NCBI GenBank assembly: GCA_016932715.1
Contig: JAFGCG010000108.1
Coordinates: 1-64,000, forward strand
DNA length: 64,000 nt
Direction: 5' to 3'
Source of the DNA: Anaerolineales bacterium
Lineage (GTDB): Bacteria > Chloroflexota > Anaerolineae > Anaerolineales > Villigracilaceae
Shown: positions 1-64,000 of the stretch, piece by piece
Layout of the letters: each line of letters opens with the position of its first letter
How positions within the stretch are numbered: the first letter of the stretch is position 1
Made by a program: the position numbers and the translations under genes
Notes under the pieces: generated by a model
Seen by the model: the letters and a program-made list of their open reading frames with translations, nothing else
Told to the model about the DNA's origin: nothing
The model's database searches: none

Positions 1-106
1 CATTCCTTGCCAGTCCTCGACTACCTCGTTCAACTCCAGCAGTTCGGCTCATCGCCACCTTCCCTTGTTGAACGCTAAACAAGTACTTGCGATAGTACCC
101 CAGCCT

Positions 107-811
107 TCACGCTACAAATGGATTAAAGTTCGTCTCACGATCATAGTAATCTTCGTTTTCCAGGCGCTTGAGAGCGCCAACTGCCATATATGTGACTGGT
201 GTCATGAGTGCTTCTACGCTGCATTTGAATAAATAATTCGTCAAGGTTATGGAGAGAAATGCCTCCCACAGAAAAACGCCGAACGCAGAAGCAACAAACA
301 CAAATACGACTGTATCTACTAACTCACCAATCAACGTGCTGCCGATCGTACGCGTCCATAACCAGCGGCCGGCCGTCAGGACTTTCATCTTCGACAGGAC
401 GAACGAGTTCGTGAATGAGCCAGTCCAGTAACCAGCCAGGCTTGCCAGCACGATCCCGCCGGTGCTCATCCCGCCCAGGATCGCGTCATAGGCGGCATCG
501 CCCGCGTAGCCCTGCCAACCAGCTTCACCCGGCAAGAGTCCGATGATCCAAAACATGAATGCGCTCAACGCCAGGCAAGCAAAACCGGTCCAGATCACGC
601 GCCGCGAACGTTTGTAGCCATAGACTTCGGTGAGAATATCGCCAAAGATGTAACTGACCGGGAACAGAATGGTCCCCGCATCAAAGAACATGCGCACTCC
701 GAACAAACTGAAACCCCAGTCCACGATCTTAGCGGAGGAAGCGATATTGCTCAGGACCAGCACTGTCACAAAGACAGCCATGATCAGGTCGAAGAAGCGG
801 TATTGTTTCAT
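107..811 (-). CDS. Queuosine precursor transporter family (YhhQ/VUT) membrane protein
   Basis: 234-aa multi-TM ORF; MKQYRFFDLIMAVFVTVLVLSNIASSAK...FPVSYIFGDILTEVYGYKRSRRVIW is typical of the YhhQ/VUT family. Confidence 0.88.
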   Translation of the reverse strand: MKQYRFFDLIMAVFVTVLVLSNIASSAKIVDWGFSLFGVRMFFDAGTILFPVSYIFGDILTEVYGYKRSRRVIWTGFACLALSAFMFWIIGLLPGEAGWQGYAGDAAYDAILGGMSTGGIVLASLAGYWTGSFTNSFVLSKMKVLTAGRWLWTRTIGSTLIGELVDTVVFVFVASAFGVFLWEAFLSITLTNYLFKCSVEALMTPVTYMAVGALKRLENEDYYDRETNFNPFVA

Positions 812-815
812 GAGG

Positions 816-1757
816 CTATTCTGTAACCGCGGTATTTTGTATTTTTTCGATCATCCTGCAAAAGGAACACAGACCGTCCGTGGATGTCGGCTGGCCGCAT
901 TTTGGGCAGGCATGCAGGTGCGCTGGTTCCACATCTTGCTCGATAAACAAGCCGCCGCGTTTCCGCGCTTCCAGAAATCTCAGGTAGAAAGTGAGTTTGG
1001 CGCCCGGGCGCTTCGTCTCGAGCTGATTGAGCAATTCCTTGTAATAAATGGATTGCGCCCCTTCCGCGAACGGGCATTCTTCATAGATGTATTCGATCCC
1101 GCGCGCCAATGCATAGGCCGTCATTTCGCGCTCGTAGAAGCGGCACAATGGCTTGACCTTGCGCGCCAGCCCGTCGCGGGCAGGCAGGACCGGTCCCTGG
1201 CGCAGAAGATATTCACTCGCCCAGGACAGCGTATTTCCGAAGAGTACGGCCGCCTCGTCGTCGAGGTTGTGGCCCGTCGCAAGCACATCGTACCCAAGGT
1301 CGCGCGCGATGCGGTTCATCTCGTGGCGCTTCGCCAATCCGCACACCGCGCACGGCTTGCCATGTCCACGATGGGAGAGTTCCGAAAGCACAGGGATGGG
1401 CTGCCCGTATTCCTTTTCGATGTCTACAACGTGAAGCTTGAGGTTACGCTCGTTCGCAAACTTTTCGGTGAGCCGCTGTGACTCATGCGAGTAACCGATC
1501 CCGCCATCGATGCCCAGGCCAAGATAAAGACCGTCCGCCTGGTAGCCGAGACGATGGAGGATATCCCAGAGCGCAAGCGAGTCCTTGCCGCCCGACACCG
1601 CCACAAGGATCTTCTCCTCACGCGTGAACATCTCATATTTTTTGATAAAGCGTTCTGTCTGCTCAGGCACCCACTCCAAATAGTGCTCCTTGCATAACGC
1701 CAGTTTGTGCTGGCGCATGTTGACGGAGGCTTTCTCGCCGCATTTTCTGCATTTCAT
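816..1757 (-). CDS. ttuA: tRNA 2-thiolation protein, TtuA/NcsA-like (adenylation and CxxC zinc motifs)
   Basis: N-terminal MKCRKCGEKA zinc motif, PP-loop VSGGKDSLALWDIL, C-terminal CPKCGQPTS; ATG at 1757 overlaps the upstream stop (ATGA). Confidence 0.85.
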   Translation of the reverse strand: MKCRKCGEKASVNMRQHKLALCKEHYLEWVPEQTERFIKKYEMFTREEKILVAVSGGKDSLALWDILHRLGYQADGLYLGLGIDGGIGYSHESQRLTEKFANERNLKLHVVDIEKEYGQPIPVLSELSHRGHGKPCAVCGLAKRHEMNRIARDLGYDVLATGHNLDDEAAVLFGNTLSWASEYLLRQGPVLPARDGLARKVKPLCRFYEREMTAYALARGIEYIYEECPFAEGAQSIYYKELLNQLETKRPGAKLTFYLRFLEARKRGGLFIEQDVEPAHLHACPKCGQPTSTDGLCSFCRMIEKIQNTAVTE

Positions 1758-2050
1758 TGGCAACCCCCTCGAGAATCGCGATTCGTTATTCGAGATCCGT
1801 GCACGATTCCCAATTCTCGAGTCCCCATCCCCGCTCCTCCGGAAATCACTGCGATCAATCTAATCACGTCGCCATCCTTTAAAATCTCATCTTCCAGGAT
1901 CAATTCTCCCGCGCGCGTCGCGATGACCGACTCGGGCACGATGTTGATTTTCTGTAGCGCAGAGAGCAGCGTCATTCCCGGCTTGACTTCATATTCCTTA
2001 TCACGCAAAATTAATTTAACCAAAGTTACTCCTGACAGAGATTCTACCAT
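1754..2050 (-). CDS. MoaD/ThiS-like sulfur carrier (TtuB-like) with an extra C-terminal tail
   Basis: VKLILRDKEYEVKPGMTLLSALQKINIVPESVIATRAGELILEDEILKDGDVIRLIAVISGG is a beta-grasp sulfur carrier ending ISGG; start approximate; reading frame continues 27 aa past the GG. Confidence 0.78.
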   Translation of the reverse strand: MVESLSGVTLVKLILRDKEYEVKPGMTLLSALQKINIVPESVIATRAGELILEDEILKDGDVIRLIAVISGGAGMGTRELGIVHGSRITNRDSRGGCQ

Positions 2051-2135
2051 CATGCTGGAAACCATCAAATTTCCGTCAATGATAAAGGCAAGCCAGCGTC
2101 TTGACAGTGCCCTCCATTGACTGTACGATTGAATC

Positions 2136-3338
2136 ATGCGCATCGGAATGATGGTAGACATCTACAAACCATATGTAAGTGGCGTTACCAATTACGTTTC
2201 TCTCAACAAACGTGCCCTCGAAAATGCAGGGCACGAGGTTTATGTATTCACCTTTGGCGATCTTGAGTATCAGGATGATGAACCCCGCGTCATCCGAAGC
2301 CCGGCGCTGCCTCTCGCGGACACGGGCTTTTACCTCTCCCTGCGCCACAAGACCAAACACAAGAAATTGCTCCAAACCATGGATGTGGTCCACGTGCACC
2401 ATCCATTCCTAAGCGGACGCCTGGCGCTGAACTATTGCCGGTCCGCGAAGATCCCGGTCGTCTTTACCAACCATACGCGCTATGACCTGTATGCACAGGC
2501 ACGTCTTCCCCTCATGCCGGAAGAGGTGAGTCATGGTCTTCTCCAGGCGTATTTGCCCGATTTTTGTGACGCGGTGGACCTGGTGATTTCACCCTCCACC
2601 GGCATGGCAAAGGTCCTGAGAGAGTTTGGCGTAAAATGCCATATCGAGGTCGTCCCAAACGGCGTCGATCTGCATCAGTTCCACCAGGCAAAGCCACTCC
2701 CACGCTCTCAATTTGGCTTCACAGATCAGGATGTCCTGCTGGTTTATGCAGGCCGGGTCGCGCCGGAAAAGAACATCCATTTCCTGTTACAGTCTTTTGC
2801 AGGGATTGCGCAGTTGATCCCCAACGTTCATCTGTTGATCGTAGGCGGCGGGAAGAAACAGTTCGAGGAGGAGCTTCGAGACCTTGTCGCTCAACTGGGA
2901 ATTGGGAACCGCGTATGCAGCACCGGTATGGTCTCGTATGAGGAAATACCTTCCTACCTGGCAATGAGCGATATCTTTGTCACCACCTCCGTCACCGAGA
3001 CGTTCGGGATGGCCACCGTCGAGGCCATGGGCGCAGGTTTGCCGATCATGGGCGTTCACGCGCCAGGCACCAGCGACATCGTGGAAGATGGCAAGACAGG
3101 CTTCCTTTCCGCGGAGGATATGGCTGCGTTTACCGCCAAATTGACCTACCTGTGTCTATACCCCAGCCTGCGCAAGGCGATGGGCGCCGCGGCGCGGGAG
3201 GCTTCGAGACAATACGATATCGCGCGCACGACGAAGATCCTGCTTGAACACTACGCGCGCCTGATACAAAGTACGAAGCCATTGAAGAGAAGCCTGGATG
3301 AGCGCCTGATGGCTGTTCTCGAAGAGTTCATGAAATGA
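2136..3338 (+). CDS. Glycosyltransferase family 4 (GT1-type)
   Basis: MRIGMMVDIYKPYVSGVTNYV...YAGRVAPEKNIHFLLQSF...SVTETFGMATVEAMGAGLP. Confidence 0.92.
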   Translation: MRIGMMVDIYKPYVSGVTNYVSLNKRALENAGHEVYVFTFGDLEYQDDEPRVIRSPALPLADTGFYLSLRHKTKHKKLLQTMDVVHVHHPFLSGRLALNYCRSAKIPVVFTNHTRYDLYAQARLPLMPEEVSHGLLQAYLPDFCDAVDLVISPSTGMAKVLREFGVKCHIEVVPNGVDLHQFHQAKPLPRSQFGFTDQDVLLVYAGRVAPEKNIHFLLQSFAGIAQLIPNVHLLIVGGGKKQFEEELRDLVAQLGIGNRVCSTGMVSYEEIPSYLAMSDIFVTTSVTETFGMATVEAMGAGLPIMGVHAPGTSDIVEDGKTGFLSAEDMAAFTAKLTYLCLYPSLRKAMGAAAREASRQYDIARTTKILLEHYARLIQSTKPLKRSLDERLMAVLEEFMK

Positions 3339-3685
3339 AACACAACCAGCAGATTGGCAAATGGGGTGAAGACGCGGTCGCGGCGTATCTTGCGGAACGC
3401 GGCTATGAAGTCCTCGCGCGCAATGCGCGGACTCCATATGGTGAAATAGACATCGTCGCAAAGCAGGCGGACATTACGATCTTTGTGGAGGTCAAAACGC
3501 GCACCTCGAACAGAATGGGGCTGCCCGAAGACTCGGTCAACCTGCGCAAGCAGGCACACATGCTCGCCTGCGCCGAACATTACGCGGCGGAACATGCCAT
3601 CGATCACTGGCAGATCGACGTGGTGGCGGTGGAAGGAAAGGTGGGCTTGAAACCAATGATCACGCATTTTGAGAATGCAATTTAA
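3335..3685 (+). CDS. YraN/UPF0102 family endonuclease-like protein
   Basis: KWGEDAVAAYLAERGYEVLARNARTPYGEIDIVAKQADITIFVEVKTRT; overlaps the upstream stop. Confidence 0.9.
   Translation: MKHNQQIGKWGEDAVAAYLAERGYEVLARNARTPYGEIDIVAKQADITIFVEVKTRTSNRMGLPEDSVNLRKQAHMLACAEHYAAEHAIDHWQIDVVAVEGKVGLKPMITHFENAI
3658..3683 (+). repeat. Direct repeat copy 1 (3' end of yraN-like CDS)
   Basis: gatcAcgcattttgagaatgcaattt; 25/26 identical to 4061-4086. Confidence 0.95.
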
Positions 3686-3735
3686 GTGATTGGTGCAGAT
3701 CAGACTCAGTTGATTGCCTGAGTTATAATTAGATC

Positions 3736-4047
3736 ATGGCTTCATTTGAACCACTTCCCAAAAGCCTGAAACCATTTTTTTGGGATTATCCCTTTTCGAA
3801 ATTATCCCTCAACACCGACCGTGATTTGATCATCCGCCGCGTTCTTTCCAGTGGATCATGGGATGCGGTATGCTGGGTTAGGAAGGAAATCGGGGACGAA
3901 AATCTGAAAAAATGGTTGATCGCCCACAAGGGGCGCGGGCTTAGCCCAAGACAACTGCGCTTTTGGGAACTCATTTTGGATCTACCGAAGCGTCAGGTGA
4001 ATACCTGGGTGCGAGTGGCAAGGGAAACACCTTGGGGGAAGAGGTAA
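3736..4047 (+). CDS. Small uncharacterized protein, possibly DUF6922-like
   Basis: 103-aa ORF with TATAAT (3724-3729) 6 nt before the ATG; ...VLSSGSWDAVCWVRKEIGDENLKKWLIAHKGRGLSPRQLRFWELIL. Confidence 0.75.
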   Translation: MASFEPLPKSLKPFFWDYPFSKLSLNTDRDLIIRRVLSSGSWDAVCWVRKEIGDENLKKWLIAHKGRGLSPRQLRFWELILDLPKRQVNTWVRVARETPWGKR

Positions 4048-4060
4048 GGTTAGAACTGAA

Positions 4061-4086
4061 GATCGCGCATTTTGAGAATGCAATTT
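4061..4086 (+). repeat. Direct repeat copy 2 of the yraN-like 3' end
   Basis: gatcGcgcattttgagaatgcaattt. Confidence 0.95.
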
Positions 4087-4894
4087 GAATTCGAGGATGG
4101 CATCTGTGAACAAAGGGTTCAATAAGGAAACTATTGTTCTATCACTGGTAGCCATAGTACTCGTAACCGGGATTGTTATTTACAGCCGCCTCGTTAGTCT
4201 TGATCCCTACAGTTGGGATCATAGAAATCCATGTTATCCAAGTAGTTATTCAGATTGGACAGAATATCAAATCGATCCAGAAACAATTCTTACATCGCTG
4301 GATCAAAAAGATACGAACGTGTTTACGCCCATGTTGGTAACTCCTAGCTCAGATGCGCAATTTCCTCCCCGAAACACTTTCCTTTGGACACAGTCGGATT
4401 ACTTAAAGATTGCTAATGCCCTAAGTCAACATGAGTGGAACGAACCTCTGGATTTAAAGAATTGGAGTGTTTATTATCTTGCATTTGGTGGAGAATGTCA
4501 GGGTAATACAAGTGGGTATAACCACATGGAAATAACTTACTATAAAACCATCAAAGGCATCGTGGGAAAAACGTATCAGGCCCGGCATATCGAAATATAT
4601 CCCTTTGCCAGCGAAGTAGGGATAGGGGATTCATCTAGCTTTGACCGTCGATATTTTGTTGGAAACAACCCAATTGATCTTACAAAATTCAAAATTTCGG
4701 CTGATGATGCTCTTCGAATCGCGGAGGAAAATGGCGAAAAAGATGTCCGTTTGAAATATCAGGATGGCTGCTCAATCTCGATAAGAATGCCTATACACAA
4801 CTATGATGACAGCTGGGAAGTAGATTATTTTGATCTTAAAATGGCCGTTAATCCATATACAGGAAAATTTAGAATCATCAATACAAACAAGTAA
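4085..4894 (+). CDS. Hypothetical membrane-anchored protein
   Basis: N-terminal TM segment (ETIVLSLVAIVLVTGIVIYSRL) and a secreted-type domain. Confidence 0.7.
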   Translation: MNSRMASVNKGFNKETIVLSLVAIVLVTGIVIYSRLVSLDPYSWDHRNPCYPSSYSDWTEYQIDPETILTSLDQKDTNVFTPMLVTPSSDAQFPPRNTFLWTQSDYLKIANALSQHEWNEPLDLKNWSVYYLAFGGECQGNTSGYNHMEITYYKTIKGIVGKTYQARHIEIYPFASEVGIGDSSSFDRRYFVGNNPIDLTKFKISADDALRIAEENGEKDVRLKYQDGCSISIRMPIHNYDDSWEVDYFDLKMAVNPYTGKFRIINTNK

Positions 4895-4901
4895 TTATTT
4901 C

Positions 4902-5858
4902 ATGATTATCGAAAAGACTCGATTACCATTGATTCTCATTGTCGGACCCACTGCCGTCGGGAAGACGGAGCTTGCCATCCAGCTTGCAGAGCTGCTGGAC
5001 GGCGAGATCGTCTCTGCGGACTCGCGCCTCTTTTATCGCGGCATGGATATCGGAACTGCGAAGCCCACGCGCGCAGAACAGAGGCGCGTACCCCATCACT
5101 TAATTGATATTGCAAATCCTGATGAAATCCTGAGTTTAGCTGTCTTCCAGCAGAAAGCACATGAGGCGATTGCGGACATTCATACACGCAATAAAATTCC
5201 ATTCCTGGTGGGTGGGACCGGGCAATACATCCGCGCGGTGACGGAAGGATGGAGCCCACCGAAAGTAAAACCCGATGAAAGATTGAGGGAAGAATTAGAA
5301 AAGAAGAAAGAGGAAAGAGGAGAATACTGGCTACACGAAAGACTTCGGGCGCTCGACCCGGAAACCGCGCAGAAAATCGACGCCCGGAATTTCAGGCGGA
5401 CGGTACGCGCCCTGGAAGTCATTCTGACGACCGGCAGGAAATTCTCCGAGCAGCGCGGTCAAAGCGAGTCACCGTACCACCTCCTCCCCATTGGTCTGAC
5501 GCGTCCGCGCCCCGAACTGTATGCGCGCGTCGACCGGCGCATCGAAGAGATGTTCGCAAATGGATTCATAGTCGAAGTGAAACGCCTTTTGGAAGCAGGT
5601 TACTCCCCCTCCCTGCCGACGATGTCCGCGATCGGGTATCGGGAATGCATCCGGGTAGTCAACGGCGAATTGAACGAGGAGCAGGCCAAGGCGGAGATCC
5701 GACGCGCAACCCGCGTCTTTGTCCGCAGACAGGCGAACTGGTTCAAAGAATCCGATCCGCATATCAGGTGGTTCAACGTCGAAGAGGGCATCGTCGAAGA
5801 GATCGAGGCTTATCTCCTCCATTCACTGTCCGCCAAAAACCATCCATCGGTCGGTTGA
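4902..5858 (+). CDS. miaA: tRNA dimethylallyltransferase
   Basis: LILIVGPTAVGKTELAIQLAELLDGEIVSADSRLFYRGMDIGTAKP; ATG 4902 is a better start than the ORF-track start. Confidence 0.95.
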   Translation: MIIEKTRLPLILIVGPTAVGKTELAIQLAELLDGEIVSADSRLFYRGMDIGTAKPTRAEQRRVPHHLIDIANPDEILSLAVFQQKAHEAIADIHTRNKIPFLVGGTGQYIRAVTEGWSPPKVKPDERLREELEKKKEERGEYWLHERLRALDPETAQKIDARNFRRTVRALEVILTTGRKFSEQRGQSESPYHLLPIGLTRPRPELYARVDRRIEEMFANGFIVEVKRLLEAGYSPSLPTMSAIGYRECIRVVNGELNEEQAKAEIRRATRVFVRRQANWFKESDPHIRWFNVEEGIVEEIEAYLLHSLSAKNHPSVG

Positions 5859-5910
5859 CTTTTGATTCCTCCTTGAATATACTGAGCGTAACCAGAGAAG
5901 GAGGAGGACC

Positions 5911-7611
5911 ATGAACAACCGTCCGTGGCTTGTTCACTATGATAAAGGGGTGCCGCATACAATCGAATATCCGGAGGCGCCGCTATTTTATTTTTTGGAG
6001 CAGGCGGCGCGCCAATATCCTGACCGCGCCTGCACGATTTTCAAAGGTGCGGTCATTTCATATCAGGAGATGAACGCGCTGACCGACCACATGGCGGCTG
6101 CACTGGCGGAGATGGGTGTAAAGAAAGGCGACCGGGTCGGAATCTTCATGCCGAACACGCCCCAGTTTGTCGTTGCATATTTCGGCATCCTCAAGGCGGG
6201 CGGTGTGGTGGTAGCCGTCAACCCGACCTACCCGCCCGATGAAGTCCTTATCCCTGTTAATGACGCAAACATCGAGATCATGTTTACGCTGACGCGCTTC
6301 TACAATGTTTTGAATGCAGTCCGCGAACGCTCCAGGCTCAAAAAGATCATTGTTTCCAACATCAAAGAGCAGTTGTCTCCCATCATGAGCCTGCTTTTCA
6401 CTTTATTGAAGGAGAAAAAGGAGGGTCATCGCCTCGATGCGCTGGCTGAGGGCGATGTCTGGATGAAAGACCTGCTGAAGAAGCACGAGAACTCCTCGCG
6501 GCCCAAGGTCGAAGTTGGTCCCGATGACGTCGCTTTATTCCAGTATTCCGGCGGGACAACCGGCATTCCCAAAGGCGCAGTTGCGATCCACAGAAACGTG
6601 GTGGCAGATACACTGCAAATGCGAGCATGGTTTGTGAATTCGGAAGACGGAAAGGAAGTTTACCTGATGGGAATCCCGCTCTTCCACGTCTATGGGATGG
6701 TGGCTGGGATGAGCGTTGCCATGGCGATGGGAGCCAGCATGGTCATGGTGCCGAACGCGCGCGACCTGAAGGACGTGCTCGAAAACATCAGCAAATACAA
6801 AGCGACCATTTTCCCCGGTGTTCCATTGCTTTACAACGGGATCAACAATCATCCGGATGTGAAGGCAGGCAAATACGATCTGTCCTCGATCAAAGCCTGT
6901 ATCTCCGGTTCTGCGCCGCTCATGCGTGAGACGAAAGAGGAGTTCGAACGATTGACCGGCGGCAAAGTGTTCGAGGGCTATGGTCTATCTGAGGCGCCCA
7001 CCGCGACGCATTGTAATCCGCTGACAGGCTTGAATAAGACCGGCTCCATCGGACTGCCATTTCCTGATGTGGATGCAAAGATCATCAGCCTGGATGACGG
7101 GGAAACGGAAATGCCGCAAGGCGAGATCGGCGAACTCGTCATTCATGGACCGCAGGTAATGAAGGGCTATCACAATATGCCCACGGAAACAGCCAACGCC
7201 CTGCGCCAGCTCAAGGACGGCAAAACCTGGCTGTTCACCGGTGATATCGCCCGCATGGATGAAGACGGCTATTTCTACATCGTCGACCGCAAGAAGGAAC
7301 TCATCAAGCCCGGCGGCTTCCAGGTCTGGCCGCGCGAAGTAGAGGAAGTTATTTCGACCCATCCGAAAGTATTGGAAGTGGGCGTCGGGGGTATCCCTGA
7401 CCCGAATCGGGGTGAGACGGTCAAAGCCTGGATCGTGGTGAAGCCGGGTGAGACTCTGACCGCCGAGGAACTCAAGGCGTATTGCAAGGAACATCTTGCA
7501 CCCTATAAAGTTCCTTCCCACTATGAATTCAGAAGCGAATTACCAAAGACAACGGTAGGAAAAATCCTGAGACGCGAGCTGATCAGGCAGCATAAGGAAA
7601 GTGTACAGTAG
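5911..7611 (+). CDS. Long-chain fatty acid--CoA ligase (AMP-forming)
   Basis: YSGGTTGIPKGAV and WLFTGDIARMDEDGYFYIVDRKKELIKPGGFQVWPREVEEVI. Confidence 0.93.
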   Translation: MNNRPWLVHYDKGVPHTIEYPEAPLFYFLEQAARQYPDRACTIFKGAVISYQEMNALTDHMAAALAEMGVKKGDRVGIFMPNTPQFVVAYFGILKAGGVVVAVNPTYPPDEVLIPVNDANIEIMFTLTRFYNVLNAVRERSRLKKIIVSNIKEQLSPIMSLLFTLLKEKKEGHRLDALAEGDVWMKDLLKKHENSSRPKVEVGPDDVALFQYSGGTTGIPKGAVAIHRNVVADTLQMRAWFVNSEDGKEVYLMGIPLFHVYGMVAGMSVAMAMGASMVMVPNARDLKDVLENISKYKATIFPGVPLLYNGINNHPDVKAGKYDLSSIKACISGSAPLMRETKEEFERLTGGKVFEGYGLSEAPTATHCNPLTGLNKTGSIGLPFPDVDAKIISLDDGETEMPQGEIGELVIHGPQVMKGYHNMPTETANALRQLKDGKTWLFTGDIARMDEDGYFYIVDRKKELIKPGGFQVWPREVEEVISTHPKVLEVGVGGIPDPNRGETVKAWIVVKPGETLTAEELKAYCKEHLAPYKVPSHYEFRSELPKTTVGKILRRELIRQHKESVQ

Positions 7612-7627
7612 AAAGGAATAAACAAAA

Positions 7628-7666
7628 TAAAAAGAGCCATCCTGATTTTGGCGGCTCTTTCTTTAT
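7628..7666. terminator. Convergent bidirectional intrinsic terminator
   Basis: AAAGAGCC (7631-7638) / GGCTCTTT (7653-7660) with flanking A and T tracts. Confidence 0.85.
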
Positions 7667-7683
7667 TAACGCGGTAATTATTC

Positions 7684-9555
7684 TTATGTCCCCATAGCAA
7701 TGACCTGCGGAGTGCCGCTCTTCTTGGGAACAGGCGGCGGGAAGATCGCTTCGAACTCTTCCCGTGTCAGAGTTTCCACTTCGAGCAGTTTCTGCGCGAC
7801 CGCGTCCAGCCGGTCACGGTACTTGGTCAACAGTCTCCTGGTAAGCTTGTAAGCATCATCCACCATCCTGCGGACTTCGGAATCGATCTTCTCGGCAATG
7901 GCTTCAGAGTAATCGCGCTGCTCGGAGATCTCCCGCCCGAGGAAGATCAACTCCTCTTTTTGACCATAGGTCATCAAGCCCATTTCGCTGGACATGCCCA
8001 TGCGGGTGACCATCATGCGCGCCACCTGCGTGACACGCTCAATGTCATTCGCTGCACCGGAGGTAATATCGTCGAAAACAAGTTCTTCGGCAACGCGTCC
8101 GCCGAGAAGACCCGCGAGGGAAGCGATCATCTTCTTGCGGGATGTCAGGATACGATCATCTTCGGGACGGTACCAGGTGAGTCCGCCAGCCTGACCGCGG
8201 CCGACGATGGTAATCTTTTGAACGGGGTCCGCTTCCGGGATGGCATTCATCACGACCGCGTGGCCCGCCTCGTGGTAGGCAATGATGCGTTTCTCTTCAT
8301 CCGAGATCAGGCGGGACTTTCGTTCGGGTCCCATGACCACGCGCTCGATCGCCTCTTCGAGCTCAGGCTGCCCAATGGACTTTTTGTTGCGCCGAGCCGC
8401 CAGGATCGCGCCTTCATTGACCAGGTTCTCGAGATCCGCGCCGACAAAGCCGGGTGTGCCGCGTGCCAGTGAAGCCAGATCGACACTTGGTTCCAGCGGC
8501 TTGCCCTTGACGTGGACTTTCAGGATCGCCTCGCGGCCCTTCATATCGGGACGGTCGAGCGTGACACGCCGGTCAAAGCGACCGGGGCGCAACAAGGCCG
8601 GGTCGAGAATGTCGGGGCGGTTGGTGGCGGCGATGATGATGACGTTCGTATCCGTGTCAAAGCCATCCATTTCCACGAGCATTTGGTTGAGCGTTTGTTC
8701 GCGTTCGTCGTGCGAACCGCCGAGACCTGCGCCGCGCTGACGACCCACCGCATCGATTTCATCCACAAAAACAATACAGGGAGAATGGCGCTTCGCCTGT
8801 TCGAACAGGTCGCGGACGCGGCTGGCGCCAACACCTACGAACATTTCGACGAATTCAGAACCGGAAATCGAGAAGAACGGAACTCCCGCTTCCCCGGAGA
8901 CTGCTTTTGCCAGAAGCGTTTTGCCGGTTCCCGGAGGTCCCACCAGAAGCACGCCCTTGGGAATACGTGCACCCAATTGAATGAACTTCTGAGGTTCCTT
9001 CAGGAATTCGACCACCTCCGCCAGTTCCTGCTTGGACTCTTCCACGCCAGCCACATCCTGAAACGTGACCGTGGGATGTTCACCGCTGAACATACGCGCC
9101 CGCGATTTCCCAAAAGACATGGCAGCATTGTTGCTGCCCTGCGCCTGCCGGAAGATGAACCACAAAACGCCCACCATGAAAAGCACAGGCAGAATGTAAA
9201 GTGCGCCGCTCAGGACCCCAGCCCATTGGGAGGGTGGTTTCCTTTCGATGATCACACGTTCAGGAGAAAGCTGGTCGGGTGTAACGCCCAGCGCCACCAG
9301 CTGCGCCACCAGCGTCGAATCGGTTTCCTTGTAAGACTTCACTCCCTCGGCATCACCGTCGTTATAGATGATACGCAGGTTATCGTTATCTTCAATGACC
9401 ACGCGGCCCACCTTGCCCGCTTTAATATCACGCGCAATCTCATTGATCGTCAGCGACTCTTTGGGCTGCTCCCGCTGAACAGCCATGACAACCATGGTGA
9501 CTGCCGCAATGATCAACAATAAGGTTACTACAAAAGACTGATTTCTAGGATTCAA
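7684..9555 (-). CDS. ftsH: ATP-dependent zinc metalloprotease FtsH
   Basis: [51 protein letters not shown]; likely TTG start at 9555 behind GGAGG. Confidence 0.95.
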
Positions 9556-9715
9556 CTCTGCCTCCAAATCATAATTCCAGTGAAGATTATACCAATATGA
9601 GCACCTCAGGAATAGCCCATTGGAAAATCTTATATATTTCTCTAATACACCCTTTTTTTCGCCAAAACCACGCGGGACGCAGTTGGAGGTCTGGACGCGG
9701 AAGATCGATTTGCTC

Positions 9716-10516
9716 TTACCCAACCATAAGTTCCACCGGACAGTGGTCCGAGCCGGGCACGTCCTCATGGATGATGACGTCCTGCACGTGCGGGACCAGC
9801 GCTTCGGAGACGAGAAAATAGTCCAGGCGCCAGCCGACGCGGCGCGCGCGGGCCGTCGAGCGGTACGTCCACCAGGTGTATTGGACGCGCTCCGGGTAGA
9901 GGCGGCGGTAGATGTCTACAAAGCCGTGATCCAGGAACTTCTGCACCCAGGCGCGTTCCTCCGGCAGGAAGCCGGAAGTCTTTTGATTTTGTTTCGGGTT
10001 TTTCAGGTCAATGGGCATGTGGGCAGTGTTGAAATCCCCCGTCAGGACGAGGTTTTCGCCGCCGGCATGCAGCCTGTCGCACAAAGCCAGTAAATGAGCG
10101 TAAAAATCCAGTTTATATGCCACGCGTTCATGACCGCGCTGGCCGCTCGGGAAGTAAACGTTGAACAAGCGAAGCACGCCGTCCCTAGCGGGCGGCAGTG
10201 TGGACAAACGGAATCCCCGATGAAGAGTGGAAATGAGACGTCCCTCGATATCGAAGAGCGGCGCGTTCATGCCAAGCTTCAGTTCAAGACAGGGGTTCCG
10301 CAGAAAGGTCGCCACGCCGCTATAGCCCGGTTTTTCGGCAGGATTCCAAATGACATCGTAGCCGGGAAAACTACGCTGTTCCTCCCTGAGCTGTTCAGGG
10401 CGGACTTTGATCTCCTGCAGGCATAAAACATCGGGCTGTTGTTCCCAGGCCCACTTCAAAGCGCCCTTGCCAAGCGCTGCCCGCAGCCCGTTGACGTTCC
10501 ACGTTATTATCTTCAT
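9716..10516 (-). CDS. xth: Exodeoxyribonuclease III
   Basis: MKIITWNVNGLRAALGKGALKWAWEQQPDVLCLQEIKV...GSDHCPVELMV. Confidence 0.93.
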   Translation of the reverse strand: MKIITWNVNGLRAALGKGALKWAWEQQPDVLCLQEIKVRPEQLREEQRSFPGYDVIWNPAEKPGYSGVATFLRNPCLELKLGMNAPLFDIEGRLISTLHRGFRLSTLPPARDGVLRLFNVYFPSGQRGHERVAYKLDFYAHLLALCDRLHAGGENLVLTGDFNTAHMPIDLKNPKQNQKTSGFLPEERAWVQKFLDHGFVDIYRRLYPERVQYTWWTYRSTARARRVGWRLDYFLVSEALVPHVQDVIIHEDVPGSDHCPVELMVG

Positions 10517-10643
10517 TCTGACGACCTTGTCCGCAGGACCCCCGCCAAGAGCATGCGGGGCTATAGTGCTCCGCTGGTCCACAGGACCGCCGCGCTATCC
10601 ACAGGATTGCTCCGCTTATGGTAAACTTCACGCAGGTAACCCG

Positions 10644-11033
10644 ATGAACGCTGAGCTTAAATGCATTCTATGTGTCGAAGATGAACCTGAGATGATCGAT
10701 CTGATACGATTGATTCTGGGTCGCCGCGGGTTCGAAGTGAAAGGCGCCAATGGCGGCATCGAAGGGTTGAAAATGATCCGCCAGGAAATGCCCGATCTTG
10801 TTTTGCTCGACCTGATGATGCCGGATATGGACGGTTGGGAAGTATACCAGCAAATGAAAGCTGACGAAAAAACAAAGAACATTCCCGTCATCGTCGTCAC
10901 GGCCAAGGCGCAGAGCATCGACAAAGTCCTTGGGCTGCACATTGCAAAAGTGGATGATTACATCGCCAAGCCGTTCAGCCCGCAGGACCTGATGAGCAGC
11001 GTGGAAAGAGTCCTCAACAAAACCAAGACATAA
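10644..11033 (+). CDS. Response regulator receiver-domain protein
   Basis: ILCVEDEPEMIDLIRLIL...PDLVLLDLMMPDMDGWEVYQQMK...VIVVTAK...DDYIAKPF. Confidence 0.9.
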   Translation: MNAELKCILCVEDEPEMIDLIRLILGRRGFEVKGANGGIEGLKMIRQEMPDLVLLDLMMPDMDGWEVYQQMKADEKTKNIPVIVVTAKAQSIDKVLGLHIAKVDDYIAKPFSPQDLMSSVERVLNKTKT

Positions 11034-11080
11034 ACGAGGCGACCGAAGCTGCAGAAGCCTCGTCCACAGGACTGCTTCGC

Positions 11081-11470
11081 TTGCTTTTGAATTCAGCCAT
11101 GCCGAAGATCATCGCGATCGAAAATAAGAACAGGCACATCGAGGGGGCCTTGCGCATTAAATACTGTGATACATTTTTTACGCAGCTGCGCGGCTTGACG
11201 TTTCGTTCCCGCCTCCCGCGCGACGAGGGCCTGCTCCTGGCTGGCAAGCGTGATTCACGCCTCGACTCTTCCATTCATATGTTCTTCGTATCCTTTGACC
11301 TGTCCGTGATCTGGATCAATTCCGATATGCAGGTAGTGGACAAGGTGCTTGCCAGATCGTGGAGACCGGCTTACTTCTCGAAACAACCAGCCAAATATGT
11401 ATTGGAGATCCATCCCGAACGGTGGGGGGATTTTGAAATCGGTGATGGTGTAGAATTCAAGAATGTTTAA
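11081..11470 (+). CDS. DUF192 family protein
   Basis: FFTQLRGLTFRSRLPRDEGLLL...SSIHMFFVSFDLSVIWINSDMQVVDKV. Confidence 0.82.
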   Translation: MLLNSAMPKIIAIENKNRHIEGALRIKYCDTFFTQLRGLTFRSRLPRDEGLLLAGKRDSRLDSSIHMFFVSFDLSVIWINSDMQVVDKVLARSWRPAYFSKQPAKYVLEIHPERWGDFEIGDGVEFKNV

Positions 11471-12857
11471 ACGCTTTTTCCTTTTTTTACTTTTCATCTT
11501 TATTTTGAGTTCCACTGTCCAGCCTGTCTCTGCACAGGCAAGTGGACCCGTATACATCGTGCAATCGGGCGATACACTTTCCGGTATCGCCGTACGGTTC
11601 AACGTCTCCATCAATGATCTGATCGCCGCGAATCCCTCTCTGAACCCGAACTTCCTGTCCGAGGGCCAGCAGATCGTCATCCCGGGCCTGGAAGGTTTGA
11701 CCGGCGTATTGGAAACGGAAGTCATTTCGTTTGGAGATACGCTCCGCAGTTTGAGCAGGCGCACCCAGGTCTCAGACGAACTGCTGCAAAAACTGAATCA
11801 CCTGGTCAGTCCCACTGAACTCTATGTTGGCATTAGCCTGATCATCCCCACGCAGGAGCAGCGAGAGCCGCTGAAGACGCGTATGACCGCCGCCTCGGGC
11901 GAATCCCTGCTGGAGCTCGCGGTCAAACAAAGCAGCGATCCATGGACGCTGGCTTCCATCAACAAACTCAGCGGCACATGGGCTGCCCTGCCCGGTGATA
12001 TTCTCTACTCCCCTACCGGAAGCAGCGAGGAAAATGCCACGGGCCTGCCATCCGCGTTTTTGAGCGCCAGCATCGAGCCACTGCCGCTGGTACAGGGCAG
12101 CACCGAAGTCATCCGTGCCAGGGTACAGGAAGGCGCCTCCCCGGCCGGGATACTCATCGATATGCCGCTGCACTTTTTCCAGGGGAACGGTGAACAGGTC
12201 GCGCTGCAAGGTGTGCATGCGCTGCTGGAACCAGGCGTATATCCCTTATTATTGGAAGCAACCCTGACAGACGGAAGCAAGCAGTCGTTCGAGCAGATGA
12301 TCCTTGTCACCTCAGGGAATTATTCCAGCGAGGATATTCCGCTGAATGATCCCAGCTTCATCGACCCGGCGATCACGGAGCCTGAACTTAAAAATGTTAT
12401 CTCGCTGACAGCCCCAGCGACACCCACTCGCTACTGGACGGATGTTTTTGCTTCTCCGGCCACAGATCCTGATTGCTTCACATCCTGGTATGGAACCCGC
12501 CGCACGTACAAAGTCATTAACTCGGATGTGGAGACCCCGGGATTCCACACCGGCCTCGATTTTTGTGGGGGCGAGGGATTGCAGATCTTTGCTCCTGCCC
12601 CGGGCCGGGTCGTCTTTGCTGCGCCCCTAACCGTTCGGGGGAACGCGACGATTATCGATCATGGTTGGGGTATCTACAGTGGTTTCTGGCATCAATCGCA
12701 GCTTTACGTTAATGTAGGCGATACAGTGGAACAGGGCCAGGTAATCGGACTCGTGGGTGGAACGGGACGGGTGACAGGCGCGCATCTGCATTGGGAGGTG
12801 TGGGCGAACGGCATCCAGGTGAATCCGCTCGATTGGCTGAATCAAGCCTACCCGTAG
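11463..12857 (+). CDS. LysM-domain M23-family metallopeptidase
   Basis: YIVQSGDTLSGIAVRFNVSINDLIAANP; C-terminal GLDFCGGEGLQIFAPAPGRVVFA...GDTVEQGQVIGLVGGTGRVTGAHLHWEV. Confidence 0.93.
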   Translation: MFKRFFLFLLFIFILSSTVQPVSAQASGPVYIVQSGDTLSGIAVRFNVSINDLIAANPSLNPNFLSEGQQIVIPGLEGLTGVLETEVISFGDTLRSLSRRTQVSDELLQKLNHLVSPTELYVGISLIIPTQEQREPLKTRMTAASGESLLELAVKQSSDPWTLASINKLSGTWAALPGDILYSPTGSSEENATGLPSAFLSASIEPLPLVQGSTEVIRARVQEGASPAGILIDMPLHFFQGNGEQVALQGVHALLEPGVYPLLLEATLTDGSKQSFEQMILVTSGNYSSEDIPLNDPSFIDPAITEPELKNVISLTAPATPTRYWTDVFASPATDPDCFTSWYGTRRTYKVINSDVETPGFHTGLDFCGGEGLQIFAPAPGRVVFAAPLTVRGNATIIDHGWGIYSGFWHQSQLYVNVGDTVEQGQVIGLVGGTGRVTGAHLHWEVWANGIQVNPLDWLNQAYP

Positions 12858-12916
12858 CCCGCAGCGTTGCACTTCATTCCTGTTTATGCTACACTCAAAA
12901 CAACCTGGAGGCATCC

Positions 12917-13420
12917 ATGTCCACTGCTTCAATCGTTAATTTCCTCAAACAAAGCGACATCTTTTACCAGTTCACTCCCACCCAGCTGGAACTGGTGGCG
13001 AACATCTGCCAGGAAGGAACGTTTCAAAAGGACGATCTGATCTTCCGGGAGAACAGTGGGAGCAAAGAGTTGTATATTATTGTCCAGGGTGAAGTTGATA
13101 TTTTTGTGGATCCATCGCTGGTGAGTTCGTTCGATGAGGGGGTGGAGAACAAGATCATCGCCACCCTGCGGCGGGGTCAGAACTTTGGTGAGGTGGCTTT
13201 GGTGGATGAAGGATTGCGATCTGCCTCTGCCTGTGCGGCCCAAAATGATACACGCCTGCTGATCGTTCAGCGCGATAAGTTGATCATGCTCTGTGACACA
13301 TATCCGCAGCTTGGCTATCGCTTGATGTACAATCTGGCGGCCGACCTGGCGATGAAAATGCGCAATACTGATCTGCGCATCCGTGAACAACTGCTCTATA
13401 AACCCCGGGATAAAAAGTAA
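12917..13420 (+). CDS. Cyclic nucleotide-binding domain protein
   Basis: cNMP-binding fold: FQKDDLIFRENSGSKELYIIVQGEVDIFVD...LRRGQNFGEVALVDEGLRSASACA; no HTH seen. Confidence 0.85.
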   Translation: MSTASIVNFLKQSDIFYQFTPTQLELVANICQEGTFQKDDLIFRENSGSKELYIIVQGEVDIFVDPSLVSSFDEGVENKIIATLRRGQNFGEVALVDEGLRSASACAAQNDTRLLIVQRDKLIMLCDTYPQLGYRLMYNLAADLAMKMRNTDLRIREQLLYKPRDKK

Positions 13421-13440
13421 AATTTATATAAATTTAGTAC

Positions 13441-13469
13441 TTGACCGGTTGCAGAATTTCACGTATATT
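13441..13469 (+). promoter_or_regulatory. Sigma70-like promoter of the liv leader
   Basis: TTGACC - 17 bp - TATATT. Confidence 0.75.
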
Positions 13470-13518
13470 GGTTGAGCTTTAAAACCAAATCACAAAAAAA
13501 TTTGTGTCCTTTCATTAC

Positions 13519-13557
13519 ATGTACCATTTTGGAGCCGCGAGAAACTCATATCCGTAG
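13519..13557 (+). CDS. Putative 12-codon leader ORF (MYHFGAARNSYP) in the liv leader
   Basis: ATG 13519, TAG 13555-13557 inside the terminator loop; no clear SD. Confidence 0.3.
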   Translation: MYHFGAARNSYP

Positions 13558-13582
13558 GGAGGGTTTTCTCCGGCTTTTTGTT
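13533..13582 (+). terminator. Leader terminator / attenuator-like hairpin upstream of the liv operon
   Basis: AGCCG-c-GAGAAA (13533-13544) pairs with TTTCTC-CGGCT (13565-13575), followed by TTTTTG. Confidence 0.7.
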
Positions 13583-13715
13583 AATATGGTCGAGAACGAA
13601 TCCTATCCAAAGGAGGTGATGCTGACTCATCTATACAGCTTTGTCAGCTTGCGACGTTGAACCCGCCTATGGCGGGGAAGTTTCATACATTCTCAAAATA
13701 TTTGGAGGAGGAAGA

Positions 13716-15044
13716 ATGTTCAAGCGTTTGAACGCTTTACTTGCGTTGCTGGTGCTCGCCAGCCTCGTGCTGGCGGCCTGCGGCAGCCCCACGACCCCAA
13801 CCCAGGCGACTGCCACCATGGCTCCCGCCACGGAGGCACCGGCTACGGAGGCACCAGATACTGAACCGGCCGCTTTTGAATGCACCGACGCCATCGGTTG
13901 TGTTGATATTGCCCCGGATGAACCGATCCATATTGCCTACGCATTGGTAGTTTCCGGCCCGAACGAATCCCTGGGCGTTGACTCACGCAATGCCATCGAG
14001 ATCGCCATTGACGACATCGGCGGCCAGATCCTTGGTCACGATGTCCGCTTTGACGGCGAAGATGAAGGCTGCTCCGCCGAGGGCGGCCAGGCTGCCGCCA
14101 CCAAGCTTGCGGCTGATCCGACCATCGTCGCTGTCGTGGGCACCAACTGCTCGAGCGCGGCCCGTGTGGCGATTCCGCTGATCGATCAGGCAGGCTTTGT
14201 GATGGTCTCATCGTCCAACACCGCACCCGACCTGACCGAACCCGGCAGTGACAACAATTTCGTCCCCGCCTACGCTCGCGTTGCCCACAACGACAATCTG
14301 CAGGGCCGTGTCGCGGCGGAATACGTCTATAACGAGCTAAAGCTTACCAAGGCAGCCACGATCCACGACGGCAGCCTGTATGCCGATCAGCTCCAGCAAG
14401 TCTTCGCGGCCCGCTTCCAGGAACTGGGTGGGACGATCACTGCCCAGGAAGCAGTATCCCCTGATCAGACCGATATGTCATCGGTGCTGAGTTCCATTGC
14501 AGCCGGCACGCCGGAAATAGTCTACTTCCCGATCTTCATGCCGGCCGGCGCGTTCATCATTCGCCAGGCCAAGCAAACACCGGGTCTCGAGACTGCCGTA
14601 CTGATGGGTGCAGATGGTTTGTACTCACCTGACTTGATCGAGGGCGCAGGCGAGGATGTGGAAGGTTTTCTTGTTTCCAGCCCGGCTGCAGGTGCAGATG
14701 TAGAGGCTGAGTACGCCGAGAAGCACCAGGCCAAGTTTGGTGGTCCTCCGCCGAGCACCTTCCACCTGCATGCCTATGACTCCTTCATGATCATTAAGAA
14801 CGCCATCGAAGAAGTCGCGGTTCAGGATGCAGACGGCACTCTCCACATTGGACGCCAGGCGCTGCGCGATGCAGTCCACAATACGGAGAATCACGATGGT
14901 CTGACCGGTGTTCTCACATGCAACGAGACCGTCGAACCCGTTAAGTATCCGGGTGACTGTGCCGCAGCCGGTATTGGTGTCTGGGAATACCACTTCGGCG
15001 AGTTCGGTCCCCCGGCCAACCCGGAATTGATCTGGACGCCTTAG
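13716..15044 (+). CDS. Branched-chain amino acid type ABC transporter substrate-binding lipoprotein
   Basis: Lipobox LVLAACGS; periplasmic binding protein fold; SD ggaggagga before ATG 13716. Confidence 0.92.
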   Translation: MFKRLNALLALLVLASLVLAACGSPTTPTQATATMAPATEAPATEAPDTEPAAFECTDAIGCVDIAPDEPIHIAYALVVSGPNESLGVDSRNAIEIAIDDIGGQILGHDVRFDGEDEGCSAEGGQAAATKLAADPTIVAVVGTNCSSAARVAIPLIDQAGFVMVSSSNTAPDLTEPGSDNNFVPAYARVAHNDNLQGRVAAEYVYNELKLTKAATIHDGSLYADQLQQVFAARFQELGGTITAQEAVSPDQTDMSSVLSSIAAGTPEIVYFPIFMPAGAFIIRQAKQTPGLETAVLMGADGLYSPDLIEGAGEDVEGFLVSSPAAGADVEAEYAEKHQAKFGGPPPSTFHLHAYDSFMIIKNAIEEVAVQDADGTLHIGRQALRDAVHNTENHDGLTGVLTCNETVEPVKYPGDCAAAGIGVWEYHFGEFGPPANPELIWTP

Positions 15045-15075
15045 TAATAACAGATTCCGAAAGCTTGCACGCAAA

Positions 15076-15099
15076 AGGGGCGAGGTTCGCCTCGCCCCT
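15076..15099 (+). promoter_or_regulatory. Intercistronic RNA hairpin (10-bp stem, TTCG tetraloop) without U-tract
   Basis: AGGGGCGAGG TTCG CCTCGCCCCT. Confidence 0.85.
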
Positions 15100-15121
15100 C
15101 ATCACACTATAGGAGTGAAAG

Positions 15122-16183
15122 ATGTTACGAACCTGGCGTCAGCGAATCACACTGACCGACATTGTCGTGTGGGCAATTGGCGTGGCTATCGGTGCAGTGA
15201 TCATCATTGGCACAATTGCAACACTGCGCTCAGGGAAGTATTCAGCTAATACCTGGCTGGACCTGACCGTCAAGGGACTTGCGCTTGGGGGGGTATATGC
15301 TCTGATCGCCATGGGTTATACACTGGTATATGGCATTCTGCGAATGATCAACTTCGCACATAGTGAAGTTTTTATGAGTGGGCCGTTTACAGCAGTCTTC
15401 CTCGCCAATGCCCTGTCTCGCTCCGGTTTTATGGATCGACAACCTCTCATCGGCATGTTACTGGTCCTGGCCTTATCAATTGCCGTCTCAATGACGATCG
15501 CTGTTCTTCTTGAGCGGATCGCCTACCGTCCCCTGCGCCACGCACCGAGGCTGGTCCCCTTAATCACCGCCATCGGTGCCTCATTTTTTCTGCAATATGT
15601 CTTCCGCGGGCTGTATGGATCCGGGTTTCAAGCGTACGCCATTCCAAAGGTCCTGCAAGGCAGTATAACCATCGGCGGACTCCGCATCTTCAATACCCAG
15701 ATCGCCGTCATCCTGGGCGCCCTGGGGATGATGTTTGCCCTCTATGCGATCGTCCAGTGGACAAAAACGGGGAAAGCCATGCGGGCAGTCTCTGAGGATA
15801 AGGAAGCCGCCGCGCTGATGGGGATTGACGTTGACCGCATCATCTCTCTGACTTTTGCTCTGGGAGGTATTTCTGCAGGCGCCGCCGGTATCCTGTATGC
15901 CCTGCTCTTCCCGGTCGTTAACTTCATTATGGGATTTATTCCAGGACTAAAGGCGTTTACTGCCGCAGTTCTGGGCGGGATTGGCAACGTACCCGGCGCT
16001 TTTCTTGGAGCAATGATCCTTGGCCTTATTGAATCGATTGGTCCCAACCTCTTCCTGGATGGATTAGGGGTCCCGACCCCCTCACAGTTGAAGGATGCCA
16101 TTGCGTTCACAATTCTGGTATTTATCCTGATCTTCCGTCCCACGGGCATCCTGGGCGAGCGCATGGCGCAATCAAAGGCGTGA
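15122..16183 (+). CDS. livH: Branched-chain amino acid ABC transporter permease (LivH type)
   Basis: LALGGVYALIAMGYTLVYGILRMINFAHSEVFM. Confidence 0.93.
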   Translation: MLRTWRQRITLTDIVVWAIGVAIGAVIIIGTIATLRSGKYSANTWLDLTVKGLALGGVYALIAMGYTLVYGILRMINFAHSEVFMSGPFTAVFLANALSRSGFMDRQPLIGMLLVLALSIAVSMTIAVLLERIAYRPLRHAPRLVPLITAIGASFFLQYVFRGLYGSGFQAYAIPKVLQGSITIGGLRIFNTQIAVILGALGMMFALYAIVQWTKTGKAMRAVSEDKEAAALMGIDVDRIISLTFALGGISAGAAGILYALLFPVVNFIMGFIPGLKAFTAAVLGGIGNVPGAFLGAMILGLIESIGPNLFLDGLGVPTPSQLKDAIAFTILVFILIFRPTGILGERMAQSKA

Positions 16184-17946
16184 GGAGTAACGATATGCAC
16201 ACCAAATCCATATCTCCCTGGAAGGAAGCCGTCCAAGCAGGCCTGATCGCCGGAGCCATAGCCGTTCTGCTGAACCTGGTTGGCATGACCACGGCCTTTA
16301 GTGGGCGATACATCGTGAGCGGCTGGTTCACCATGGGCCAGGTCCTTTTCCTTGTGCCGATGTTCATTCTGGCTTATACAACAGCCCGCAAGATCGCGCC
16401 ACAACCAGCTATGCATACTGCACTGGCCGGCCTGGTTTGCGGTGTGATTGGCAGTGCCGTGCAGGCCGGATTGGTCCTGCTCGGACAGGTCGTCAATCTG
16501 CGAGCCATGTTCATCAATGCCTCCCCTCAGCTCTTCGAGATTCTTACTTTCGGTCGGGACCTGCCGGGCTTGCTGCTGCTGTTGCTGGCAGGGTCGATCA
16601 TGGGCGTAGTGGGCGCAGTTATTTTCCTGCTCCCCGAACGCCTCGCCAAGTCTGTCCTCCAGGCACTTCTGTGGATACTCCTGCTGGGACTCCTGCGCGA
16701 TCTCGTGTCGACGGTAACCGCGCAATGGGTCATCAAGACAAAGGCATTCCCAGACTGGCTGGGATGGGCAGGCGTACTGATCACATCGCTGTCTACTTTT
16801 ATCAACAAAACGATCTACTCCGCCAGCGGACTGAAGCCATTGAGCGCCATCGTCTTGTTCCTGCTCGTGGGCGCCTGGGCATACTGGCGCTACGGAAGGC
16901 CCAAGCGGGCACGAATCACTGGTCCGCTCACCAGGCGCCAACAGACTCAACGGGTACTTGGATTAGGCGGGATAGCTCTGCTCTTTATTCTGCTCCCATC
17001 GATCCTGGGCATTTTCTTTGCCGAGATCCTGGATAATGTTGGCTTGTACATTCTCATGGGCCTGGGCCTCAACATCGTTGTAGGGTTCGCGGGGCTGCTC
17101 GATTTGGGATATGTGGCTTTTTATGCCATCGGCGCTTATGCCATGGGTGTCCTCACTTCACCTGAACTGGGTTTCTTTAACCTGACTTTCTGGGAGGCGC
17201 TCCCGTTTGCACTGCTGGCTACCGTCATCGCTGGCGTCATCCTGGGTCTGCCCATATTGAAGATGCGCGGCGACTATCTGGCCATTGTCACATTGGGATT
17301 CGGTGAGATCGTCCGCCTGCTGGCACTGTCCGATTGGCTGCGCCCGTGGCTGGGGGGCACACAGGGAATCCAACGCATCGGCCAGCCGACCATTGGTTCC
17401 ATCATTCTAGATTCGCAGCAGGATCTCTACTACCTGTTCCTGGCAGCGATTGGCATCGTTGCGTTCATCGCCTGGCGTTTGAAAGATTCGCGCATTGGGC
17501 GCGCCTGGATGGCAATCCGCGAAGACGAAGATGTAGCCATGGCGATGGGCATCAACCATGTTGCGACCAAGTTGCTGGCTTTTGCCACCGGCGCCCTGTT
17601 TTCCGGACTGGCCGGCACGATCTTCGCCGCCAAACTGCATTCTGTTTACCCGCACAGCATGAACTTCCTTGTTTCGATCAACGTGCTGTCGCTCATCATC
17701 ATTGGCGGCATGGGTTCCATCCCTGGTGTTTTCGTGGGTGCCTTTGTCCTGATCGCTGCCCCAGACCTGTTGCGTGAGTTTGCCGAATACCGGTACCTTG
17801 CATATGGAGCACTACTGGTGGCGATGATGTTGACCAGACCCGAAGGCCTCTGGCCCGAGGAACGGCGGCGGCTCGAGTTACACGAAGAAGAGGGTGAGGT
17901 CCCCCTGGGGGAACCGCCACCGGTCTTAAACACACCCGGCGGGTAG
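16180..17946 (+). CDS. livM: Branched-chain amino acid ABC transporter permease (LivM type) with long N-terminal membrane extension
   Basis: C-terminal half LGLNIVVGFAGLLDLGYVAFYAIGAYAMG; about 250 extra N-terminal residues with several TM segments. Confidence 0.92.
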   Translation: MRSNDMHTKSISPWKEAVQAGLIAGAIAVLLNLVGMTTAFSGRYIVSGWFTMGQVLFLVPMFILAYTTARKIAPQPAMHTALAGLVCGVIGSAVQAGLVLLGQVVNLRAMFINASPQLFEILTFGRDLPGLLLLLLAGSIMGVVGAVIFLLPERLAKSVLQALLWILLLGLLRDLVSTVTAQWVIKTKAFPDWLGWAGVLITSLSTFINKTIYSASGLKPLSAIVLFLLVGAWAYWRYGRPKRARITGPLTRRQQTQRVLGLGGIALLFILLPSILGIFFAEILDNVGLYILMGLGLNIVVGFAGLLDLGYVAFYAIGAYAMGVLTSPELGFFNLTFWEALPFALLATVIAGVILGLPILKMRGDYLAIVTLGFGEIVRLLALSDWLRPWLGGTQGIQRIGQPTIGSIILDSQQDLYYLFLAAIGIVAFIAWRLKDSRIGRAWMAIREDEDVAMAMGINHVATKLLAFATGALFSGLAGTIFAAKLHSVYPHSMNFLVSINVLSLIIIGGMGSIPGVFVGAFVLIAAPDLLREFAEYRYLAYGALLVAMMLTRPEGLWPEERRRLELHEEEGEVPLGEPPPVLNTPGG

Positions 17947-17956
17947 GAGCAAAATC

Positions 17957-18763
17957 ATGGCCGAAGTCCTAGTATCTAAAAAGTTAACCAAACGCTTTGG
18001 TGGCCTGGAAGCATTGAGCCGAATCGATCTGGAAGTTCAGGAAAACAGCATCCAAAGTATTATCGGCCCGAATGGCGCCGGAAAAACAACTTTCTTCAAC
18101 TGCGTAACCGGCTTTTACACGCCCGAAGAAGGTGAGATATTCTTCTATACCCATAACCTGACCGGACTTTCTCCCGATCGGGTTACAAAATTGGGCGTAG
18201 CGCGAACCTATCAGAATATCCGCCTGTTCAAAAACATGACCGTGGTAGAGAACATCCTGGTCGGAATGCATCCCCACATGAAAGCCGGTTTGATCCAGGG
18301 CATCCTCCGCGACCGGGCCACTCGCCGTGAAGAGCAGGAAAGCCTCGAGGAGGCCCGGCGTCTGCTGCGCTTTGTGGGCTTGCGCGGCCGGGGCGACATG
18401 ATGGCAATGAACCTGCCATACGGCGAGCAGCGCCGCCTGGAGATCGCCCGCGCCGTGGCCAGCCGGCCCAAACTATTGCTCCTGGATGAGCCGACCGCCG
18501 GTATGAATCCAAGCGAGACCCAGGACATGGTCCATTTCATTCGCCGCCTGCGCGACGAACTGGGGATCACCATCCTTCTGATCGAGCACCAAATGCGCGT
18601 GGTCATGAACATATCCGAATTGATCACCGTCCTCGATTTTGGCGAGAAGATCGCCGAAGGCACACCAGCCCAAATCCAAAAGGACACCCGCGTGATCGAA
18701 GCCTATCTGGGCCGCGGCGCAGCCAGCGGATTAGGTCAACAGCAGTCCGCGCTGGCGGGCTGA
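17957..18763 (+). CDS. livG: ABC transporter ATP-binding protein (LivG type)
   Basis: Walker A GPNGAGKTTFFNCVTG; Walker B LLLLDEPTAGMNP. Confidence 0.94.
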   Translation: MAEVLVSKKLTKRFGGLEALSRIDLEVQENSIQSIIGPNGAGKTTFFNCVTGFYTPEEGEIFFYTHNLTGLSPDRVTKLGVARTYQNIRLFKNMTVVENILVGMHPHMKAGLIQGILRDRATRREEQESLEEARRLLRFVGLRGRGDMMAMNLPYGEQRRLEIARAVASRPKLLLLDEPTAGMNPSETQDMVHFIRRLRDELGITILLIEHQMRVVMNISELITVLDFGEKIAEGTPAQIQKDTRVIEAYLGRGAASGLGQQQSALAG

Positions 18764-18778
18764 GGCGGAGGGAATCCA

Positions 18779-19492
18779 ATGGCATTGCTTGAAGTCGAAA
18801 ATATCCACTCGTATTACGGCAATATTCACGCGTTGAAGGGGGTTTCACTCAGCGTTGATAAAGGCGAGATCGTCACCCTGATCGGCGGAAACGGCGCGGG
18901 GAAATCAACAACACTGCGTACCATCACTGGTATCATGAAGCCGCATGAGGGCCATGTACGTCTCGAAGGAAACGACCTGGCGCCCTTCAAACCTCATGAA
19001 ATCGTGTACAAGGGTGTAGCAATGGTCCCCGAGGGACGCCGCATTTTTGCGCGACTCTCCGTCGCCGAGAATCTTGAAATGGGCGCGTACACCCTGACCA
19101 ACAAATCGAAATTGAACCAGAACATGGAAAGAGTGTACAAGCTTTTCCCGCGCTTGAAGGAGCGCCGCTCCCAGGTAGCCGGGACTCTCTCCGGCGGCGA
19201 ACAGCAAATGCTCGCCACCGGCCGGGCCCTGATGGCTGACCCAACTGTTCTGCTCATGGACGAACCATCCATGGGTCTCGCCCCTGTGCTGGTGGAGCTG
19301 ATCTTTGATACGATCCAGCAGATCAACAAAGAAGGCACGACGATCCTGCTTGTGGAACAGAACGCCCTCATGGCACTGTCGATCGCACATCGCGGCTACG
19401 TCCTGCAAACAGGCGAGATCGTAATCAGCGATACGGCTGAGAATCTCAAGCAGAATGTGACGGTTCAGAAAGCGTATCTGGGCATGGAATAA
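18779..19492 (+). CDS. livF: ABC transporter ATP-binding protein (LivF type)
   Basis: GGNGAGKSTTLRTITG; GTLSGGEQQMLATGRALM. Confidence 0.94.
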   Translation: MALLEVENIHSYYGNIHALKGVSLSVDKGEIVTLIGGNGAGKSTTLRTITGIMKPHEGHVRLEGNDLAPFKPHEIVYKGVAMVPEGRRIFARLSVAENLEMGAYTLTNKSKLNQNMERVYKLFPRLKERRSQVAGTLSGGEQQMLATGRALMADPTVLLMDEPSMGLAPVLVELIFDTIQQINKEGTTILLVEQNALMALSIAHRGYVLQTGEIVISDTAENLKQNVTVQKAYLGME

Positions 19493-19510
19493 TAACCTGC
19501 AACAAGACCA

Positions 19511-19546
19511 GCGCAGAGGTACAATCATGTCCTCTGCGCTTTTTTA
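19511..19546 (+). terminator. Intrinsic terminator of the liv operon
   Basis: GCGCAGAGG / CCTCTGCGC then TTTTTT. Confidence 0.92.
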
Positions 19547-19566
19547 TATCTGACGGGAGCTTCCGT

Positions 19567-20550
19567 ATGCTGATCCTTATAGCCGATGACGTCCGCAAAG
19601 CCCTGCCGATGAACGAAGCCATCGCGGCGATGAAGAATGCCTACGCCGCTCTTTCCAGCGGGACGGCTGTCGTGCCGCTTCGGACGCGTCTCCCCCTCCC
19701 AAACAGCGAAGCCCTCAGCCTCTTCATGCCAGCCTATGTTCATTCCGCGGAGGACCAGGCGCTGGCGATCAAAGTCGTTTCGTTGTTCCCAGCCAACCCC
19801 GCGCGCGGGCTCGCCTACATCCAGGCGGCGGTGCTGGCCTTCGACCCGGAGACCGGTCAGGCGATCGCGCTGCTCGAAGGCAGTTCCCTGACCGCCATCC
19901 GCACGGGCGCAGCCGGCGGCGCCGCCATCGACCTGCTGGCGCGCAAAGGCAGCAAAGTTGTCGCGGTCGTTGGCGCGGGCGCACAGGGACGTACCCAGCT
20001 CGAAGCCGCCTGCGCCGCGCGGAAAATAGAGACAGCTTTCATCTTCGATGCAGACAGGGAAAAAGCCCGAGCCTTTGCCGAAGAGATGAAAAAGGGAGTG
20101 ATCCAGGATATTCGCGTGGCAGAAAGCGCCCGGGAAGCCATCGAAAACGCGGACATCATCTGCACTGCCACGACCTCCACAACACCTGTCTTCGCTGACC
20201 GAGACGTCAAAGCCGGGACTCACATCTCCGCCGTTGGCTCCTACACCCCGGAGATGCAGGAGATCCCGGCAGAGACATTGCAGCGTGCGAAAATCTTCGT
20301 CGACGCGCGCCTCGCCGCGCTGGAGGAGGCTGGCGACCTCATCCAGCCCATCCGCGCGGGACTGTTCGACGAGTCTCACATCTGCGGCGAACTGGGCGAG
20401 GTCGTGCTGGGACGAATCCCGGGCAGGGGATCGGACGAGGAGATTACCTGCTTCAAGTCGGTGGGGATTGCCGTGCAGGATGCCCTGGCGGCGCAGGTCG
20501 CACTGAACAATGCACGCAAAATGAAGATTGGTACCGAAGTGGATTTTTAA
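19567..20550 (+). CDS. Ornithine cyclodeaminase / mu-crystallin family protein
   Basis: GSSLTAIRTGAAGGAAIDLLARKGSKVVAVVGAGAQGRTQLEA. Confidence 0.9.
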   Translation: MLILIADDVRKALPMNEAIAAMKNAYAALSSGTAVVPLRTRLPLPNSEALSLFMPAYVHSAEDQALAIKVVSLFPANPARGLAYIQAAVLAFDPETGQAIALLEGSSLTAIRTGAAGGAAIDLLARKGSKVVAVVGAGAQGRTQLEAACAARKIETAFIFDADREKARAFAEEMKKGVIQDIRVAESAREAIENADIICTATTSTTPVFADRDVKAGTHISAVGSYTPEMQEIPAETLQRAKIFVDARLAALEEAGDLIQPIRAGLFDESHICGELGEVVLGRIPGRGSDEEITCFKSVGIAVQDALAAQVALNNARKMKIGTEVDF

Positions 20551-20554
20551 AACT

Positions 20555-20605
20555 CTCGCGCTGAGCGGACACTGAGCGAACGAAGTGGCAGACGAAGCGC
20601 GCATA
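20555..20605. repeat. Dispersed palindromic repeat, family A
   Basis: ctcgcgctgagcggacactgagcgaacgaagtggcagacgaagcgcgcat. Confidence 0.8.
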
Positions 20606-20618
20606 ACAGGAAAAGGAT

Positions 20619-21773
20619 ATGGATACCCCAAAAACAGCTGACATCGTAATCATCGGGGGCGGCGTGATGGGAGCCAGCGCGGCATACCATCTCGCAAAGT
20701 CTGGAATCAGGAATGTGGTCCTGCTCGAAAAGGAAGAGTTTTTCGGCACAGGCGCAACGGGCCGCTGCGCGGGCGGCGTCCGCTACCAATTCTCCACCGA
20801 GATCAATGTCAAACTCTCGCTGGAAAGCCTGCCGATGATCGAGCGCTTCAGGGAGGAGATCGGGCAGGACGTGGGCTATCGTCAATGCGGATATTTGCTC
20901 GTGGCGACGGATGAAAAAGATGCCAACGCGTTCAGGCACAATGTCGAAATGCAGAACCGTCTTGGCGTGCAGACTCAACTCCTGAGCGGAGAGGACGTCC
21001 GCGCGCGGCTGCCGCTGATGAGATTCGAAGATGCCATCGCCGGGACGTGGAATCCGAAGGATGGCCTGGCGGACCCGAACAGCGTCGTGGCGGGCTATGT
21101 CAGCGCGGCGCAGAAGCTGGGAGTCAAGGCACTCACCCAAGCGGAAGTGACGGGAGTCCGCCTCAGCAGAGACGAGGTCGAGGCAGTGGAGACAACCCAG
21201 GGGGTGATCCAGACCCGGGCCGTCCTGAATACGGCCGGACCCTGGGCGGGGTTGATCGGGGAGATGGCGGGAGTCGAGATCCCGATCCTGCCCATCCGCC
21301 GGCAAATGTTCACCACCAATGCGTTGAAGGAAATCCCTGAAGATTTTCCGTTCGTGATCGATTTTGCGCAGTCGCTTTATTTCCATCGCGAAGGGGAAGG
21401 TTTGCTGATCGGCATGAGCAACCAGAAGGAGCAACCGGGCTTCGACCAGAGCGTGGACGAAGAGTTCGAAATGGAAAATTTCGAAGCCGCCATGGAGCGG
21501 ATGCCTCTGCTCGAACGCGCCAGCCGCGCCTCGCACTGGGCCGGGTTGTACGAAGTGACACCCGATGCTCACCCAATCTTCGGCGGCAGCCGCGTAAAGG
21601 GGTTTACCATCTGCGCCGGTTTTTCGGGTCACGGCTTCATGCACGGACCGGTTGCCGGGAAGTTGATGACCGAATATGTTTTGGACGGGAAATTTTCGAC
21701 GGTGGATGTTTCGATGCTCGATCTGAGGCGCTTCGAGGAAGGAAGATTGATAACCGAGTACAATGTGGTTTAA
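20619..21773 (+). CDS. FAD-dependent oxidoreductase (DAO family, sarcosine oxidase beta-like)
   Basis: ADIVIIGGGVMGASAAYHLAKSGIRNVVLLEKE; GFSGHGFMHGPVAGKLM. Confidence 0.92.
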   Translation: MDTPKTADIVIIGGGVMGASAAYHLAKSGIRNVVLLEKEEFFGTGATGRCAGGVRYQFSTEINVKLSLESLPMIERFREEIGQDVGYRQCGYLLVATDEKDANAFRHNVEMQNRLGVQTQLLSGEDVRARLPLMRFEDAIAGTWNPKDGLADPNSVVAGYVSAAQKLGVKALTQAEVTGVRLSRDEVEAVETTQGVIQTRAVLNTAGPWAGLIGEMAGVEIPILPIRRQMFTTNALKEIPEDFPFVIDFAQSLYFHREGEGLLIGMSNQKEQPGFDQSVDEEFEMENFEAAMERMPLLERASRASHWAGLYEVTPDAHPIFGGSRVKGFTICAGFSGHGFMHGPVAGKLMTEYVLDGKFSTVDVSMLDLRRFEEGRLITEYNVV

Positions 21774-21912
21774 TTCGCGCTGAGCGGAGGACGAGCAAAG
21801 CGAGGTCCGAAGACGAAGCGCGCATAATTATGAAATATTAGATTTACCTAACATCTGCCCTTCGTCTGCGTTCGTCGCGAAGCGCTCCTTACTCCACTCA
21901 GGACGAGAGTTT
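21774..21912. repeat. Dispersed palindromic repeat, family A (two halves)
   Basis: tcgcgctgagcggaggacgagcaaagcgag...gacgaagcgcgcat; cttcgtctgcgttcgtcgcgaagcg...ctcaggacgag. Confidence 0.75.
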
Positions 21913-21913
21913 T

Positions 21914-23116
21914 ATGCCTTCTGCAGAAATTATCACAATTGGAACGGAAATATTACTGGGTGAAATCGTAGACACCAACACGCGCTACATCGCGCGGACG
22001 CTGCGCGGCATGGGCGTGAACATTTATCGCACTACCACCATCGGCGACAATACTGAAAGGATCGCGGAGGCGATCCGCAACTCGATGAACCGCGCCGAGA
22101 TTGTGATTACCACCGGCGGGCTGGGTCCCACGGTGGATGATCCGACCCGCGAGGCGGTTGCAAAAGCGGCCGGCGTCGAACTTGAATTCCGCGAAGATCT
22201 GTGGCAGCAGGTCGTGGCCGTCATTTCGCGTTATGGACGCAAGCCCTCCCAGAATCAAAAACGGCAGGCCTACATCCCGAAAGGCGCACTCGCCATTGCC
22301 AACCCGGTGGGCACAGCCCCATGTTTCATCGTCGAGTATTCCCCTCTCCTTTCAGGAGATCGCGAACGCCGCGCCAAGCAGCGGCAGTCCCGTAGCGAAG
22401 CGGAGGGAGGGGCAGGGGTGAGGTGCGTTGCCTCGCTGCCGGGCGTTCCGAACGAAATGGAACACATCCTGCACGAATCGATCATCCCCTATCTGCAGAA
22501 GCGTTTCGGTTTGAACGAGATCATCAAGATCCGCGTCCTGCATTGTGCGGGTCTGGGCGAGGGGATGATCGATGAGCAGATCGCCGAGTTCGAAACGCTG
22601 AGCAACCCCACGGTCGGGCTGGCAGCGCACACCGGCGTGGTCGACATCCGCGTTGCAGCGAAGGCAAAGAGCGAAGCCGAAGCCGACCGGATGATCGCGG
22701 AGATCGAGCAGAGAATCCGTGAGAAGCTCGGGGATGTCGTCTTTGGAGCGGATGAAGATCGGCTGGAGGACGTCGCGCTCAACGAGGTGGCAAAACGCGG
22801 CTGGACCCTGGTCGGCGTGGAGTCGGGACTCGACGGGCTGCTGGCGCGCAAGGTCCCACACACCGTCTCTCTCCCCGATCTGACGCCTGATTCCCTGATG
22901 GCGGCATTGCGCGCCGCCCGAGCCGATTCCAACGCGGACGCCGCGCTGGGCGTTGCCATGTACCTCGAGGAACGCGCCGCCGCAATAGGGTTGATCACGC
23001 CGAAGGGCGAAAAGACTCACCGCATTACCTACGGGGGACCTCCGCGCAGTCTGGCGCGCTGGTCCGTCAACCTTGCCCTGGACTGGCTGCGCCGCCGCGC
23101 CGGGGAGAGCGACTAG
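21914..23116 (+). CDS. cinA: CinA-like protein with intact N-terminal MoCF-like domain and reduced, atypical C-terminal domain
   Basis: SAEIITIGTEILLGEIVDTNTRYIARTLRGMGVNIYRTTTIGDN...ITTGGLGPTVDDPTREAVAKA; SLPGVPNEM. Confidence 0.87.
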   Translation: MPSAEIITIGTEILLGEIVDTNTRYIARTLRGMGVNIYRTTTIGDNTERIAEAIRNSMNRAEIVITTGGLGPTVDDPTREAVAKAAGVELEFREDLWQQVVAVISRYGRKPSQNQKRQAYIPKGALAIANPVGTAPCFIVEYSPLLSGDRERRAKQRQSRSEAEGGAGVRCVASLPGVPNEMEHILHESIIPYLQKRFGLNEIIKIRVLHCAGLGEGMIDEQIAEFETLSNPTVGLAAHTGVVDIRVAAKAKSEAEADRMIAEIEQRIREKLGDVVFGADEDRLEDVALNEVAKRGWTLVGVESGLDGLLARKVPHTVSLPDLTPDSLMAALRAARADSNADAALGVAMYLEERAAAIGLITPKGEKTHRITYGGPPRSLARWSVNLALDWLRRRAGESD

Positions 23117-24085
23117 ATGCCGCCTCGCAAGCGATCCTCACATGCCTGGATCTATGCAATTTGGGGGCTGAATGGCCTTGTGGTTCTGTGTCTATTGGTT
23201 GTTGCCGTACTTTACAAAACGAGCCTGCAGGTTTCCGCTGCAGATCAGGTCATTGCGACGGCGGCTCCCGGCGAAACGCGCAAGCTTCCACCGACAAGTT
23301 ATTTCCTGCCAACGCTGACGCCAAACCCATTCTATACGCCGCCGGTCTTCGAAACCGTAACACCTTTTGTGCTGGTGGAAGGTCCGCGCCCCACGATCAT
23401 TGGTTTTTCGTTTGGCGGGCGTCCTATTGAAGCCTATCGATTCGGGGTTGGCGAGAAGGAATATCTCATTGTGGCAGGCATTCATGGCGGATACGAAGGC
23501 AACACGATTGCGCTGGCGAACGAACTCATCACATATATCAACGAAAACCCGGGCGTCATCCCAACCGATGTGACGTTATATATCATCCGCAACATGAACC
23601 CGGATGGCGAAGCGCGCGACGATGGGGTAGATGGGCGCGTCAACAACAACGGTGTGGATTTGAATCGCAACTTCCCCACGAAGAACTGGACCGCAGACTG
23701 GGACCGCGATGGCTGCTGGATCTATCGTCCCACCACGGGCGGCGCGTACGGCGGCTCGGAACCTGAAACACGCACCGTCATGAGCTTCATTCGGGGTCAC
23801 AAATTCAAAGCGCTGATCAGCTATCACAGCGCAGCCTTGGGCATCTTCCCCGGCGGCGTCCCGTGGACAGGACCCTCGAAACGCTTAGCCAAAGCGCTGG
23901 CGAAAGTGACGGACTATCCGTACCCGCCCCTCGACACGGGCTGTGAATACACTGGCACGCTGGCAGACTGGGCCGTCGAGAACGGCGTCGGCGCGGCGGT
24001 AGATATGGAATTGCGCGATCACAAGCATACTGATTTCAAGGAAAACCTCAAAGCGTTGCAGGTTTTCCTGAATTTCCAGCCTTGA
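23117..24085 (+). CDS. M14-family zinc carboxypeptidase-like protein
   Basis: VAGIHGGYEGNTIALANELI; RNMNPDGEARDDGVDGRVNNNGVDLNRNFPTKNW. Confidence 0.9.
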   Translation: MPPRKRSSHAWIYAIWGLNGLVVLCLLVVAVLYKTSLQVSAADQVIATAAPGETRKLPPTSYFLPTLTPNPFYTPPVFETVTPFVLVEGPRPTIIGFSFGGRPIEAYRFGVGEKEYLIVAGIHGGYEGNTIALANELITYINENPGVIPTDVTLYIIRNMNPDGEARDDGVDGRVNNNGVDLNRNFPTKNWTADWDRDGCWIYRPTTGGAYGGSEPETRTVMSFIRGHKFKALISYHSAALGIFPGGVPWTGPSKRLAKALAKVTDYPYPPLDTGCEYTGTLADWAVENGVGAAVDMELRDHKHTDFKENLKALQVFLNFQP

Positions 24086-24387
24086 AAAATATTCACGGGG
24101 ATCACAGCCTCCAGGCATTGATCAGCTATCATAGCGCCGCGTTGGGCATCTTTCCTGGCGGGTTCCCATGGGATGAAGACGCTCGCCGCCTGGCGCAGTC
24201 CCTCGCCGAGGTTACCTCCTACCGTTTCCCGCCGATCGACACAGGATGTGCGTATTCAGGTACACTTGCAAACTATGCAGTCTCGACTGGAATCGCTGCC
24301 GTAGATCTGGAACTGACGAATCACATCGACACAGATTTCGACCAGAATTTGCAGGTATTGGATGTGTTATTGAATTTTGTACCATGA
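24082..24387 (+). pseudogene. Partial tandem duplicate of the M14 peptidase C-terminal region
   Basis: ALISYHSAALGIFPGGFPWDEDARRLAQSLAEVTSYRFPPIDTGCAYSGTLANYAV parallels the preceding gene; no catalytic N-terminal part; TTG start. Confidence 0.75.
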
Positions 24388-24390
24388 ACA

Positions 24391-24496
24391 CCTCGCGCTG
24401 AGCGGAATGATGAGTAGAGCGAGGAATGCAGACAAAGCGCGCTTACTCATACAACTCGCCCTTCGTCTACGGGCTACGCCCTCCGCTCAGGACGAA
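24391..24496. repeat. Dispersed palindromic repeat, family A
   Basis: cctcgcgctgagcggaatgatgagtagagcgag...caaagcgcgc...cgcccttcgtctacgggctacgccctccgctcaggacga. Confidence 0.8.
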
Positions 24497-24516
24497 TTCA
24501 TTTCAAAGGAGCACGA

Positions 24517-26499
24517 ATGACTCAGGAAGTCAACACCCTCTTCACCAATGCCCTCGTCCTCACCATGGACAAGGATTTCACCCAATATTTTCCCGGGGCG
24601 GTCGCTGTCAGAGAGGACAAAATCGTGGCAGTGGGGGAGGAGAGCGAGCTCAAAAAGGAATGGTCCGCGCAGGAGACCATTGACTGCAAGGGCAAGGTTC
24701 TCATGCCGGGACTCATCAACGCGCACACCCACGTGCCGATGACGCTCCTGCGCGGGCTCGCGGATGACCTGCGCCTGGACGTCTGGCTGATGGGCTACAT
24801 GATGCCGGTCGAGCGCGAATTTGTCTCGCCGGAGTTTGTCCGCCTGGGAACGCTGCTTGCCTGCGCGGAACAGATCCGCAGCGGGGTGACAACCTTCAAC
24901 GACATGTATTATTACGAGGAGGACGTTGCCAAAGCCGCCTCAGATGCCGGCATGCGGGCAGTCTGCGGGCAGACCGTCATGAAGTTCCCGGCGCCCGACG
25001 CCGCCTCGTACGATGACTCGCTGCAGATGGCGCGTGACTTCATCGCGCGCTGGAAGGACCATCCGCTGATCATCCCCGCGATTGCGCCTCACGCCCCCTA
25101 CACCTGCACAGCCGAAATCCTGCGCGCCACCGCGGATGTTGCCAAAGAGTTCGACGTGCCTCTCCACACTCACCTGGCGGAGACTGCCTTCGAAGTGGAA
25201 AACATACGCAACGACCATGGCATGCCCGTCATTCCCTATGTGAAGAAGCAGGGCATATTCGACGCAAAAGTGATCGCGGCACACTGCGTCCATATCGATT
25301 CAGGGGAGATGCGAACGCTGCTGCATGCGGGTGCGGGCGTTGCCCATAACCCCTCGTCGAATCTCAAACTCGCTTCCGGCTTCGCGCCCGTGGTGAAAAT
25401 GCTCGAAACGGGGCTCAACGTGGGCATCGGCACCGATGGACCTGCCTCGAACAATGACCTCGACATGTTCGAGGAAGTGCGTCTCGCAGCCTTTATTGCC
25501 AAAGCCGTGACCAACGACCCGACCTCCCTCCCCGCCCCCTGGGCATTGGCAATGGCGACGCGGCTCGGCGCCCAGGCGCTGCACCTCGGACACCTGACAG
25601 GTTCCCTGGAGGCCGGCAAACGCGCCGACCTGATCCTGGTCGATGTTTCCCCTCTGCACAATTCGCCCTCCTTCAAGCGCGCCGCCGACAACGCCTACGC
25701 CCAGATCGTGTATGCCGGCAAATCAACCGACGTAAGCGATGTGATGGTCAACGGCAAATGGCTGATGCGCGCTCACCAGCTGCTCACGCTGAAGGAAGAT
25801 GAACTGCTTGCCCAGGCTGCGGAAATCGCCAAACAGATCGATGCCTTCCTGATCGAACGCGAGCAGTCTGTCCTGTCGAAGCTGATCGCGCTGGGCGGCT
25901 CGCTGGAACAGGAGTCGTTCGAGGTGCAGGTCAAGGTCAAGATAACGGAGACAGACCCGGTCATCCGGGCGCTGCAACGTCCCGAGATCGACGTGATCCG
26001 CGAGCGGCATTACCGCGAACATGATGTCTACTTCTTCTTCGACGATCCATCACAGGGGCGTTTGCGCTACCGTGAAGATGATTTCGTCGATGATGCCAGA
26101 AACACCGTGACGCACGTCCGCGCCAGACTGACATTACTGGGTCAAAAGCGCGAAGGCAAATTCCAGGATGAAGTCTTGTTATCGCGCAGCCGCTATATTT
26201 CGCCGGCGTCACAGTCACTCCGTTTCTATCGCGAATACTTCAAACCGAAATCCGAAGTCGTCATCCAGAAGGACCGCCTGCGCTGGCTGATCCAATATAA
26301 AAAAACCGAGTTCTTCGTCAATCTCGATCAGATGCAGGAGCCGCAGCTTGGTTACTATCTCGAGATCAAGAGCCGCACCTGGAGCCGCAAAGATGCCGAA
26401 CGTAAGGCACAGCTTGCGAGTGAACTGCTTTCCGTGCTGGACGCCTCCAGCGGCGAAAAAGTAACCGAAGATTATATTGATATTGTAGGCGAGGTTTAA
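24517..26499 (+). CDS. Amidohydrolase (MTA/SAH deaminase-like) fused to a C-terminal CYTH-like domain
   Basis: N-term LMPGLINAHTHVPMTLLRGLADDLRLDVWL, HLAET, GTDGPASNN; C-term FEVQVKVKITETDPVIRAL...GRLRYRED...RLRWLIQYKKTEFFVNLDQ...LGYYLEIKSRTWSRKDAERKA. Confidence 0.85.
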   Translation: MTQEVNTLFTNALVLTMDKDFTQYFPGAVAVREDKIVAVGEESELKKEWSAQETIDCKGKVLMPGLINAHTHVPMTLLRGLADDLRLDVWLMGYMMPVEREFVSPEFVRLGTLLACAEQIRSGVTTFNDMYYYEEDVAKAASDAGMRAVCGQTVMKFPAPDAASYDDSLQMARDFIARWKDHPLIIPAIAPHAPYTCTAEILRATADVAKEFDVPLHTHLAETAFEVENIRNDHGMPVIPYVKKQGIFDAKVIAAHCVHIDSGEMRTLLHAGAGVAHNPSSNLKLASGFAPVVKMLETGLNVGIGTDGPASNNDLDMFEEVRLAAFIAKAVTNDPTSLPAPWALAMATRLGAQALHLGHLTGSLEAGKRADLILVDVSPLHNSPSFKRAADNAYAQIVYAGKSTDVSDVMVNGKWLMRAHQLLTLKEDELLAQAAEIAKQIDAFLIEREQSVLSKLIALGGSLEQESFEVQVKVKITETDPVIRALQRPEIDVIRERHYREHDVYFFFDDPSQGRLRYREDDFVDDARNTVTHVRARLTLLGQKREGKFQDEVLLSRSRYISPASQSLRFYREYFKPKSEVVIQKDRLRWLIQYKKTEFFVNLDQMQEPQLGYYLEIKSRTWSRKDAERKAQLASELLSVLDASSGEKVTEDYIDIVGEV

Positions 26500-26501
26500 T
26501 A

Positions 26502-27536
26502 GTGCGATTTCTTAGAATATTTTTTGCGGCGACCTGCGCCGTTCTGTTTGTCATTAGCAGTGTCCTGGTCCTGCTCTTATTCAACATCGAACGAAAAGCA
26601 TTTTCTTCAGAAACCTATCAACAGGCATTCGAGAACCAGGGACTGTATCAGCGCATGCCGGCGATCCTGGGAACCACATTAACGACCTATATCGCAGAGA
26701 ACGGAAGCGCCGTCCCTTTTTTGCAGGTGCTGACCGCTGAGGACTGGCAGAACAGCATTACATTGCTCATCCCGCCTGAGGAACTCAAGCAGATGGGAAA
26801 TCATGCCCTGGATGCCACCTTTGATTATCTGAACGGCAGAACGAACTCGGCGACCATTTCCCTGCTGCCGGTCAAAGCGCACCTGGCTGGCGAGGCAGGG
26901 CTTCAGATTGTGCTTCAGATCCTGCGCCGTCAGCCAGCCTGTACCACGGAGCAGCTCACACAGATGGCGCTTGGATTGTTTGGAGGACAAGTCGTGCTCT
27001 GCAATCCGCCGGAGGAAGCGCTCGGACTGATGATGCCGTTTGTCCAAACGCAGCTTCAATCCATGGTGGCTGTCTTCCCAAATGAAGTAACGCTCATTCC
27101 AGGTACGGCGAGCGACACGCCCGATGACCCGCGCTTGAAATTGAACGCGGTGCGCTCCGCCATCAAGTTAACACCGCTCATTCCTGCAATCCTCCTATTT
27201 GGCATTGCCGTGTTCGCGGTCCGCAGCCTGGTAGACTGGCTCACGTGGTGGGGTTGGTCCTTTATGTTCGCAGGCGGGGCAAGTGTGCTGGTCGGCTTGT
27301 TTGGGTCGCCCCTGGTTGGCGGGATTTTAGGGTTCGTGATCCAGAACCAGGGCGCCAGACTGATCCCTCCGATCCTGGCTTCCAGCATCGCCGAAACCGC
27401 GGGGGCTGTGGCAGGTGAGATGTTGACCCCGGTTGTGATTCAGGGATTCATTCCTGGGCTCATTGGGTTAGGAATGGTCATCGCGGCAACACTGCAGGCG
27501 CGCAGCGAGAAATCGAGGGCTGGTAGCTTGATGTAG
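26502..27536 (+). CDS. Hypothetical membrane protein
   Basis: N-terminal TM and C-terminal TM cluster; GTG start. Confidence 0.75.
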   Translation: MRFLRIFFAATCAVLFVISSVLVLLLFNIERKAFSSETYQQAFENQGLYQRMPAILGTTLTTYIAENGSAVPFLQVLTAEDWQNSITLLIPPEELKQMGNHALDATFDYLNGRTNSATISLLPVKAHLAGEAGLQIVLQILRRQPACTTEQLTQMALGLFGGQVVLCNPPEEALGLMMPFVQTQLQSMVAVFPNEVTLIPGTASDTPDDPRLKLNAVRSAIKLTPLIPAILLFGIAVFAVRSLVDWLTWWGWSFMFAGGASVLVGLFGSPLVGGILGFVIQNQGARLIPPILASSIAETAGAVAGEMLTPVVIQGFIPGLIGLGMVIAATLQARSEKSRAGSLM

Positions 27537-27545
27537 CTCCCTGCC

Positions 27546-28226
27546 CTACTCCATCAGGCGCAGGAAGAAGATCTTTTCGCCCTTGCCAACTAACAGGAGG
27601 ACTTTGGCGCCATCCAGAAACTCGAAATTCAGATCCGGATAGGATCCCTGCTCTGGCATGACAAAGGGTTTGGACTCGGGAATAAAATTAACGGCGCCTT
27701 CCGGAACCTCGGTGTCATATTGTGACAGGCTGCCGTTAAACGTCAAAGTGATCAGCAGACGCTGCTCGTCGAGGTCTCCGGTGGCAAACTTCCCTTCCAG
27801 CTTGACCGTATGCTTCATAACTGCATGGTGCTTGGGAGATCCGGTCGTCTGGAAATGACAATCTACATTTCCTTCCCCTTTGATCGTGGGCGGGTCGGTC
27901 TCCCAATTTATGGTAAAGGGAATGCGGCTGACACAATCCTCTCCTCCGCCCAAAATATCGTGGTTGTGCATCTCGATCTCGCCACGGGTATAAGATTCAG
28001 GCGGGGGTGGAGTTATGTCATCGGATGCTCTCAGGACAGTGACTCCAGGGGTAGACGTAGGAGTAATCGTAATTGGAATGGGAGTAAAAGTAGGTGTGTG
28101 AGTAGGTGTGTGAGTGGGTGTATCAGTGACACCTGTAGTTCCCGGAGTGATCTGGCCGCATGCGAGCAGAAGCAGCAGGGTTACACAAATGCCAGTCAGT
28201 GTCCCAGCTTGAATTTTTCTATTCAT
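27546..28226 (-). CDS. Hypothetical TP-rich lipoprotein
   Basis: LLLLLACGQ lipobox; TDTPTHTPTHTPTFTP linker. Confidence 0.78.
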   Translation of the reverse strand: MNRKIQAGTLTGICVTLLLLLACGQITPGTTGVTDTPTHTPTHTPTFTPIPITITPTSTPGVTVLRASDDITPPPPESYTRGEIEMHNHDILGGGEDCVSRIPFTINWETDPPTIKGEGNVDCHFQTTGSPKHHAVMKHTVKLEGKFATGDLDEQRLLITLTFNGSLSQYDTEVPEGAVNFIPESKPFVMPEQGSYPDLNFEFLDGAKVLLLVGKGEKIFFLRLME

Positions 28227-28264
28227 TGTCCTTTGCCTTTCTTTTTTACTATGATGAAAGCAGG

Positions 28265-28354
28265 TTTCATCGTTCTATAAAAAGCATATATCAAATCCCC
28301 AATTGTTTAATATGTCATTTGTACTAAAAGGCACAAGTTGTAGATACATTAACT
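28265..28354 (-). promoter_or_regulatory. Duplicated promoter region, copy 1
   Basis: Minus strand TTGGGG (28297-28302) - 17 - TATAGA (28274-28279); similar to 29264-29355. Confidence 0.65.
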
Positions 28355-28506
28355 TTGAGGCAGAATCGTGGCAATGACGTGACAGATACAAGTGATCGTA
28401 TAACGATTGACTACTCACAGGCACCGATGATCTTCGACGGCTCGATAAAAGCTTCAGCCGCCGGATCAAATTCGAGGATCGGACAAGTCATTTGCTCAGA
28501 TCCCCG

Positions 28507-29178
28507 CTACTCACAATCGTATGACCCGAGGTAGACGTCGGTTTGCCCTTCACGTACCGCGCAAAGCTGTTGTTCATAGGGAAAATCATCTGTAATGATC
28601 GTAAATCCCGTCTCAGCCGAGTTGATACCCAACATAATCTCGCCATGATTTTCGGTGACCCCATTCATCATCCAGCCTTTGCCCCAATAAACCGTCCCGG
28701 AGATGGTGTCATAGACTTCTCCATCCCCGTTGTAAAACGTGCCGGTTACATTTTCTTTGACTTGCTTTAGTTCCAGGTAACTGCCAGCGGGGAAACCCGG
28801 TTTGTCAGGGACGGTCCATTTGCCGCTGAAGCCGCATCCTGCAGGGAGCTCGTTTTCTCCACCGGAACGAACTCCACAAAAGGACAGATCCGGAGATCCG
28901 TTTTTGAAGGTATCACCTTCGAAAATAAGCGTAAAATCCCCGAACCATTCCGTGTTGAAAACTGCCATATTGTTCGTGAGAGTGCCCTCGAACACCTCAT
29001 TCCATTGCCCCCCGTAACCTTCGATTGTGCCTGTGATCTTACTGCCTTCCTGCATGAAATTTACTTTTCCGATGTTAGCGATCCATGTGCCAGCCACAGT
29101 GTTACCGGGTGGTGTGCATCCCAGGAGTAAGCTGCATAGGACGAACAAAACAAGTATCTTCGATGATATATTTTTCAT
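28507..29178 (-). CDS. Hypothetical lipoprotein
   Basis: LFVLCSLLLGCTPPG lipobox. Confidence 0.78.
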   Translation of the reverse strand: MKNISSKILVLFVLCSLLLGCTPPGNTVAGTWIANIGKVNFMQEGSKITGTIEGYGGQWNEVFEGTLTNNMAVFNTEWFGDFTLIFEGDTFKNGSPDLSFCGVRSGGENELPAGCGFSGKWTVPDKPGFPAGSYLELKQVKENVTGTFYNGDGEVYDTISGTVYWGKGWMMNGVTENHGEIMLGINSAETGFTIITDDFPYEQQLCAVREGQTDVYLGSYDCE

Positions 29179-29263
29179 TTTTATTTCCTCATTGATTTAA
29201 TAGGATCTGCCGAGATTTGCGTTGGAGTGAAATACAATTATCTTACAAATGTTCATCAAACGT

Positions 29264-29355
29264 TTTCATCACACTATAGAAAGCATATATCAAATCCCCA
29301 ACTATCTAATATGTCATTTGTACTAGTAATGTGACGAGGTGTCGATACATTAACC
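29264..29355 (-). promoter_or_regulatory. Duplicated promoter region, copy 2
   Basis: Minus strand TTGGGG (29296-29301) - 17 - TATAGT (29273-29278). Confidence 0.65.
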
Positions 29356-29383
29356 TGGATAGCGGTATGGCAAGACCCTGTCT

Positions 29384-30490
29384 TCACGGGCATCCATTCT
29401 GCAAATGCTCATCGAACGTCTCTGAAAATTCATGGAAACCTGAGCCATCGCATTTGGCGCGGAAGTAAAAATAGTTCGTCTCCGCCGGGAATGCGACCGC
29501 GTGCAAGGCGCCCAGGCTGGGACTTGCGATCGGCGTAGGCGGCAAGCCTGCAACGCGGTACGTGTTATAGACAGAATTGATCTCCAGATCCAACAGGCTC
29601 AACGGATTCGTCCACCAGGTTCGCTGCAGGATGTTATAGCCGATCGCATATTGAACCGTCGGATCGGCATCCAGTTTCATGCCGATATTCAAGCGGTTCA
29701 AATAGACCGACGCGATGAGCGCCTGCTCCTCATCCTGCACGGCTTCACGCTCGACCATGGAAGCCAGCGTCACTGCCTGGTAAACCGTCAGTCCCTGCTG
29801 CTCAAATCCATTGCGCAGATCGAGCGTCAGATGCGCGGCAAAATTGCGAACCATCACAGCCACCATGTCCTGCGCGGACGCGAGTTCGCGGGAAAAAATA
29901 TATGAATCCGGGTACGCGAATCCCTCGACTGAACTCACACTCGTCAAGAAGTCGAACTCCTGCGGAGGACTCTTTGCGGCATGGAGGAACTCGTCAGCGG
30001 TGATTCGCAGGCCGGAGGTCGGAAGCGCCTCGGCAATTTCCTCCAGACGCCAGCCGGGCAAAACGACAAAGGTCACCTCCTCAGGCGTGGCATCCTGTAA
30101 TTCGCGTGCGATGTCCATCGCAGACATGGCTGTACTGAGCTGATATTCCCCTGCCTGGATGGAGGTATCCAATCCGGAATAGATCAGGTACGAACGGAAT
30201 GCTTCCGCCTCACGGATCAGGCCCGCGCTCCGAAGGTGATTGGCGACCGAATCGGCAGACTGGCCCACCTCGACCGTGAAGGGCTGCTCCGTTCCGCTCA
30301 AATCCAGCGGCTGGGTCAGTAAGCCGTCATACCAGAGCAGCAGCGCGGAATATTGCACCCTTTTTAGCATTGAAAGCGAAGCGTCCGGCGGACCATAGAT
30401 CCGGGCCGCGCGGGAGGGAATGTACAGAAAAACAATATAAAGCCCCACACATATGAAAAGAATTGAAATAGCTGCAATGAGTTTACGCAT
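29384..30490 (-). CDS. mltG: Endolytic transglycosylase MltG
   Basis: TVYQAVTLASMVEREAVQDEEQALIASVYLNRLNIGMKLDADPTVQYAIG...YNTYRVAGLPPTPIASPSLGALHA. Confidence 0.93.
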   Translation of the reverse strand: MRKLIAAISILFICVGLYIVFLYIPSRAARIYGPPDASLSMLKRVQYSALLLWYDGLLTQPLDLSGTEQPFTVEVGQSADSVANHLRSAGLIREAEAFRSYLIYSGLDTSIQAGEYQLSTAMSAMDIARELQDATPEEVTFVVLPGWRLEEIAEALPTSGLRITADEFLHAAKSPPQEFDFLTSVSSVEGFAYPDSYIFSRELASAQDMVAVMVRNFAAHLTLDLRNGFEQQGLTVYQAVTLASMVEREAVQDEEQALIASVYLNRLNIGMKLDADPTVQYAIGYNILQRTWWTNPLSLLDLEINSVYNTYRVAGLPPTPIASPSLGALHAVAFPAETNYFYFRAKCDGSGFHEFSETFDEHLQNGCP

Positions 30491-30556
30491 GATTTCGATT
30501 TACGATTTGCGATTGACGATCAGACTATCCGACCAAGTGACTACCAAACCAACAAA

Positions 30557-30979
30557 CTACTCAACCCTCGGCTTATTGGCATCCAGATACGATTTGAGGA
30601 TCATCACGGCTGCGAGCTCGTCCATGTGACCTGCGCGCTTTTTGCGTGAGACGCCCATCGCGATCCGCGCTGCGCGCGCCTCCTGCGTGCTGAACGACTC
30701 GTCCCACAGGACCAGAGGGATTTGCGTCTGCTCTTTCAGCGCCTCGGCAAACTTCGCCGCACGGCGTCCTGCCAGATTCGGCTTGCCTTCCTCATCGTAC
30801 GACTGGCCGATCACGATCAGTGCCACATCGTTCTCGGCCGCCAGGTCCGCAACCTGGGCAGCATCCAGCAGGCGCGAGACATGCCTGATCACCTTCAATG
30901 GACTGGCAATCGTCGCGGTCGGGTCACTGAGCGCCAGACCGATATGCTTTTCACCATGGTCAACTGCTAAAATTCTCAT
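30557..30979 (-). CDS. ruvX: Holliday junction resolvase RuvX (YqgF)
   Basis: MRILAVDHGEKHIGLALSDPTATIASPLKVI...LVLWDESFSTQEA...DELAAVMILKSYLD. Confidence 0.93.
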   Translation of the reverse strand: MRILAVDHGEKHIGLALSDPTATIASPLKVIRHVSRLLDAAQVADLAAENDVALIVIGQSYDEEGKPNLAGRRAAKFAEALKEQTQIPLVLWDESFSTQEARAARIAMGVSRKKRAGHMDELAAVMILKSYLDANKPRVE

Positions 30980-31019
30980 ACACCTTTATTTCTGAACCGC
31001 GCAGGGCACGAAGATCGCA

Positions 31020-31090
31020 AAGGTTCTTTCCTCTTTCTTCTTTCCTCTTTCTTCTTTCTTCTCTCCTCTTTCCTCTTCCTTTTTACTTCT
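31020..31090. repeat. Polypyrimidine (CTTT-rich) low-complexity tract
   Basis: ttctttcctctttcttctttcctctttcttctttcttctctcctctttcctcttcc. Confidence 0.9.
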
Positions 31091-31093
31091 CAC

Positions 31094-32584
31094 CTACTGC
31101 ACCACCACCGAAATACGAAACGGCACGATCGGCACCCAGGGCCACCAGGAAGGCGAAAGCTCGATCTCAGGAGAACCTTCCAGGGGGAAATTCTGCTTTA
31201 GTAGGGCTTGGGCACGATCGGAACGAACTCCCTGGAGCATTTGTGTCACCTGGGCATGGTCGATCTGCTGCACGATACGCCGCTCGGCGCGGATTGTCCA
31301 GCGCGCGGGACCACTAGCATTCACGATGGGTTTTGTCACAGGTTTAACGGTCAACGCCTCAGATGCCGCGCCAAAGCCCGAGGGCAGGGAAGCGTTCAGG
31401 GCCAAGGCCGCAAGCTCGGTCAGGTCTGAACCGGCGGCATAGAGAGCGGAAAACTCTACTTGCATGGTCAATGTCAGTCTGGTGCTCGCCGCGCCTGGGG
31501 GCGGGTCGTACTCTTCCAAAAGGACTTGCGTCACTTCGAACGTGTCCTCAAAAAGGATATCACCTGTTTTTATCTCCTTCGCAAGCTGCGTGCGCGCTTC
31601 CTCTTCCAGTTTCTCCATCAGCTCAGCTTTGGCACGCTCACGATCTTCATCGCTCGCCTGCACAGACGGGATCTCCCTTCCGCCTTTCAGCGGCTCCGGG
31701 TTCGCCACAGAAAGCGAAAGCCCGAGCCGGTCTTCGACAACGACGATCGTATCGGCTTCCACGTTGCCGGAGAGCCCACCCTCCAGCGCTTCAACGGGCA
31801 GTTCAAGTGTCTTACTGGTGCCCGCCGCCACTTCCCCCTCCTCGGTCGTCACAAAACGGACCGCCTCGGCATCCGCCGTCCGGATCACCGTTCCCACAGG
31901 GATGGTCACCGCCTGCTGCGTGAGATTGCGAAAGACCGCCAAACCCTTCGCCTTCGACTGCGGGATCACAGCTTCGCCCGTCACGGTCACAGAATTCGTC
32001 CCCTCCACAAGGAGGCGTTTCTCACGCGCGGGAATACTTCCGGTAATGAAGACCGCCTCGACGGATGGGCTCGCAGTGACCGGCAGCACCAGGCTCTGGA
32101 TTTTCGACTGGGGCTGCAGCCTGACCTGGGCGCGCGGGAGGAACAGTGCAACCAGGGCAAGCACCGAAAAGACACCGAGGGTGAGCGCTCCCACGCGTAC
32201 CACGGGATGAGCGCGCCACGCTCCCTCCCCAGCCGACAATTGGTCCCGCTGCGCGCGCAAATCCCTGCGGGGAGGGCGATGCGCCCACTTCCGGCGCCGG
32301 GGCTTGGGCCAGGCTACACGTTGCGCCTGCCCCGTAGATTCAAAGACGGGGATCTTTAGCGCTTCCGCATCCTCGCGCACCCGCCGCGTGCGTGTGACCA
32401 GTCCCAATTGCGCGCCGAGGGATAACGCGTGCCGCTGCAGGACCTTCAAATCCACCTGTCGCAGCGTGACATTCTCGTACTTGGGCCAGACCAGCAAAAT
32501 GCGCGGCGTCTTCGCCCACGACATCCGGTCGCGTACCGAAATGAGGTCATCGTGCGATTCAAGTGTGATGATCTGGGTCTTCAT
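31094..32584 (-). CDS. Baseplate J-like domain protein with one TM segment
   Basis: ITIPVGTVIRTADAEAVRFVTTEEGEVAAGTSKTLELPVEALEGGLSGNVEADTI resembles the baseplate_J region; VVRVGALTLGVFSVLALVALFL TM. Confidence 0.65.
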   Translation of the reverse strand: MKTQIITLESHDDLISVRDRMSWAKTPRILLVWPKYENVTLRQVDLKVLQRHALSLGAQLGLVTRTRRVREDAEALKIPVFESTGQAQRVAWPKPRRRKWAHRPPRRDLRAQRDQLSAGEGAWRAHPVVRVGALTLGVFSVLALVALFLPRAQVRLQPQSKIQSLVLPVTASPSVEAVFITGSIPAREKRLLVEGTNSVTVTGEAVIPQSKAKGLAVFRNLTQQAVTIPVGTVIRTADAEAVRFVTTEEGEVAAGTSKTLELPVEALEGGLSGNVEADTIVVVEDRLGLSLSVANPEPLKGGREIPSVQASDEDRERAKAELMEKLEEEARTQLAKEIKTGDILFEDTFEVTQVLLEEYDPPPGAASTRLTLTMQVEFSALYAAGSDLTELAALALNASLPSGFGAASEALTVKPVTKPIVNASGPARWTIRAERRIVQQIDHAQVTQMLQGVRSDRAQALLKQNFPLEGSPEIELSPSWWPWVPIVPFRISVVVQ

Positions 32585-32650
32585 CTCTCCGAATTATAAC
32601 CGTTGGAACAGATCAACAGCCGTTTCCTAACCAGAGTACAAAGAGTATAT

Positions 32651-32727
32651 GTCACCCTGAGCGGAGCGAAGGGTCTCGCCGCTACGCGGCGGGATTCTTC
32701 GCTCCCTTTGGTCGCTCAGAATGACAT
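32651..32727. repeat. Dispersed palindromic repeat, family B
   Basis: gtcaccctgagcggagcgaagggtctcgccgctacgcggcgggattcttcgctccctttggtcgctcagaatgac. Confidence 0.85.
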
Positions 32728-32748
32728 TATATTTCTGGTTTTGCTTCC

Positions 32749-34380
32749 TCAGTCGGTCAGGTGGCTTGCCCGGCGGATCAGTTCCATAAATTCATTCATG
32801 TCCTTGTCCCGGGGCAGCAGCTCGCTGACTCGTTCCGCTTCACGATAAACATGCCGAAGCGAACTCTCCTCTGCCCAATAACTGTTCTTCAAAATTTCGG
32901 CATACTCCGCCACGATCACCGCCCGCTGGAAATAGGGATCAGCATCTTCGAAATCCCTGGCAAGCTCGCCGGTGCTGAAATCCTGCGAGAGTTCCACGAC
33001 CTGGCGCGTGTCGGGGTCCTGCCAGCGCAGAAAGACGGTGGCAATCTTGCCATACGCCTCCGGATACAGCTTGATCTCATAGAGAGCCGTCACAGAATGG
33101 CCCGCGCCGATCTCGCCCGCGTCCACCGTGTTATCGCGGAAGTCCTCGTCAGCAACGGCGCGGTTTTCAAAGCCGACCAGACGATAGCGCATCACAACTT
33201 CAGAGTTGAAATCCACCTGCACCTTCGCATCCATGGCAATGGTCTGCAGGGTGCCGGTGAGTTGATCGACGAAGAGGCGGCGGGCTTCGTCCATATCATC
33301 CACATAGGCATAGAAACCATCGCCATCATCCGCCAATTGTTCCATCAGGACGTCGTTGTAATTGTCCATGCCGAAGCCGATCGTCGTCAGCGTAACCCCC
33401 TCTTCGACGAAGTGTCTCACCTCAGCCAGGATGGCATCGGGTCCCGTCTCCCCGACATTTGCCACGCCGTCCGAGCATAAGATCACCCGATTGATGCCTC
33501 CAGGCAGATAGGAGCGCATCGCCATTTTATAGCCCAGGCGGATGCCTGCTTCGGCGTTGGTCGTGCCTTCGGGGTGCAGGCTGTAAATCGCGTCGAGAAT
33601 CCTTCCTTTATCGGAACCGGATGTTGGCTCCAGGACGATATGGGCTTCTGTACCATAAACGACAATGCCGACACTGTCGCTCGGTCTCAATTGCTCGACA
33701 AGCAGTTCCAGGGAACGCTTGACCAGTCCAAGCCGGTTGTCCATATCCATGGAACCGGAGACATCGATCACGAATGTCAGCGAAGCATCCTTGCGATCCT
33801 CCTGCGGGACCTGATATCCCTGGATGCCTACGCGCATCATGTGATAGCGCTCACTCTGCGAGAAAGGCGAAGGCGCGCCATCGATCGTAATTCCAAAGGC
33901 CTGGTGCGAAGGCGGATTAGGATAACCTTGCTCGAAATAATTGACATATTCCTCCACGCGCACCGAATCAGGGGGCGGCAGATTCCCATCCTTCAGATAA
34001 TTGCGCATGATGGTGTACGAACCCGTATCCACATCCAGCGCGAAGGTGGAGAGATTGTCATCTTCCGTATCAATCGAGGGATTAACCCCGTAGTTTTCGA
34101 AGAACATATCGTACGGCTCTTGGTTGAACTTCCTGCGATGCGGCTGACCGGCATTTGGCGCTGACGCGTCGGACACGGAGGGACCAGAAGGTGCATCATA
34201 AGATCTGGCTGCGGGGGCCTCCAAGGCAGGCGCCTCGGTCGCAGCGGGCCACTCATAGAAGTCGCGAGAGTGGGGCGCCTGAGTGACAGGAGGTGACTGC
34301 GTTGCCGCGGCAGCACAGGCGGATGTAACCAGGATCAAAAATAGGATGCTCGAAATCAGGGCAGTGCGTTTGGTGAACAT
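32749..34380 (-). CDS. VWA-domain (YfbK-like) lipoprotein
   Basis: MFTKRTALISSILFLILVTSACAAA lipobox; LTFVIDVSGSMDMDNRLGLVKRSLELLVEQL. Confidence 0.9.
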   Translation of the reverse strand: MFTKRTALISSILFLILVTSACAAAATQSPPVTQAPHSRDFYEWPAATEAPALEAPAARSYDAPSGPSVSDASAPNAGQPHRRKFNQEPYDMFFENYGVNPSIDTEDDNLSTFALDVDTGSYTIMRNYLKDGNLPPPDSVRVEEYVNYFEQGYPNPPSHQAFGITIDGAPSPFSQSERYHMMRVGIQGYQVPQEDRKDASLTFVIDVSGSMDMDNRLGLVKRSLELLVEQLRPSDSVGIVVYGTEAHIVLEPTSGSDKGRILDAIYSLHPEGTTNAEAGIRLGYKMAMRSYLPGGINRVILCSDGVANVGETGPDAILAEVRHFVEEGVTLTTIGFGMDNYNDVLMEQLADDGDGFYAYVDDMDEARRLFVDQLTGTLQTIAMDAKVQVDFNSEVVMRYRLVGFENRAVADEDFRDNTVDAGEIGAGHSVTALYEIKLYPEAYGKIATVFLRWQDPDTRQVVELSQDFSTGELARDFEDADPYFQRAVIVAEYAEILKNSYWAEESSLRHVYREAERVSELLPRDKDMNEFMELIRRASHLTD

Positions 34381-34475
34381 GATTCTTCTCCTTTTTGTTA
34401 AGTGTAGAGTGCATACTGGAGCGAACATCCCCGCTGAGGCGGGATCTTCGACAGGTCGGCGTTCCTGTTGTTCGT

Positions 34476-34643
34476 AACGTCTCACGTCAAAGGCATAAGC
34501 CCTCCTTTCGGAAGCTGGACTTCCCCCGTAAAAATGGATTTGCCGTTTGTCTTGCAGGTAACTAAACAACCCAGGGAACCGAAAACCAAAACCGAGCTTC
34601 CAGTTTAGTTACGTACGCGGCACTCTGTACTTCTTGACGTGAG
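34476..34643 (-). ncRNA. Candidate structured leader RNA of the VWA gene
   Basis: Closing inverted repeat CTCACGTCAA (34481-34490) / TTGACGTGAG (34634-34643); internal GTAACTAAAC (34558-34567) / GTTTAGTTAC (34603-34612). Confidence 0.5.
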
Positions 34644-34673
34644 CCGGAAGAAAATGTTCCCCTTACCCGGATT

Positions 34674-35210
34674 TCATTTCACCAACAACACAAGTAATAC
34701 ATCACCCTTCACAAGGATACTCACTGTAACCATGTCAGCGGCATCATTCATGAAGATCAACATCAGGGAGGCGTTTTTTCCTTCTCCCCGGGTCAGCAGC
34801 TGCCAGCCCAGTTTGCCCAGTTCGAGCTCGTAATAGTCCTGCACCTCTTGAGCCGTCGCCCGGATGGTGAAGACATAGTTTTCCTCATCCCCTTCCCCGG
34901 CGATTGCACCCGGCATGATCGGAATCCCCTGCCATTCGGAAGCAGGTTCCCCCTCCGGCGCAAGCGCAGAGACGACATCCGGCGTTTCCGTGGGCAGCAG
35001 AGGCGCGGGAGTACTCGTCGGCGTGAAAGTGGCGGTCGACGTCGGGAGCGGGGTAAACGTCAGAGTGGGGACGGGCGTTGGTGAAGCAGTCGGTCCGGCA
35101 AAACCGGAACAGGCTGTCAGGGTCAGAGCGAACGAGAGGAGCATGGCAGTGCTGAGCTTAGTCACAAAACCCTCCTTTTGGGGCTTGAAAATATTATAAC
35201 TGAGCATCAT
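34674..35210 (-). CDS. Hypothetical TP-rich lipoprotein, paralog of 35277-35765
   Basis: SEWQGIPIMPGAIAGEGDEENYVFTIRATAQEVQDYYELELGKLGW. Confidence 0.78.
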   Translation of the reverse strand: MMLSYNIFKPQKEGFVTKLSTAMLLSFALTLTACSGFAGPTASPTPVPTLTFTPLPTSTATFTPTSTPAPLLPTETPDVVSALAPEGEPASEWQGIPIMPGAIAGEGDEENYVFTIRATAQEVQDYYELELGKLGWQLLTRGEGKNASLMLIFMNDAADMVTVSILVKGDVLLVLLVK

Positions 35211-35220
35211 TCGGTCTTAT

Positions 35221-35253
35221 AAAAACAAAGGACGGCGCGGAGCGTGCCGTCCT
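35221..35253 (-). terminator. Intrinsic terminator
   Basis: Minus strand AAGGACGGC / GCCGTCCTT then TGTTTT. Confidence 0.85.
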
Positions 35254-35276
35254 TCGAAAACCTGTTTTTACATTCT

Positions 35277-35765
35277 CTATTCCAGAGTCAAAATGACTAC
35301 GGAGGAGTCCTCGGACGAGGTGATTGCGATGGTCAGGAGATTGCTCTCTTTTTGGAAAATCATCAGCCCGGCATCTTCGTCGGTGGGAATGTCATAGGGC
35401 TGCTTCCAGCCCAGGGCAGCCAGCTTCCCGCTATAGAAATCCTGAACTTCCTGGATTGTGACAACTGCCTTAAAACTATAGGCATGATTTTTGGCGAATT
35501 CCTGACCGGCTGTTGCCTGAGGCATGATGGGAATGCCCTTCCATTCCTGAAGCGGGGTACCTTGCGGGTTGAAAACGTTTTCCACATCAGGCATGCCGGT
35601 CCCAGCCGGCAGGACGCTGCCTATCGCCTGCGCAGTTTTCGCCAGGTCCTCGGCATCCCGGCCCGGCTGACTGAGCAGGCTGCAGGCAAGCAGAAACAGC
35701 ACAACGACGATGAAAGCTAGGAATTTCGGCAGACGAGACATATAGATTCTCCTTTTCGCCTGCAA
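35277..35765 (-). CDS. Hypothetical lipoprotein, paralog of 34674-35210
   Basis: LQEWKGIPIMPQATAGQEFAKNHAYSFKAVVTIQEVQDFYSGKLAALGW. Confidence 0.78.
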   Translation of the reverse strand: MQAKRRIYMSRLPKFLAFIVVVLFLLACSLLSQPGRDAEDLAKTAQAIGSVLPAGTGMPDVENVFNPQGTPLQEWKGIPIMPQATAGQEFAKNHAYSFKAVVTIQEVQDFYSGKLAALGWKQPYDIPTDEDAGLMIFQKESNLLTIAITSSEDSSVVILTLE

Positions 35766-35844
35766 TCATAATACATCGAATGTCTGTCCGCAGTGGGATT
35801 TATGTACGGGTTTAGGGTATCATCCGCACAGAAAGGAAATTACT

Positions 35845-37455
35845 ATGACAGCGCTTCCCTGGTATCACAAAACGACCATCTATCAAATCTACCCGCGTTC
35901 ATTCTACGACAGTAATAGCGACGGGATTGGCGACCTGCAAGGCATCATTCAAAAACTGGACTACATCCGCGAACTCGGGTTCGAAACGATCTGGATCTCC
36001 CCGTTCTTTTCCTCCCCCCAGGCCGATTTCGGCTACGACATCTCGGATTACACGGACATTGCTCCCGAATACGGAACGATGAGCGACGCTCTGGAGTTGA
36101 TCGAAGAAGTCCACGAACGCGGCATGAAGCTCGTCCTGGATATGGTGATGAACCATACCTCCGAAGAACATCCCTGGTTTAAGGAATCACGCTCTTCCCG
36201 GGACAATCCCAAGGCGGATTGGTACATCTGGCGTGACAAACCCAACAACTGGCAAAGCATGACCGGCGGCAGCGGCTGGCACTACGCCAGGGAACGCGGA
36301 CAATATTTCTGGTCCAGTTTCCTGCCCTTCCAGCCGGATCTGAACTATCGCAATCCTGATGTAAAGAGAGCCATGTTCGACATCGTCCGCTTCTGGCTGG
36401 GCAGGGGCGTGGATGGTTTCCGGCTGGACATCTTCAATGTCATTTACAAGGATGCCGATTTCCGAGACAATCCCTTTTCATTCAAATTGGTGCCAACCGA
36501 TGAAGATCCTTCCAGTTTCTTCCAGCAGGCAAAGTACACGATCAACCAGCCGGAGAGTTTTGCCTTCGCGCGCGAGTTCCGAAAGGTGTGCGACGAATTC
36601 GGCGAAAGGCTTTCCATTGGCGAGGTGAACGGAGGCAGAAAGGTCCTCCGTAAATTCCTGGGAGATGCCGCGAACAATGGGCTGACCCTGGTCTTCGATT
36701 TCGAGATGCTGAATTTAAAGTTCACAGCCGATTATTTCCGCGATCTAATTCGTGAGATGGAACGACATTATCCTGAACCCTTTATGCCCGTCTACGTGTT
36801 CAGCAACCACGACAAGCATCGCAGCATGTACAGACTCGGGAATGACGTTCGGAAAGCAAAACTTCTTGCCATGTTCCAGCTGACCGTGCGCGGCGTGCCC
36901 TGCATGTATTACGGCGAAGAGATTGGCATGACGGACGCGAAGTTCCCGTTTGCCGAGGCGTTCGACCCGATCCCGCACAAATTCACGTTCGTGCCGCGCT
37001 TCGTTTTCGATCTGCTTGGCGTGCTCATCAACCGCGACGAGGTCCGCACGCCAATGCAGTGGAACGGGACTCGGAACGCGGGTTTTTCATCTGCGCAAAA
37101 GACATGGCTGCCCTTGCACGAGAATTACCAGACGATCCATGTTGAAAAACAACAGGCGGAGTCAAACTCTTTGCTGAACGTCGTTCGGGCGCTGCTGAAG
37201 ATACGTCATCAGGAGAGATGTCTTCAGGAGGGTTCGCTTGAAATCCTGGAGAATCTTCCAAAAGGCGTGCTTGGTTATGCCAGAATTCTGGAAGGTGAGA
37301 AGATTCTGGTGCTGTTGAATTTAGACGAGCAGGCAACGGAGTTTCCAGTCGGATACTCGGAGTGTATCTTCAAGTCATCCGACAGGGACGATGCAAAAGA
37401 AAAAGCCATACAGTTGAATGGCTTCGGTGGGATGATTTTGCGTATCAAGTCATAG
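35845..37455 (+). CDS. GH13 alpha-glucosidase / oligo-1,6-glucosidase-like
   Basis: TTIYQIYPRSFYDSNSDGIGDLQGII; GVDGFRLDIFNV; VFSNHDKHR; MYYGEEIGM. Confidence 0.94.
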   Translation: MTALPWYHKTTIYQIYPRSFYDSNSDGIGDLQGIIQKLDYIRELGFETIWISPFFSSPQADFGYDISDYTDIAPEYGTMSDALELIEEVHERGMKLVLDMVMNHTSEEHPWFKESRSSRDNPKADWYIWRDKPNNWQSMTGGSGWHYARERGQYFWSSFLPFQPDLNYRNPDVKRAMFDIVRFWLGRGVDGFRLDIFNVIYKDADFRDNPFSFKLVPTDEDPSSFFQQAKYTINQPESFAFAREFRKVCDEFGERLSIGEVNGGRKVLRKFLGDAANNGLTLVFDFEMLNLKFTADYFRDLIREMERHYPEPFMPVYVFSNHDKHRSMYRLGNDVRKAKLLAMFQLTVRGVPCMYYGEEIGMTDAKFPFAEAFDPIPHKFTFVPRFVFDLLGVLINRDEVRTPMQWNGTRNAGFSSAQKTWLPLHENYQTIHVEKQQAESNSLLNVVRALLKIRHQERCLQEGSLEILENLPKGVLGYARILEGEKILVLLNLDEQATEFPVGYSECIFKSSDRDDAKEKAIQLNGFGGMILRIKS

Positions 37456-37501
37456 CGGCACAGGGGTGCAGCGGTATGCATCCTTGTATCTGCAATTTGC
37501 C

Positions 37502-37933
37502 CTATTTCTCCTCGGCTGCGCCATCTTCATCTTCCGCGGGCTTTTCCGCTGACCTATGGACAGCCTCGTAGGCTTCGGCGCCAAAATAGAAAGCGATCAT
37601 AACCCCCACAACAGTTGTAAAGTGAGTAATCATCGTTTGTGCAATGGGTGGTAAATCGCCGCCTTTCGTGAAAAAGACAACCGTCCCCACCAAAACGATA
37701 TACACGGTAATCAACGAGATCACAATTGCGAGACGAATATCATACTTGGAAAGCCTGCGATGCCTGTTCGTTATGCCCATCCCCATTGTCCCATAAAAAG
37801 TCACCAACCCTACAGACACCAGCATTAGGGAAAGAGCTGCATTCGAAACGTGCAGATATACAACCAGCACATAACAAACTACTACGATCAAAAACAGCAG
37901 TCCTGCCATCCAATAAAAGTTCTTTGCTTTCAT
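37502..37933 (-). CDS. Hypothetical multi-TM protein
   Basis: Four hydrophobic segments, charged C-terminus; SD AAAGGAGG upstream of ATG. Confidence 0.7.
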   Translation of the reverse strand: MKAKNFYWMAGLLFLIVVVCYVLVVYLHVSNAALSLMLVSVGLVTFYGTMGMGITNRHRRLSKYDIRLAIVISLITVYIVLVGTVVFFTKGGDLPPIAQTMITHFTTVVGVMIAFYFGAEAYEAVHRSAEKPAEDEDGAAEEK

Positions 37934-38025
37934 CCCGACCTCCTTTAGGAAAAAGGACTCTCAAAAACATTCTAATGATTTTGAGGTTTAAATCAAGTGG
38001 GAGTAGATTTCTCCACCCCCACGAT

Positions 38026-40818
38026 TTATTTCAGCCTCTCTACCACTGCTTTTGCCACCTTATCCATCGCATCGTTCATCAGGGCCGGGTCGGGCAGGCT
38101 GCCTTGCGCCAGGTTGGGACGTCCGCCGCCGCGCCCACCAATGGAGGCGATCAGGTCGCCCGCTTTCAGCCCGCGCTTGACGAGGTCTTCGGTGACGACC
38201 GAGATCACCATCCCACCGGAGGTCAAAAGCGCCGCGCCATTCCTGGGATATTTCTCGCGGAACTTGTCCGCCAGGGTACGCAAAGTGTCCACGTTCGAAT
38301 TCGGAACATCCAGCGCCATCACATGGACATCCTTCACGGTCTGAACATTGGAAAGCTGCTGATTGAACGCGGAGAGCGCCTGCGACGCACGCAGGGAAGC
38401 GACTTCCTTTTTCAGGTCCGCAGCCTCATCCTGCAGGCTCTCCACTTTGAAGGGCACCTCTTCGAGGGATGTTTTCAGCACTGCCGCAGTTTGCTTGAGC
38501 AGTTTGAAGCGATGTGCGATCAGGTCATACGCCCCGCGTCCGGTCACCGCTTCGATGCGACGCACACCCGCTGCAGCCGACCCCTCGCTGACAATCAGGA
38601 ACGCGCCGACATCGGAGGTCCGCTCGAGGTGCGTGCCGCCGCACAGTTCATAGGAATGTTTCGGCATCTTTTCCATCACAGCCGTTGGGTGCGCAATGAT
38701 TTCATTCACCTCGAGAGCAGCAACATCCGATGGCAGGGTGATGGTGACCGTCCTGACGGTCTCACCATACTTCTCACCGAAGAGAGCCATGGCGCCCTCG
38801 GCGATCGCGTCCTCGCGGGCTTTTAGTTTGGGAATGACTTCCATATCAGACGCAATCGCCTCATTGACGAGCCGCTCGACGCGTTCGACCTGTTCGGGAG
38901 TCATCGCTTCAGGATGGTTGAAGTCGAAGCGCAGGCGACCGGGCGCGACCAGGGAGCCCGCCTGCCGCGCATGTTCGCCCAGCACTTTGTGAAGCGCGGC
39001 ATGCATGAGATGAGTTGCCGTGTGATTGCGCATGATGTCATGACGGCGCTGCATATCCACTTCGGCAATCACCAGATCACCAACTTTTGGCTGACCTGAA
39101 ACAACTTCGCCCACATGCACGATCACACCCGCCGAAGGACGGCGCATGCCGGTCACCTCGATCTCCCACGCTTCGCCTCCGCTCACGCTCCGCTCAGCGT
39201 GAATATAACCCGTGTCATCCACCTGACCACCGGACTCGATGTAGAAGCCGGTCTTGGGCAGAATGACCTCGACCTGATCGCCAAAGGAGACGGACTCTAC
39301 GGACTGTCCGTTCACGATCAGAGCAAGGACTTCGCCTTCGACGCGCGGTGAAGTATAGGGGTCGTATTCAACACCATGTTCACCGAGTTTCTTTTTCTTT
39401 TGCAAATCCTTCAAAATGCCTGCAAAGAATTCGGCGTCCTCCCCGCCAAGTTTGCCCATCGCTTTGCCGCCGCCGGAAGCAAGACGATGCTCATCCATGG
39501 CGAGGCGGAAACCAGCCTCATCCACGTCGAGGTTTTGCTCGCGAGCGATGTCGCGGGCGATCTCGAAGGGCAAGCCATAGGTCGCGTACAGGTCAAAGGC
39601 GCGGTGACCATCGAGGCTGGTCTGGTTCGAGCCGCGCAGCTCCGAGAGGAGATTCTCAAGATGAGCGGTACCCGACTCGACGGTCCGCGCGAAGCGGACC
39701 TCTTCCCGCGTCAAATTATCGAGGATCGCGCCGCGGCTTTTCACCAGTTCGGAATAGAACCCGCCGTATTCCTCGATCACGGCCTCCGCCACTTTGGCAA
39801 GGAACGGCTCGTGCAGCCCAATCTTGGTACCGAAGCGAGCCGCACGCCGGATGATCATGCGCGTGACATAGTTCCGTCCAACGTTGCCGGGCACGACGCC
39901 ATCCGCGATCAGGAACGCCGCCGAACGGACGTGATCGCAGATGACGCGATAGGGCGTGAAATCTGCATAGACTTGCGCTTCACTATGGCCCGTCAGTGAA
40001 CGCAGAACGTCGAGCGAACCTGTAAAGAGGTCGGTCTTGTAATTCGAGTCGACGCCCTGCAGTATGGAGACGATGCGCTCGAAGCCCATGCCGGTGTCCA
40101 CATGTTTGGCGGGCAGCGGCTCGAGGCGGCCATCGTCAAAGAGATTGTATTGAATGAAGACATTGTTCCATAGTTCGAGGTAGCGCTGGCAATCGTGGTT
40201 GACGCCGCAGACATGCCCCGGCACATCTTTCTTGTCGCAGAACTCTGCGCCGCGATCATAATGGATTTCCGAGCACGGACCGCAGGGACCCGTCTCCGCC
40301 ATCTGCCAGAAGTTTTCCTTGCGTCCGAAGAAAAGCACGTGCGATGGGTCGAACCCGGGCTGTTCCTTCCAAATGTCCGCAGCTTCGTCGTCGCGCGGGA
40401 TGTCCCCCTGGTCATCCTCGAAACAGGTGGCGTAAAGCCTGTCTTTGGGCAAGCCCCAGACATCGGTGAGCAGCTGCCATGACCAGGCAATTGCCTCCTT
40501 TTTGTAATAATCGCCGAACGACCAGTTGCCGAGCATTTCAAAGAAGGTGTGGTGCGCATCGTCGCGGCCCACGTCGTCGAGGTCGTTATGCTTGCCGGCG
40601 ACGCGCATGCACTTCTGCGAGTTGACGGCGCGCTTATACGGGCGTTTGTCGGTACCAAGGAACACTTCCTTGAATTGCACCATGCCCGAGTTGGTGAACA
40701 GCAGGGTCGCATCCCCACCCGGCACAAGCGACATGGACGGCACAACCGTATGGCCGTGCTCGACGAAGAAATCTATAAACGTCTGGCGAATCTCGTTCCC
40801 GGTCAATTTTTTGGTCAT
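38026..40818 (-). CDS. alaS: Alanyl-tRNA synthetase
   Basis: TGNEIRQTFIDFFVEHGHTVVPSMSLVP...FTNSGMVQFKEVFLG; NHTATHLMHAALHKVLG; ELCGGTHLERTSDVGAF. Confidence 0.97.
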   Translation of the reverse strand: MTKKLTGNEIRQTFIDFFVEHGHTVVPSMSLVPGGDATLLFTNSGMVQFKEVFLGTDKRPYKRAVNSQKCMRVAGKHNDLDDVGRDDAHHTFFEMLGNWSFGDYYKKEAIAWSWQLLTDVWGLPKDRLYATCFEDDQGDIPRDDEAADIWKEQPGFDPSHVLFFGRKENFWQMAETGPCGPCSEIHYDRGAEFCDKKDVPGHVCGVNHDCQRYLELWNNVFIQYNLFDDGRLEPLPAKHVDTGMGFERIVSILQGVDSNYKTDLFTGSLDVLRSLTGHSEAQVYADFTPYRVICDHVRSAAFLIADGVVPGNVGRNYVTRMIIRRAARFGTKIGLHEPFLAKVAEAVIEEYGGFYSELVKSRGAILDNLTREEVRFARTVESGTAHLENLLSELRGSNQTSLDGHRAFDLYATYGLPFEIARDIAREQNLDVDEAGFRLAMDEHRLASGGGKAMGKLGGEDAEFFAGILKDLQKKKKLGEHGVEYDPYTSPRVEGEVLALIVNGQSVESVSFGDQVEVILPKTGFYIESGGQVDDTGYIHAERSVSGGEAWEIEVTGMRRPSAGVIVHVGEVVSGQPKVGDLVIAEVDMQRRHDIMRNHTATHLMHAALHKVLGEHARQAGSLVAPGRLRFDFNHPEAMTPEQVERVERLVNEAIASDMEVIPKLKAREDAIAEGAMALFGEKYGETVRTVTITLPSDVAALEVNEIIAHPTAVMEKMPKHSYELCGGTHLERTSDVGAFLIVSEGSAAAGVRRIEAVTGRGAYDLIAHRFKLLKQTAAVLKTSLEEVPFKVESLQDEAADLKKEVASLRASQALSAFNQQLSNVQTVKDVHVMALDVPNSNVDTLRTLADKFREKYPRNGAALLTSGGMVISVVTEDLVKRGLKAGDLIASIGGRGGGRPNLAQGSLPDPALMNDAMDKVAKAVVERLK

Positions 40819-40881
40819 TCATACTCCAAGTGAGCTAGTGGCGGAATTATACCAAGCCGCCAAAGATGAAAGAAGATAGAT

Positions 40882-40916
40882 AACAAAAAGTCCCGAACCT
40901 GGTACAGATTCGGGAC
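40882..40916 (-). terminator. Leader intrinsic terminator (attenuator) upstream of alaS
   Basis: Minus strand GTCCCGAA (40916-40909) / TTCGGGAC (40897-40890) then TTTTTGTTA. Confidence 0.88.
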
Positions 40917-40936
40917 CGGAAGGACAAAGGTACGTC

Positions 40937-41029
40937 TCACGCTGTCACAGGTTCACAGAGCAGTCCCAGAGCTTGGGCTGCGCTCGTAGCCAGGGCAGCG
41001 GCGGCATGAAATTTGAGTTCCTGTTTCAT
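40937..41029 (-). CDS. Ala-rich leader peptide of alaS: MKQELKFHAAAALATSAAQALGLLCEPVTA
   Basis: 30 codons, 9 Ala, translated by hand; ATG 8 nt downstream of TATAAT (41043-41038); upstream of the terminator. Confidence 0.75.
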   Translation of the reverse strand: MKQELKFHAAAALATSAAQALGLLCEPVTA

Positions 41030-41034
41030 AGGGC

Positions 41035-41046
41035 GGGATTATACCA
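41035..41046 (-). promoter_or_regulatory. Extended -10 promoter of the alaS leader
   Basis: Minus strand TGGTATAATCCC. Confidence 0.7.
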
Positions 41047-41119
41047 TGTGAGGAGAGACGAAAGAGGAAAGAACGACGAGGGAAGTATGGCTTTCTCAAA
41101 GTTCAGATTGGAGACCTTC

Positions 41120-41201
41120 TGTACACGGATTTCACGGAACGGACGGAATTTTTTCCGTCATTTTACGGAGGAAACCGTGCTGTCCGTGGGTTCCGTGTAC
41201 A
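41120..41201. repeat. Palindromic element
   Basis: TGTACACGGA (41120-41129) / TCCGTGTACA (41192-41201) enclosing further CGGA/TCCG pairs. Confidence 0.8.
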
Positions 41202-41342
41202 AAAAACAAATTTTGTCGAGCTACTTTGGTAAAACCATAACGAGGGAAGCTTGCTTTATGCGCCTCTGAGAGTTGGCTCCGCTTAACGAAAATTGTCGTG
41301 GCTGCATCCATTCCCAAGAAAAGAGTTTTTCATGTAATAATA

Positions 41343-42214
41343 ACCAATGGTGCTAGTTCAGAGTGAAAATTCGGCGATGCTCATTTTGAAAGGATCAGCT
41401 TCAGGATGGCGCAAGTGAAACAAATCCAGAAGGATGTTGAACATCGCCACGACATAAGCCAAGCGCATCTGAATGTAAGCGGACAGACGATGTCGGATAC
41501 GTTTCAGATCGCAGACGGTGGTCAACATCGAAAAGACCGTTTCGACACACATCCGCTCATTCCAGGTTCCTTTCTTGCAGATTTTCAGGTTTTCTGGCAC
41601 ACCGTCTTTGTCTCGAAAACCGAAATCTGCCAATACGATGGTTTCACCAATGAAGGGCGTAACCACGGGATGAAAGTGCTTGTCGTTCACATTCATTGTC
41701 GCCCAATCCCAATTGACGACGCGACACACCTCATTCAACAACATACAAATCTTGATCCCAATGCTCCACCGTCCTTTGTCGCGACCCTTTTTTCCAACTT
41801 GTTGTTTGCTCCGTCCCTCCCGGATCGGAAACAGCAACTCAACGGGATAACTATCGATCACAGTAAAGAAGTTCGGAGCCGACAACAGCAAATCACACCA
41901 ATCCTGATGGGTCTTGAGCAGACGTTGCAAGCGTGTCCGTTCTGGTAAGGTCCCATCGCCAAACCAATCACCATAATCCCGCTTCAGCCAACGATAGAAG
42001 GCTCGAAAGTGACCGCCTTTCAATGCAAACAGAATACCAATTGTCACCAACTCACTCGGATATAACTTTGCCTGAGCATGTCGAGGAATCGCAGGCAGAG
42101 AAGTTGCAACCAAGTAGAAAATGTGTAGGATAATATCCTCTGTAGTCATGGGGTGCCTCCTCGTAGGTTTCAGCACCCTTGAGGATACCCCATGACTCAA
42201 CTAGCACCAAAGGT
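41343..42214. mobile_element. 872-bp insertion sequence, probably IS982-like
   Basis: TIR ACCAATGGTGCTAGTT / AACTAGCACCAAAGGT (14/16); candidate TSD taata at 41338-41342 and 42215-42219. Confidence 0.85.
41358..42149 (-). CDS. DDE transposase (IS982-like)
   Basis: FFTVIDSYPVELLFPIREGR...ETIVLADFGFRDKDG...MCVETVFSMLTTVCDLKRIRHR; ATG 42149 after GAGGAGG. Confidence 0.85.
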   Translation of the reverse strand: MTTEDIILHIFYLVATSLPAIPRHAQAKLYPSELVTIGILFALKGGHFRAFYRWLKRDYGDWFGDGTLPERTRLQRLLKTHQDWCDLLLSAPNFFTVIDSYPVELLFPIREGRSKQQVGKKGRDKGRWSIGIKICMLLNEVCRVVNWDWATMNVNDKHFHPVVTPFIGETIVLADFGFRDKDGVPENLKICKKGTWNERMCVETVFSMLTTVCDLKRIRHRLSAYIQMRLAYVVAMFNILLDLFHLRHPEADPFKMSIAEFSL

Positions 42215-42241
42215 TAATAAATTCCAAAGGATTCCCATAGC

Positions 42242-42850
42242 ATGCCTACCTTCTACATCATCCGCCACGCTGAAAAAGAAAAAGGGGATTTCCGCGTTCC
42301 TCATCTGCCGCATCAGGACCAGCCTCTCAGCCAGAGGGGCTGGGAAGAGTCGCGTAAGCTGTGGCCGTATCTGCGCGAGAAACAGATCTCGGCGATCTAC
42401 GTCAGTGCCTACCAGCGGACGGGCCAGACGATCGAGTATGTCGCCAAACAGTCAGGCATCACGCCGGTCATGGACGAGCGGCTGAATGAACTGGACAGCG
42501 GCGTTGTCGCTCCAATGAGCGAGGAGGAAGTCCAGGAGAAGTTCCCTGAGTTTTGGAAAGCCTACGTTGAGCGCACGGCGGATTTCCGCTTCCCGGGAGG
42601 CGAAACGGGGGAGGAAGCCTGTCGCCGGATTTCAGGTTTCCTCGAGGAAAAGCGACAAGCCCATCCCGGCGAAAATCTTGTTTTCGTCACACACGAAGGT
42701 CTGATCCGGCAGTTGATGTGTTACATTGTGAACATCCCTGTCTACAAACGCAGCAACTTTTATGTCGACCTCTGCGGGATCATGGAAATCAGCTACCAGC
42801 CTGAGTACAAATCCTGGAAGCTGATCCGCTTCAATCAGAAACTGCCATAG
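42242..42850 (+). CDS. Histidine phosphatase family protein
   Basis: TFYIIRHAEKEKGDFR...QPLSQRGWEESRKLW...VFVTHEGLIRQL. Confidence 0.9.
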   Translation: MPTFYIIRHAEKEKGDFRVPHLPHQDQPLSQRGWEESRKLWPYLREKQISAIYVSAYQRTGQTIEYVAKQSGITPVMDERLNELDSGVVAPMSEEEVQEKFPEFWKAYVERTADFRFPGGETGEEACRRISGFLEEKRQAHPGENLVFVTHEGLIRQLMCYIVNIPVYKRSNFYVDLCGIMEISYQPEYKSWKLIRFNQKLP

Positions 42851-43149
42851 GGCTTGACCCCTATCCCTTATTTCCCAGCCCCTTTTCCTGCCGTATCAGT
42901 ACCTTTTTCCTATTCGTTCACTATCATAAGCGTATAAATTCGCGGCGTCATTTCGCTCTCTTAATGCTATACTAATTTGCAGGGTACCGCATACATATCC
43001 AGCCCAAAGCTTATTTGTTGGTCCGTAATTACTCCAAGACTTTGGGAATTCATCAGGCAGGCGGTAGTGCTTTGCCGACAGGGGCAGCTTATATCAGGAT
43101 GCGCTCGCCGAAGTTCCGCGGGAGGCGAGAACAGGAAAAGGATATCTGT

Positions 43150-44772
43150 ATGAAGAACATTCGCACCTCTCTGTCATTATTTATGATGTTGGTTCTTTCT
43201 GCGTGCAATTTGTTTGCGTCGGACGCCAGCACCATTACGGGCGACACTCCCGTGTTGAGGCTGACCGTCCAGACCCAGAACGGAGCAGGCACGTTCAGTG
43301 AGGCCGGCGAAGTCATCAATTATGAATATGTGATCACAAATACAGGGAATTCGCGGCTGGCAGGACCTGCAATCGTGACGGACGCTCCGCGACAGGTCGA
43401 TTGCCCGGATGTCAGTACTGTTGGCAATGGGGATATTTATCTCGATCTCAACGAAACCCTCACCTGTACTTCGACCTACACGGTATCAGAGACGGATGTT
43501 ACTACCGGTTCCTTGACCAATCTCGCCAGGGCAAATGTCGGCGGCGTCGACTCGAACCCATCGGGCGTCACCCTGACGCGCGGGGTCGCACAGGTTTTCA
43601 GCACACTGGTACTGACCAAAACAGCCAGTTCGCAGACCTATGATCAGGTTGGACAGGTGATCACATACAACTACAACATTACCAACACAGGGATAATCCC
43701 CCTGGGTCCCGCCCAATTCGCCATCACCGACAACAAGTTTGGCGCGCCGCTCAATTGCGGACCTGCCGAGACAATTCTCGCTCCAGAACAGACGGTAACC
43801 TGTTCATTCCCCTATACGATCACGCAAGCTGACGTGGACGCGCCCAGTCTCACGAACAGCGCGACCGCTTCCGGTGCCGGGCAGACTTCCGCGCCTGCCA
43901 CAACGACGGTGACGAACCTCAGCAGTGCGGCAGCCACGCAAACAGCAGACGCTCTGCAAACCGCGACGCTGGCTCCTTCTCCGTCGAACCTGGCGCCGGG
44001 CAGCACGATCCAGCATCACGTGGCGGTCGGCGAATGGCTGATCCAGATCGGGCGCTGTTACGGCGCGAGCTTCGAAGACGTGCGCAACGCGAATCCGCAG
44101 ATCGCCGACCCGAATTTCATCCTGCCCGCGATGATCGTCACCATCCCGCGCATTGGTAGTGCAGGCAGGATCTATGGTCCGCCGTGTGTTACCTTCTATA
44201 TCGTCCAAAGCGGTGACACGTGGGAATCGATCGCGCAAAGGTTCAACGCCGACCTGGTCGTGCTGCATAAGGTCAACCCTGTCTCGCTGACCGCCGGGAC
44301 CGAAATCAAAATCCCGTTGAATTCCGCGGGCGCAGTCGGTGTAACCCCGGTGACCGCGACCGCTACTGCCACAGCCACCGCGACGACGACCGTTACGGCT
44401 CAACGCATCACATTTCCGGAAGGCCAAACCACAACCTCAGTAGCCGGCGTCGTCAGTCCGACCCAAACCGCTCAATATGTGGTCACCACCGCTCAGGACC
44501 AGGTGTTGGCCGTCAGTGTGACCACATCGGCTGCGAATGAAGTTGGCTTGGGCGTGAATGGACCCACCGGTCTGCCGGTCAAATCACTGGATGGCATGTT
44601 GACATGGAGCGCAAACATCACGACCGGCGGAGATTACTATATCAATGTTGCCAGCATAGCTGGAAGTTCGAGCAAAGCCTTCACACTGACAGTCAGCCTG
44701 ACTTCGCCTGCCACAGCCACGCCTACTTTTACAGAGACCGCCACCGGCACGCCGACGACGCCCAGCCCCTAA
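43150..44772 (+). CDS. DUF11-type repeat plus LysM-domain lipoprotein
   Basis: MKNIRTSLSLFMMLVLSACNLF; two VxxYxYxITNTG repeats; YIVQSGDTWESIAQRFNADLVVLHKVNP. Confidence 0.85.
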   Translation: MKNIRTSLSLFMMLVLSACNLFASDASTITGDTPVLRLTVQTQNGAGTFSEAGEVINYEYVITNTGNSRLAGPAIVTDAPRQVDCPDVSTVGNGDIYLDLNETLTCTSTYTVSETDVTTGSLTNLARANVGGVDSNPSGVTLTRGVAQVFSTLVLTKTASSQTYDQVGQVITYNYNITNTGIIPLGPAQFAITDNKFGAPLNCGPAETILAPEQTVTCSFPYTITQADVDAPSLTNSATASGAGQTSAPATTTVTNLSSAAATQTADALQTATLAPSPSNLAPGSTIQHHVAVGEWLIQIGRCYGASFEDVRNANPQIADPNFILPAMIVTIPRIGSAGRIYGPPCVTFYIVQSGDTWESIAQRFNADLVVLHKVNPVSLTAGTEIKIPLNSAGAVGVTPVTATATATATATTTVTAQRITFPEGQTTTSVAGVVSPTQTAQYVVTTAQDQVLAVSVTTSAANEVGLGVNGPTGLPVKSLDGMLTWSANITTGGDYYINVASIAGSSSKAFTLTVSLTSPATATPTFTETATGTPTTPSP

Positions 44773-44883
44773 AGAGATGGATTGGTCTCAGAATAAGCAG
44801 TCCACGCAATACACTGCCTGGACTGCTTTTCATGGAAATGGCGGCTGCGATATTTGTAACTAAAATGAAACTTTCGGTGGATG

Positions 44884-44910
44884 CATGTCCGCCTCGGACA
44901 TGTTTATAAT
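44884..44910 (+). promoter_or_regulatory. Inverted repeat abutting a -10 element
   Basis: CATGTCCG cct CGGACATG then tt TATAAT. Confidence 0.55.
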
Positions 44911-44950
44911 GCTGTCAGCATCCAATCCGGTCTATTCACAGGAGTTCAAC

Positions 44951-45355
44951 ATGGCAGAAATAAAGACCAAGGTCAGGAAAACAAGCGTGGATAAATTTCT
45001 GCGAGGGATCAGGGATGAAAAAAAACGGGAGGAGTGTCATCAAGTCTTGAAGATCATGAAGAGGGCTACAAAAGCGGAACCGAAAATGTGGGGCACAAAC
45101 ATCGTCGGGTTTGGCGATTGCCGTTCGGCCTATGCATCTGGTCGTGAAGTTGACTGGTTCGTTGCAGGCTTCTCTCCGCGCGCCGACAGCCTGACCCTGT
45201 ATATCACGGGCAGCCTGGACAAGACCATGTTGAAAAAACTTGGAAAGTACAAGGTGGGCAAGAACTGTTTGTATATCAATAAGCTCGAAGACGTGGATAA
45301 AAAGGTGCTGGTCAATCTGATCGCAAAATCGGCACAGCGATCGAAAGCGAAGTGA
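44951..45355 (+). CDS. DUF1801 (YdhG-like) protein
   Basis: KRATKAEPKMWGTNIVGFGDCRSAYASGREVDWFVAGFSPRADSLTLYI. Confidence 0.85.
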   Translation: MAEIKTKVRKTSVDKFLRGIRDEKKREECHQVLKIMKRATKAEPKMWGTNIVGFGDCRSAYASGREVDWFVAGFSPRADSLTLYITGSLDKTMLKKLGKYKVGKNCLYINKLEDVDKKVLVNLIAKSAQRSKAK

Positions 45356-46161
45356 TGGAACTGGCGCGTGCCACAAACCTCAAATCACTGGACTTATACA
45401 ACCAGGGCTTGGGCAGAGTACCCAAATATGTCTGGCAAACCACGGCGCTGGAAACGTTGAATCTGGCAGACAATGGGCTGACGTCAATTTCCGAGGAGGT
45501 TGGAAACCTTCTCCATCTCACGATGCTCGACCTGGGGCACAACAATTTGTCATCCGTGCCGGAGGCGCTGGGGAGGCTAAAAAAGCTCAAATTCCTTTAT
45601 CTGAGCAACAACAGATTGCGTTCGATCCCTCATTCCCTGTGGGAACTCAAGAACCTTGTCTATCTGAACATCACAGATAACCGGCTTGCCTGCCTGCCTG
45701 AAGACATCGGTCATTTATCAAACCTGATCGAACTCAGACTCTACAACAATCAGCTCGCCTCGCTGCCAGATTCGATCGGACGCCTGAAAAACCTGCTCGA
45801 GCTGCATCTGATGGGAAACCGGCTGAGGGCGCTTCCCGAGTCGATTGGCAGGCTGAAGAAACTTAGAAAGCTGATGCTGGAGGGAAATAAGCTGGAAGCT
45901 CTGCCAGCCTCGCTGGGCAGCCTTGAAAATCTTACCGACCTTGACCTGAGAAATAACCAGGTGAAAGACCTGCCCGATTCCATTGGAAAGCTGCGCTCTC
46001 TGCGATTCCTGGATTCGAGAGCCAATCGATTAACCGACTTGCCGTCAGGGATCGCGAAACTGCGGAACCTTGAGAAGCTGGATCTGCGCTGGAATCAAGC
46101 CCTGGCAGTCCCCAGGTGGATTGCAGACCTCGAAGACCGCGGCTGTATCGTTTATACGTAA
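45355..46161 (+). CDS. Leucine-rich repeat protein
   Basis: About nine 23-aa LRRs (LPxSIGRLKNLLELHLMGNRLRAL). Confidence 0.92.
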   Translation: MELARATNLKSLDLYNQGLGRVPKYVWQTTALETLNLADNGLTSISEEVGNLLHLTMLDLGHNNLSSVPEALGRLKKLKFLYLSNNRLRSIPHSLWELKNLVYLNITDNRLACLPEDIGHLSNLIELRLYNNQLASLPDSIGRLKNLLELHLMGNRLRALPESIGRLKKLRKLMLEGNKLEALPASLGSLENLTDLDLRNNQVKDLPDSIGKLRSLRFLDSRANRLTDLPSGIAKLRNLEKLDLRWNQALAVPRWIADLEDRGCIVYT

Positions 46162-46253
46162 AACTAAATTTCCTCTAATGATTTCCGGCTAGAATAGGGA
46201 AATTATGCGCCCCGATCGGGTAAATCCGTATTCAAGGATTCTGCGTACCTTCC

Positions 46254-46421
46254 TAGGGTGTGTATGCAAAATCCTCTTGCATGTCATTCTGAGGAGCGAA
46301 GCGACGAAGAATCTCGGATTTTGCTTCCAAAACACCCAAGAAATGAGACTCTTCGCTTCGCTCACACCGTCCCGGTGTCCTTCAGGAGAGTGACATGATC
46401 TTAATTTGCACACAGACCCTA
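46254..46421. mobile_element. MITE-like element with internal palindromes
   Basis: TAGGGTGTGTATGCAAA (46254-46270) / TTTGCACACAGACCCTA (46405-46421), 15/17; no ORF. Confidence 0.55.
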
Positions 46422-46458
46422 AAGAATTGACTACTTATTGGTTCAAGAGAGCTGCCCA

Positions 46459-47550
46459 ATGAAAAAATCGAACTATTACTGGTTTGGCTCGATCCTCTCA
46501 TTATCACTGATCATGAACGCCTGCGGGGTGATGAACTCTCCCGTCCTCCTCCAGCCGACAATGGTTGCCCCGGCCTCGAGCACGCTGCTTCCCGCACCGG
46601 CCGCCAGCGAAACCCCGACACAAATCCACACGCCCATTCCAACCGCGACGCCCACACTGCACCCGCTTCAGCTGGAAGCCATGCGCGCACGCGAGTATCC
46701 CGGCAGCGACATCGTGATCGAAGATACCCTGGACCCGGGCGTCAATTACAGCCGCTATTATGTATCCTATCTGTCCGAGGGACTGAAGATCTATGCACTC
46801 ATGACGGTTCCCAATGGCGAGAAACCGCCCACGGGCTGGCCCGTCGTTGTCTTCAATCATGGCTATATCCCACCGGCGGTATATCGCACCACGGAACGCT
46901 ATGTTGCCTACGTGGACCTGATCGCGCGCAGCGGCTACATCGTCCTCCGCTCCGATTATCGCGGCCACGACAGGTCCGAAGGGCAGCCAAGCGGCGCGTA
47001 CAGCAATCCCGGTTACACGGTGGACGTGCTCAACGCGGTTGCCTCGCTGAAGCGTTATCCCGAGGCGGACCCGAACCGGATCGGGATGTGGGGCCACTCC
47101 ATGGGCGGCTATATCACTCTCCGCTCGATGGTCATCACCAGCGATATCAAAGCCGGCGTGATCTGGGCGGGCGTCGTCGCCTCGTATCCGGATATGTTGA
47201 CGCGCTGGCGCCGGGGTTCCAGCGCAGCCGTCACACCGACTCCTTCCGCGCGCTCGTGGCGCTACTCGCTCATGAATCAATATGGCACACCGGAGGAGAA
47301 TCCCGAGTTCTGGGCTTCGATCTCGGCAAACTCCTATCTGAACGATCTTTCCGGTCCCATCCAACTCCATCACGGTACAGCCGATGAGGATGTGCCGCTG
47401 GAGTTTTCAGAACTGCTCTTTTTTCAAATGCTCGAGGCGAAGCAATATGTGGAGCTCTATAAATACGAGGGCGACAACCACAACATCTCGAATAGTTTTA
47501 GCACCGCCATGCAGCGCACGATCGAATTCTTTGACAGACATGTGAAATAG
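46459..47550 (+). CDS. Alpha/beta hydrolase (S9-like) lipoprotein
   Basis: GWPVVVFNHGYIPP; IGMWGHSMGGYITLRSMV; LHHGTADEDVPLEFSELLF. Confidence 0.9.
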   Translation: MKKSNYYWFGSILSLSLIMNACGVMNSPVLLQPTMVAPASSTLLPAPAASETPTQIHTPIPTATPTLHPLQLEAMRAREYPGSDIVIEDTLDPGVNYSRYYVSYLSEGLKIYALMTVPNGEKPPTGWPVVVFNHGYIPPAVYRTTERYVAYVDLIARSGYIVLRSDYRGHDRSEGQPSGAYSNPGYTVDVLNAVASLKRYPEADPNRIGMWGHSMGGYITLRSMVITSDIKAGVIWAGVVASYPDMLTRWRRGSSAAVTPTPSARSWRYSLMNQYGTPEENPEFWASISANSYLNDLSGPIQLHHGTADEDVPLEFSELLFFQMLEAKQYVELYKYEGDNHNISNSFSTAMQRTIEFFDRHVK

Positions 47551-47688
47551 TTTCCGGTGCGAAACTCGCTCACGCCGCCGTCCGCGGCGGCGATTGCAGA
47601 GTAACACCTGCGCCGAGGACGGCGTAGGGAGCACTTTTGCACCAAGAACTACAATAGCAACATCCGCAAGGACAATGCTGCCCGCTGG

Positions 47689-48156
47689 TCATTCAGCGGG
47701 CAGCATGATCGTACCGATCTTTTCCCTGGGGTAGGGCCAGATCTCCCCCCTGACGCCCCTGGCAAGATAGAAGTCACCTGCCCTGACGGTTTCCCCTCCC
47801 TCCAATGTCATAATCGTTACCTTACGATCCGGATCGCCTGTAATATCCGTTAACGGCGCCAGGAGAGTGATCGCTTTTTTCACACAATAACCCGGGCGGA
47901 CAATTTCATAGCTTTCTTCGAAGATCACCGGGTCAATGGGCCAATAATCATCCGGGGTTTCCACCTCACTCACCAGAAAGTCGCCTTTGCGGGCGGTCAA
48001 TTGCGTGCCCCAGGGTGTGTCGATATCCATGCTTTGGGGTTCACCCGGAGCAGGGAAAAATGGAACAACACGCCGCACTACTGTGCTGCGATAGGGTTTG
48101 AAGTGCAGTGTTTCCAGAATCGGATCGCTGGATGTAATGAGAAGCGGTTCGCTCAT
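47689..48156 (-). CDS. Hypothetical protein
   Basis: 155-aa ORF, no confident family. Confidence 0.65.
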   Translation of the reverse strand: MSEPLLITSSDPILETLHFKPYRSTVVRRVVPFFPAPGEPQSMDIDTPWGTQLTARKGDFLVSEVETPDDYWPIDPVIFEESYEIVRPGYCVKKAITLLAPLTDITGDPDRKVTIMTLEGGETVRAGDFYLARGVRGEIWPYPREKIGTIMLPAE

Positions 48157-48278
48157 AACTTTCAGTCATCGGCATTCTACCATAGCGACAAATGGCTGGC
48201 ATTGCAGCTTCGAAACACACGTCGGTCATGGTGCTGTGGCAAAGCCGTTTATTTATGCTATAAATATGCAGCTTTGAT

Positions 48279-48878
48279 ATGGGTAAACTGATTACGGTCC
48301 TCGGTGCAAGCGGTGTCGGAAAGACCACGCTTGTCCGCGCGCTTGACAGGGCTTATCCATTTGAGACAGCCTACGAACAGCATAGCGAGCGTCCATTTCA
48401 GGCGCTCTTTAAAAGCGATGCGCGTTATGCGCTGGCGAATCAGATGGATTATCTGCTCCTGCGCGCCGAACAGGAAAGGAGGCTGCGCCTCTCTCCGCAG
48501 ATCGGATTGATCGATGGCGGACTCGATCTCGATTTTCATGGCTTCACTCGCCTCTTTCACAGCCGCGGCCTGCTCACGGACCCGGAGTTCGATCTCTGCC
48601 TGCGCCTCTATCGTCTCCTGCGCCAGGCGCTGCCGGGACCTGAGCTCATCGCCCGCCTGCGCGCGGATCAAACAACGGTAGCCCGCCGCCTCTCCAGGCG
48701 CGACCGGATCAACATCGCCCGCGCCGACGACACCGCCCTGTTCGATTCCTTTTTGGACGAATGGCTCGCGTCCCTTCCAACCGATCGGGTTTTGGAGCTG
48801 GATGTCTCGAATGAAACGCCGGAGTATGAGCAAAGCGTAAGTATTATCCTGAATAGAATCCACCCGGGAATTAAATAA
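48279..48878 (+). CDS. P-loop nucleoside kinase-like protein (deoxynucleoside kinase family)
   Basis: ITVLGASGVGKTTLVRAL; IDGGLDLDFHGFTRLF. Confidence 0.75.
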   Translation: MGKLITVLGASGVGKTTLVRALDRAYPFETAYEQHSERPFQALFKSDARYALANQMDYLLLRAEQERRLRLSPQIGLIDGGLDLDFHGFTRLFHSRGLLTDPEFDLCLRLYRLLRQALPGPELIARLRADQTTVARRLSRRDRINIARADDTALFDSFLDEWLASLPTDRVLELDVSNETPEYEQSVSIILNRIHPGIK

Positions 48879-48903
48879 CTGATGTTACGCAGGCAAGGAA
48901 CCT

Positions 48904-48968
48904 CCACCACGGAGAACACGGAGTCCACAGAGATTTTTAAAGGGTTTTCTCCGTGCGCTCCGTGGTGA
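48904..48968. repeat. Palindromic element
   Basis: CACCACGGAG (48905-48914) / CTCCGTGGTG (48958-48967). Confidence 0.8.
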
Positions 48969-49207
48969 AATTGCGTAAGGCGAGTTAAATAATAGACTTT
49001 ATCGGGAATAAGCCCTTGGCGACTCTCTTGCCGCGAATTACGCGAATCGCTTCGCGCGAAAAGTTTAGGAGGATTCGCGTCGATTCGCGAAATTCGTGGC
49101 TGAAAAAATTATTTCCGGAGAAGTCTAATGATATCTGACGAGTCTTGCAAAGAGATCCTTCGCAAGGCTTTTGGATAATCGCCATCCACGAAGAGGAGAA
49201 TGCCTGA

Positions 49208-49837
49208 ATGAAAACAGGAATTCTACTGAACCTCCTTTGTATCACTGCGCTCATGTTCGCGGCAGCCTGTGTTCCGTTGCCAACTCCTGCCCACACACCC
49301 ACTCCTGGTCCCACGAACTCTGTCACACCAACGCAATCTGCGAATCAAGTCTCCATCGAACATGCCCAAATTATCTATTACGATGTCACCGGCTCGACCG
49401 CCAGCGAACTGCGCGCCTCGATGAACGAGCTGCGTCCCAAAGACCCCTACGACAACAATCAGCCCGTGGACGCCTACACAGACTGGCATATCTCATGGAA
49501 TTGGCCCGGCTACGGAACCGACGACTGTGATCTGTCTGCTGCCAGCGTCACGTATAGCATAAAAGTCGTCATGCCGCGCTGGAAGGCGCCTGCGGATGCT
49601 TCTGCTGACTTGATCGCCAAATGGGAAACATATATCCAAAATCTCACATTCCACGAAAAAGGACATGTGGATAACGTCGTTAATAATCATCTTAGTGTGA
49701 AGACGGCCATCCAGGGCGCAACCTGCTCCACAGCGGAGGCAGAAGCGCAAAAAGCACTTGATACATTGCGAAAATTCGATTCAAACTATGACAGCGAAAC
49801 AAACCATGGAGAGACCCAGGGTGCCGTGTTCCCCTAA
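49208..49837 (+). CDS. DUF922-like secreted putative Zn-protease lipoprotein
   Basis: LMFAAACVPLP lipobox; YDVTGSTASELRASM; LTFHEKGHVDNV. Confidence 0.85.
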   Translation: MKTGILLNLLCITALMFAAACVPLPTPAHTPTPGPTNSVTPTQSANQVSIEHAQIIYYDVTGSTASELRASMNELRPKDPYDNNQPVDAYTDWHISWNWPGYGTDDCDLSAASVTYSIKVVMPRWKAPADASADLIAKWETYIQNLTFHEKGHVDNVVNNHLSVKTAIQGATCSTAEAEAQKALDTLRKFDSNYDSETNHGETQGAVFP

Positions 49838-49923
49838 CCTAATAATTGTTCGCTCAAAGCCTGCTCTCCAAAAAAGCCGGGTGAACATGTAATACCTGCT
49901 GGCTACACCTCATCTATACACGC

Positions 49924-50766
49924 ATGAACAACCTTAGAAGTATCTCCCAAATCATCGAACCGCAGACCGCGATCGAGGGCGCGGGTGTGAAGCTGCGCCG
50001 TTCCATTGCACCGCGCGCCAGCAACGAATACGATCCCTTTCTGCTCTTTGATCACTTTGCTTTCAATGACCCCATCGAGGGTCCCATCCGCGGCTTCCCG
50101 ATGCACCCGCATCGCGGCATCGAGACGGTCACATACATGCTCACAGGCTCCACCCATCACCGTGACAGCCTCGGCAATGCCGGCCTGATCGGCCCCGGCG
50201 ATGTGCAGTGGATGACCTCCGGGCGGGGCATCCTGCACGAGGAAATGCCGCGGCGCGGTCCTGAGGGAACCATCTACGGTTTTCAGCTTTGGGTCAACCT
50301 GCCCTCCCATCTCAAGATGACGGAGCCGCGCTATCAGGAAGTAAGCGCCGCGACCATTCCCGCCTACGAAAAGGATGGGGTCAGGATCCGCGTCGTGGCA
50401 GGCAAAGTGGAGGGCGTCGCGGGTCCCGTCGCCGAAATTGCCGCCTCGCCTCTTTATCTGGACCTCCAGCTTGCTCCCGATCACGAATGGACTCAGCCCA
50501 TCCCGGGCGGACACACCGCGCTTGCCTATGTTTTCGAAGGTGAAGGAGTCTTCTCCGGCGAGACGATCGAAGCTGTGAAGCTGCTGAAATTCACAGATGG
50601 CGATCACATCCACATCAGGACGGAAAACAAGCCTGTGCGCTTCATGCTCATGGCAGGCGCGCCGTTCAGGGAGCCGATTGTTCCCTATGGTCCCTTCGTG
50701 ATGAACACCCTCGAAGAGATCAAGCAGACGTTGGCTGAATTGCGCAACGGGACGTTTATCAAATAA
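49924..50766 (+). CDS. Pirin family protein
   Basis: FPMHPHRGIETVTYMLTGSTHHRDSLGN...GPGDVQWMTSGRGILHEEMP. Confidence 0.94.
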   Translation: MNNLRSISQIIEPQTAIEGAGVKLRRSIAPRASNEYDPFLLFDHFAFNDPIEGPIRGFPMHPHRGIETVTYMLTGSTHHRDSLGNAGLIGPGDVQWMTSGRGILHEEMPRRGPEGTIYGFQLWVNLPSHLKMTEPRYQEVSAATIPAYEKDGVRIRVVAGKVEGVAGPVAEIAASPLYLDLQLAPDHEWTQPIPGGHTALAYVFEGEGVFSGETIEAVKLLKFTDGDHIHIRTENKPVRFMLMAGAPFREPIVPYGPFVMNTLEEIKQTLAELRNGTFIK

Positions 50767-50803
50767 CATTGCAGGGGCACAGCATGCTGTGCCCCTGCAA
50801 TGT
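50766..50803. repeat. 38-bp perfect palindrome
   Basis: ACATTGCAGGGGCACAGCATGCTGTGCCCCTGCAATGT. Confidence 0.97.
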
Positions 50804-50845
50804 ATAATGCTTGCGTTTGTATATTTTGTGGAAAAGGAATAAAAC

Positions 50846-51310
50846 ATGACGCAGGTTCTTTATGGCCCTCGCCTGGGCAAACAAGGCAAGCTCCGAGTTG
50901 GCTGTTCTGCTGTGATCCTCGATCGGGGCGGACGTATCTTCCTCACGCGCCGCGCGGACAACGGTCAGTGGTGTCTGCCGGGCGGCGGAATGGAAGCGGG
51001 TGAGTCCGCGGCTGAGGCCTGCGAACGGGAGGTTTTCGAGGAAACAGGCTTGAGGGTCCGCGTGAGGCGTTTGGTCGGCGTCTACAGCTATCCCGATCAA
51101 CTGGTCATCTACCCGGACGGAAACAAAGCCTTCATCGTTGCCCTGCACTTCGAAGCGGAGGTCATCGGCGGCGAACCTGGTCTGAGCGATGAAACGACCG
51201 ATTTTGGTTACTTCACACCGGACGAGGTCAGGGGCATGGAATTGCTCGGCCGGCACGCGGAACGCGTCATCGATACACTTGGAAATTATCCGGAAGCACT
51301 GATCAAATAG
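50846..51310 (+). CDS. NUDIX hydrolase
   Basis: GGGMEAGESAAEACEREVFEETGL. Confidence 0.93.
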   Translation: MTQVLYGPRLGKQGKLRVGCSAVILDRGGRIFLTRRADNGQWCLPGGGMEAGESAAEACEREVFEETGLRVRVRRLVGVYSYPDQLVIYPDGNKAFIVALHFEAEVIGGEPGLSDETTDFGYFTPDEVRGMELLGRHAERVIDTLGNYPEALIK

Positions 51311-51329
51311 AAACTGCCGCGCAAAACCT

Positions 51330-52025
51330 TCATTTCACCTTCTTCCGCCATACCCCTGTGCACTCAGGCAGGATGATCCAGTTGTTCTGCCGGACTCTAT
51401 CCCCCGACTCATCGCCGAAGAAGAAACGCGCAAGATATTCGGCTTCCGCAAGCGACTCGAACTGATAGTCTGTCCGAATCCATTTGCTGAGGAAGCCGTT
51501 GGCGTCCAGCCATCGATAGGCCGGCTCGACATGCTCCAGGCGGATCGGTTCTTCATTCCCTGTGCCCAGCGATTCCAACAGGATGAGCGTGCCTTCTTTG
51601 CGAAGGACACGCTGCATTTCAGTCAGCCAGGTATCCAGTTCCCGGTCTGCCTGTTCGGGATCCCACACTGCCAGATAACTTACGCTCCAGCCCGAGACGA
51701 CCAGGTCCGCGGAATGGTCTGGAACTGGCAGTTGGCGATGGTCTGCCACGTCCACCTGCCAGTTGGACAGTCCGCTTGCCAGAAGCCTCTCCCGGCAAAC
51801 GCGCAGCATCTCGGCGGAGGCGTCGAACGCCCGAATGGATTTTACACGCGGGGCAAGCATCAACGTCAGGCGCCCGGTCCCGGCGCCAAGATCGAAGGCA
51901 TCCAAATCATCGACGTTTATGATTTCGTCGATCGCCCGCGGGATATTGCCCTGGTAGTCCTCCCGTGCGATCAAGGCCTGATATTCATTTCCGTGCTGAG
52001 CGTAAACAGTTTTGTTGTCCGGCAT
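51330..52025 (-). CDS. Class I SAM-dependent methyltransferase
   Basis: DDLDAFDLGAGTGRLTLMLAPRVKSIRAFDAS. Confidence 0.9.
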   Translation of the reverse strand: MPDNKTVYAQHGNEYQALIAREDYQGNIPRAIDEIINVDDLDAFDLGAGTGRLTLMLAPRVKSIRAFDASAEMLRVCRERLLASGLSNWQVDVADHRQLPVPDHSADLVVSGWSVSYLAVWDPEQADRELDTWLTEMQRVLRKEGTLILLESLGTGNEEPIRLEHVEPAYRWLDANGFLSKWIRTDYQFESLAEAEYLARFFFGDESGDRVRQNNWIILPECTGVWRKKVK

Positions 52026-52164
52026 CCTGTTCCTTTTCGTATTCCTGATGATGAGCAATTTTAGCAGATCTGAAAATTCCTCAAAAAGACAGTTCTCAGG
52101 AACGGCACTCCCAAATCATCATCGTGGTAAATTAGCAGAAATCTTAATCGTTTAGAGGCACATC

Positions 52165-52593
52165 ATGGAAGATAAAGCTGAGAATCAATTCGACTTCTGG
52201 CTCGGTGAATGGGATGTGACCTGGGGCGCAGACGGGAAAGGCACCAATCATGTCGAGCGCATCCTTGGCGGAAAGATCATTCAGGAAAACTTCAGCGCGC
52301 CGGATTTCCAGGGGATCAGTGTTTCAGCGTATGACCCTGAACGCGAGCTGTGGTGTCAGACCTGGGTGGACAACCACGGCACATACCTGGATTTCACCGG
52401 ACGATTCGAAGGCGGCAAAATGGTTCTCAGGCGGGATGCAATTGTCCGAGGCGAGGCATGCCAACAAAGAATGGTCTGGTATGAGATTCAGGCCGACAAA
52501 TTCGAGTGGAGCTGGGAACGCTCGGACGACGGCGGCAAAACCTGGCGCGTGTTGTGGCAGATTCATTACTCAAGGAAAACAACCTCGCGCTGA
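52165..52593 (+). CDS. DUF1579-like protein; C-terminus runs into repeat family A
   Basis: NQFDFWLGEWDVTWG...FDGRFEGG-type pattern. Confidence 0.75.
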   Translation: MEDKAENQFDFWLGEWDVTWGADGKGTNHVERILGGKIIQENFSAPDFQGISVSAYDPERELWCQTWVDNHGTYLDFTGRFEGGKMVLRRDAIVRGEACQQRMVWYEIQADKFEWSWERSDDGGKTWRVLWQIHYSRKTTSR

Positions 52594-52628
52594 GCGGACA
52601 CTGAGCGAAGCGGTAGTCGAAGCGCGGA
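52584..52628. repeat. Dispersed palindromic repeat, family A
   Basis: ctcgcgctgagcggacactgagcgaagcggtagtcgaagcgcg. Confidence 0.85.
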
Positions 52629-52650
52629 ATAGTCCGTTTATAATTGGCAA

Positions 52651-53127
52651 ATGCCAACTCTTTCTCCTTCCGCACAAAAAGTCCAGGACCAGATCAAATC
52701 GCTCGGGTTCGATTACACCGTGATCGAGCATGCCGAATCCACGCGCACGGCCCAGGAAGCCGCGGAACGTGCAGGCTGTCAGTTGGGTCAAATCGTAAAG
52801 TCATTGATCTTCAGAGGCAGGCTCACGAACAAACCGATCCTCGTCCTGACCAGCGGCGCCAATCGCGTCGACGAGAAACGCATCAGCCAGTACGCGGGAG
52901 AAGCCATCAGCCGCGCGGACGCCGATTTCGTGCGAACCGCGACCGGCTTCGCGATCGGAGGCGTGCCGCCCATCGGCCATCCCCACAAATTGGAAACCTA
53001 TCTCGACGAAGACTTCCTGCAATATGAAACGGTCTGGGCAGCGGCCGGGACACCGAACGCGATCTTCGAGTTGAAGACCCCTGACCTCCAAAAAATGACG
53101 GGCGCAAAGGTTGTCAGGGTGAAATAA
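52651..53127 (+). CDS. YbaK/EbsC-type aminoacyl-tRNA deacylase
   Basis: TVIEHAESTRTAQEAAERAGCQLGQIVKSLIFRG...AIGGVPPIGHPHKLETYLDEDFL. Confidence 0.93.
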   Translation: MPTLSPSAQKVQDQIKSLGFDYTVIEHAESTRTAQEAAERAGCQLGQIVKSLIFRGRLTNKPILVLTSGANRVDEKRISQYAGEAISRADADFVRTATGFAIGGVPPIGHPHKLETYLDEDFLQYETVWAAAGTPNAIFELKTPDLQKMTGAKVVRVK

Positions 53128-53244
53128 GGAAGGATCATCGTTTTTCTCCGCGAATTGGCGCTAACCTATAAACAATTCGCGTTCATTCGTGTAAATTCGC
53201 GGACTCGTTTTTGGCTTTGGGAAGGCTAACAAGGTAGGGTCTTT

Positions 53245-53279
53245 TCTGATTTGCAATCAGACCTCCTTTGTCGTAAAAT
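53245..53279 (+). promoter_or_regulatory. hppD promoter with operator-like palindrome over the -35
   Basis: TCTGAT ttgca ATCAGA; TTGCAA (53251-53256) - 17 - TAAAAT (53274-53279). Confidence 0.55.
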
Positions 53280-53306
53280 CCTGGCAGACCAACAGAAGGA
53301 GGCTGA

Positions 53307-54449
53307 ATGGCTACGACTGTATCCAAACCCGCAGCGGACGCTGCGTCGCGTCCCATGACCGAGGAAGCGGACTTCCTCCAAATCAAATCCGTTGACCACG
53401 TCCATTTTTACGTGGGCAACGCCAAACATGCCATGTATTACTGGTGGAAAGCTTTCGGTTTCAAGCCGGTGGCGTATTCCGGGCTTGAAACGGGCAACCG
53501 CGCTTTTGCTTCGTACGTTCTCGAATCGGGGCAGGCGCGGTTTGTCGTTTCTGCGGCATATTCCCCCACGCACGAGATCGCCGCGCACCACCTCGTTCAC
53601 GGTGACGGCGTAAAAATGATCGCTTTGGAAGTGGACGACATTGAAAAGGCCTGGCAGGAAACGACGGCGCGCGGGGGCAAATCGGCGTGGGCGCCGCGTG
53701 AAGAGAAAGACGATCACGGCATTTATCGCACGTCGGCGATTTATACCTATGGCGAAACATTACACGTCTTTGTCGACCGCGCCGATTACAAGGGCGTCTT
53801 TGCGCCCACATACAAATCCATCAATTACGAGGCTGAGTCGACCGGGCTCGCGGCGGTCGACCACATGGTCGGCAACGTACAGCTCGGCAAGATGAATCAC
53901 TGGGTCAACTTCTACCATCAAGTCATGGGCTTCCGCCAGCTGCTGCACTTCGACGACAAGGATATTTCCACTGAATATTCGGCCTTGATGTCCAAGGTAA
54001 TGCAAAATGGAAATGGACGTGTCAAGTTCCCGATCAACGAACCGGCTGAGGGCCGGCGCAAAAGCCAGATCGAAGAGTACCTTGATTACTATCTCTCGCC
54101 CGGCGTGCAGCACATTGCTATCATCACCGGGAACATCCTCGAAACAGTTGAAAAACTTCGTGCGCGCGGCGTCGAGTTCCTGCGCGTGCCGGACGCTTAT
54201 TACGAGATGCTGCCGGACCGCGTCGGCTCGATCAAAGAGGATATGAAAGCCATCCACGATCTCGGCATTCTCGTCGACCGCGATGACGAAGGTTATCTCC
54301 TGCAGATCTTCTCGCGTCCGATCCAGGACCGGCCCACGATGTTCATCGAAGTCATCCAGCGGCACGGCTCGCAGGGATTCGGCAAAGGCAACTTCAAGGC
54401 GTTGTTCGAGTCGATCGAGCTGGAGCAGGAACGCAGAGGCAATCTATAA
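53307..54449 (+). CDS. hppD: 4-hydroxyphenylpyruvate dioxygenase
   Basis: VDHVHFYVGNAKHAMYYWWKAFGFKPVAY; GVQHIAIITGNILETVEKLRARGVEFL; GYLLQIFSRPIQDRPTMFIEVIQR. Confidence 0.95.
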   Translation: MATTVSKPAADAASRPMTEEADFLQIKSVDHVHFYVGNAKHAMYYWWKAFGFKPVAYSGLETGNRAFASYVLESGQARFVVSAAYSPTHEIAAHHLVHGDGVKMIALEVDDIEKAWQETTARGGKSAWAPREEKDDHGIYRTSAIYTYGETLHVFVDRADYKGVFAPTYKSINYEAESTGLAAVDHMVGNVQLGKMNHWVNFYHQVMGFRQLLHFDDKDISTEYSALMSKVMQNGNGRVKFPINEPAEGRRKSQIEEYLDYYLSPGVQHIAIITGNILETVEKLRARGVEFLRVPDAYYEMLPDRVGSIKEDMKAIHDLGILVDRDDEGYLLQIFSRPIQDRPTMFIEVIQRHGSQGFGKGNFKALFESIELEQERRGNL

Positions 54450-54458
54450 AAGGATCAT

Positions 54459-54535
54459 GTCACCCTGAGCGTAGCGAAGGGTCTCCGCCGCAGAGCGGCG
54501 GGATTCTTCGCTCCTTTCAGTCGCTCAGAATGACA
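54459..54535. repeat. Dispersed palindromic repeat, family B
   Basis: gtcaccctgagcgtagcgaagggtctccgccgcagagcggcgggattcttcgctcctttcagtcgctcagaatgac. Confidence 0.88.
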
Positions 54536-54549
54536 TTACAAAATAAACT

Positions 54550-55443
54550 ATGAAATTTGCAACCATCTCCACGGGGCGCGCGACGTCCCAGCCGGCTCTC
54601 GTTATGGAGGACCGCGTCTACACTCTGCCGTACCCTGACATGCACGCGGTCATCGCCGCAGGCGCCGAGAAAGCTGCCAAGAGGGCGGCAAAAGAGGCGC
54701 TTTCCCTCGACGAGGTCAAATTCCTTTCGCCGTTGAAACCCACCACCTTGCGCGATGCCTACGCCTTCGAGCAGCACGTTGTCACCGCCAACCGGAACCG
54801 CGGACGGGATGTGCCCGAAGAGTGGTATCAATTCCCAGTGTTCTACTTCACGAATCCGAACTCCATCTTCGGGCACGAAGACGAAGTCCCCTATCCGCCA
54901 TACACCCAGGCGATGGACTATGAACTGGAGATCGCGGCTGTCATCGGCAAAGGCGGCATGGACATCAAACCCGAGGACGCCCCTGCGCACATATTTGGCT
55001 ACACGATATTCAACGACTGGTCCGCGCGCGATGTGCAGCGCAAGGAAATGGCGGTCGGGCTGGGGCCCGCCAAGGGCAAGGACTTCGCCTCGTCGCTGGG
55101 ACCGCTCATCGTCACGCATGAAGCGCTCGCCGACAAGCGTAGCAGTCCTGCGGATAAAGCGGCCGGGCGCCCGGGCGTGTATGACCTCGCGATGACGGCC
55201 AGGATCAACGGCAAGGAATTCTCCCGAGGCAACTTCAAGGATATCCACTGGTCGTTTGGAGAGATCATCGCGCGCGTCTCCGAATGTGTGATGCTAAACC
55301 CCGGAGATGTGATCGGCTCCGGGACGGTTGGCACGGGCTGCCTGCTCGAACTGACGAAGTTCCAGGGACCCTGGCTGGACCATGGCGACGTCGTCGAGCT
55401 TGAAATCGAAAGGATCGGCATATTGAGGAATACGATCGCTTGA
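54550..55443 (+). CDS. Fumarylacetoacetate hydrolase family protein
   Basis: YELEIAAVIGKGG...GYTIFNDWSARDVQRKEM...GDVIGSGTVGTGC. Confidence 0.92.
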   Translation: MKFATISTGRATSQPALVMEDRVYTLPYPDMHAVIAAGAEKAAKRAAKEALSLDEVKFLSPLKPTTLRDAYAFEQHVVTANRNRGRDVPEEWYQFPVFYFTNPNSIFGHEDEVPYPPYTQAMDYELEIAAVIGKGGMDIKPEDAPAHIFGYTIFNDWSARDVQRKEMAVGLGPAKGKDFASSLGPLIVTHEALADKRSSPADKAAGRPGVYDLAMTARINGKEFSRGNFKDIHWSFGEIIARVSECVMLNPGDVIGSGTVGTGCLLELTKFQGPWLDHGDVVELEIERIGILRNTIA

Positions 55444-55495
55444 TCAATGTCTTGAAAGATATTCGAGGGCAAACATTTCGAGAAAAGAGATGAAC

Positions 55496-56401
55496 ATGAA
55501 AAAGCAAACATTGTACGTGATCTCTGGGGTGGCAATCGTCACGCTGGCTTGCACGTTTGGAGGCTGGGCTGGGATGGGAACGCCAACCACGCCAACACAA
55601 GTACCGGTAGATCCGGTTGGAACCGTCGTGGCGGCAACCATGCAGGCGCTCCTGACTGCCGCGCCCACTCAAACTGTCCCCGCACAGGCTCCCTCGCAAA
55701 TCAGCGGCACACCTGTTCGCTGTGAGAATGTTTCGTTTGTCCTTCCAAGCGGAGTGGCGAGCGGCGCAAACCCGGAAGCTGTGCCCGCCGTCAGTGAGGA
55801 GAGCGGAGGTCCGTGGGAGGTCGCACCTGCGCATGTGAAATGCACATTAACCGGCTATCAATTGCAGGCAAAATTCCATGAGCCAGGAATATTTGTCTAC
55901 CCGGCGGATGAGTATGCACAAGCCCATCCGAGTGCAGCAGAACAGATCAATCGCATCCAAAAGATTCTCACAGGCTTTACGCCGATGAAAGAGACCCTGC
56001 CGAACGTGCCTTTCTTCAACGCCGGATCCCTCATTGCAGCCAATATCAAACTTATCTCATTCCAAAGCGGCAATGGAGTTCGCGCCCTGACCCAATACGC
56101 CCAATACTCCGCGCCGATCAATAACCGGGAACTGTTCTATCACTTCCAGGGACTGACGAGCGACAACAAGTATTATGTGATTGCGATCCTGCCCATTACC
56201 GCGCCTATGCTCCCGGAAGACGAAAAGCCGGAAGCAGCCGTTCCCCCGGATGGCGTTCCGCTCCCGACCGATATCGGACCCAATGAGGTCTACTATTTCT
56301 CTGTCACCGAAAAGCTGAATGCGTTGGCTCCCGATTCGTACACACCTTCGTTAGACGCACTGGATCTGCTGATTCAATCCATTCTTGTGACAAACTCTTA
56401 A
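55496..56401 (+). CDS. Hypothetical lipoprotein inside the homogentisate cluster
   Basis: VAIVTLACTFGG lipobox; secreted-type composition. Confidence 0.75.
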   Translation: MKKQTLYVISGVAIVTLACTFGGWAGMGTPTTPTQVPVDPVGTVVAATMQALLTAAPTQTVPAQAPSQISGTPVRCENVSFVLPSGVASGANPEAVPAVSEESGGPWEVAPAHVKCTLTGYQLQAKFHEPGIFVYPADEYAQAHPSAAEQINRIQKILTGFTPMKETLPNVPFFNAGSLIAANIKLISFQSGNGVRALTQYAQYSAPINNRELFYHFQGLTSDNKYYVIAILPITAPMLPEDEKPEAAVPPDGVPLPTDIGPNEVYYFSVTEKLNALAPDSYTPSLDALDLLIQSILVTNS

Positions 56402-56410
56402 GGAGGCAGC

Positions 56411-57574
56411 ATGCCCTTTTACCATAAGCTTGGGCAAATCCCCCATAAACGTCATACCCAGTTCCGCAGACCCGATGGAGGACTGTATCGTGAAGAGTTG
56501 ATGGGATTGGAAGGATTCTCCTCCCTGCAATCGACTCTCTACCACAACTTCATTCCGCCGCGCGTCAAGCAGGTGGAGGACCTCGGCGCGCGCCTGCCCG
56601 AAACCGTGGACTTCGGTCCGATCCGTCACCGCGCCTTCAAGACCGCCGACGCGCCGCTGGGAACGGATCCCGTTTCGGCGCGCATCCCGCTCCTCGCCAA
56701 CCGCGACGTGATCCTGGGCGTTGCGCGCGCCTCGCAAAGCATGGACTATTTCTACCGCAACGCGCAAGCCTACGAGACCTGGTGGGTCCATGAAGGCAGC
56801 GGCACACTCAAATCGCAGTTCGGCAGCCTGAAGTTCCGCAAAGGCGACTACATCGTGATCCCCTTTGGCACAACCTGGCAGATGCACCTGGATGGGGAAG
56901 CACGCTTCTTTACCATCGAAAACCCGTCGCAGATCGAGCCGCCCAAACGTTACCGAAACGAGTTCGGTCAAATGCTCGAACACGCGCCGTACTCCGAGCG
57001 CGACATTCGCCTGCCCGCAGAGCTCGAGACGCACACCGAGCGCGGCGAATTCGAAGTGCGGATCAAGGTCCGCGACCGGCTGAGCAGGCACATCCTGGAT
57101 TACCATCCTTTCGACGTGGTCGGCTGGGATGGGTACCTGTACCCGTGGATCTTCAACATCGAGGACTTCGAGCCGATCACCGGGAGGGTCCACCAGCCGC
57201 CGCCTGTGCATCAGACCTTCCAGGCGCATAACTTTGTGGTCTGCTCGTTCGTCCCCCGACTCTTTGACTATCATCCTGAAAGCATCCCCGCGCCGTACAA
57301 CCACTCCAACGTCAATTCGGATGAGATCATCTACTATGCGGAAGGTGATTTCATGTCGCGCAAGGGGATCGACCGCTGCGATATCAGCATGCATCCCTAC
57401 GGCCTGCCGCACGGTCCGCAACCCGGCATGACCGAGGCTTCGATCGGCAGGAAAGAGACGAAGGAACTGGCAGTGATGGTGGATACTTTCTATCCACTAA
57501 ACCTGACCAGCCAGGCGCTCGAATATGAAAAGCCGGAGTACATGTCCTCCTGGCTGGAAGGAACGGGAGAGTAG
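56411..57574 (+). CDS. hmgA: Homogentisate 1,2-dioxygenase
   Basis: MPFYHKLGQIPHKRHTQFRRPDGGLYREELMGLEGFSSLQSTLYH; DVVGWDGYLYPWIFNIEDFEPITGRVHQPPPVHQTF. Confidence 0.94.
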   Translation: MPFYHKLGQIPHKRHTQFRRPDGGLYREELMGLEGFSSLQSTLYHNFIPPRVKQVEDLGARLPETVDFGPIRHRAFKTADAPLGTDPVSARIPLLANRDVILGVARASQSMDYFYRNAQAYETWWVHEGSGTLKSQFGSLKFRKGDYIVIPFGTTWQMHLDGEARFFTIENPSQIEPPKRYRNEFGQMLEHAPYSERDIRLPAELETHTERGEFEVRIKVRDRLSRHILDYHPFDVVGWDGYLYPWIFNIEDFEPITGRVHQPPPVHQTFQAHNFVVCSFVPRLFDYHPESIPAPYNHSNVNSDEIIYYAEGDFMSRKGIDRCDISMHPYGLPHGPQPGMTEASIGRKETKELAVMVDTFYPLNLTSQALEYEKPEYMSSWLEGTGE

Positions 57575-57629
57575 AAACAGGAAGAAATGAACAGCGAGCG
57601 AAATTGCTCGCTGTTTCGCGGAGCTACCC

Positions 57630-59000
57630 ATGAATCTTTCAACGTCGCACATCACCGATCCAGCGTTCAAAAAGATCGCCCAAAAGATCATTTCGGAAAT
57701 GAAACGTCTGCAAGTGCCCGGTGTCGCCATTGGAATCTGGCACAAAGGGAAGGAGTTTGCAGAAGGCTTTGGCATCACCAGTGTGGAGCATCCGCTGCCT
57801 GTCACACCCGAGACCCTCTTTCAAACGGGATCGATCAGCAAAACATTTACAGGCACCCTGCTCATGCAGCTGGTCGAGCGCGGCAGGGTAGACCTCGATG
57901 CGCCTGTGCGCAAATACATCAGGGATTTCAAGCTGCGCGATCGGGAAGTTGCCCGTAAAGTGACGGTGCGCCAGCTTCTCACCCATATGGGCGGCTGGGT
58001 TGGAGATTACTTCAACGACTTCGGTAACGGCGACGATGCCCTGGACAAAATGGTGAAGGATATTGCAAAACTTCCTCAAATCCAGCCGCTGGGGACGATC
58101 TGGTCCTACAACAACACAGGATTCAATGTCGCCTCCCGCATCATTGAGATCGTCACAAAGAAACCTTACGAGCAAGCCGCACAGGAGATGCTGTTCGATC
58201 CGCTTGGTTTGAAAATGTCCTTCTTTTACCCAAGCGACATCCTGTTCACGCATCGCTTCGTCGTCGGACACCAGAAGGTGAAGGGCGAGGTCCGGGTGGC
58301 GCGGCCGTGGGCAATCGGCAGGGCAGGCAACGGCGTGGGAGGAGTCGTGAGCACCGTCCGCGACCTGCTCAAGTACGCGCGCTTCCACATGAGCAGCGGG
58401 AAGAAAAACGTGATCACCGGCAAGAGTCTCCGGGCAATGCGCGTCCCACAGGCGGATGCAGGTCCGCGCGGCTGGATGGGGATCACATGGTTCATCCGCA
58501 AGGTCGGTGACCTCACGGTGTATGCACATGGCGGCGCGACCAACGGGCAACAGGCATACCTGGCGTTCATTCCCGAAAAGGATTTTGCGCTCGCCATCCT
58601 GACCAACAGCGATGATGGCGGGACAATCAACAAGGTCATATTCAATTACGCGCTTGAACTCTATTTCAACGCCAAATCAACATTGCCCACACCGATCAAG
58701 GTTCCAGCCGGGCAACTCAAAGAATATGTCAGCAGGTATCAGATTGGAACAGAATGTCTTGATCTCCAGGCGAAAGGCGAGCACCTCGTTTATCATCATA
58801 TTCCGCTGGGAGGCTTTCCCAGGCCGGATACACCACCGGGACCCGCCTTGCCGCCGATGCGTTTTTCCTTCTACCAGAAAGACAGGGTCATTGGCTTGGA
58901 TGAACCGTACAAGGGCGAGCTGGCGGATTTTATCCGCGATGAAAAAGGGAAGTTACGATTTTTCCGCATCGGCGGGCGGGCACACAGGAAAATCAAATAG
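57630..59000 (+). CDS. Serine hydrolase (beta-lactamase/class C family)
   Basis: TLFQTGSISKTFTGTLLMQL; SYNNTGFNVASRIIE. Confidence 0.92.
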   Translation: MNLSTSHITDPAFKKIAQKIISEMKRLQVPGVAIGIWHKGKEFAEGFGITSVEHPLPVTPETLFQTGSISKTFTGTLLMQLVERGRVDLDAPVRKYIRDFKLRDREVARKVTVRQLLTHMGGWVGDYFNDFGNGDDALDKMVKDIAKLPQIQPLGTIWSYNNTGFNVASRIIEIVTKKPYEQAAQEMLFDPLGLKMSFFYPSDILFTHRFVVGHQKVKGEVRVARPWAIGRAGNGVGGVVSTVRDLLKYARFHMSSGKKNVITGKSLRAMRVPQADAGPRGWMGITWFIRKVGDLTVYAHGGATNGQQAYLAFIPEKDFALAILTNSDDGGTINKVIFNYALELYFNAKSTLPTPIKVPAGQLKEYVSRYQIGTECLDLQAKGEHLVYHHIPLGGFPRPDTPPGPALPPMRFSFYQKDRVIGLDEPYKGELADFIRDEKGKLRFFRIGGRAHRKIK

Positions 59001-59015
59001 TCCTATAATCAGAAC

Positions 59016-59801
59016 ATGAACTATCGCTTAAGGGTCAGTTTACCCACCCTGGTTTTGCTTGCAGCAATGTTTGCCTGCAACCTGCCCGTTGAACAAGTCC
59101 CCCCACCCGGCGAAGTGCAGACCGCAGCCGCCTTGACCGTGCAGGCATTGATGGTCACTCAGCCCAGCGCGGAAGCAGGCTTGCCCTCTCCCACTCCCTC
59201 TCCCACTCCTGACACACCCTCCCCGATCAACTCGCCAAGCCAAACGACCACGGTCACCCCCACGTATTCCGTGCCAATGCTGACCGTGAAGGAATCAACC
59301 AATTGTCGCACGGGTCCCGGCGAGGCTTACGAGATCGTCTTCACCTATCTATCTGGAAAGAAACTGGAAATTGTCGGTCACTCTGACCGCGGGAATTTCT
59401 GGCTGGTCAAATCCAATGAAAGCCCGACGGGCACCTGCTGGCTATGGGGAGAATACGTGGATGTAACAGGCAGTTATTGGGCCGTCTCAAGTGTCACACC
59501 GCCGCCAACGACTACCAGCGCGCCGCCGATCGCCCCCTCGATCCAGAAATGGGATTACTTCTGCAGCGGCGGGACATTGACTTTCACAGTGAACTGGAAA
59601 GACCTGGCAACAGGCGAGACAGGCTACCGGGTCTTCCGGAACGGCGAACAGGTCGCGGAATTACCGGCGAACTCAACGACGTACACAGATACATATAATT
59701 TGTCTGGAGATTTTGATCAGAATGTGGAGTACTATCTGCAAGTCTATGGTCCCGCCGGCTCCGCGAACAGCTCTGTGATAAGAATGAGGTGCGGCGAATG
59801 A
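59016..59801 (+). CDS. SH3-domain lipoprotein (tandem copy 1)
   Basis: LTVKESTNCRTGPGEAYEIVFTYLSGKKLEIVGHSDRGNFWLVKSNESPTGTCWLWGEYVDVTG. Confidence 0.85.
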   Translation: MNYRLRVSLPTLVLLAAMFACNLPVEQVPPPGEVQTAAALTVQALMVTQPSAEAGLPSPTPSPTPDTPSPINSPSQTTTVTPTYSVPMLTVKESTNCRTGPGEAYEIVFTYLSGKKLEIVGHSDRGNFWLVKSNESPTGTCWLWGEYVDVTGSYWAVSSVTPPPTTTSAPPIAPSIQKWDYFCSGGTLTFTVNWKDLATGETGYRVFRNGEQVAELPANSTTYTDTYNLSGDFDQNVEYYLQVYGPAGSANSSVIRMRCGE

Positions 59802-60430
59802 GACACATTACATTCCTGCTATGTAGCCTGCTAGCGATAACCCTGCCTGCCTGTCAACGCGCCATAGCCACTCCCACCCCCGCCGATTCCGCGCCGGTGC
59901 TGACCGCGCCGACGCTGACCGTGCAGGAGGCAACCAATTGCCGCGCGGGACCCGGGACGGATTACGACATCATTGTCACATACCCGGCTGGAACGAAGCT
60001 GGAAATTGCCGGCCGCTACGACCCCGGGAATTTCTGGCTCGTCAAGTCCGCTGAAAGCCCAACAGGTACCTGCTGGATGTGGGGAGAATACGTGGAAGTG
60101 ACAGGCAGCTATTCGGGCCTCCCCAGTGTCACGCCGCCGCCCACGTCGACCACGGGTCCGTCATCATCCGGGACACTGTTTGTGGAAAAGTGGGAATTCT
60201 CATGCAGCGGCGGAACGCTGACTTTCACGATGAACTGGAATGACCAGGCATCAGATGAGACAGGCTATCGCATCTTCCGGAACGGCGAACAACTCATCGA
60301 ATTGCCAGCTAACTCCACCACGTATACGGATTCACTTAATGTGTCTGCAGGGGAAATTACGGAGTATTACCTGCAAATCTTCGGTCCCAGCGGCACGATC
60401 GACAGTTCGGTGATGAGAGCGCAGTGCTAA
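59798..60430 (+). CDS. SH3-domain lipoprotein (tandem copy 2)
   Basis: LTVQEATNCRAGPGTDYDIIVTYPAGTKLEIAGRYDPGNFWLVKSAESPTGTCWMWGEYVEVTG. Confidence 0.85.
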   Translation: MRHITFLLCSLLAITLPACQRAIATPTPADSAPVLTAPTLTVQEATNCRAGPGTDYDIIVTYPAGTKLEIAGRYDPGNFWLVKSAESPTGTCWMWGEYVEVTGSYSGLPSVTPPPTSTTGPSSSGTLFVEKWEFSCSGGTLTFTMNWNDQASDETGYRIFRNGEQLIELPANSTTYTDSLNVSAGEITEYYLQIFGPSGTIDSSVMRAQC

Positions 60431-60443
60431 GGACGAGTACAGC

Positions 60444-60480
60444 AAAAGGTCCCGGAGTTTTCCGGGACCTTTTGATTTCT
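60444..60480 (+). terminator. Intrinsic terminator
   Basis: AAAGGTCCCGGA gttt TCCGGGACCTTT TGATTTCTT. Confidence 0.92.
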
Positions 60481-60528
60481 TATCTCCTTTTGACGGCTGG
60501 TGCAGTATCGCCCAACATCTTCCCCAAC

Positions 60529-60590
60529 TGCCAAACTATAAAACTACCAAGCTATCGAACTATCAAACTATCGAACCATCAAACTACCCC
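60529..60590. repeat. Degenerate ~10-nt tandem repeat (CAAACTATCG-like)
   Basis: aactataaaactaccaagctatcgaactatcaaactatcgaaccatcaaactacc. Confidence 0.85.
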
Positions 60591-62443
60591 TCTTCCATCT
60601 GTTCCTTGATCTTCTTCGTCTGTTTGCCGCGCCCTTCCGTATCGAGAATGCGCTTGCGGATGCGATACGACTCGGGCGTGACCTCGAGCAGCTCGTCATC
60701 AGCCAGGTATTCGACCGCTTCGTCGAGAGACATCTGTCGGGGCGGTGTGAGGCGGATCTCCATGTCGCCGCGCGCGGCGCGCACATTGGTCAGGTGCTTC
60801 TTCTTGCAGACGTTCACTGCAATGTCGCCCCCGCGGGCATTCTCACCGACCACCATGCCCTCATAGACAGACACACCGGGACCGTAAAACAACATGCCGC
60901 GTTCTTCAGCGGACTTCAAGGCGTACGCTGTGGTCTCACCCGCTTCCCAGGCGACCAACGAGCCGGTCGTGCGCGTGGACATCGATCCCGCCATTTCATC
61001 GTACCCGTGGAAGATCGTGTGCATGACCCCCGCGCCGCGCGTGGAAGTCAGGAACTGGTAGCGGAATCCCAGCAAGCCGCGCGTCGGAGCGATATAGACC
61101 ATGCGTGTCATCCCCTGACCCGCGTCTTGCATCTCCATCATTTTGCCGCGTCTCGCCCCGAGCATTTCCACCACCACACCGACCGTTTCATTGCTGGTCT
61201 CGATATGGACTTCTTCGTACGGCTCCAGCAGCTCGCCATCGTCGGCCCTGTGGAAGATCACTTCAGGACGCGAGACCTGGAACTCATAGCCTTCGCGCCG
61301 CATCGTCTCGATCAGGATGCCCAGATGCAGCTCGCCGCGCCCGGAGACGAGGAAATTCTCAGCCGATTCCGTTTCCTCCACACGCAAGGAGACGTTCGTA
61401 CGCAATTCTTCGAAGAGGCGCTCACGCAGGTTGCGCGACGTTCCCCATCTCCCCTCTTTGCCTGCAAACGGAGAGGTATTCACGCCAAACGTCATACGGA
61501 CCGTCGGCTCTTCCACTTTGATGGTTGGCAGCGCGATCGGCTCGTTCGGATCAGCAAGGGTTTCGCCGATGGCAATGCCTTCCAGGCCAGCCAGCGAAAC
61601 AATGTCACCGGCACTGGCTTCATCCACCTCGATTTTGTTCAAGCCCTGGAAGGTATAAAGATATTTGGCTGACTCCGGCAGGTTGCGTCCGTCTGTGGTC
61701 ATGCGCGCCAGCCGCTGACCGGCTTTGATCTTCCCCGCAAAGACACGTCCGATCGCGGTCACGCCGCGGTAATCGTCATAACCAAGCATGGTCACGAGCA
61801 GCTGCAGAGGCGCCTCGGGGTCCACTTTCGGCGCAGGGATATGGTTCAGGATGACGTCGAACAGAGGCTGCAGATCCGGTCCCAGCTCCGGGGAGAGACC
61901 GGCTTTCCCGGCCGTCGCCTGGGCATAGACAATTGGGAAGTCTGCCTGTTCTTCCGAGGCACCCAGCTCGATGAACAGGTCGAAGGTCTCGTTGAGGACG
62001 CGCGCGGGCTCGGCGTCCTTGCGGTCGATCTTGTTGATCACGACCACAGCCTTGTGGCCCATTTGCAGCGCCTTCTTCAACACAAAACGGGTCTGCGGCA
62101 TGGGTCCCTCGGCGGCATCCACCAGGAGCAAGACGCCATCCACCATGTTCATGACGCGTTCGACCTCCCCGCCGAAATCGGCATGACCCGGCGTATCGAC
62201 GATGTTGATCTTGACCGGCTTGTTCGTTTTAGGGTCGACAAGGGTAATCGCAGTATTCTTGGCAAGGATCGTGATCCCGCGTTCGCGCTCGAGGTCGTTG
62301 GAATCCATCACGCGCTCCGCGACCTGCTGGTTCTCGCGGAAGGTATGCGACTGGCGCAGGAGACCATCCACGAGGGTGGTCTTGCCGTGGTCGACGTGCG
62401 CGATGATAGCGATATTTCGTAAGTCCGTTCGTTCAGTTAGCAT
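60584..62443 (-). CDS. typA: Translational GTPase TypA/BipA
   Basis: [26 protein letters not shown]...[15 protein letters not shown]...[16 protein letters not shown]. Confidence 0.96.
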
Positions 62444-62544
62444 TTAGCTCTCAGCTTTCAGCGATTAGCTGTTTATAGTTAGACGATGGACGATAGACAA
62501 TTGACCATGGTCTATGGTCAGTGGTCCATGGTCCGATACACACA

Positions 62545-62577
62545 AAAACCCCCGACGGGGAGGCCGAGGGTTTTTCT
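62545..62577. terminator. Terminator-like hairpin between the typA and ABC-F leaders
   Basis: AAAAACCC...GGGTTTTT with GC-rich centre. Confidence 0.6.
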
Positions 62578-62620
62578 TGCGGTCGGCGTGCGGGCTGTAT
62601 TTTACCAGAATGCATTGACT

Positions 62621-62648
62621 TTGAGCAGGGATATTCCTGTGTTATAAT
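62621..62648 (+). promoter_or_regulatory. Promoter of the ABC-F leader
   Basis: TTGAGC - 16 - TATAAT, extended -10 TGTTATAAT. Confidence 0.72.
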
Positions 62649-62657
62649 CCCGCCGCT

Positions 62658-62756
62658 ATGAGATACGAACGAACTGACGAAATCTTCCTGTGCATCGGTG
62701 TGCGCGGATTTGACGGCGAAGGGGTCCCTCGAATCGCGCCTGTCGCCAGAAGATAA
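62658..62756 (+). CDS. Putative 32-aa leader peptide: MRYERTDEIFLCIGVRGFDGEGVPRIAPVARR
   Basis: ATG 9 nt after TATAAT, TAA 62754-62756, terminator 24 nt later. Confidence 0.55.
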   Translation: MRYERTDEIFLCIGVRGFDGEGVPRIAPVARR

Positions 62757-62779
62757 GCAATTGTCTTCGTGTTTTTATG

Positions 62780-62806
62780 CCGTGGCGCTCGCGCCACGGT
62801 TTTTTG
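62780..62806 (+). terminator. Leader terminator upstream of the ABC-F gene
   Basis: CCGTGGCG ctcg CGCCACGG TTTTTTG. Confidence 0.92.
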
Positions 62807-62819
62807 TTTAAACCCCACA

Positions 62820-62967
62820 CGTTGGTTGAGTAGCCGCGCAGCGGCGTATCGAAACCAACAGGTAAGCAAAGCAATCTGTGTTATTGCTGGTTTCGATACG
62901 GGCTGGACGCTTCGTCTTCGCCTACGGCTCCGCTCAGCGCGAACCAGCCCTACTCAACCAGCGGAGT
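62820..62967. repeat. Dispersed palindromic repeat, family C
   Basis: TTGGTTGAGTAG...gtatcgaaacc...ggtttcgatacg...CTACTCAACCA. Confidence 0.85.
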
Positions 62968-62989
62968 AGGATAGTATTTTGGAGTACTC

Positions 62990-64000
62990 ATGATCTCGAT
63001 CACCGTTTCAAATGCCACCCTCATCCTCGGTTCCCATGTCATCTTTCGCGACCTGAGCTGGGAAGTTCAGCACGACCAGAAGATCGGCCTGATCGGTCCG
63101 AACGGCGCCGGGAAGTCTTCGCTGTTCAAGCTGATCACCGGCGAGCATGCGCCTGAAAAAGGCGGAGCGATCATCAAAGCCAGAGGTGTGACCGTTGGCT
63201 ACCTGCCGCAGCATCCGGAATTCGAGCCGGAGAAGACAGCCCTCGCCCTGGCGCTGGAAGGTAACCCGCGCATGGCGGAAATCGAAAACGAGCTGCAGCG
63301 GATTGAAGGCAAACTGGGCATCCCGGAGGTGTACAACAACGCCAAAGCGCTCGAACGCGCCCTCGACGCGCAGCATAAACTGCTGGAAGAGTATGAATCC
63401 CTGGGCGGGCTGAACTATACCTCACGCGTGCGCGAGCTTTTGCACGGACTGGGCTTGCCGGAATCCGATTTCGAGAAGCCCATCCGTGCGTTGAGCGGCG
63501 GACAGAAAAAACTTGTCGGTCTGGCGCGCTTGATGCTGGCACGCCCATCCGTGTTACTGCTTGACGAACCTGACAATCACCTCGATATGCCGGGCAAGGC
63601 CTATCTTGAAAAACTCATCAATGATTACCCTGGCGCGGTCGTGATCATCTCCCATGACCGCTACATCCTGGATGCCGTTGCAACGCACATCGCCGAGATC
63701 GAAGACGGCAGGATCACCACATTCGGCGGCAACTATACCGAATACATCATTGACAAAGAGGAGCGCCTGGCACGACAGGAAGAGCTCTACCAGATCCAGC
63801 GGCGCGAGATCGGTCGTCTCGAAATGGCGCTGACACGCTATAAGCTATGGACGCAATTCAACGATAAATTTGCGAGTCGCATGCACGCCATGGAAGCGCG
63901 CATCGAGCGGATCGAAAAGATTGAGCGTCCGGTCATCGAGCGTCGCAAAATGGATCTGGCGTTGAACGGCTGGCGCGGGTCGAACCAGGTATTGGAATTG
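62990..64000 (+). CDS. ABC-F family ATPase (runs off the window)
   Basis: MISITVSNATLILGSHVIFRDLSWEVQHDQKIGLIGPNGAGKSSLFKLITG...LSGGQKKLVGLARLMLARPSVLLLDEPDNHLD; missing from the ORF track because it has no stop in the window. Confidence 0.92.
   Translation, partial: MISITVSNATLILGSHVIFRDLSWEVQHDQKIGLIGPNGAGKSSLFKLITGEHAPEKGGAIIKARGVTVGYLPQHPEFEPEKTALALALEGNPRMAEIENELQRIEGKLGIPEVYNNAKALERALDAQHKLLEEYESLGGLNYTSRVRELLHGLGLPESDFEKPIRALSGGQKKLVGLARLMLARPSVLLLDEPDNHLDMPGKAYLEKLINDYPGAVVIISHDRYILDAVATHIAEIEDGRITTFGGNYTEYIIDKEERLARQEELYQIQRREIGRLEMALTRYKLWTQFNDKFASRMHAMEARIERIEKIERPVIERRKMDLALNGWRGSNQVLEL

Follow-up and report, generated by a model that had tools for sequence, protein, structure and literature searches.

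The window, the whole 64,000-nt stretch of Anaerolineales DNA that was analysed, carries alaS on its minus strand (38026 to 40818, ATG at 40818), and the features described here lie on that strand. The gene encodes an alanine--tRNA ligase of 930 residues (NCBIfam TIGR00344, 853 bits, E 2e-256) and is preceded by a Shine-Dalgarno-like GGAG at 40824 to 40827; a sequence of this kind is found at 50 of the 51 leader-bearing loci described below. A putative promoter, P1, with the extended -10 TGGTATAAT (41038 to 41046), lies 8 nt ahead of the ATG of a short leader ORF, MKQELKFHAAAALATSAAQALGLLCEPVTA plus stop (40937 to 41029, ATG at 41029, TGA at 40937), which has Ala-rich homologues in front of the alaS genes of relatives. 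The first Ala run of this ORF, GCC GCC GCT GCC (40994 to 41005), comprises the candidate control codons. A conserved element termed region 2, GAACCUGUGACAGCGUGAGAC (GAACCUG...UGAGAC, 40934 to 40954), is located at and after the end of the ORF. It is followed by an intrinsic terminator, GUCCCGAAUCUGUACCAGGUUCGGGAC-UUUUU (40885 to 40916), whose stem spans 40916 to 40890 and whose U-run spans 40889 to 40885. Such a terminator is present in 51/51 leaders, 42 to 196 nt from alaS. Finally, a second putative promoter, P2, with the same extended -10 TGGTATAAT (40846 to 40854, TATAAT at 40851 to 40846), lies on the alaS side of the terminator and could serve alaS independently of an attenuator. The extended -10, the 8-nt spacing, the Ala-rich ORF with its run of four, the terminator and the second TATAAT had all been described in an earlier note on this DNA, correctly to the base. 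Since the extended -10 stands only 8 nt before the leader ATG, the P1 transcript is probably leaderless, starting at the leader AUG or no more than one or two bases away from it. Directly upstream of the leader lies a transposase ORF (41358 to 42200, minus strand) with a weak, sub-cut-off match to the IS982 family (NF033520, E 2e-14).

The leader ORF of the window contains 9 Ala among 30 residues, including the run of four; with an Ala frequency of 9%, 29 codons would contain 9 or more Ala with a probability of 7e-4. Among the nine leaderless-like short ORFs of the window, the alaS leader alone reaches at least 20% Ala. The 51 leaders together have 1411 residues, of which 408 are Ala (29%); in the long ORFs of the window the share is 9.4%. 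The commonest leader type has a peptide consensus of about MKQTFKPSATAQAAAATCATCEPATA before the stop, and in the window's genus a second Ala cluster (S-A-A-Q-A) follows the first run. Codon usage was analysed in 35 leaders anchored on Q or R followed by at least three Ala. Codon +3 is Ala in 35/35, partly by choice of the anchor, and is written GCC 17 times, GCT 14 times, GCG 3 times and GCA once. Codon -3, which lies outside the anchor, is Ala in 26/35 and uses three different codons. Codons +1 and +2 are almost always GCC, which fits an extra pairing constraint there. GCC and GCT make up 82% of the leader Ala codons in the 51 leaders; their share is 47% in the window's long ORFs and 49% in the alaS genes of congeners. 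This bias possibly reflects the reading of a single tRNA-Ala isoacceptor.

We collected alaS loci through AlaRS from 18 genomes of the genus, 152 of the family and named relatives, along the lines of the comparison of alaS upstream regions that the earlier note had proposed. The complete layout (P1, Ala ORF, post-Ala element, terminator, P2, alaS) recurs with its Ala enrichment at 51/114 testable alaS loci of the family and in 8 of its 21 genera. Looking for a wider spread in the class, we retrieved by the same criteria no Ala leader from 38 alaS upstream regions outside the order (0/38). No leader was detected at the other 63/114 family loci, and the leader is therefore dispensable. On a weakly resolved AlaRS tree its distribution is patchy yet clustered, requiring 22 changes against 37.7 when shuffled. 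In 48/51 leaders, 7 or 8 nt separate TATAAT from the leader ATG; the remaining three have 6 or 9 nt. A chance origin of the ORF, with two promoters and an ordinary terminator around it, was considered, as short GC-rich ORFs are often Ala-rich. The 51 conserved leaders with their 7-8 nt promoter spacing, the Ala residues kept with synonymous variation and the 0/38 result outside the order refute this explanation, to which we give practically no credence. Read from the sequences, the layout is not a product of chance, and its conservation as a whole in 51 leaders is the decisive basis for this conclusion.

The 213-nt leader folds with -66.6 kcal/mol (z -2.09), and the terminator forms a hairpin of 12-13 bp. 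In the main type of leader, the element that follows the Ala run, GAACCUGyCACGGCuUGAGAC, is complementary to two partners. The first is the terminator: GAACCUG together with GG.UUG.GAC faces CAGGUUC together with GUC.CGA.CC, and 92% of these positions are paired. In the window, the corresponding antiterminator consists of GAACCUG with CAGGUUC of the 3' arm and of the GAC end of region 2 with GUC of the 5' arm. The second partner is the Ala-codon strand itself. This protector pairing joins CGGCUUGAG to CUCAAGCCG with 93% of cells paired and is possible in most relatives; the window has a shorter version, CGCUG with CAGCG. When the partners are slid by 1-3 columns, pairing falls to 16-49%. Duplex energies of region 2 compared with a mononucleotide-shuffled region 2 are mildly significant on their own, and within the main type the values are nearly alike for a leader's own partner (-19.3) and a swapped one (-18.6). 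Covariation within the main clade does not reach significance, since the bases of this conserved element hardly vary, and we claim no structural proof from it. In one leader, an A-U pair is replaced by G-C on both sides at one position.

Divergent subtypes have a different terminator, with an antiterminator rebuilt to match. The pairing is UGAGCCGG with CCGGCUCA in leaders L134 and L176, GCCGGGAU with AUCCCGGC in L144, and GGAGCCCG with CGGGCUC in L053. The last belongs to a more distant relative with 53% AlaRS identity (isolate GSL_GB14_7, JAGXKM010000022.1). Its leader, MMAMHRKQPSRMNIRKPAAASKAAAAIMLAAALKILMEPEKPDL plus stop, has three Ala runs (AAA, AAAA, AAA) and its own terminator, with no visible P2 box, and judged by its sequence appears independent of the others. 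In the window's genus, an extra strand, CGGGACUG, can pair with the 5'-arm segment CAGUCCCG. This pairing belongs to the minimum free energy structure of the congeners L006, L009 and L019 when the ribosome is at or near the Ala clusters.

In 48/51 leader-bearing loci, P2 has an exact TATAAT at a distance of 24-41 nt from the alaS ATG, on its upstream side. The earlier note had suggested that basal alaS expression could bypass the attenuator through this second box. Because P2 is conserved, alaS does not depend on readthrough, and an attenuator would adjust its expression rather than gate it, probably tuning just the share contributed by P1. The conservation of P2, the many relatives that have P2 alone upstream of alaS and the similarity of the peptide throughout one genus would also suit an independent small gene, encoding a small protein or an sRNA with its own terminator, that lies upstream of alaS by chance and leaves alaS to P2 only. 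We regard this as improbable. When 399 genomes of the order were searched with a covariance model of the leader, the strong matches all lay upstream of alaS, bar one degenerate duplicate, and a motif search of the window's own genome for a second attenuator of the same type returned only this site and one match with three mismatches. Ala content is moreover a trait common to divergent peptides such as that of L053, and the 3' element is complementary both to the terminator arms and to the Ala-codon strand, neither of which a plain terminator needs. The degenerate duplicate, L282 (G108:C369:30721-30824), is a second leader copy in genome G108, located before the gene for a 463-residue membrane protein that adjoins alaS. 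It retains the promoter, the terminator and the last part of region 2; its Ala codons are gone. Weak matches of the model in other families were rejected as attenuators; they lie beside unrelated genes and resemble matches to terminators.

We computed how the terminator depends on the position of a ribosome on the leader. The RNA was masked to 12 nt past the start of the A-site codon, and each state was scored by the free energy difference between structures with and without the terminator. Over the 51 leaders, the mean advantage of the terminator is 6.5 kcal/mol with no ribosome, 1.3 kcal/mol with a ribosome at the codon that opens the Ala run, 0.35 kcal/mol with one at the codon that closes it, and 9.7 kcal/mol with a ribosome at the stop codon. 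In 51/51 leaders, the advantage is more than 1 kcal/mol larger at the stop codon than at the last Ala codon. The advantage is minimal at or beside the control codons: the A-site codons at the position of weakest terminator include Ala in 41/43 main leaders, and in 24/40 leaders the element lies 19 nt away, counted from the first base of the final Ala codon. As any exposed strand lowers the terminator advantage, region 2 was dinucleotide-shuffled as a control. Stalled leaders fall below these shuffles with a mean z of -2.42, 47/51 of them below -1, although the sequences are related and their z-scores thus non-independent. When the upstream strand is shuffled instead, the mean z is +1.71, so that the real strand protects the terminator. 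As a class, the leaders thus possess an antiterminator that excludes the terminator and is freed when a ribosome occupies the control codons, and a protector pairing that favours the terminator when no ribosome is present.

For the window taken alone, the exclusive antiterminator is marginal. The terminator is favoured by 9.8 kcal/mol in the free leader, by about 4.5 to 6 in the stalled one and by 9.5 at the stop codon, and against shuffles the window member has a z of -1.63, with 5/60 shuffles equally good. The window's own member is weaker than the class average. Since its stalled state still favours the terminator, switching there would depend on the order of co-transcriptional folding. The earlier note had proposed GGGACU, within the ORF (40962 to 40967), as a candidate antiterminator strand that can pair with GGUCCC of the terminator. 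This pairing is strong in congeners. In the window it is a weak 6-bp duplex that competes with a local hairpin, which mostly captures the strand. Its pairing probability of 0.26-0.54 is transient and confined to the time before transcription of the 3' arm. It is thus better placed as a secondary strand, the main conserved one being GAACCUG...UGAGAC (40954 to 40934).

Taken together, these results make it very likely that the leader works as a transcription attenuator of the ribosome-mediated (peptide-leader) kind. It would match the P1-driven transcription of alaS to how much charged tRNA-Ala is available, and it should raise alaS output when charged tRNA-Ala is short. The earlier note had made this proposal, and the conserved Ala codons and terminator, the leaderless promoter spacing and the switchable pairings all speak for it. 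The parts, their conservation and their complementarity can be read off the DNA; we infer from them where the transcript starts, that the leader is translated and its RNA terminated in the cell, and that there is a response to Ala-tRNA. The P1 message would begin at or near the leader AUG, and a 70S ribosome would start on the leaderless RNA. With plentiful Ala-tRNA, the ribosome would reach the stop codon and cover region 2, the terminator hairpin would form and the polymerase would halt about 140 nt from the start. With scarce Ala-tRNA, the ribosome would stall on the Ala codons and leave region 2 exposed, free to bind the terminator arms, and the polymerase would continue into alaS. When no ribosome is present, the Ala-codon strand of most members may capture region 2, and this pairing would again favour termination. 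P2, 3' of the terminator, would provide the basal supply of alaS.

Chloramphenicol-type drugs favour a penultimate Ala, and some drugs stall ribosomes at Ala runs. A leader of this design might thus sense slow translation in general, or the stalling that antibiotics cause on Ala-rich nascent chains, and not the charging of tRNA-Ala; the folding results would be identical whatever causes the stalling. We hold this for very unlikely, more so than an independent small gene. The gene under control encodes the cognate synthetase and is no resistance gene, and the GCC/GCT bias suggests that a tRNA is sensed, although pairing constraints could also explain that bias.

T-boxes control aminoacyl-tRNA synthetase genes, including alaS in Firmicutes, through tRNA charging. 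They bind the tRNA directly, unlike the proposed alaS leader; none was found upstream of alaS here. Neither a T-box, searched to E 10, nor another Rfam RNA matches the leader site, and no T-box reaches the gathering score at the alaS loci of 20 relatives. The window's own genome has seven T-box (RF00230) matches (L296-L302). They precede ileS, valS, leuS, trpE and a trpB-like gene, one lies 0.4 kb upstream of pheS, and the seventh has no assigned gene. A peptide leader at pheS was ruled out, as the genus has a T-box there. T-boxes of ileS, trpE and trpB-like genes are known in Chloroflexi (PMC2494555). If the attenuator reading is correct, one genome divides its synthetase genes between two sensors of tRNA charging, the T-box and the leader peptide.

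Classical enterobacterial attenuators (trp, his, pheST) combine control codons, 1:2, 2:3 and 3:4 pairings and an intrinsic terminator. The alaS leader shares these elements and differs in its leaderless start, its target and an antiterminator strand for which both terminator arms are partners. Actinobacteria have known leaderless attenuators, namely leuL2-leuS and trpL1-trpE (PMC8079986, PMC1262725). As presented there, they likewise have a leaderless ORF with cognate codons, followed in leuL2 and trpL1 by a hairpin and U-run before a synthetase or biosynthesis gene. They serve other amino acids in another phylum, whereas a second promoter between terminator and gene is found here. The mycobacterial polycysteine uORFs, also leaderless with a run of cognate codons, are described as acting on the translation of their operon (Canestrari 2020, cited in PMC13236596). 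A translational attenuator of this type, which would have no intrinsic terminator, was rejected here, where the terminator is conserved.

A peptide attenuator for alaS was thought new in the earlier note, but AlaL, a leader peptide MNVIGRNIFATARATSSPVAAA upstream of alaS, appears in a 2021 RNA-seq-based listing of attenuators of Streptomyces lividans TK24 (PMC8079986). It is likewise a short Ala-containing peptide before alaS. It comes from Actinobacteria and has no run of four Ala, and its entry in that listing describes no terminator or antiterminator. Compared by eye, the listed peptide shows no evident likeness to the Anaerolineales leader beyond Ala, so the two are probably of independent origin. 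A 2010 paper stated that no peptide attenuators were known beyond Proteobacteria and Actinobacteria, save for its own hisS leaders in Firmicutes (PMC2965389), and we found no report of one in Chloroflexota in the open-access literature. If true, the alaS leaders would be the first well-supported family of peptide attenuators in Chloroflexota. They would extend ribosome-mediated attenuation to this phylum and make a comparative-genomic case for alaS, where there was one little-described precedent before. It appears to us an even question whether Anaerolineales evolved its own leaderless Ala attenuator for alaS, perhaps more than once (the main, CCGGCUCA and L053 types), to do the same job as the T-boxes of ileS, valS and leuS, and possibly reading tRNA-Ala(GGC) alone through GCC and GCT. 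The 51 natural variants and the duplicate without Ala codons make the evolution of a leaderless attenuator directly testable.

Two further variants were observed at these loci. In L017, which lies upstream of alaS, and in L186, an ORF of 71 residues ending in ...HYEPATA, which is possibly DUF4926-like, stands in place of the Ala leader. A similar GAACCTGCCACGGCGTGA element and a terminator come after it, and its EPATA end resembles the ends of the leaders. In the relatives L118, L160, L146 and L172, REP-like inverted repeats, GTCATTGCGAG...CTCGCAATGAC, are inserted between the terminator and P2.

Follow-up and report, generated by a model that had tools for sequence, protein, structure and literature searches.

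The window, a stretch of 64,000 nucleotides from an Anaerolineales bacterium, carries on its minus strand alaS (38026-40818, with the ATG at 40818), the presumed target of regulation, which encodes an alanyl-tRNA synthetase (AlaRS) of 930 aa with Pfam matches to PF01411 (tRNA-synt_2c, 1.9e-184), PF07973 (tRNA_SAD) and PF02272 (DHHA1). Upstream of it on the same strand, a distal -10 box, TATAAT (41038-41043), preceded by TGG, lies 8 nt before the ATG of a leader ORF (40937-41029) whose 30 codons (MKQELKFHAAAALATSAAQALGLLCEPVTA, then TGA) include nine for Ala, with Ala9-12 reading GCC GCC GCT GCC. Approximately 20 nt beyond the TGA begins the hairpin of an intrinsic terminator, the stem of which (40917-40889; 13 pairs, a 3-nt loop, -18.6 kcal/mol) runs into a stretch of T (the U-run of the transcript, 40885-40889, where the covariance-model match ends at 40885); the terminator ends about 70 nt 5′ of alaS. 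Between the two are a proximal -10 box (TTGGTATAAT, 40846-40851) and a Shine-Dalgarno GGAG, from which an unattenuated alaS transcript is predicted on the basis of sequence and family comparison. When the sequence was re-read, all elements of the original prediction were found where it had placed them on the minus strand (41043-40818), and so was the second TATAAT (40851-40846) that it had put between terminator and alaS.

No sigma-70 -35 box was found upstream of the distal -10, and the leader promoter is therefore called on the extended -10 alone. In each of the 48 leaders measured, 6-9 nt separate the -10 box from the leader ATG (7 nt in 36 of them), and the leader mRNA is therefore probably leaderless; judged from the usual spacing between a -10 box and the start site, the first transcribed nucleotide would be the A of the ATG or lie 1-2 nt ahead of it. 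Directly upstream of the leader, a transposase-like ORF occupies 41358-42200 of the minus strand (DDE_Tnp_1_3, E 8.9e-5, under the curated cut-off), and an interspersed repeat with inverted ends (GTACACGGA...TCCGTGTAC) at 41086-41200 has several further copies in the genome and many in relatives.

Conservation was assessed in a sample assembled by a DNA search of 40 relatives and by retrieval of alaS upstream regions. A strict scan, requiring a -10 box, 5-9 nt, an ATG, 15-50 codons with at least four for Ala and a terminator no more than 110 nt away, recovered the module from 54 of the 303 distinct regions upstream of alaS, 47 from the family of the window and seven from a second family (f8), so that the matches are confined to two families of one order; none was recovered from the 303 reverse complements or from 154 in-gene windows. 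Looser criteria add two f8 leaders. In the window's family, 49 genomes from several genera have this layout before alaS, as do nine genomes of f8, approximately 58 in all; the records that carry it include QEXW01000045.1, JAGUZU010000022.1 and JAGXKM010000022.1. The alignment across relatives that the original prediction had proposed as a check thus shows the short ORF, its Ala codons and the terminator to be conserved together, and this comparative conservation supports the predicted role of an Ala-codon leader and terminator as an attenuator before alaS. Within the window's family, the leader is absent from 47 of 96 alaS regions.

Searched with a covariance model of the leader, the genomes of the window's family each yield a single match, at alaS, except that genome G152 has a further, degenerate copy that lacks the Ala run (L159, G152:C369:30721-30837). 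This copy lies approximately 1.4 kb upstream of the alaS leader of G152 and precedes an ORF of 463 aa or more whose product resembles a membrane protein. In the other families of the order, covariance model R1 gave eight weak matches (E 4.5e-4 to 7.5e-3), which on reading revealed no Ala leader before alaS and were mostly ordinary terminators. Likewise, in approximately 50 alaS upstream regions from the other families of the class, f8 (reached via a named locus) excepted, no Ala-rich leaderless upstream ORF with a promoter was found.

The leader ORF carries a coding signal. Over 47 leaders, Ala accounts for 376 of 1238 codons (30.4%) in frame 0, whereas the shares of GCN in the other two frames are 6.4% and 5.7%; internal stops are absent from frame 0 but interrupt the other frames in 31 and 13 leaders. 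The Ala columns vary synonymously, one of them, for example, containing GCC 12 times, GCA ten times and GCT six times. As in a ribosome-mediated attenuator, the codons enriched in the short ORF are those of the amino acid handled by the downstream gene.

Four RNA segments on the minus strand could form mutually exclusive structures. Region 1 (GCAGCCC, 40975-40981) lies within the codons for S-A-A-Q and can pair with region 2 (GGGACUGC, 40960-40967), which can alternatively pair, as an antiterminator, with region 3 (40905-40918), composed of CG and the 5′ arm of the terminator (GUCCCGAAUCUG); region 4 (40890-40901) is the 3′ arm of the terminator (CAGGUUCGGGAC), as assigned by hairpin folding. 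In subtype A1, which comprises the window and six other leaders, the core sequences of regions 3 and 4 are CAGUCCC and GGGAC, all seven pairs of the 1:2 helix are kept in seven of seven leaders (100%), and the 8-bp 2:3 helix is kept at 94.6%. The GGGACU:AGUCCC antiterminator proposed originally is thus conserved in A1, and the duplex of the ORF with the terminator 5′ arm lies on average 4.3 SD below shuffles (mean z -4.3; z -1.7 for the leader of the window alone). A second segment, GAACCUGUGACAGC (40941-40954), overlaps the end of the ORF and is conserved across subtypes A1 and A2; its GAACCUG can pair with CAGGUUC in the 3′ arm of the terminator.

The same four-segment scheme is built from different sequences in three subtypes of the window's family and in a fourth in f8. 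In A2, to which most leaders belong, region 1 (CUCAAGCCG) consists of Gln-Ala codons and pairs with region 2 (CGGCUUGAG; 97.8% of pairs kept), GGCUUGAGAC pairs with region 3 (GUCCCGAACC; 92.9%), and ACCUGY can pair with RCAGGU of the terminator 3′ arm (91.1% over 32 leaders); in leader L072, a change on both sides, judged by eye, fits the ACCUGY:RCAGGU pairing and not the terminator. The corresponding segments of subtype B, also assigned by eye, are GCCCGGC, GCCGGGC and CCCGGC, and in the f8 leaders AGCCGGGC can pair, again by eye, with GCCCGG of the terminator arm. Each pairing outscores its partners slid by 1-3 columns. A competing antiterminator and anti-antiterminator, with region 1 in or beside the Ala codons, are thus found in A1 and A2 with 91-100% of pairs kept, above shuffles. 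Double compensation within a subtype is almost absent, and the structural case therefore draws most of its strength from the way in which the segments change together from one subtype to another.

As judged from these comparisons, the alaS leader is very probably a ribosome-mediated transcription attenuator that senses the charging of tRNA-Ala and operates besides a separate, unattenuated promoter. Transcription would begin immediately ahead of the leader ATG, and translation of the leaderless mRNA would follow at once. When Ala-tRNA is scarce, the ribosome would stall on the Ala codons and keep GCAGCCC off GGGACUGC, which would leave region 2 to pair with region 3; the 2:3 helix would block the terminator, and RNA polymerase would read through into alaS. 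When Ala-tRNA is plentiful, the ribosome would finish the ORF, the 1:2 hairpin would re-form, and the 3:4 terminator would stop transcription approximately 70 nt before alaS, the promoter downstream of the terminator providing a basal supply. On one point this model departs from the original prediction, according to which a ribosome that finishes translation covers GGGACU (40967-40962). A ribosome at the stop codon spans approximately 40957-40926 and misses this segment; shut-off is therefore more likely to be achieved by the re-formed hairpin of GCAGCCC with GGGACUGC.

Equilibrium folding of full-length leaders favours the terminator in nearly all of them at any ribosome position and gives no separation between leaders with and without a stalled ribosome; the switch must therefore act co-transcriptionally, as would be expected of a kinetic switch. 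For this reason, the effect of a stall was evaluated on transcripts that stop short of segment 4, with the Ala run masked as if occupied by a ribosome. Under these conditions, the terminator 5′ arm of the 33 A2 leaders is sequestered with probability 0.55 in the stalled state, compared with 0.36 in shuffles (Wilcoxon P 7e-7) and 0.21 when the ribosome sits at the stop codon (P 8e-9). The stalled state also exceeds shuffles in A1 (seven leaders) and in B (six leaders), with P 0.016 each, whereas stall and stop do not differ significantly in A1 alone (P 0.15) or in B alone. The leader of the window itself shows the opposite order, with 0.40 in the stalled state and 0.65 at the stop codon. Given this reversal and its z of -1.7, the case for the window's own leader rests on its relatives.

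The same RNA switch could also be set by an arrest peptide, in which the stall would be caused by a nascent peptide sensing alanine or another small molecule and not by empty Ala codons. The Ala-rich stretch is indeed conserved at the amino-acid level, and a CEP.TA tail is common to many leaders. However, beyond the Ala run neither the sequence of the peptide nor its length, which ranges over 20-38 aa in the first family, is constant. The EPATA tail falls on the conserved RNA region 2, and leaders with an earlier stop codon (L007, L010 and L020) do without it; an arrest peptide is therefore improbable.

Sensing of tRNA-Ala charging through the Ala codons must also be weighed against an incidental upstream ORF, that is, a short leaderless transcript and a terminator that only insulate alaS or yield a small RNA. 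A further short ORF with a -10 box and ATG, followed by a strong terminator (MRYERTDEIFLCIGVRGFDGEGVPRIAPVARR), is present in the window at 62658 on the plus strand, so a leaderless short ORF with a terminator occurs elsewhere too. Furthermore, a proximal -10 box of alaS is found in 94 of the 96 regions of the window's family, mostly 24-41 nt upstream of the gene, and GGAG in all 96, whether or not the leader is present. Although such a separate promoter would suit an insulator, Ala codons are enriched in the reading frame only and upstream of alaS only, in two families, and the same segment logic has been rebuilt from different sequences; it would be surprising if an incidental ORF had these properties. 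The leader is better regarded as an attenuated distal promoter added before a basal one, since alaS has its own -10 box and GGAG regardless of the leader; the proximal promoter may reduce what the attenuator achieves overall.

A functional small protein is very improbable: pN/pS over the ORF is below 1 (0.74 in A2, 0.69 in A1), but this constraint is weak, the ORF has no Pfam match, truncated variants occur, Ala dominates the composition and the pairing segments overlap the ORF. Autoregulation by AlaRS bound to its own promoter, with the leader merely a second transcript, has a precedent in E. coli, where AlaRS represses its own gene in this way, but it leaves the Ala codons, the terminator and their co-occurrence unexplained and hardly comes into consideration.

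Within the attenuator, the choice of Ala codons is biased: GCC and GCT make up 82% of leader Ala codons (47 leaders), compared with 47% in 34 long ORFs of the window. This bias may mean that a single tRNA-Ala isoacceptor is sensed, although the Ala codons are also under constraint from RNA pairing.

Remnants of the leader are found in two genomes. In G004 (L160) and G084 (L097), the distal promoter and the Ala ORF are gone, region 2 and the terminator are retained, and a DUF4926 gene ends in HYEPATA or HYEPAMA directly at these retained elements. Because this tail resembles that of the leader, a deletion between short repeats would explain both cases. In L092, the stop codon of a similar gene tail overlaps the TATAAT of the leader. 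On the AlaRS tree, presence of the leader requires 23 gains or losses, compared with 43 in shuffles, but the tree is not resolved well enough to distinguish the two.

The best-known peptide attenuators are those of Proteobacteria, Actinobacteria and a few Firmicutes. With the trp-type systems (trpL, hisL, pheL and the pheST leader of Enterobacteria), the Chloroflexota leader shares regulatory codons, regions 1-4, an intrinsic terminator and a target concerned with the same amino acid; it differs from them in its target alaS, in its predicted leaderless mRNA and in phylum. Attenuation of aminoacyl-tRNA operons was reportedly treated by Lopatovskaya in 2010, and alaS cases could be among them. 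Leaderless short ORFs with regulatory codons also lie upstream of the controlled gene in leuL and trpL of Streptomyces (PMC8079986) and in the mycobacterial polycysteine attenuators (as cited in PMC13236596), which differ in amino acid, target and phylum.

The original prediction held that a peptide attenuator for alaS would be new, and on this point it was anticipated: AlaL-alaS of Streptomyces lividans TK24 was listed as an attenuator from RNA-seq in 2021 (PMC8079986). AlaL (MNVIGRNIFATARATSSPVAAA, then a stop; six Ala of 22) is likewise an Ala-rich peptide directly before alaS, but it belongs to Actinomycetota, another phylum, and the likeness, judged by eye on unaligned sequences, is limited to Ala content. 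The section describing AlaL gives no four-segment scheme, whereas the Chloroflexota leader has defined alternative structures and a second promoter in approximately 58 genomes. In the open-access literature searched, AlaL was the one earlier case for alaS, and no peptide attenuator was found in Chloroflexota.

T-boxes, too, sense tRNA charging to control aminoacyl-tRNA synthetase genes. At the leader, neither a T-box (stem I, specifier loop, T-box bulge) nor any other Rfam family was matched, whether at the gathering score or with E values allowed up to 5. The genome of the window has approximately seven T-box matches, and among the matches listed none lies on the window's contig. Switches between a T-box and a leader peptide at one gene are known, for instance at hisS (PMC2965389). 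It is conceivable, though doubtful, that in this T-box-using lineage alaS gained leaderless Ala-codon attenuators more than once, in two families and from several unrelated sequences, and that these are tuned to a single tRNA-Ala isoacceptor.

The alaS leader thus has the support of approximately 58 genomes, and its working appears to depend on leaderless translation. Because leader and T-boxes occur in the same genomes, it can be tested why one synthetase uses a leader peptide and other genes use a tRNA-binding RNA, and the turnover of pairing segments around a constant logic offers a natural series on the evolution and loss of attenuators.
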